From an uncultured Clostridia bacterium (GTDB lineage Bacteria > Bacillota > Clostridia > TANB77 > CAG-508): a DNA stretch of 16,729 nt. Both the position numbers and the translations under genes were made by a program. The notes under the pieces were generated by a model. The model searched no databases. It was not told where the DNA came from and was given only the letters and a program-made list of their open reading frames with translations. Where the stretch lies: assembly GCA_934131055.1 (NCBI GenBank), contig CAKOZB010000015.1, forward strand, positions 1 through 16,729, in the 5' to 3' direction. This document shows, piece after piece, positions 1 to 16,729 of this stretch (positions within the stretch are counted from its first letter, which is position 1; each line of letters opens with the position of its first letter).

Positions 1-106
1 CACCAATTGCTTGCATCTCTGCCTTGTTAGATTCCTTTACCAACCCTGCTATAGCACCTGCTACTGAATTTGGATTTGATTTTGATGAGATTTTTAAAAC
101 TTCCAT
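1..106 (-). CDS. spoVS: Stage V sporulation protein S (SpoVS), 5' part only; continues past the left edge
   Basis: Only the first 35 codons are in the window. They read MEVLKISSKSNPNSVAGAIA and then GLVKESNKAEMQAIG, which matches the highly conserved N-terminus of SpoVS, a small (about 86-residue) Alba-like, probably nucleic-acid-binding protein. In Bacillus it is needed for correct septation and coat assembly at stage V of sporulation. The ATG at 106 is preceded by a strong AGGAGG at 112-117 and by a SigA-like promoter at 156-184. In Bacillus subtilis spoVS also directly follows ymdB, as it does here, so the order is conserved. The family also occurs in some non-sporulating bacteria, so it suggests but does not prove a spore former. 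Confidence 0.93.
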   Translation of the reverse strand, partial: MEVLKISSKSNPNSVAGAIAGLVKESNKAEMQAIG

Positions 107-155
107 TTTTATCCTCCTAATATTTTATTTTTTTGTATGTTTAAGTACAGTTATA

Positions 156-184
156 TTTATATAATATTTCGGAGTAATTGTCTA
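156..184 (-). promoter_or_regulatory. Probable SigA-type promoter of spoVS
   Basis: On the minus strand a TAGACA (179-184) is followed after exactly 17 bases by TATAAA (156-161), upstream of the spoVS ribosome binding site. The -35 is one base from TTGACA and the -10 one base from TATAAT. In B. subtilis spoVS is read from a SigH promoter; this element looks like SigA instead, but the region is so AT-rich that chance matches are possible. No terminator hairpin separates it from ymdB. Confidence 0.5.
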
Positions 185-241
185 TATATTTTTGGTATTT
201 TTTTACAGTTTTCATCGTGCTATTTTTGCATTTTTCGTCAT

Positions 242-1015
242 TTATTTTCTTACAACTCTTATAATTTTCTCAACTCGACAGCTTTCGTCATTTATCTCGA
301 AAATGCAACCATTTAGCATGCAGTTACCATCTGCCAATTTGTATTTTTCTGGAAGCGTTGTTTCAAATCTCTTTAAAGAAGCCGATACATCCATTCCTAT
401 TACAGATTTCTTTGGTCCAGTCATTCCTATATCTGTTATGTATCCTGTTCCTTTTTCTAATATTGTTTCATCTGCAGTTTGAACATGTGTATGTGTTCCG
501 AACATAGCCGTTATTCTGCCATCTAAATAGTATCCCATTGCAATTTTTTCGGCTGTTGCTTCTGCATGAAAATCCAAAATTATAATATCAGCCTTTCCTT
601 TTACAGCATTTAAAACATCATTCATCTTCAAAAATGGATTCTCAGATAATACATTCATATCTGTTCTACCAATTAAATTTACAACACATATTTTTTTGCC
701 TTTACAATCAAAAATTCCATATCCGTGTCCTGGAACATTTGGTGCATAGTTTGCAGGACGCAAAAGTTTAGGGTCATCAGCAAAAGAGAATATATCTTTT
801 TTGCCCCAAGTATGGTTTCCCATTGTAATTACATCAACTTTCATTTCTTTTAACTCATTAAATATTTTAGTTGTAATTCCCATTCCACCAGCCGAATTTT
901 CTGCATTTACTATTACAAAATCAATCTTTTCTTGTTCTCTTATTTTAGGTAAAGTTTCTTTTAATTTCTTTACTCCATTCTCTCCAACTAAATCTCCAAT
1001 TGCTAAAACTCTCAA
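242..1015 (-). CDS. ymdB: YmdB-type metallophosphoesterase (2',3'-cyclic nucleotide phosphodiesterase)
   Basis: A 257-residue cytosolic protein of the TIGR00282/YmdB family, at full family length. Dimetal phosphoesterase residues are visible in order: GDLVG with D8, NAEN with E39 and N40, GNHTW with N67 and H68, DFHAE with H150, and GTHTHVQT with H175 and H177. B. subtilis YmdB hydrolyses 2',3'-cAMP and acts as a switch between motility and biofilm matrix expression. The start is a TTG at 1015; the reading MRVLAIGDLVGENG fits the family N-terminus, and AAGGA at 1026-1030 is well spaced. It begins 14 bp after the CpsB-type phosphatase gene, so it is probably co-transcribed with the polysaccharide control genes. 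No RNase Y gene (rny), the usual upstream partner, lies next to it. Confidence 0.93.
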   Translation of the reverse strand: MRVLAIGDLVGENGVKKLKETLPKIREQEKIDFVIVNAENSAGGMGITTKIFNELKEMKVDVITMGNHTWGKKDIFSFADDPKLLRPANYAPNVPGHGYGIFDCKGKKICVVNLIGRTDMNVLSENPFLKMNDVLNAVKGKADIIILDFHAEATAEKIAMGYYLDGRITAMFGTHTHVQTADETILEKGTGYITDIGMTGPKKSVIGMDVSASLKRFETTLPEKYKLADGNCMLNGCIFEINDESCRVEKIIRVVRK

Positions 1016-1029
1016 TGTTATTTTCCTTT

Positions 1030-1809
1030 CTATTTTAAACTCATTCTCATTTTATCTGCTAACGTTAATTTAATAGGTTGTGGTTCTTCAACTTCAACTC
1101 TTTCATTCCTAATTACATTCATTGCATTAAAATGAGAAATTTTATCAAACTCACTTTGACCAACAATAGCTTTTATTTTATGTATAGCTGGCTCAATTTT
1201 GGTATATATTGAATTAGGCCTATGCACATCAGATCCTAAAAAATGTACTAAATTATTTTCTAACATTTTTTCAACTATTACCTGTGCTTTCTTCCCATAT
1301 TGCCCTATTATGCTTCCATAATTAGACTGCATTAACACACCTTGATTTGCTAATTGATATATAATTTCCGGCTCTTCTTGTGTAAATGTATACCTTTCTG
1401 GATGTGCAAGAACTGGAACGTAATTTGCAGAAAGAATTGAATACACAAAATCCTCAATATTAATTGGCTTAGCATTCATCGGAAACTCAAATAACACATA
1501 TCTTGAACCATTTATTGTTGAAGCTTTGGCTTCTTTTATTAAGCTTATTATTTTATCAGTAAAATAAATTTCACTTCCTAAATACAAACTAAGTCCAATC
1601 TTTTTTTCCTCTAATCCATATTGAAGACCATTTAGCCAAGCTTTTCTATCAGCTTGGCTTACTTCATAATAATTTTCCATATAATGTGATGTAGATATAA
1701 CTCCATCAAAACCGGTGCTACTTGCTTCTTCTAACATCATCATTGTATCTTGCATATCACGTGCACCATCGTCAATTGTTGGAATTATATGAGAGTGAAA
1801 ATCAATCAT
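1030..1809 (-). CDS. cpsB: CpsB/CapC (YwqE)-family PHP-type protein tyrosine phosphatase
   Basis: A 259-residue cytosolic metal-dependent phosphatase of the PHP superfamily that removes phosphate from the tyrosine cluster of the partner kinase and so tunes polysaccharide synthesis and export. Metal and catalytic residues typical of the family are visible: DFHSHIIPTIDDGA with H5, H7 and D14; SHY with H42; E80; E108 in FEFP; HPERY with H136 and R139; and GSDVHR with D194 and H196. All motifs are intact. The gene lies 75 bp after the kinase gene, in the usual order Wzz-like activator, kinase, phosphatase. The ATG at 1809 has an AAAGGA-like site about 11 bases upstream. The symbol is given at family level. 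Confidence 0.92.
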   Translation of the reverse strand: MIDFHSHIIPTIDDGARDMQDTMMMLEEASSTGFDGVISTSHYMENYYEVSQADRKAWLNGLQYGLEEKKIGLSLYLGSEIYFTDKIISLIKEAKASTINGSRYVLFEFPMNAKPINIEDFVYSILSANYVPVLAHPERYTFTQEEPEIIYQLANQGVLMQSNYGSIIGQYGKKAQVIVEKMLENNLVHFLGSDVHRPNSIYTKIEPAIHKIKAIVGQSEFDKISHFNAMNVIRNERVEVEEPQPIKLTLADKMRMSLK

Positions 1810-1884
1810 AATTTCTCATGTCCTTTTCTAATTATGCAAATTCAATTGAAAACACTTAACTTTAAAATTAAATATTATTCAACT

Positions 1885-2814
1885 TTAATCTCTCTTTGTA
1901 TCATTTAAATTATTTTTTTCTTGTTGTAAATATTCATTTACTTGTCTTAAAATTTCTTGTGTTTTGTCTGGAGCAACGTCTTCGCTATTCTCAGCAACAA
2001 TACGCGTCTTTTCTGTTTCTTCCTTTGCCTGTTCTTTTTCATCTACCTTTCTTTCGTTTTCTTTATCCATAAAATCTTTTTTTGTAGATGAATAACCAGC
2101 ATCGCGTTTTCCCCTTGTTGTTAGTTGAGATCCTCCATAATAATATGCTTTTTCATATCTTTTTGCATCAATCGGAACTTTATTTAAAACAACACCTGCT
2201 ATTCTTCCACCAACATTCTTTATGCTTTTAATTGTTTTTTGCAAATTTGCTTTTTTAGTAAACTTGTGTGCAGTTACAACAATAGTAGAATCAACAATTC
2301 TAGATAAAATTACAGCATCTGTTACAAGTTCACATGGTGGAGCATCTACTATTATTATGTCACATTGTGACGAAAGTTTATCCAATAGTCTTTGCATTTG
2401 TGGTGTTATAAGAAGTTCTGATGGATTTGGTGGTACATTTCCTGCAGAAATAACATATAATCCTTCAATTTCAGTCCTCTGCACATACTTTTCCATGTCA
2501 GATAATTCTGCATTTTTATCATTTTCTGCTAAGTAATTAGCAAGCCCTGGTCTAGGTGATACCCCAAATATCGAATATTGTCTTGCTTTTCTCATATCTG
2601 CATCTATCAAAATAACTTGTTTTCCTGCTTGTGCAAACGTTACTGCTAAATTAGCTGCAACCCAACTCTTGCCTTCACCTGGTAATGTTGATGTTATAAG
2701 TATAGATTTTAGCCTTTTATTAACATTCATAAATTGTATATTTGTTCTCAAAGTTCTAAAAGTTTCTGATATAGGAGACTTTGGATTTCTAAAAGTTATT
2801 AACTCTTTTCTCAT
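1885..2814 (-). CDS. cpsD: CpsD-type bacterial tyrosine kinase (BY-kinase) with an extended charged tail
   Basis: A 309-residue soluble BY-kinase. An N-terminal E17-x2-R20-x2-RTNI motif, used for ring assembly in this family, precedes Walker A (STLPGEGKS, 42-50), Walker A' (VILIDADMR, 67-75) and Walker B (IIIVDAPP, 153-160). It autophosphorylates C-terminal tyrosines when stimulated by the membrane activator encoded just upstream. Its ATG overlaps that gene's stop codon by one base (TAATG), implying translational coupling. The tyrosine cluster (RYEKAYYYGG, Y220 and Y224-226, plus Y241) is not at the extreme C-terminus as is usual. It is followed by roughly 80 residues rich in Lys, Glu and Asp. 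Family assignment is firm; the role of the tail is unknown. Confidence 0.93.
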   Translation of the reverse strand: MRKELITFRNPKSPISETFRTLRTNIQFMNVNKRLKSILITSTLPGEGKSWVAANLAVTFAQAGKQVILIDADMRKARQYSIFGVSPRPGLANYLAENDKNAELSDMEKYVQRTEIEGLYVISAGNVPPNPSELLITPQMQRLLDKLSSQCDIIIVDAPPCELVTDAVILSRIVDSTIVVTAHKFTKKANLQKTIKSIKNVGGRIAGVVLNKVPIDAKRYEKAYYYGGSQLTTRGKRDAGYSSTKKDFMDKENERKVDEKEQAKEETEKTRIVAENSEDVAPDKTQEILRQVNEYLQQEKNNLNDTKRD

Positions 2815-3512
2815 TATTTTCTACCTCCCTTTTTGCTTTCAGAATTATCAAAAGGTATTGAAGCAAGAACAGGTACTCTACAAGTCTTTTCTATATCTTC
2901 AGTTGTTTTAACAGTTGTATCAAGCATATTATCTAATAAGACATATATTACAGAAACAACAATACCTATACATGCAAATATAAGTACATCTTTAGTATGA
3001 TTTATATTTGATGGAGTGTCATTTTTTTCAGCAGTATCAACTACGTGCACGTTATCTATATTATAAATTTCTTTTACTTGTTCTGAGAATACATTTGCAA
3101 CTTCGTTTGCAATTTTTGCAGCAATTTCTGGATTTCCATTAGTTACAGAAATTTTAATAACCTCTGAATCTGACACAACTTTTACAGTAATACTATTTTT
3201 AAGGGCCTGGTCAGATATATCAAGTCCAAGATTATTAATAACCTTTCTAACAACTTTATCACTAGTTGCAATTTCTCTGTAAGTAGAAATAAGTTTTGAG
3301 TTTAAATTTACATCTGTTGCTGTTATTGATGTTGGCAATGTTGAATCCTTTCCTGCTGCCAAAACAAGTGTTGTTGATGATGTATATTTTGGTGTAACAA
3401 AACCTATTGTGTATGCAATTCCCATTACTATAAATATTAAAACAATTAATATTATTTGTACTTTTCTGTGCCAAAACAAAGAAATCATTTGGCTTAAATC
3501 TAGCTCTTCCAT
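2814..3512 (-). CDS. cpsC: Wzz/CpsC-type chain-length regulator and BY-kinase activator
   Basis: A 232-residue membrane protein of the polysaccharide co-polymerase (Wzz, CpsC/CapA/YwqC) type. It has a short cytosolic N-terminus (LDLSQMISLFWHRK), a first membrane span at about 19-39, a roughly 135-residue outer domain beginning PKYTSSTTLVLA, and a second span at about 175-193. The cytosolic tail ends CRVPVLASIPFDNSE, matching the conserved PVLxSIP segment that activates the partner kinase. It should set polysaccharide length together with the EpsG-type polymerase and switch on the kinase encoded next. The ATG at 3512 has AAGGAG at 3518-3523, and a near-consensus promoter lies at 3567-3595. The symbol is a family-level name. 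Confidence 0.9.
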   Translation of the reverse strand: MEELDLSQMISLFWHRKVQIILIVLIFIVMGIAYTIGFVTPKYTSSTTLVLAAGKDSTLPTSITATDVNLNSKLISTYREIATSDKVVRKVINNLGLDISDQALKNSITVKVVSDSEVIKISVTNGNPEIAAKIANEVANVFSEQVKEIYNIDNVHVVDTAEKNDTPSNINHTKDVLIFACIGIVVSVIYVLLDNMLDTTVKTTEDIEKTCRVPVLASIPFDNSESKKGGRK

Positions 3513-3566
3513 ATATACTCCTTTTTCCTTTTTTGTTTTTTCTTTTGAATTAATTCTGTCTAAAAT

Positions 3567-3595
3567 ATTATATAAAAAATAACGAATAGTTTCAA
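3567..3595 (-). promoter_or_regulatory. Strong SigA-type promoter of the cpsC-cpsD-cpsB(-ymdB) unit
   Basis: On the minus strand TTGAAA (3590-3595) is followed after exactly 17 bases by a perfect TATAAT (3567-3572). Transcription should start near 3560, about 50 bases before the start codon. The -35 box lies inside a tandem 9-base repeat (3584-3601) that could be a regulator site. Only 12 bases separate this -35 from the stop codon of the upstream gene, so read-through from the sortase unit may add to its output. Confidence 0.75.
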
Positions 3596-3601
3596 TAGTT
3601 T
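3584..3601 (-). repeat. Tandem 9-base direct repeat over the -35 box of the cpsC promoter
   Basis: On the minus strand two adjacent 9-mers, AAACTATTG and AAACTATTC, differ at only the last base and cover the -35 hexamer. A repeat here could be an operator, because a bound protein would block or recruit polymerase. It is short and AT-rich, so chance is a real alternative. Confidence 0.35.
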
Positions 3602-3607
3602 TTCTAC

Positions 3608-4441
3608 TTATTTTGCAATATTTTTACTCTTGTTACTGCAAAGTATAGAAAATAACAATCCTAATACTGTCCCAATTGCAGTTGAAGTATATAAAACCCT
3701 ATAAAATTCTTTTACAAAAATTTGAACTATTACAGATATATTTTCATTTAAAACAGTTAAACTTTGTATTCCTAAAAAATGTTTTTCAAGTATTATTCCT
3801 AATATACTTAATCCTGCAATAGTAAACGCTATTATAGCAATCAATTTTAAAACATTTCTTATATTCTTTATATTTAGTGTAATTAATGCGACTATGTTTA
3901 CAATTAATAGAATCACAACTATTATAAATATTTTAGGTATTATATTTTTTACTTTCCCAGTAATACTTGAAACTGTCTTAACAATTGAATTCGAATACGA
4001 AACTGAATTTGAGTATGAGTTAATTATTGCATTTTCAAAATTTTGTATTTGATTCTCAGTAGTCTTATTTACCAAAACCTTATTATCTTTAATATATTTT
4101 CTTATATTATTATCTAATTTTTCTCTTATAGTACTTGTATCAATTTTAAATTCTTCATTATTCAATATTGCATGAACTATAGAATTTGTATCTTCTTTTA
4201 CTTTATCTAAATCATATATTTCTTCAAAAACACTGCTATCCATACCAGATTGCATTATATAATTTTCAAAACCGTCATTTACAGTATTTTCCAGCTTTTC
4301 ATAATAATTATTTTGTTCCATTTGCATTTTCCAATAATCCTCATTTAGGACTTTATTTTGTAAAAAAGAAACAGCCACAATTGCTATAATTAATGCAACC
4401 ATTATAAATGATAGTATGTACGATATTATATTTTTTACCAT
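3608..4441 (-). CDS. Unknown four-pass membrane protein translationally coupled to the sortase
   Basis: A 277-residue protein with no enzymatic motif that I recognise. Predicted layout: a first span at about 6-27, a mainly hydrophilic, probably external domain at about 28-167 (rich in Asn, Glu, Lys and Tyr, beginning NEDYWKMQMEQNNYYEKLEN and likely helical), then three spans at about 168-190, 196-217 and 248-268. Its ATG overlaps the sortase stop codon by one base (TAATG), so the two are probably made together. I recall similar uncharacterised proteins near class D sortases in Clostridia, but that is memory rather than a search. Plausible roles are a sortase partner, a chaperone for its substrates or a sensor of surface assembly; none is shown by the sequence. 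Confidence 0.8.
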   Translation of the reverse strand: MVKNIISYILSFIMVALIIAIVAVSFLQNKVLNEDYWKMQMEQNNYYEKLENTVNDGFENYIMQSGMDSSVFEEIYDLDKVKEDTNSIVHAILNNEEFKIDTSTIREKLDNNIRKYIKDNKVLVNKTTENQIQNFENAIINSYSNSVSYSNSIVKTVSSITGKVKNIIPKIFIIVVILLIVNIVALITLNIKNIRNVLKLIAIIAFTIAGLSILGIILEKHFLGIQSLTVLNENISVIVQIFVKEFYRVLYTSTAIGTVLGLLFSILCSNKSKNIAK

Positions 4442-5073
4442 TAAAATATGTCTCCTTCTATTAATTTTGAATATGTTACAAATCTATGAGTCGCATGCCC
4501 TATACTGTTTGAAGGATAACATGTATATAGCATTAGTATTTCTTCATCTTCCTGTAGATATACAGCACTTGTGTCTGATTGGTCAACTATTTTTGTTTCA
4601 TAAATTTCATATGTAAAATTACCATAATCAGTTTTTATTTTTATTTTATCTCCTACATTAACCGTATACAAATACTTTAAAAATCCACCAGTATCATGTG
4701 CCATGCAAATTATAGAGCCACCTTCACCTGGAAAATAAGACACAGATTGTCCTACACCTTTTCTTAATATTGAAAGAGAATCTCCATAATAAAGTCCCAA
4801 TTTTACATTAATAGAATCAATAGATAAAGTTCCATACTTTTCCCCCCATGCTGGGTAATGAGTCAAATTTTTATTTTCTAAGTCAATCTTAATAGCTTCA
4901 CTCTCTGTATTATTGTTCTTATCGCTTACTGACACCAAATTAATTAGTGCAATTGCCTGCATAAGCTGGTCGCCAATAGTAAATCTAATGGTAACACATA
5001 TAATAACAATAAATATAAAAGCAACTATTATATTATTAATAGTTGCTCCTAATATATTCTTTATTTTTTTCAT
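4441..5073 (-). CDS. Sortase, class D-like
   Basis: A 210-residue membrane-anchored transpeptidase with one N-terminal span (about 12-32) and an external catalytic domain. The triad is visible: H126 in ICMAHDTGG, C185 in LMLYTCYPSN and R197 in THRFVTY. The TCYP signature around the cysteine and the short domain (GTLSIDSINVKLGLYYGD, then a PGEGG turn) fit class D, although histidine usually sits in a GH context and here is AHD. It should cleave LPxTG-like signals and join proteins to the wall. Likely substrates are the adjacent LVQTG protein and the IPQTG cohesin protein. It starts one base after the stop codon of the LVQTG gene, and its own stop overlaps the next start. Confidence 0.88.
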   Translation of the reverse strand: MKKIKNILGATINNIIVAFIFIVIICVTIRFTIGDQLMQAIALINLVSVSDKNNNTESEAIKIDLENKNLTHYPAWGEKYGTLSIDSINVKLGLYYGDSLSILRKGVGQSVSYFPGEGGSIICMAHDTGGFLKYLYTVNVGDKIKIKTDYGNFTYEIYETKIVDQSDTSAVYLQEDEEILMLYTCYPSNSIGHATHRFVTYSKLIEGDIF

Positions 5074-5074
5074 A

Positions 5075-5623
5075 TTATTTTGATGTTACTTTTTTTGCAA
5101 CTAGTACAGCAACGGCAATTAATGCTATTCCAGAAACTACTATATATGGAACATATGATGTTCCTGTTTGTACTAAGTTTGTACTTTGTCCAACTTTTGC
5201 TTCAATTAAAGTTGTTCCGTTTGCATCTATTATTTGAAGTGTGTTGTCAGCAGAAATGTAGTTAATTTTAACATTTGTAGCTGCTTCAATTTTATCTATA
5301 TTTGCACTTATTTTGTTTATAGCATCTGAAGAAAATTTAGATACATCTACTGTATTTTGGCTTTCAACTGTTTTTACTATTTCAGCAACATTTGTTTTAA
5401 CAACAGATACTTGCTCATCTGTTAATTCATGTGAGTTTAAGTATTGTTTTAAAACTAGTAATTGGCTTTCATTTGCTTTGTATGTTTTGCCATCTACTGT
5501 TACTGATACACCTTCCATATAAGAATATAAATCATCATTTGCTGCAGCATTTACTACTGTTGTTAATGCTACTAATACCATTGCTATTAAAGCAACTATT
5601 AACATTGTTTTGTTAAGTTTCAT
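5075..5623 (-). CDS. Small secreted surface protein with a noncanonical LVQTG sorting signal
   Basis: A 182-residue protein with a signal peptide (about 1-27, cleavage near VNA-AA) and a C-terminal wall-sorting signal: LVQTG at 150-154, a hydrophobic span at about 158-175, and the basic tail KKVTSK. The mature part is about 120 residues. It starts DDLYSYMEGVSVTVDGKTY, continues with helices that look paired (ESQLLVLKQYLNSHELTDEQ, then a repeat-like segment around residues 93-115), and ends in a short beta-rich stretch (YISADNTLQIIDANGTTLIE). There is no known catalytic motif. The valine in place of proline in LPxTG is unusual, and the gene lies directly upstream of the sortase. A perfect AGGAGG (5632-5637) and a strong promoter suggest high expression. 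I recall similar small proteins next to class D sortases in Clostridia. Confidence 0.82.
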   Translation of the reverse strand: MKLNKTMLIVALIAMVLVALTTVVNAAANDDLYSYMEGVSVTVDGKTYKANESQLLVLKQYLNSHELTDEQVSVVKTNVAEIVKTVESQNTVDVSKFSSDAINKISANIDKIEAATNVKINYISADNTLQIIDANGTTLIEAKVGQSTNLVQTGTSYVPYIVVSGIALIAVAVLVAKKVTSK

Positions 5624-5652
5624 TTTAAATTCCTCCTAAATTATTTTTCTAT

Positions 5653-5681
5653 ACTATATCATTAAATAAAATAAATTTCAA
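5653..5681 (-). promoter_or_regulatory. SigA-type promoter of the small surface protein/sortase unit
   Basis: On the minus strand TTGAAA (5676-5681) is followed after exactly 17 bases by TATAGT (5653-5658), one base from TATAAT. Transcription would start near 5646, shortly before the AGGAGG at 5632-5637. It lies in the 76-bp gap after the cohesin gene, where no terminator hairpin is visible, so the sortase unit can probably be read both from here and from the LRR promoter. Confidence 0.68.
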
Positions 5682-5699
5682 CATTTTTTGATAATTTTT

Positions 5700-6527
5700 T
5701 TATTTAATTTGTATTGAACGATATCTTATATAACATATAATTCCAATTATTCCTATAATCACTATAGCTACTGGAATAGAAAATTCTCCTGTTTGTGGGA
5801 TTTTACTTATAGCCGTTGAACTATCAGCCTTTTCTTTATCGACTGGCGTCACAATAATTGTGTTTTCTTTCTTCTCATTGTTAGAATTGTTTTTGTCATC
5901 TGTATTGCTTGGTCTTTTATTATCATTTTTATTATTATTATCATTTTTATTATTGTTATCATTTCCATTATTTTTTTCATCATTTTTATTGTCGTTTTTG
6001 TTATCATCTGTTTCATCTTTATTATTGTCATTATTTCCAGAATTATTACCACTATTATCTTCTGTATTTTGTTCAATTGAAAATGTAATTGTTTTATTTA
6101 ACATTATTGTAGACTCGCCATCAGAAAAAGTCAAATTTGTTATAACAACATCCGCTGTATTAGCAGTTACTCCTTCTTTCACTTTCAATACTATTGTTGC
6201 AACATTTCCCGCTTTAGCATTTGTAGTAGTTGAAACGAATTTTCCTGTTTGAGCCTCGTATGAAACCGCCTCCCAATTTTCAGCTTGTTTAATTGTTACA
6301 CTTTCAAAAATATTGCTATCATATTCAATTTTCCCTTCATAACCAAGAGTTCCATCTCCATTGTATGAATCTAAATTCACTTGTATTTCTATTTTTTTTG
6401 TATTTTTACTAATTTTTGTACTATTACAAACAATTCCGACAGAACACGACAAACTATCAGCATAGCTTATTATTGCAGAACTCAAAATTAGAATAATACT
6501 AAAAAAACAAATTAATAATTTTTTCAT
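5700..6527 (-). CDS. Wall-anchored cohesin-domain protein (IPQTG sorting signal)
   Basis: A 275-residue secreted protein. A signal peptide (about 1-23, cleavage after SYA) is followed by a cohesin-like beta-sandwich (about 25-152) with the family's typical segments: YEGKIEYDSNIFESVTI, a glycine-flanked TGKFVSTTTNAKAGNVATIV strand pair, and ITNLTFSDGEST. Next comes an Asn/Asp/Lys linker (about 154-222) holding tandem KNDNNN units. The IPQTG sorting signal is at 243-247, followed by a hydrophobic span (about 250-266) and the basic tail RYRSIQIK. Cohesins bind dockerins, and the gene 14 bp upstream encodes a dockerin. The sortase lies in the next unit. Inference: this is the wall-fixed receptor for the LRR-dockerin protein. 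The cohesin call rests on the motif pattern, not on a search. Confidence 0.84.
   Translation of the reverse strand: MKKLLICFFSIILILSSAIISYADSLSCSVGIVCNSTKISKNTKKIEIQVNLDSYNGDGTLGYEGKIEYDSNIFESVTIKQAENWEAVSYEAQTGKFVSTTTNAKAGNVATIVLKVKEGVTANTADVVITNLTFSDGESTIMLNKTITFSIEQNTEDNSGNNSGNNDNNKDETDDNKNDNKNDEKNNGNDNNNKNDNNNKNDNKRPSNTDDKNNSNNEKKENTIIVTPVDKEKADSSTAISKIPQTGEFSIPVAIVIIGIIGIICYIRYRSIQIK
5862..6068 (-). repeat. Low-complexity Asn/Asp/Lys linker coding region with short tandem repeats
   Basis: This stretch inside the cohesin gene encodes about 69 residues made almost only of N, D, K, E and S. At 5919-5969 it contains a near-exact 18-base tandem unit encoding KNDNNN. On the plus strand it appears as TTATTATCATTTT-like repeats. 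The linker probably acts as a flexible spacer across the wall. Such runs are prone to slippage, so linker length may vary among strains. Confidence 0.7.
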
Positions 6528-6541
6528 TTTCCTTTTCTCCT

Positions 6542-8200
6542 TTACTTTTGTTGTGTAATTATTTTTACAAATTTCATTATATCCATAATATTTATATATC
6601 CATCTTCATTTAAGTCTGAAGCTAAGAATTGCAACCCACTTAAGTTTGAACTTCCAATTACATGTTTCTTTACTTTCATTAAATCCATAATATTAGTTTT
6701 TCCATCTCCTGATGGATCTGCCTTTACAATTATTTTATAATTTTTTTGATTTATACTTAATATATCTCCTGTTCCAATCAATGTGTTCTTTTCAACTTGC
6801 ATACCATTTCTATAGATATTTACTTGACTAGTATTTAAATTTTGTATAAATTTTTCCATTGTTGTATTTGTTAGAACATTATTTATCTTGTCATCTTTTA
6901 CAGTGTAAACATCACTAATCTTTTCTGGTTCTTCTGGTTCAATTATAGGCTCATAGTGTATATGTAATGTTATATAATTATAATCTGAATCTTTCATTGT
7001 AAAAGTCAAATCTTGCTGTTCTAACGCTATTAATTTTACAATCATAAAACTCATGTCATCTGCTATTTCATATGTTATGCCTGGTTCCATTTGAAAGCTC
7101 ACACCATTCACGTAAATCTTACTATCTTTATTTTGCAAATCTTTGAAAATTGAAGTAAATACTATTTTTACATCTTCTGTTTCTAATTTTTCAGTTATAT
7201 TTAAATTATAAATTTGATTATATATCGTAATTTTAAGTAAATTTGTAAGTGTATCTATTGGTGATGTATCTATAATATGGTTTGCATCCAAATACAAATA
7301 TTTAATACTACTATTATTATTAAAAACTGATATATCCTGAATTTCATTTTTATTCAAGTTTAAATTATATAGCTTACTTAAGCCATCAATATTCTCTATA
7401 TTGTCAATTTTATTATTGCTTGCGCTCAAGATTTCTATGTTTTTTAAATTTTGTATTCCATTTAAGCTTGTTAATTCATTATAATTCAAATTCGCTTTTT
7501 TTACTGAATTATTTGTTTTAATGTTTGCTATTGTACTAATCTTATTTCTGCTAATATCTAGACTTTCCAATGACTCAATTTTAGTTATCTCATCACAGTT
7601 AATAATCTTATTTCCAGAGATAGACAAATCTACTAATTTTGTTAATCTAGATATTCCTGTTAGATCTTCAATTTGATTATTATCCAAATACAAATATTTT
7701 AGTTTAGTTAAATATGTTATATCTCCAATTCCATTTATTTTATTATTACTCAAGTTTAAATTTTGTAGGTTACTCAATTTATTTACAAATGCTGTATTCG
7801 ATATATTATTGCTACTTGCACTTACCTTTGTTAAACTTGTAAAATTATTAAGTACACTTAAATCTTCAATTTCATTCCAGTCAAGATAAATCCACTCAAT
7901 ATTTTTATTCTCAAAAAGTTCAAGTCCATTTAAACTTTTTATATTTTTTCCTGCTAGATTTAATTGTTTTCCACTAGCAAGTGAATCAGATGTAATTTTT
8001 TCAATATCTGACATTAAAATATTATTCTTAGTATTATCATTTTCAACTTTTTTTATTATTTCTAAAATAGCATTTTTTAGATTTTCATCTTCAAAGTAAC
8101 TTGTTACGTCTTGGTCTGTATTTGCAAAAGAATTAATGCTAAATAAAAAAACAACAAAAGAAAAAGTTAACAATATTATTCTTTTTATTTTTCTTTGCAT
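6542..8200 (-). CDS. Secreted leucine-rich-repeat protein with a C-terminal dockerin
   Basis: A 552-residue protein. A signal peptide (about 1-26, cleavage near SFA-NT) and a helical cap (about 31-78) are followed by eleven 22-residue internalin/SDS22-type leucine-rich repeats at about 79-320 with strict periodicity (for example LKYLYLDNNQIEDLTGISRL). Next come a beta-rich region (about 325-415), a short Pro/Glu linker (EPIIEPEEPE) and a dockerin-associated domain (about 445-490). A type I-like dockerin follows at about 492-550. Its two calcium-loop repeats, DPSGDGKTNIMD (D495 to D506) and DLNEDGYINIMD (D529 to D540), are both intact. There is no sorting signal or C-terminal span, so surface retention must come from dockerin binding. 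The obvious partner is the cohesin encoded 14 bp downstream. The ligand of the LRR face is unknown. Confidence 0.88.
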   Translation of the reverse strand: MQRKIKRIILLTFSFVVFLFSINSFANTDQDVTSYFEDENLKNAILEIIKKVENDNTKNNILMSDIEKITSDSLASGKQLNLAGKNIKSLNGLELFENKNIEWIYLDWNEIEDLSVLNNFTSLTKVSASSNNISNTAFVNKLSNLQNLNLSNNKINGIGDITYLTKLKYLYLDNNQIEDLTGISRLTKLVDLSISGNKIINCDEITKIESLESLDISRNKISTIANIKTNNSVKKANLNYNELTSLNGIQNLKNIEILSASNNKIDNIENIDGLSKLYNLNLNKNEIQDISVFNNNSSIKYLYLDANHIIDTSPIDTLTNLLKITIYNQIYNLNITEKLETEDVKIVFTSIFKDLQNKDSKIYVNGVSFQMEPGITYEIADDMSFMIVKLIALEQQDLTFTMKDSDYNYITLHIHYEPIIEPEEPEKISDVYTVKDDKINNVLTNTTMEKFIQNLNTSQVNIYRNGMQVEKNTLIGTGDILSINQKNYKIIVKADPSGDGKTNIMDLMKVKKHVIGSSNLSGLQFLASDLNEDGYINIMDIMKFVKIITQQK

Positions 8201-8243
8201 AAGAAAATCCCTTTCTTATATAATTCTACATTATCTCATGTAA

Positions 8244-8272
8244 ATTATATAAAAAAGGGAGAAAAAGGTCAA
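8244..8272 (-). promoter_or_regulatory. Strong SigA-type promoter of the LRR-dockerin/cohesin operon
   Basis: On the minus strand TTGACC (8267-8272) is followed after exactly 17 bases by a perfect TATAAT (8244-8249). Transcription should begin near 8236, giving a leader of about 36 bases with the ribosome site GAAAGGGAT at 8207-8215. Phased direct repeats end at the -35 box. This promoter can separate expression of the surface module from the upstream glycan operon. Confidence 0.78.
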
Positions 8273-8273
8273 T

Positions 8274-8303
8274 AATTGTAACAAAATTGTAATTTAATTG
8301 AAA
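8274..8303 (-). promoter_or_regulatory. Three 11-bp-phased direct repeats upstream of the LRR promoter (putative operator)
   Basis: On the minus strand the 8-mers TTTCAATT (8296-8303), TTACAATT (8285-8292) and TTACAATT (8274-8281) follow one another with exact 11-base spacing and abut the -35 box. Tandem sites at one helical turn are typical of OmpR/PhoB-family response regulators; B. subtilis PhoP boxes share this 11-base period. The regulator is not encoded here, so its identity is open. AT-richness raises the chance of coincidence, but three units in phase beside a promoter are notable. Confidence 0.5.
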
Positions 8304-8308
8304 TACAG

Positions 8309-9310
8309 TTAAATTTTTAAAACACTATAATAAAATTTTAACGTGTATATCATTTTGTTTTTCAACAAAAATATAAATATCTTATCTTTAATATTTCCAT
8401 AGTTATTTTCTTTTATTATTTTATAAAACTCTTTCATATTCACTAATTTATCTATTTCAATTCTTATTATCGATTTATTTTCATTTTTTATACTATTCAA
8501 GTAAGTTTTCATAATTCGAAAATAATTTCTTTTCTGATTTTTTTCAATCATCTCTTGGGGTATATTCCAATTTTCTAATAGCTCTACATGGCACTTATTA
8601 AGTCTTAAATCTAATTCTAATTGATTAGCATATTTTTTATTTCCAAGTGTTTCTCTATTTCTTTGAACATAATGATTAAACGCTTTATTTAATATTAAAA
8701 ATTTTCTAGTTTTTTTTAATACTCTACAATTAAATTCTGTATCTTCTATTCTTGATAAATTCAATTCGAATATAAGGTTATTTTTTTCCAAAAACTGTTT
8801 CCTATATAATTTATTCCATGCATATCCAATTGTTTTTAACAGATTTTCATTTATCTCTATTTGTTTTATATCATCGTCACATTCAACATTAACTTCTTGA
8901 GATAATGTATTTTTATATTCTTTTTTTAATTTTCCATTTGCCTTTTCAAAATCCACGTAAAATCCACAGATAATTACATCTTTACCTTCCGATCTGCTCA
9001 TCATCTCTTCAATCATTGTACTTTCTATATAATCATCTCCATCTATAAAACATAAAAAATCTCCACTTGCATATTTCATTCCTTCATTTCTTGCTGATGA
9101 AAGCCCACCATTTTCTTTATGTATAACTTTAATTCTACTATCCTTTTGGGGATAATTATCTATGATTTTTGAAGAATTATCTGTACTGCCATCATCTATA
9201 ATTATAACTTCTATTTTCTTATAGCTTTGTTTTATTATTGAATCAATACATCGATTAATATATTTTTCAATATTATAAACTGGAACAATTATGCTAACTA
9301 AATTATTCAT
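8309..9310 (-). CDS. Glycosyltransferase family 2 (GT-A fold)
   Basis: A 333-residue cytosolic or membrane-associated sugar transferase. The GT2 nucleotide-sugar fold is clear: VSIIVPVYNIEKYINRCIDS at the N-terminus, IIIDDGSTDNS with D39 and D40, ENGGLSSARNEGMKYASGD, and the metal-binding FIDGDDYIE with D90 and D92. The C-terminal third is Lys/Asn-rich and lacks an obvious membrane domain. It resembles the EpsJ/WcaA type that adds sugars to the lipid-linked repeat unit; donor and acceptor cannot be read from the sequence. It is the last gene of the glycan operon, starting 4 bp after the flippase gene, and ends close to the LRR promoter with no terminator hairpin between. Confidence 0.9.
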   Translation of the reverse strand: MNNLVSIIVPVYNIEKYINRCIDSIIKQSYKKIEVIIIDDGSTDNSSKIIDNYPQKDSRIKVIHKENGGLSSARNEGMKYASGDFLCFIDGDDYIESTMIEEMMSRSEGKDVIICGFYVDFEKANGKLKKEYKNTLSQEVNVECDDDIKQIEINENLLKTIGYAWNKLYRKQFLEKNNLIFELNLSRIEDTEFNCRVLKKTRKFLILNKAFNHYVQRNRETLGNKKYANQLELDLRLNKCHVELLENWNIPQEMIEKNQKRNYFRIMKTYLNSIKNENKSIIRIEIDKLVNMKEFYKIIKENNYGNIKDKIFIFLLKNKMIYTLKFYYSVLKI

Positions 9311-9314
9311 ATTC

Positions 9315-10844
9315 TTATCCTTTCTTAATTTTATTTATAGCAGGAATAAATAAATTCTTTTTTATATATTCATATTCCTCAGTATTTTTATACACAAAAT
9401 AATATAATATTATTGCTATTAACATACAAACTATTCCCTTTATTAAAAAAATAAATATATTAATTTTTTGACATTTTTCAAAAACAATAGTACAAATAAA
9501 TATTATTATAATTGTAATAATAAAATTCTTCCCATTATTTTTGAAATACTCCTTAACATCTTGATGAAAATGCACCTTATATAATATAATTGGCTCATAC
9601 CATATATTAGTCATTACTCTTGCTAATATAGTTGCTAATACGATTCCAAAAACTCCAAATTTTTTTCCCAACACTATAGAAAATATAATATTTAAACCAG
9701 CTGTAATTAAAATTATATATTTAGTATTTTTAAATAAACCAGTAGTTTCTCTATATACCCAAATAGGATTTAATATTCCTTTTATATAAAATAGTAATAC
9801 AATTGCATAAACAATTTCTTTTTCCAATACATATTCATTACCAAAAGCAATCAATATAAAATCATTAAATAAAATAATTAATTCTATTGCACACATTCCA
9901 AACATTATGTTGCAAATCATATTTATTACCTTAAATACTTTAAATTGTCTATCTTTATTCGACTTTGCTACCAAATTTCCTACACTTGCTGTTAAAGCAT
10001 TAAAAACAATTGTAGTAAATGCCTCTATTGCAGATATTACCATCAAATAATTTGAATAATATCCAACCCACACTGTGCCAACAAGTATAGAAATTAGAAT
10101 ATTGTCTGTATTATTAAGAATAACTCCTCCTATTTTATAATACAGCATTGATTTCATATTTTCAAATATTTTTTTTCTTTCATCTTTCGGTAGTTCCGAT
10201 TTTTGTTTTATATAAGGATACATCTTTTCAGTAATTATAGCACCAACAATATTGGTAATAAGTGTACTTAATATTTGAACTATCAAATAAAAAATAAAAT
10301 TTCTAGTTAACAGTAATATTACAATTTGCAATATGCATTGTATAAAATATATAATAAAATTATATATTTTTATTATATATAATTTCTGATCTGCATTCAG
10401 TATAACTGTTCTGCTTGCAAAAATATAAGAGGCTACTGTATTGATTAAAAATAATAGATAATACACATTTATATGTTCTATCTCAACTGAAGTATTTACC
10501 AAATATTTTATAAATGGAACTAATCCTATGCCTATTATAAAAATTGTTATTGCAACAATATTATATATTTTTTTATAAAAATTCATAAGTTCTGAAATTC
10601 TTTTTTGATCATTTTCAGCCAAAGGTTTATACATACTATATATAATAGCACTTCCCATTCCTAGTTCTGCCACAGATAATATTGTTATTACGTTTGAAAA
10701 CAGTCCATTAATTCCAGAATATTCTGCCCCTAAAATTCTCACAAAAACAATTTTTGTTCCAAAATTCAAAATTAGTGTTAATATTTGACTTACTATTCCC
10801 AAAATAATATTTTTAGTTGAATTATATATTCTTGACTCTTTCAT
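9315..10844 (-). CDS. Wzx-type polysaccharide flippase (MOP superfamily)
   Basis: A 509-residue, very hydrophobic membrane protein with about 12 or more spans. The N-terminus, with the segments NIILGIVSQILTLILNFGTK, FVRILGAEYSGINGLFSN and VITILSVAELGMGSAIIYSM, is typical of oligosaccharide flippases of the RfbX/Wzx group. They move lipid-linked repeat units across the membrane for polymerisation outside. This, together with the EpsG-type polymerase and the Wzz-like protein, indicates a Wzx/Wzy-dependent pathway. Its ATG overlaps the pyruvyl transferase stop codon (ATGA, 4 bases), so translation is probably coupled. Confidence 0.92.
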   Translation of the reverse strand: MKESRIYNSTKNIILGIVSQILTLILNFGTKIVFVRILGAEYSGINGLFSNVITILSVAELGMGSAIIYSMYKPLAENDQKRISELMNFYKKIYNIVAITIFIIGIGLVPFIKYLVNTSVEIEHINVYYLLFLINTVASYIFASRTVILNADQKLYIIKIYNFIIYFIQCILQIVILLLTRNFIFYLIVQILSTLITNIVGAIITEKMYPYIKQKSELPKDERKKIFENMKSMLYYKIGGVILNNTDNILISILVGTVWVGYYSNYLMVISAIEAFTTIVFNALTASVGNLVAKSNKDRQFKVFKVINMICNIMFGMCAIELIILFNDFILIAFGNEYVLEKEIVYAIVLLFYIKGILNPIWVYRETTGLFKNTKYIILITAGLNIIFSIVLGKKFGVFGIVLATILARVMTNIWYEPIILYKVHFHQDVKEYFKNNGKNFIITIIIIFICTIVFEKCQKINIFIFLIKGIVCMLIAIILYYFVYKNTEEYEYIKKNLFIPAINKIKKG

Positions 10845-11911
10845 TGCTTACTTTCCCTAATTACCTCTTCAATTTTTTTGTATTTAATATCAAAGTTTAT
10901 AACATTATCTTCAATATTCTCATTTTTCAAAAAATATTCAATATTATTTATTATATCTTCATTCGAAAAATCTTCAGATATTAACTTTATATTTTTGTAA
11001 TTTTTTAACCAAGTGTAATACGTTGATTCAATCTTCCCATTCGAGTTCGGAAAAACAATACATGGAGTTCCAGTTATTACACAAAATATCATTCCGTGTA
11101 ACCTGTCAGTTAAAACAACTTTTGACTTTTTGAAAGTATTCCAAATCTCACTTAGATATTTTTCTCTTTCATTTTCTGTAATACTAACTTTTCCTACATG
11201 TGTGTCTTTAAAATATAACAATTCTTTATATTTCAATGTCAATAAATCTATAATTTCCTGTTTTCTCGTTTTATTAATTTTATTTTCATTGTCATTTCTA
11301 AAGCAAATAGTAATATTCTCTCTTTTAAGTTTTGGTTCTTTTTTATTTAAAGATAAAACAATATCAGGTGCTAAATAAATATTATTTAGCTTAAAGTTTT
11401 TCTTCATTACATTAAATGATTTATTTTCTCTTGCAAATAAAACCAATTTCTTATTTCTTTTATAAACTTCTTTTGCTTTCTTTAATTTTTTATTTCCTAA
11501 CTTATCTTCCGAAAAATCAATAGTTTGTGGGAAACAAACGACTGTATTTTTTTTAAATGTCTTTATAAATGCTTGTCTCATATCTTCTATTTCTTGATAC
11601 AAGTTGCCAAAATTTCCACCACCAATTATTGTAATAACATCATCTTTGCCTATTACCCTTTTTAAAGATTTCATATTTTTATATGTCTCACTAATTGGAA
11701 TCTCTATAACTTCATAATCAGGAAATTTTTCTTCCAAAAATTTCCTTTGTGCATACGTTATTGCCACATCCCCGAGATTTCCATAATCTGCCGCTAATGC
11801 TAAAACTATCTTTTTATCTTTCTTTTTATAATCTTTATAAATATCATTTCTTGATATATATTGAATAATTTTTTGTTTTATTTTTAAAGGTATAAGTCTT
11901 TTAATATTCAT
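10841..11911 (-). CDS. Polysaccharide pyruvyl transferase family protein
   Basis: A 356-residue protein of the polysaccharide pyruvyl transferase family (PF04230), which includes CsaB, EpsO and the WcaK/AmsJ group. Members typically put a ketal pyruvate on a sugar, giving the polymer negative charge. Visible family motifs are ALAADYGNLGDVAITYAQ near the N-terminus, IIGGGNFGNLYQE, and TDRLHGMIFCVITGTPCIVF in the second domain. I chose the ATG at 11911 because GGAGG (11916-11920) lies just upstream and it leaves a 10-bp gap to the previous gene. An in-frame ATG at 11950 would give 369 residues with an odd 29-base overlap. Donor (phosphoenolpyruvate) and target sugar are inferred only from the family. 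Confidence 0.85.
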   Translation of the reverse strand: MNIKRLIPLKIKQKIIQYISRNDIYKDYKKKDKKIVLALAADYGNLGDVAITYAQRKFLEEKFPDYEVIEIPISETYKNMKSLKRVIGKDDVITIIGGGNFGNLYQEIEDMRQAFIKTFKKNTVVCFPQTIDFSEDKLGNKKLKKAKEVYKRNKKLVLFARENKSFNVMKKNFKLNNIYLAPDIVLSLNKKEPKLKRENITICFRNDNENKINKTRKQEIIDLLTLKYKELLYFKDTHVGKVSITENEREKYLSEIWNTFKKSKVVLTDRLHGMIFCVITGTPCIVFPNSNGKIESTYYTWLKNYKNIKLISEDFSNEDIINNIEYFLKNENIEDNVINFDIKYKKIEEVIRESKQ

Positions 11912-11921
11912 TTTTCCTCCA

Positions 11922-13034
11922 TTATAATTTACCATCAAATAACTCTTCAATCTCTTTTATCCTATTTCCCATTTCAAAATTTACTTTTCTTTCAATTGCA
12001 AGTTTTCTATACTCTTCTCTCATCGTACTATCCATAATGATTTTCTTTAGCCCTTCATACAAAGCTTCTTCATTATTCTCTACAATTATTCCATATTTTC
12101 CTTTTTCTAAAATTTCATCCATTCCAGAACACCTTGTCGTTATAACTGGTTTACCAACAACCAAAGCCTCCGTTACAGCCGTACTATAACCTTCAATAAA
12201 AGATGCGCAAATATAAATATCTGCCGCATTTAAGTATTTATATGGATTTTCTTTATATCCTAATAATTTTATGTTTTCTGATAGATTGTTATTTTCTATA
12301 TAATTCTCTATTTTATTTTTTTCAGGTCCGTTTCCCAGAATCCATAAATCACATTTTATTCCCTCTTCAATTAGTCTTTTAAAAATTCGAAGTAATCTGT
12401 CATACCCCTTACTCTTTACCAATCTTGCTATAGTAATAACCACAACATTACTATTATTAATATTTATTTTTTCCTTTGAAAGCTCTTCTATTTTATTAGT
12501 ATCAATTAAATTTCTTATTATCTTTTCATTTTTTAATTCTATATTATTTATGTGATTATGAAAATTCTCTTGTGTAGTGTTTGCGACAAATACAGTTAGA
12601 TCATATTTTTCATATGTATTATACAATTCTTTTTTTGTTCTATATGAAGACAAAAAATCTTTATCCTCTTTCATTTCTGTGTGGACCCAATTTATTAATT
12701 TAGTATTTTCATTTGAGCATCCACTTACGATTCTTGTAGATGGGCCTTCTAAGTAAGATACAATAATATCATATTCTTCCTTTATCATATATTTATATAA
12801 TATTTTTCTTGAAAACAATTTAAAAAAATATATATTCCCCCTAAACATTCTTTTAAAAACATATCTGTATTTAATATTACTATTTAAAAATTGTTTATTA
12901 ACACCATAATCAAATATTGTCTGTACCGTAATATCATATTTTTGAGGATTTAAATTATTTACCAAATTTACTAGCACTTTCTCAGCACCACCACCTCCAA
13001 GTGTTGGTATAAAAAATAATATTCTTTTTTTCAT
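11922..13034 (-). CDS. Glycosyltransferase family 4 (GT-B fold)
   Basis: A 370-residue retaining glycosyltransferase of the GT4 type. The N-terminal acceptor domain has FFIPTLGGGGAEKVLVNL, and the C-terminal donor domain has TIARLVKSKGYDRLLRIFKR and LWILGNGPEKNKIE. The E-x7-E signature is E281 to E289 in FIEGYSTAVTEALVVGKPVI. No membrane span is apparent; such enzymes work at the cytosolic face on lipid-linked intermediates. The EGYSTAVTEA variant occurs in capsule and teichoic acid GT4 enzymes, but the sugar cannot be told. It starts 11 bp after the EpsG-type gene. Confidence 0.92.
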   Translation of the reverse strand: MKKRILFFIPTLGGGGAEKVLVNLVNNLNPQKYDITVQTIFDYGVNKQFLNSNIKYRYVFKRMFRGNIYFFKLFSRKILYKYMIKEEYDIIVSYLEGPSTRIVSGCSNENTKLINWVHTEMKEDKDFLSSYRTKKELYNTYEKYDLTVFVANTTQENFHNHINNIELKNEKIIRNLIDTNKIEELSKEKININNSNVVVITIARLVKSKGYDRLLRIFKRLIEEGIKCDLWILGNGPEKNKIENYIENNNLSENIKLLGYKENPYKYLNAADIYICASFIEGYSTAVTEALVVGKPVITTRCSGMDEILEKGKYGIIVENNEEALYEGLKKIIMDSTMREEYRKLAIERKVNFEMGNRIKEIEELFDGKL

Positions 13035-13045
13035 TCTTTCCTTCC

Positions 13046-14107
13046 TTATTTATTAAAAATAGTTTTATATGGCAACAAGTTCGAGTCTACTGGTAACAAC
13101 ATACACATATAAGCAAAAAAGCAAATTACAACTAACGTACAAAATAAACTTCGCTGTCCTTTTTTCAATCCATTTATAAATTTAGGATATAGTAATAAGT
13201 TATATATTTCAAAATACATACTAAATCTTGAAATATATGTACTTTTTGTAGCTAAACATAGTACCAAAAAATTTATCATCGCAAAATTTATTAATATATT
13301 CATTTTTTTATCATTTTTATAGTTCATATAATACATAAACGACATTATTATCGGTATAAACGCTACCAAAACTCTAAATATATTAACCCCATCATCTTCA
13401 TTATTTATTGTTGTATAACTCTCATACCTTGTTCCACTGGTAATATTCTCAAATTTATCTAATATGCTATCTAATCTCATTGAAACTACTATCAATAAAA
13501 TTATAATTATAAATATTTTTCTACCAAAGGGACGTTCTTTAACAATAAAGTACACTGGTATCATTATAAGTGCAGATATATGTATTGTACTGGCTAAAAT
13601 CACACATATAAAATATTTTATAAAATTATCATTCCATATATATTTTATTGCCCAAAATAAAATAATGCTTGCAATCCATTGTCTCATACCATTAAAAGCA
13701 GAAAAATAAACCATCATTGTAATATATAAATACACACTTAATGTAAATGATTTAGAATATTTTTTTAAACAATATATAACCATACCTACATTGAATACAC
13801 TAATAAAAAATATTACTACTTGTGGTTCCTTACTAATAACTCCTATTATCCATACAAGTATTGAAAAGCCTCTTTCAAATGGAATAAAATCACCATATGA
13901 ATTACTAATTAATATACTAAATGGGAAACTAAGAATTTTATTAAATGTATAATAGTATGTGCCAAAATCAGTTCCAACATTCCATCGTATCCCTGATACA
14001 ATAATAAGCGGAATTGCAACTACTATACTATATAATATATTTGTCTTTTTTTCTGCCAGTGCAGATAATGCAACTACTAATATTAAAACAATTAAATAAA
14101 TACACAT
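13046..14107 (-). CDS. EpsG-family polysaccharide polymerase
   Basis: A 353-residue multi-pass membrane protein of the EpsG family, with about nine or ten spans. The diagnostic segment is GIRWNVGTDFGTYYYTFNKI at about 39-58, matching the R-x2-VGTDY-x2-Y motif of EpsG and related Wzy-like enzymes. A second feature is the FNGMRQWIASIILFWAIKYI segment near the middle. It probably polymerises flipped repeat units on the outer face of the membrane, serving as Wzy. It starts 9 bp after the beta-helix gene, whose last codons contain its AAGGAA ribosome site. Confidence 0.88.
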   Translation of the reverse strand: MCIYLIVLILVVALSALAEKKTNILYSIVVAIPLIIVSGIRWNVGTDFGTYYYTFNKILSFPFSILISNSYGDFIPFERGFSILVWIIGVISKEPQVVIFFISVFNVGMVIYCLKKYSKSFTLSVYLYITMMVYFSAFNGMRQWIASIILFWAIKYIWNDNFIKYFICVILASTIHISALIMIPVYFIVKERPFGRKIFIIIILLIVVSMRLDSILDKFENITSGTRYESYTTINNEDDGVNIFRVLVAFIPIIMSFMYYMNYKNDKKMNILINFAMINFLVLCLATKSTYISRFSMYFEIYNLLLYPKFINGLKKGQRSLFCTLVVICFFAYMCMLLPVDSNLLPYKTIFNK

Positions 14108-14116
14108 ATTTTCATT

Positions 14117-15514
14117 CTATTCCTTGTCTAAATTTTTCTTATATTCTTCAATAATATTGCTGTCAGTTATTACCTGTAATCTATCACTTTCTCCTACATA
14201 CATCTTCTTGTTATAATATCCTAATATTTCATTTGTTCCTAAATACAATGTATATATTTTTTCACTGTTTCCTTGTTGTTGTGCTATGTCATCATACCAT
14301 ACTCCAATAGCAATCTGTTTATTTTCGTTATTATTCTCAACTGTATTTTCACTAAACAATAAATTCGAACAAAAAATCATAACTTTATTATCTTTTATTG
14401 TATTTTTTTCAACTATAGCATTTTCAACATTCATCATATATAAATCTGAATTTAAAAATTCATTATTAGCACATATAATTTTTTGTAATTTTTTTCCTTG
14501 CTTTATTCCGTCTTCATTTACTAAAAAAGCCATAGTTGCATTCTTAATACAGTTATTCTCTACTACTAATTTTTCTTTTATATTATCACAAGTCAATTTA
14601 TTATACAATTCATTATATTGTATATTTACATTTTTACTATTTCCCATAATAATAATACTATTTAAGCAATTATATATTTTATTGTTACATATATATACAT
14701 TATCAATATCTTGTGTACTATCCCAAGATTCTAAATTTATTCCACTCTGTGGACTTGTTCCTTTAATATTAAAAATTTCACACCCGTCTATTGTAACTTC
14801 ATTTCCGTCTATTATAGAAATACCTTGCCTTCTACATTCATATATTCTTGTATCAATTATTCTTATTTCTTCTGATTTTAAAGATTTAGCAAAATAATTT
14901 GTAATAAATACACCATCCCCAGTACATTTTGAAATTTCCATATTCTTAATTACAATATTTTTTCCGCCTCTTATATCTATTCCAAATCCCCACTCATGCG
15001 TACTTTCACCTGAATATATGTGCTCTTCTTTGTCTCCTATAATTGTTCCGTTCCTTATTTCTACATTTTCAACTTCTCTCACAGTAAATATTGCATATCC
15101 TACCTTATCATTTTTCTTTTGAATTATTACAGAGCCATTAAGATCAAATACTATATTAGAGCACATTATTATGCCTTTTTTTTCTTCTGTTTCGTTTACA
15201 CCATATTGGGTAGATTGACCATCTACTAAATATATACCTTTTTTTAATTTTATATACTGTATACTATTTTCTTCTGCATATTTTATTGCACTATTTATCT
15301 CTTTAGTCGATTCTCTTTTTCCTAATTCATCTATATTAAAAAAATTGTTATTTATATATCCATCAATAGATATTGGCTCGCCATATATTTTTCTTCGCAT
15401 ATTATCTTCAAATTTTTTTCCTATAGTTGTTTTTTTTATTCCAATAATAAATATTAATACAAAAAAAATTATAACAAACGAAACTTTTAACACATTACAA
15501 ATAACATCTTTCAC
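14117..15514 (-). CDS. Membrane-anchored right-handed parallel beta-helix protein
   Basis: A 465-residue protein with an uncleaved-looking N-terminal membrane anchor (about 11-26), a pectate-lyase-like N-terminal cap (REST...INSAIKYAEENSIQYIKLKK), and a long right-handed beta-helix at about 115-425. Rungs are recognisable as repeated I-x-I/N-N-x-I strands, for example VEIRNGTIIGD, IVIKNMEISKCTGDGVFI, CRRQGISIIDGNEVTIDGCE and SGINLESWDS. These folds cut, epimerise or bind polysaccharides, so it may trim or modify the nascent polymer outside the membrane. Catalytic residues cannot be assigned. The start is a GTG at 15514 with AGGGAGAG at 15523-15530. The GTG overlaps the out-of-frame remnant stop of the upstream GT2 gene (GTGA). 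Confidence 0.86.
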   Translation of the reverse strand: MKDVICNVLKVSFVIIFFVLIFIIGIKKTTIGKKFEDNMRRKIYGEPISIDGYINNNFFNIDELGKRESTKEINSAIKYAEENSIQYIKLKKGIYLVDGQSTQYGVNETEEKKGIIMCSNIVFDLNGSVIIQKKNDKVGYAIFTVREVENVEIRNGTIIGDKEEHIYSGESTHEWGFGIDIRGGKNIVIKNMEISKCTGDGVFITNYFAKSLKSEEIRIIDTRIYECRRQGISIIDGNEVTIDGCEIFNIKGTSPQSGINLESWDSTQDIDNVYICNNKIYNCLNSIIIMGNSKNVNIQYNELYNKLTCDNIKEKLVVENNCIKNATMAFLVNEDGIKQGKKLQKIICANNEFLNSDLYMMNVENAIVEKNTIKDNKVMIFCSNLLFSENTVENNNENKQIAIGVWYDDIAQQQGNSEKIYTLYLGTNEILGYYNKKMYVGESDRLQVITDSNIIEEYKKNLDKE

Positions 15515-15632
15515 AATTTTTTCTCTCCCTTATTACGGTTCAGTTTCTTTTTATGAATTTTAACATATACACAATTAGGTATAATTCCTTTTATTATTGG
15601 TATAACAACATATATATAATAGCCGTAGTTCT
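15511..15632 (-). pseudogene. Out-of-frame C-terminal tail of the GT2 gene
   Basis: In the frame one base ahead of the GT2 gene, a run open from just after a TAG at 15631-15633 to a TGA at 15511-15513 encodes the expected hydrophobic family C-terminus (YYIYVVIPIIKGIIPN, then VKIHKKK). Its stop overlaps the next gene's GTG start by four bases, the spacing seen elsewhere in this operon. This is what an intact ancestral gene would look like. The indel should lie between about 15615 and 15632, where there is a (TA)n tract. Confidence 0.72.
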
Positions 15633-16333
15633 ATATGTAACATTTTATATCCTATGGCTTTTACTCTAGCCTCATTTATTCTATTACTCCATGTTCTTCT
15701 TTTGGCTGCCTCAATATTATTTCTCATTTTATACAGTGGTTCTTGTATATTGTATCCTTTATACCCTTTTTCATAAATTTTAAACCATAGATGATAGTCT
15801 TCTACTCTTAGCAATTTTTTATCTATTGTATATCCGTTAACCTCCTGAATAATTTTTTTCCTTATCATACATGGTGCATGGCAAAAAGGAGAGCCTTTCA
15901 CAAAATCATATTTGTCAGGTTTCTCTTTCATATTGCTCATTCCATATTCACCTGTCTCATCAAAATAAATCATATTAGAACTTACCATGGCATACTCCTT
16001 ATGATTTTCTAGAAAGTTAAATTCTATTTCTAATCTATTCTTTGTTGAAATATCATCACCATCTTGTCTCGCAATATATTCTCCTTTTGCTTCTGTTAAA
16101 CATCTATTTAGCGTATAATTAAGCCCCTGATTTTTTTGATTCTTTAATAATTTTATGTTGTTAGAATGCTTTTCAGCAAATAACTTAGCAACTTTATAAG
16201 TATTATCCGTTGATCCATCATCGCACATAATCAGTTCCCAATCTTTAAAACTCTGGTTTAAGATAGAATTTATTGACTCTTCCAAATATTTTTCACAGTT
16301 ATACACCCCCATTATTATAGAAACTTTAACCAT
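15575..16333 (-). CDS. Glycosyltransferase family 2 with a frameshifted, shortened C-terminus
   Basis: A 252-residue GT2 enzyme. The catalytic part is intact: VSIIMGVYNCEKYLEESINS, LIMCDDGSTDNT, the metal-binding ARQDGDD, SPFCHAPCMIRK, and the late VEDYHLWFKIYEKGYKGYN signature typical of this capsular GT2 subgroup. After YKML the reading frame ends in LYICCYTNNKRNYT, which does not look like the family. The neighbouring frame instead gives YGYYIYVVIPIIKGIIP and VYVKIHKKKL, the expected end. Restoring the frame gives about 273 residues ending at 15511 in a GTGA overlap with the next gene. The ATG at 16333 has an AAAGGAGA site. Loss of about 20-28 tail residues probably spares the catalytic domain, so activity is uncertain. 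Confidence 0.88.
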   Translation of the reverse strand: MVKVSIIMGVYNCEKYLEESINSILNQSFKDWELIMCDDGSTDNTYKVAKLFAEKHSNNIKLLKNQKNQGLNYTLNRCLTEAKGEYIARQDGDDISTKNRLEIEFNFLENHKEYAMVSSNMIYFDETGEYGMSNMKEKPDKYDFVKGSPFCHAPCMIRKKIIQEVNGYTIDKKLLRVEDYHLWFKIYEKGYKGYNIQEPLYKMRNNIEAAKRRTWSNRINEARVKAIGYKMLHIELRLLYICCYTNNKRNYT

Positions 16334-16359
16334 TTTATCTCCTTTCTTCTACATACTAA

Positions 16360-16729
16360 TTATTTAAAATAAATCTTTTTCATATCATCTCGTACATTTT
16401 TTATTGTGTACTTTTCTACAAATTTTTTCGAATTTTTTCCAAAAATTCTCCCTAAATTTTTATCATTTTCTAACTTTTCAATGCAAAGCTGTATATATCT
16501 TTTTTTAGATTTTTTTTCTTTAACTAAAAAGCCATTAACATCATTTATTACTAAATCTCTATTCCCCCTGCAATCAGTTGCTACTATAGGTAATCCCATA
16601 TACATAGCTTCCATTAAATTCACAGGCAATCCTTCTTGTCTTGAAGTTGATACAGCTAAATCTGCAATTTTTAATAACTTCGGAACATCATTCCTATATC
16701 CCAAGAATAATATGTTTTTCTCTAGATTT
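16360..16729 (-). CDS. Glycosyltransferase family 4, C-terminal part; 5' end beyond the right edge
   Basis: The frame is open to the window edge and gives 122 residues of a GT4 donor domain, starting NLEKNILFLGYRNDVPKLLK. The E-x7-E motif is visible in RQEGLPVNLMEAMYMGLPIV, followed by TDCRGNRDLV and VNGFLV. The reading continues upstream of the TTG at 16704, so that codon is internal (the L of FLGYR) and not a start. It is the most upstream visible gene of the glycan operon, ending 26 bp before the GT2 gene. Donor sugar unknown. Confidence 0.9.
   Translation of the reverse strand, partial: NLEKNILFLGYRNDVPKLLKIADLAVSTSRQEGLPVNLMEAMYMGLPIVATDCRGNRDLVINDVNGFLVKEKKSKKRYIQLCIEKLENDKNLGRIFGKNSKKFVEKYTIKNVRDDMKKIYFK

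Follow-up and report, generated by a model that had tools for sequence, protein, structure and literature searches.

Cohesins and dockerins have been studied mainly as parts of cellulosomes, and a survey of such modules outside cellulosomes was reportedly made in 2009. The closest known precedent for the pair described here is found in R. flavefaciens, where the cellulose-binding, dockerin-bearing protein CttA is mounted on the LPXTG protein ScaE, which has a single cohesin, and where cttA adjoins scaE in the gene order scaC-scaA-scaB-cttA-scaE (PMC4081043, PMC5301203, PMC2930009). R. flavefaciens FD-1 also possesses LRR-dockerin proteins made of a signal peptide, LRR and a dockerin, a total of 28 being tabulated for leucine-rich repeats among dockerin proteins (PMC2930009). 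Most of the dockerins of LRR proteins in R. flavefaciens bound none of the tested cohesins, which were that bacterium's own set (PMC5301203).

Other systems are less close. In C. perfringens, cohesin and dockerin modules, also found outside cellulosomes, are carried by glycoside hydrolases that pair with each other (PMC12997984). The Limousia mucinolysome is a gut-bacterial cohesin/dockerin system with an LPxTG anchoring scaffoldin, cSca5, and in these respects it resembles our locus, but as described it relies on multi-cohesin scaffoldins and dockerin-bearing mucin hydrolases (PMC12997984). A 2026 study found both modules in 4,333 of 289,232 human-gut genomes and looked in these 4,333 for mucin-degrading enzymes (PMC12997984). 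In a 2024 survey of bacteria with cellulosomes, one genome, presumably non-cellulolytic, is mentioned as having 'scaffoldins' with a single cohesin that are possibly bound to the membrane (PMC11557425).

Here we analysed a stretch of 16,729 nucleotides from an uncultured Clostridia bacterium (the window). As in CttA-ScaE, a non-enzyme dockerin protein lies beside a single-cohesin protein with a sorting tail. However, CttA-ScaE serves a multi-scaffoldin cellulosome, binds cellulose and uses an X-module-dockerin dyad, with ScaE having several clients, whereas the window shows an LRR cargo, capsule genes instead of a scaffoldin cluster and no visible cellulosome, and there are several pairs per genome. 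The window also differs from the FD-1 LRR-dockerins, as these are described, in the presence of a neighbouring cohesin gene, and from C. perfringens in that its cohesin is on a small anchor-tailed protein. The parts and the principle are thus already known, while a dispersed one-plug, one-socket cassette without recognised glycan hydrolases was not found described: in the literature searched, whose scope excluded preprints and most subscription papers, neither the pair nor the recurrent cassette turned up.

The LRR-dockerin and one-cohesin proteins

On the minus strand of the window, the order of genes is LRR, cohesin, 182-aa protein, sortase and membrane protein, then wzz, wze and cpsB (Table 1). 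Upstream of the pair, glycosyltransferase-like, flippase-like and polymerase-like genes were read from their translations, and a Pfam Beta_helix match is located at 14117-15514. A promoter scan was uninformative (45 found, 44.8 expected).

Table 1. Features of the locus, with positions in the window
Feature	Position	Strand	Basis and remarks
LRR-dockerin protein, 552 aa	6542..8200	(-)	ORF; Pfam LRR_4 and Dockerin_1; predicted displayed cargo
LRR solenoid, residues about 79-330	7211..7966	(-)	Pfam LRR_4/LRR_8 stretches; regular strand pattern in model
Pre-dockerin domain, residues about 430-494	6719..6913	(-)	Alignment A2; strands and one helix in model
Dockerin, residues 495-542	6575..6718	(-)	Pfam PF00404; two calcium-type loops
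One-cohesin anchor protein, 275 aa (the socket)	5700..6527	(-)	ORF; Pfam PF00963
Cohesin domain, residues 25-154	6066..6455	(-)	
IPQTG sorting motif, residues 243-247	5787..5801	(-)	Sequence; motif position conserved in alignment A1; tail scan
182-aa protein, signal-like start and LVQTG-type tail	5075..5623	(-)	ORF, between cohesin and sortase genes
Sortase, class D-like	4441..5073	(-)	Pfam PF04203, 68.4 bits (cut-off 26.6)
277-aa predicted membrane protein	3608..4441	(-)	Adjoins sortase also in L006 and L015 (synteny)
wzz-wze-cpsB, capsule chain-length/kinase/phosphatase-type genes	1030..3512	(-)	Pfam/NCBIfam; order kept in relatives

The LRR-dockerin protein consists of a signal-like N-terminus, from which secretion is predicted, an LRR solenoid, an Ig-like region, a pre-dockerin domain and a C-terminal dockerin. 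The Dockerin_1 match (PF00404) reaches 28.6 bits against a cut-off of 22.9 and, since only ten residues lie beyond it, the protein has no anchor of its own, as the original prediction had stated. The two 12-residue loops of the dockerin, DPSGDGKTNIMD and DLNEDGYINIMD, both have the dyad Ile-Met at positions 10-11. Among solved structures, the dockerin 6kg9 was matched at E 3.3e-4, the top row being 8x39, named as a serine protease (E 1.2e-4). The pre-dockerin domain and the dockerin are conserved together across the LRR-dockerin family (alignment A2); as to a possible X-module-dockerin dyad, this alignment and the model show a conserved domain ahead of the window dockerin. The structure model of the whole protein (pLDDT 91.3) has internalin InlA as its top PDB match, in agreement with the internalin-like character first proposed; the similarity concerns the fold only, the NCBIfam internalin A model giving 84.4 bits against a cut-off of 1600. 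The LRR fold is thus shared with the Listeria internalins, but InlA carries its own sorting signal. The LRR face may have an adhesive or glycan-binding role.

The cohesin gene is separated from the LRR-dockerin gene by 14 nt, on the same (-) strand. Its product is composed of a signal-like N-terminus, a single cohesin, a low-complexity Asn/Lys/Asp linker, IPQTG, a hydrophobic segment (helix 251-271 in the model) and the basic tail RYRSIQIK, so that the pentapeptide, hydrophobic segment and basic tail of LPXTG-type substrates are all present; in the Pfam/NCBIfam scan the anchor profiles PF00746 and TIGR01167 gave no match on this protein. The Cohesin match (PF00963, residues 44-148) reaches 31.4 bits against a cut-off of 24.1. 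In the model, most 10-residue blocks of residues about 25-154 are above 89 pLDDT and the best solved matches are cohesins, the closest fold being that of the C. perfringens modules 2jh2 and 2vo8, while some other rows of the PDB fold lists are adhesins or unrelated beta-sandwiches. The profile of the whole cohesin alignment found no match among PDB sequences, whereas the fold comparison did find cohesins. The single cohesin with an IPQTG tail, 14 bases downstream, is therefore as originally described, and the profile search and domain models that had been suggested as checks agree with it: PF00963 and PF00404 are both above their curated cut-offs, the cohesin model is confident and has a cohesin fold, and the LRR model leads to InlA.

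The adjacent LRR-dockerin and one-cohesin wall-tail proteins likely work as plug and socket. Sequence and structure prediction show which domains and tail the proteins have and that the order of the genes is conserved; secretion, sortase anchoring, cohesin-dockerin binding and the calcium dependence of the pair are inferred. A sortase would fix the cohesin protein to the wall, and the exported LRR protein would be retained there by its dockerin, bound to the wall-fixed cohesin in a calcium-dependent manner.

Concerning the genes that follow, the sortase also scores 64.6 bits with the general NCBIfam model TIGR01076 (cut-off 39.35); it is called only class D-like because its best NCBIfam models, of class D/SrtD, give 103.4 (cut-off 140) and 98.1 (cut-off 165). 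No Pfam family was found over the cut-off in the 182-aa protein, whose sequence suggests that it is perhaps a further sortase substrate, nor any Pfam or NCBIfam family in the 277-aa membrane protein.

Conservation of the locus in relatives

A pattern-led search with the LRR-dockerin alignment over 84,980 species genomes gave 16 loci, 15 of them in uncultured Clostridia, the remaining one being a weak LRR-only match on a Coriobacteriales contig. These 15 relatives are MAGs whose completeness is not stated; the order of the window genome was deduced from them. A cohesin ORF follows the LRR-dockerin gene on the same strand in all 14 testable relatives (L001-L012, L014 and L015); L013 and L016, whose contigs end inside the LRR gene, do not enter this count. 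The adjacency is more than chance, and the survey of gene co-occurrence that had been suggested thus found neighbours in every testable case. The description of the system as 'one-cohesin, one-dockerin' is true of the window, with one module on each protein, but does not extend to all relatives, since two tandem cohesin ORFs follow the LRR gene in 6 of the 14 (L005, L007, L009, L010, L011 and L015), the first of the two being only half a cohesin in L005, L007 and L010.

The dockerin is over the Pfam cut-off in 13 of the 14 LRR loci, and in L009 two loops were recognised by eye. The neighbouring cohesin passes the Pfam cut-off in only 6 of them and E 0.001 in 9; the remaining ones were found by an HMM built from alignment A1, Pfam alone having missed several. 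With this HMM the best ORF of each locus had a first-pass E of 8e-19 or better, with zero shuffled matches, a result that is partly built in because the seed includes close relatives of some loci; the start of the L004 cohesin is identical to A1 sequence P0024 over the compared stretch.

The glycan or capsule setting assigned to the pair was also found in relatives: wzz-wze-cpsB lie downstream in the window, and 11 of the 15 loci from Clostridia likewise have wzz downstream, with none within the 6.5-7.7 kb of sequence of L009 and L011, and with L010 and L013 too short to judge. A homologue of the 182-aa protein was found among the relatives' loci in L006 only, and a homologue of the window sortase at 2 of 14 LRR loci (L006 and L015; a separate sortase search pointed to the same two places), L004, L007 and L010 being weak negatives because their contigs are of 5-7 kb. 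The claim that the pair has its own class D-like sortase is thus correct as far as a Pfam sortase with class D as best match is concerned, but the class cut-offs are missed, and as a conserved part of the system the sortase was rejected, with its homologue at two loci and a gene lying in between in the window.

Other cohesins and dockerins of the same genomes

L001-L015 come from small genomes of 1.1-1.8 Mb. At E 0.001, Pfam finds 1-4 cohesins and 1-6 dockerins in each, and there are 4-11 sortases per genome. A same-strand Pfam cohesin lies within 2 kb of 22 of the 45 Pfam dockerins in these 15 genomes: 9 cases are the LRR pair, in 3 a single ORF carries both modules, and the other 10 are pairs of different kinds. 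By rough arithmetic, with a few cohesins per 1.5 Mb, chance alone would give less than one neighbour of this sort. Not every module has a private partner, however, because 23 of the 45 dockerins and 16 of the 38 Pfam cohesins are without a partner within 2 kb.

The unpartnered dockerins, together with the small numbers of both modules per genome, would also fit cells in which the cohesin proteins take any dockerin available, the adjacent one being just one client among several, as happens in R. flavefaciens, where ScaE has several group-4 dockerins as ligands (PMC5301203). We consider such sharing unlikely, since pair types residing in one genome clearly differ in distance and dyad, as described below, although this is no proof of different binding.

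A second locus also recurs in these genomes. It encodes a cohesin-LPKTG protein and a sortase, together with a dockerin protein and a membrane protein that has a cohesin at its N-terminus. The dockerin protein was scanned in L047 and L054, and in both it has SH3_3 and Big_2 domains; the assignment of the N-terminus of these two cargos as a GH73 glucosaminidase was dropped, as Pfam gave no support. The cohesin of L048 scored 50.7 bits in the genome search, yet it was absent from the whole-protein Pfam scan.

Six genomes possessing a second pair besides the LRR pair were compared, and in all six both modules of the LRR pair are nearer to their own type elsewhere than to the second type in the same genome: the distances between the two types in one genome are 0.60-0.79 for the dockerin and 0.79-0.87 for the cohesin, against 0.00-0.23 and 0.06-0.38 to the nearest own type in another genome. 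Dockerin and cohesin distances are correlated (r 0.85 over 39 pairs) and, within the LRR type, the correlation is kept after removing the Wze distance (partial r 0.81, n=10, permutation p 0.0002); for these tests the second tandem cohesin was taken in L005, L007 and L010 and the first in the other loci. It should be considered that joint transfer of neighbours and relatedness can produce part of this correlation, that a resemblance to one's own type is the expectation for any orthologues, and that joint inheritance of adjacent genes can give co-variation.

The loop dyad is the recognition site in cellulosome dockerins. Duplicated residues at the recognition sites are reported for symmetrical dockerins (PMC5301203). 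Among 38 dockerins (L047, a partial match, was left out of the 39), 22 have the same dyad in both loops, against 4.8 after shuffling and a maximum of 13 in 10,000 shuffles; as the dockerin rows are related, this excess does not give a clean probability. In five loci of the second type (L037, L039, L042, L050 and L054) the second loop is irregular and its dyad was assigned by a looser rule. Dyads differ by pair type, being I-M, I-K and I-T; S-V; and A-T. If the plug and socket reading is correct, the divergence of dockerins and cohesins among the several cassettes of one genome would prevent plugs from entering the wrong socket.

Recurrence with other cargos across the order

Beyond the 15 relatives, we surveyed the order to which one of them, G002, belongs, with a sample of 191 genomes. 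Cohesins were found in 142 of them at E 0.001 and dockerins in 146 at E 1e-9, the LRR-dockerin family being rarer (20 genomes at E 1e-30, mostly partial matches); beyond that order, 68 of 291 class-sampled genomes have cohesins at E 1e-9. Among the 150 matches listed for each module in the order survey, there are at least 17 dockerins with a cohesin no more than 2 kb away, and all these cohesins are downstream. We then considered 20 regions chosen for having dockerin-cohesin neighbours (the 17 from the adjacency count and three more), in which dockerin-tailed proteins, mostly of 600-2100 aa, come first. The one-cohesin proteins after them measure about 230-390 aa, and almost all of these have an anchor tail. 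The automatic tail rule was wrong in L002, where the true motif is IPQTG, and in L090, which has no clear motif; it failed in L092 and L103 despite LPKTG, and a third time in the adaptor of L095. Nine cargos scanned with Pfam revealed NPCBM with F5/8C, LRR_4, BspA-type LRR_5, DUF285 with LRR, Big_2, and a papain-like peptidase with a lectin-like domain. Judging from sequence, the LRR pair belongs to a recurrent type of cassette, with a dockerin-tailed exoprotein preceding a one-cohesin anchor, and its recurrence with many predicted surface cargos points to a display system outside cellulosomes. In G013, an 887-aa protein with a weak dockerin lies in a capsule locus (L052) before an IPQTG cohesin gene and wzz-wze-cpsB, and an LRR-family gene is present on a separate contig (L013); since this gene persists elsewhere, a swapped cargo on a kept socket at L052 is to be taken as our interpretation.

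The same recurrence bears on whether the two proteins bind each other at all. The cohesin-like domain could be pilin-like or adhesive, and the EF-hand-like tail could be, for instance, a calcium-stabilised C-terminal cap, as would suit the presence of some adhesins and unrelated beta-sandwiches in the PDB lists. This seems to us scarcely credible, given that adjacency recurs with unrelated cargos whose sole common part is the dockerin and that dockerin and cohesin diverge in step.

Concerning the relationship with cellulosomes, the 38 Pfam cohesin matches of the 15 genomes are each in a separate open frame, so that none shares a frame, whereas in presumed cellulosome genomes elsewhere in the class (G332, G309 and G467) 8 to 11 cohesin matches per frame were found among the matches listed. 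An exception is a protein of G011 (L026:3230-4627), with three divergent cohesin-like repeats and LPQTG, and adaptors carrying a cohesin plus a dockerin were also found (L095:4144-5028 and L100:2818-3684). No glycoside hydrolase Pfam family was detected in 26 scanned dockerin proteins, a subset of those found that includes three with dockerin scores just under the cut-off and some with large parts lacking a Pfam match; the enzymes on these 26 are one Amidase_3 and two Peptidase_C1. The use of the same domains, the adaptors, the three-repeat protein and some cargos with NPCBM and F5/8C domains plus long stretches lacking assignment could indicate a reduced or specialised cellulosome, with these proteins as leftovers of, or additions to, a complex of several enzymes that degrades polysaccharides. 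With one cohesin per frame and no hydrolase family in the scanned proteins we regard this as very unlikely, and placing the pair outside a cellulosome, as originally proposed, agrees with the absence of a visible cellulosome architecture. The observation itself is confirmed and its earlier interpretation is partly supported; the original prediction understated the scope, because the pattern recurs with many cargo types.

A wider reading of the plug and socket system may be put forward tentatively, and we find it more doubtful than probable: a whole order of small-genome Clostridia would display its large surface proteins via private plug-socket pairs instead of anchors of their own, with a dyad code (for example I-M, I-K, S-V, A-T) separating co-resident pairs and cargo being exchangeable while the anchor is left untouched. 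Cellulosomes would, in this view, have arisen from the simpler device by expansion of repeats and loading with enzymes. A dispersed one-to-one arrangement would also offer a possible reason for the mostly failed binding of the R. flavefaciens LRR-dockerins, each of which may need a cohesin of its own, encoded nearby. The pairs may also be of use in protein engineering as natural, possibly orthogonal binding pairs. If the one-to-one, dispersed version is true, these bacteria would possess a general, presumably calcium-dependent way of mounting surface proteins.

The sortase region and an apparent YqfD-like fusion

Concerning the genes for a 182-aa protein, a class D-like sortase and a 277-aa predicted membrane protein in the window, they look like a separate unit, since homologues of all three are found in L006, a locus of a relative with the LRR-dockerin family, and those of the sortase and the 277-aa membrane protein in L015, another such locus. 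In the protein P0008, encoded on a single metagenome contig, a near-identical cohesin is continued by a YqfD-like domain (PF06898); this fusion is probably an assembly chimera.

Interrupted genes and other arrangements

The LRR-dockerin gene is broken into two ORFs at an identical position in two different genomes (see Table), and a single in-frame TAA was found within a matched stretch when 191 genomes of the order were surveyed with the LRR-dockerin family. In three different genomes, the first ORF of a tandem cohesin pair shows only the C-terminal half of the domain.

A second recurrent locus was observed at nine places, in which a dockerin protein gene has downstream of it a gene whose product, ~430-450 aa long, carries a cohesin-like domain at its N-terminus; the one such product scanned, that of L045, contains cadherin-like domains. 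SH3-rich dockerin proteins are also followed by proteins with cadherin-like domains, in which no cohesin was recognisable (L017, L019, L028, L029) and which are possibly still more divergent sockets, that is, cohesin partners of the dockerin. In L038, L040 and L044 the cohesin gene lies upstream, not downstream, of the dockerin protein (a ~1,070-aa frame). A protein of L022 that is about as long was scanned, and its dockerin is close to the N-terminus.

Locations of the features
Feature	Location
Possible sortase unit	window 3608-5623
Broken LRR-dockerin gene	L012:9995-11636; L014:9995-11636
Half-cohesin first tandem ORF	L005:12177-12569; L007:5058-5450; L010:1952-2377
Second recurrent locus	L037; L038; L039; L041; L042; L045; L047; L050; L054
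SH3-rich dockerin protein	L017:484-3960; L019:7276-11255; L028:6569-10135; L029:2241-6010; L029:8157-11909
Three-repeat protein	L026:3230-4627
2731-aa protein	L048:2727-10922; L055:2468-10663
Adaptor	L095:4144-5028; L100:2818-3684

Proteins with several modules

One protein of genome G011 combines three divergent cohesin-like repeats with an LPQTG tail; its whole-protein scan matched no Pfam family, and it is a small scaffoldin-like exception in that genome. A 2731-aa protein found at two loci shows cohesin and dockerin matches in the same frame close to its N-terminus, although the cohesin was absent from the whole-protein Pfam scan of the L048 copy despite the genome-search match there. Finally, adaptor proteins with both a cohesin and a dockerin, lacking an anchor, are encoded at two further loci between the dockerin cargo genes and the cohesin anchor gene, which suggests chains of modules.
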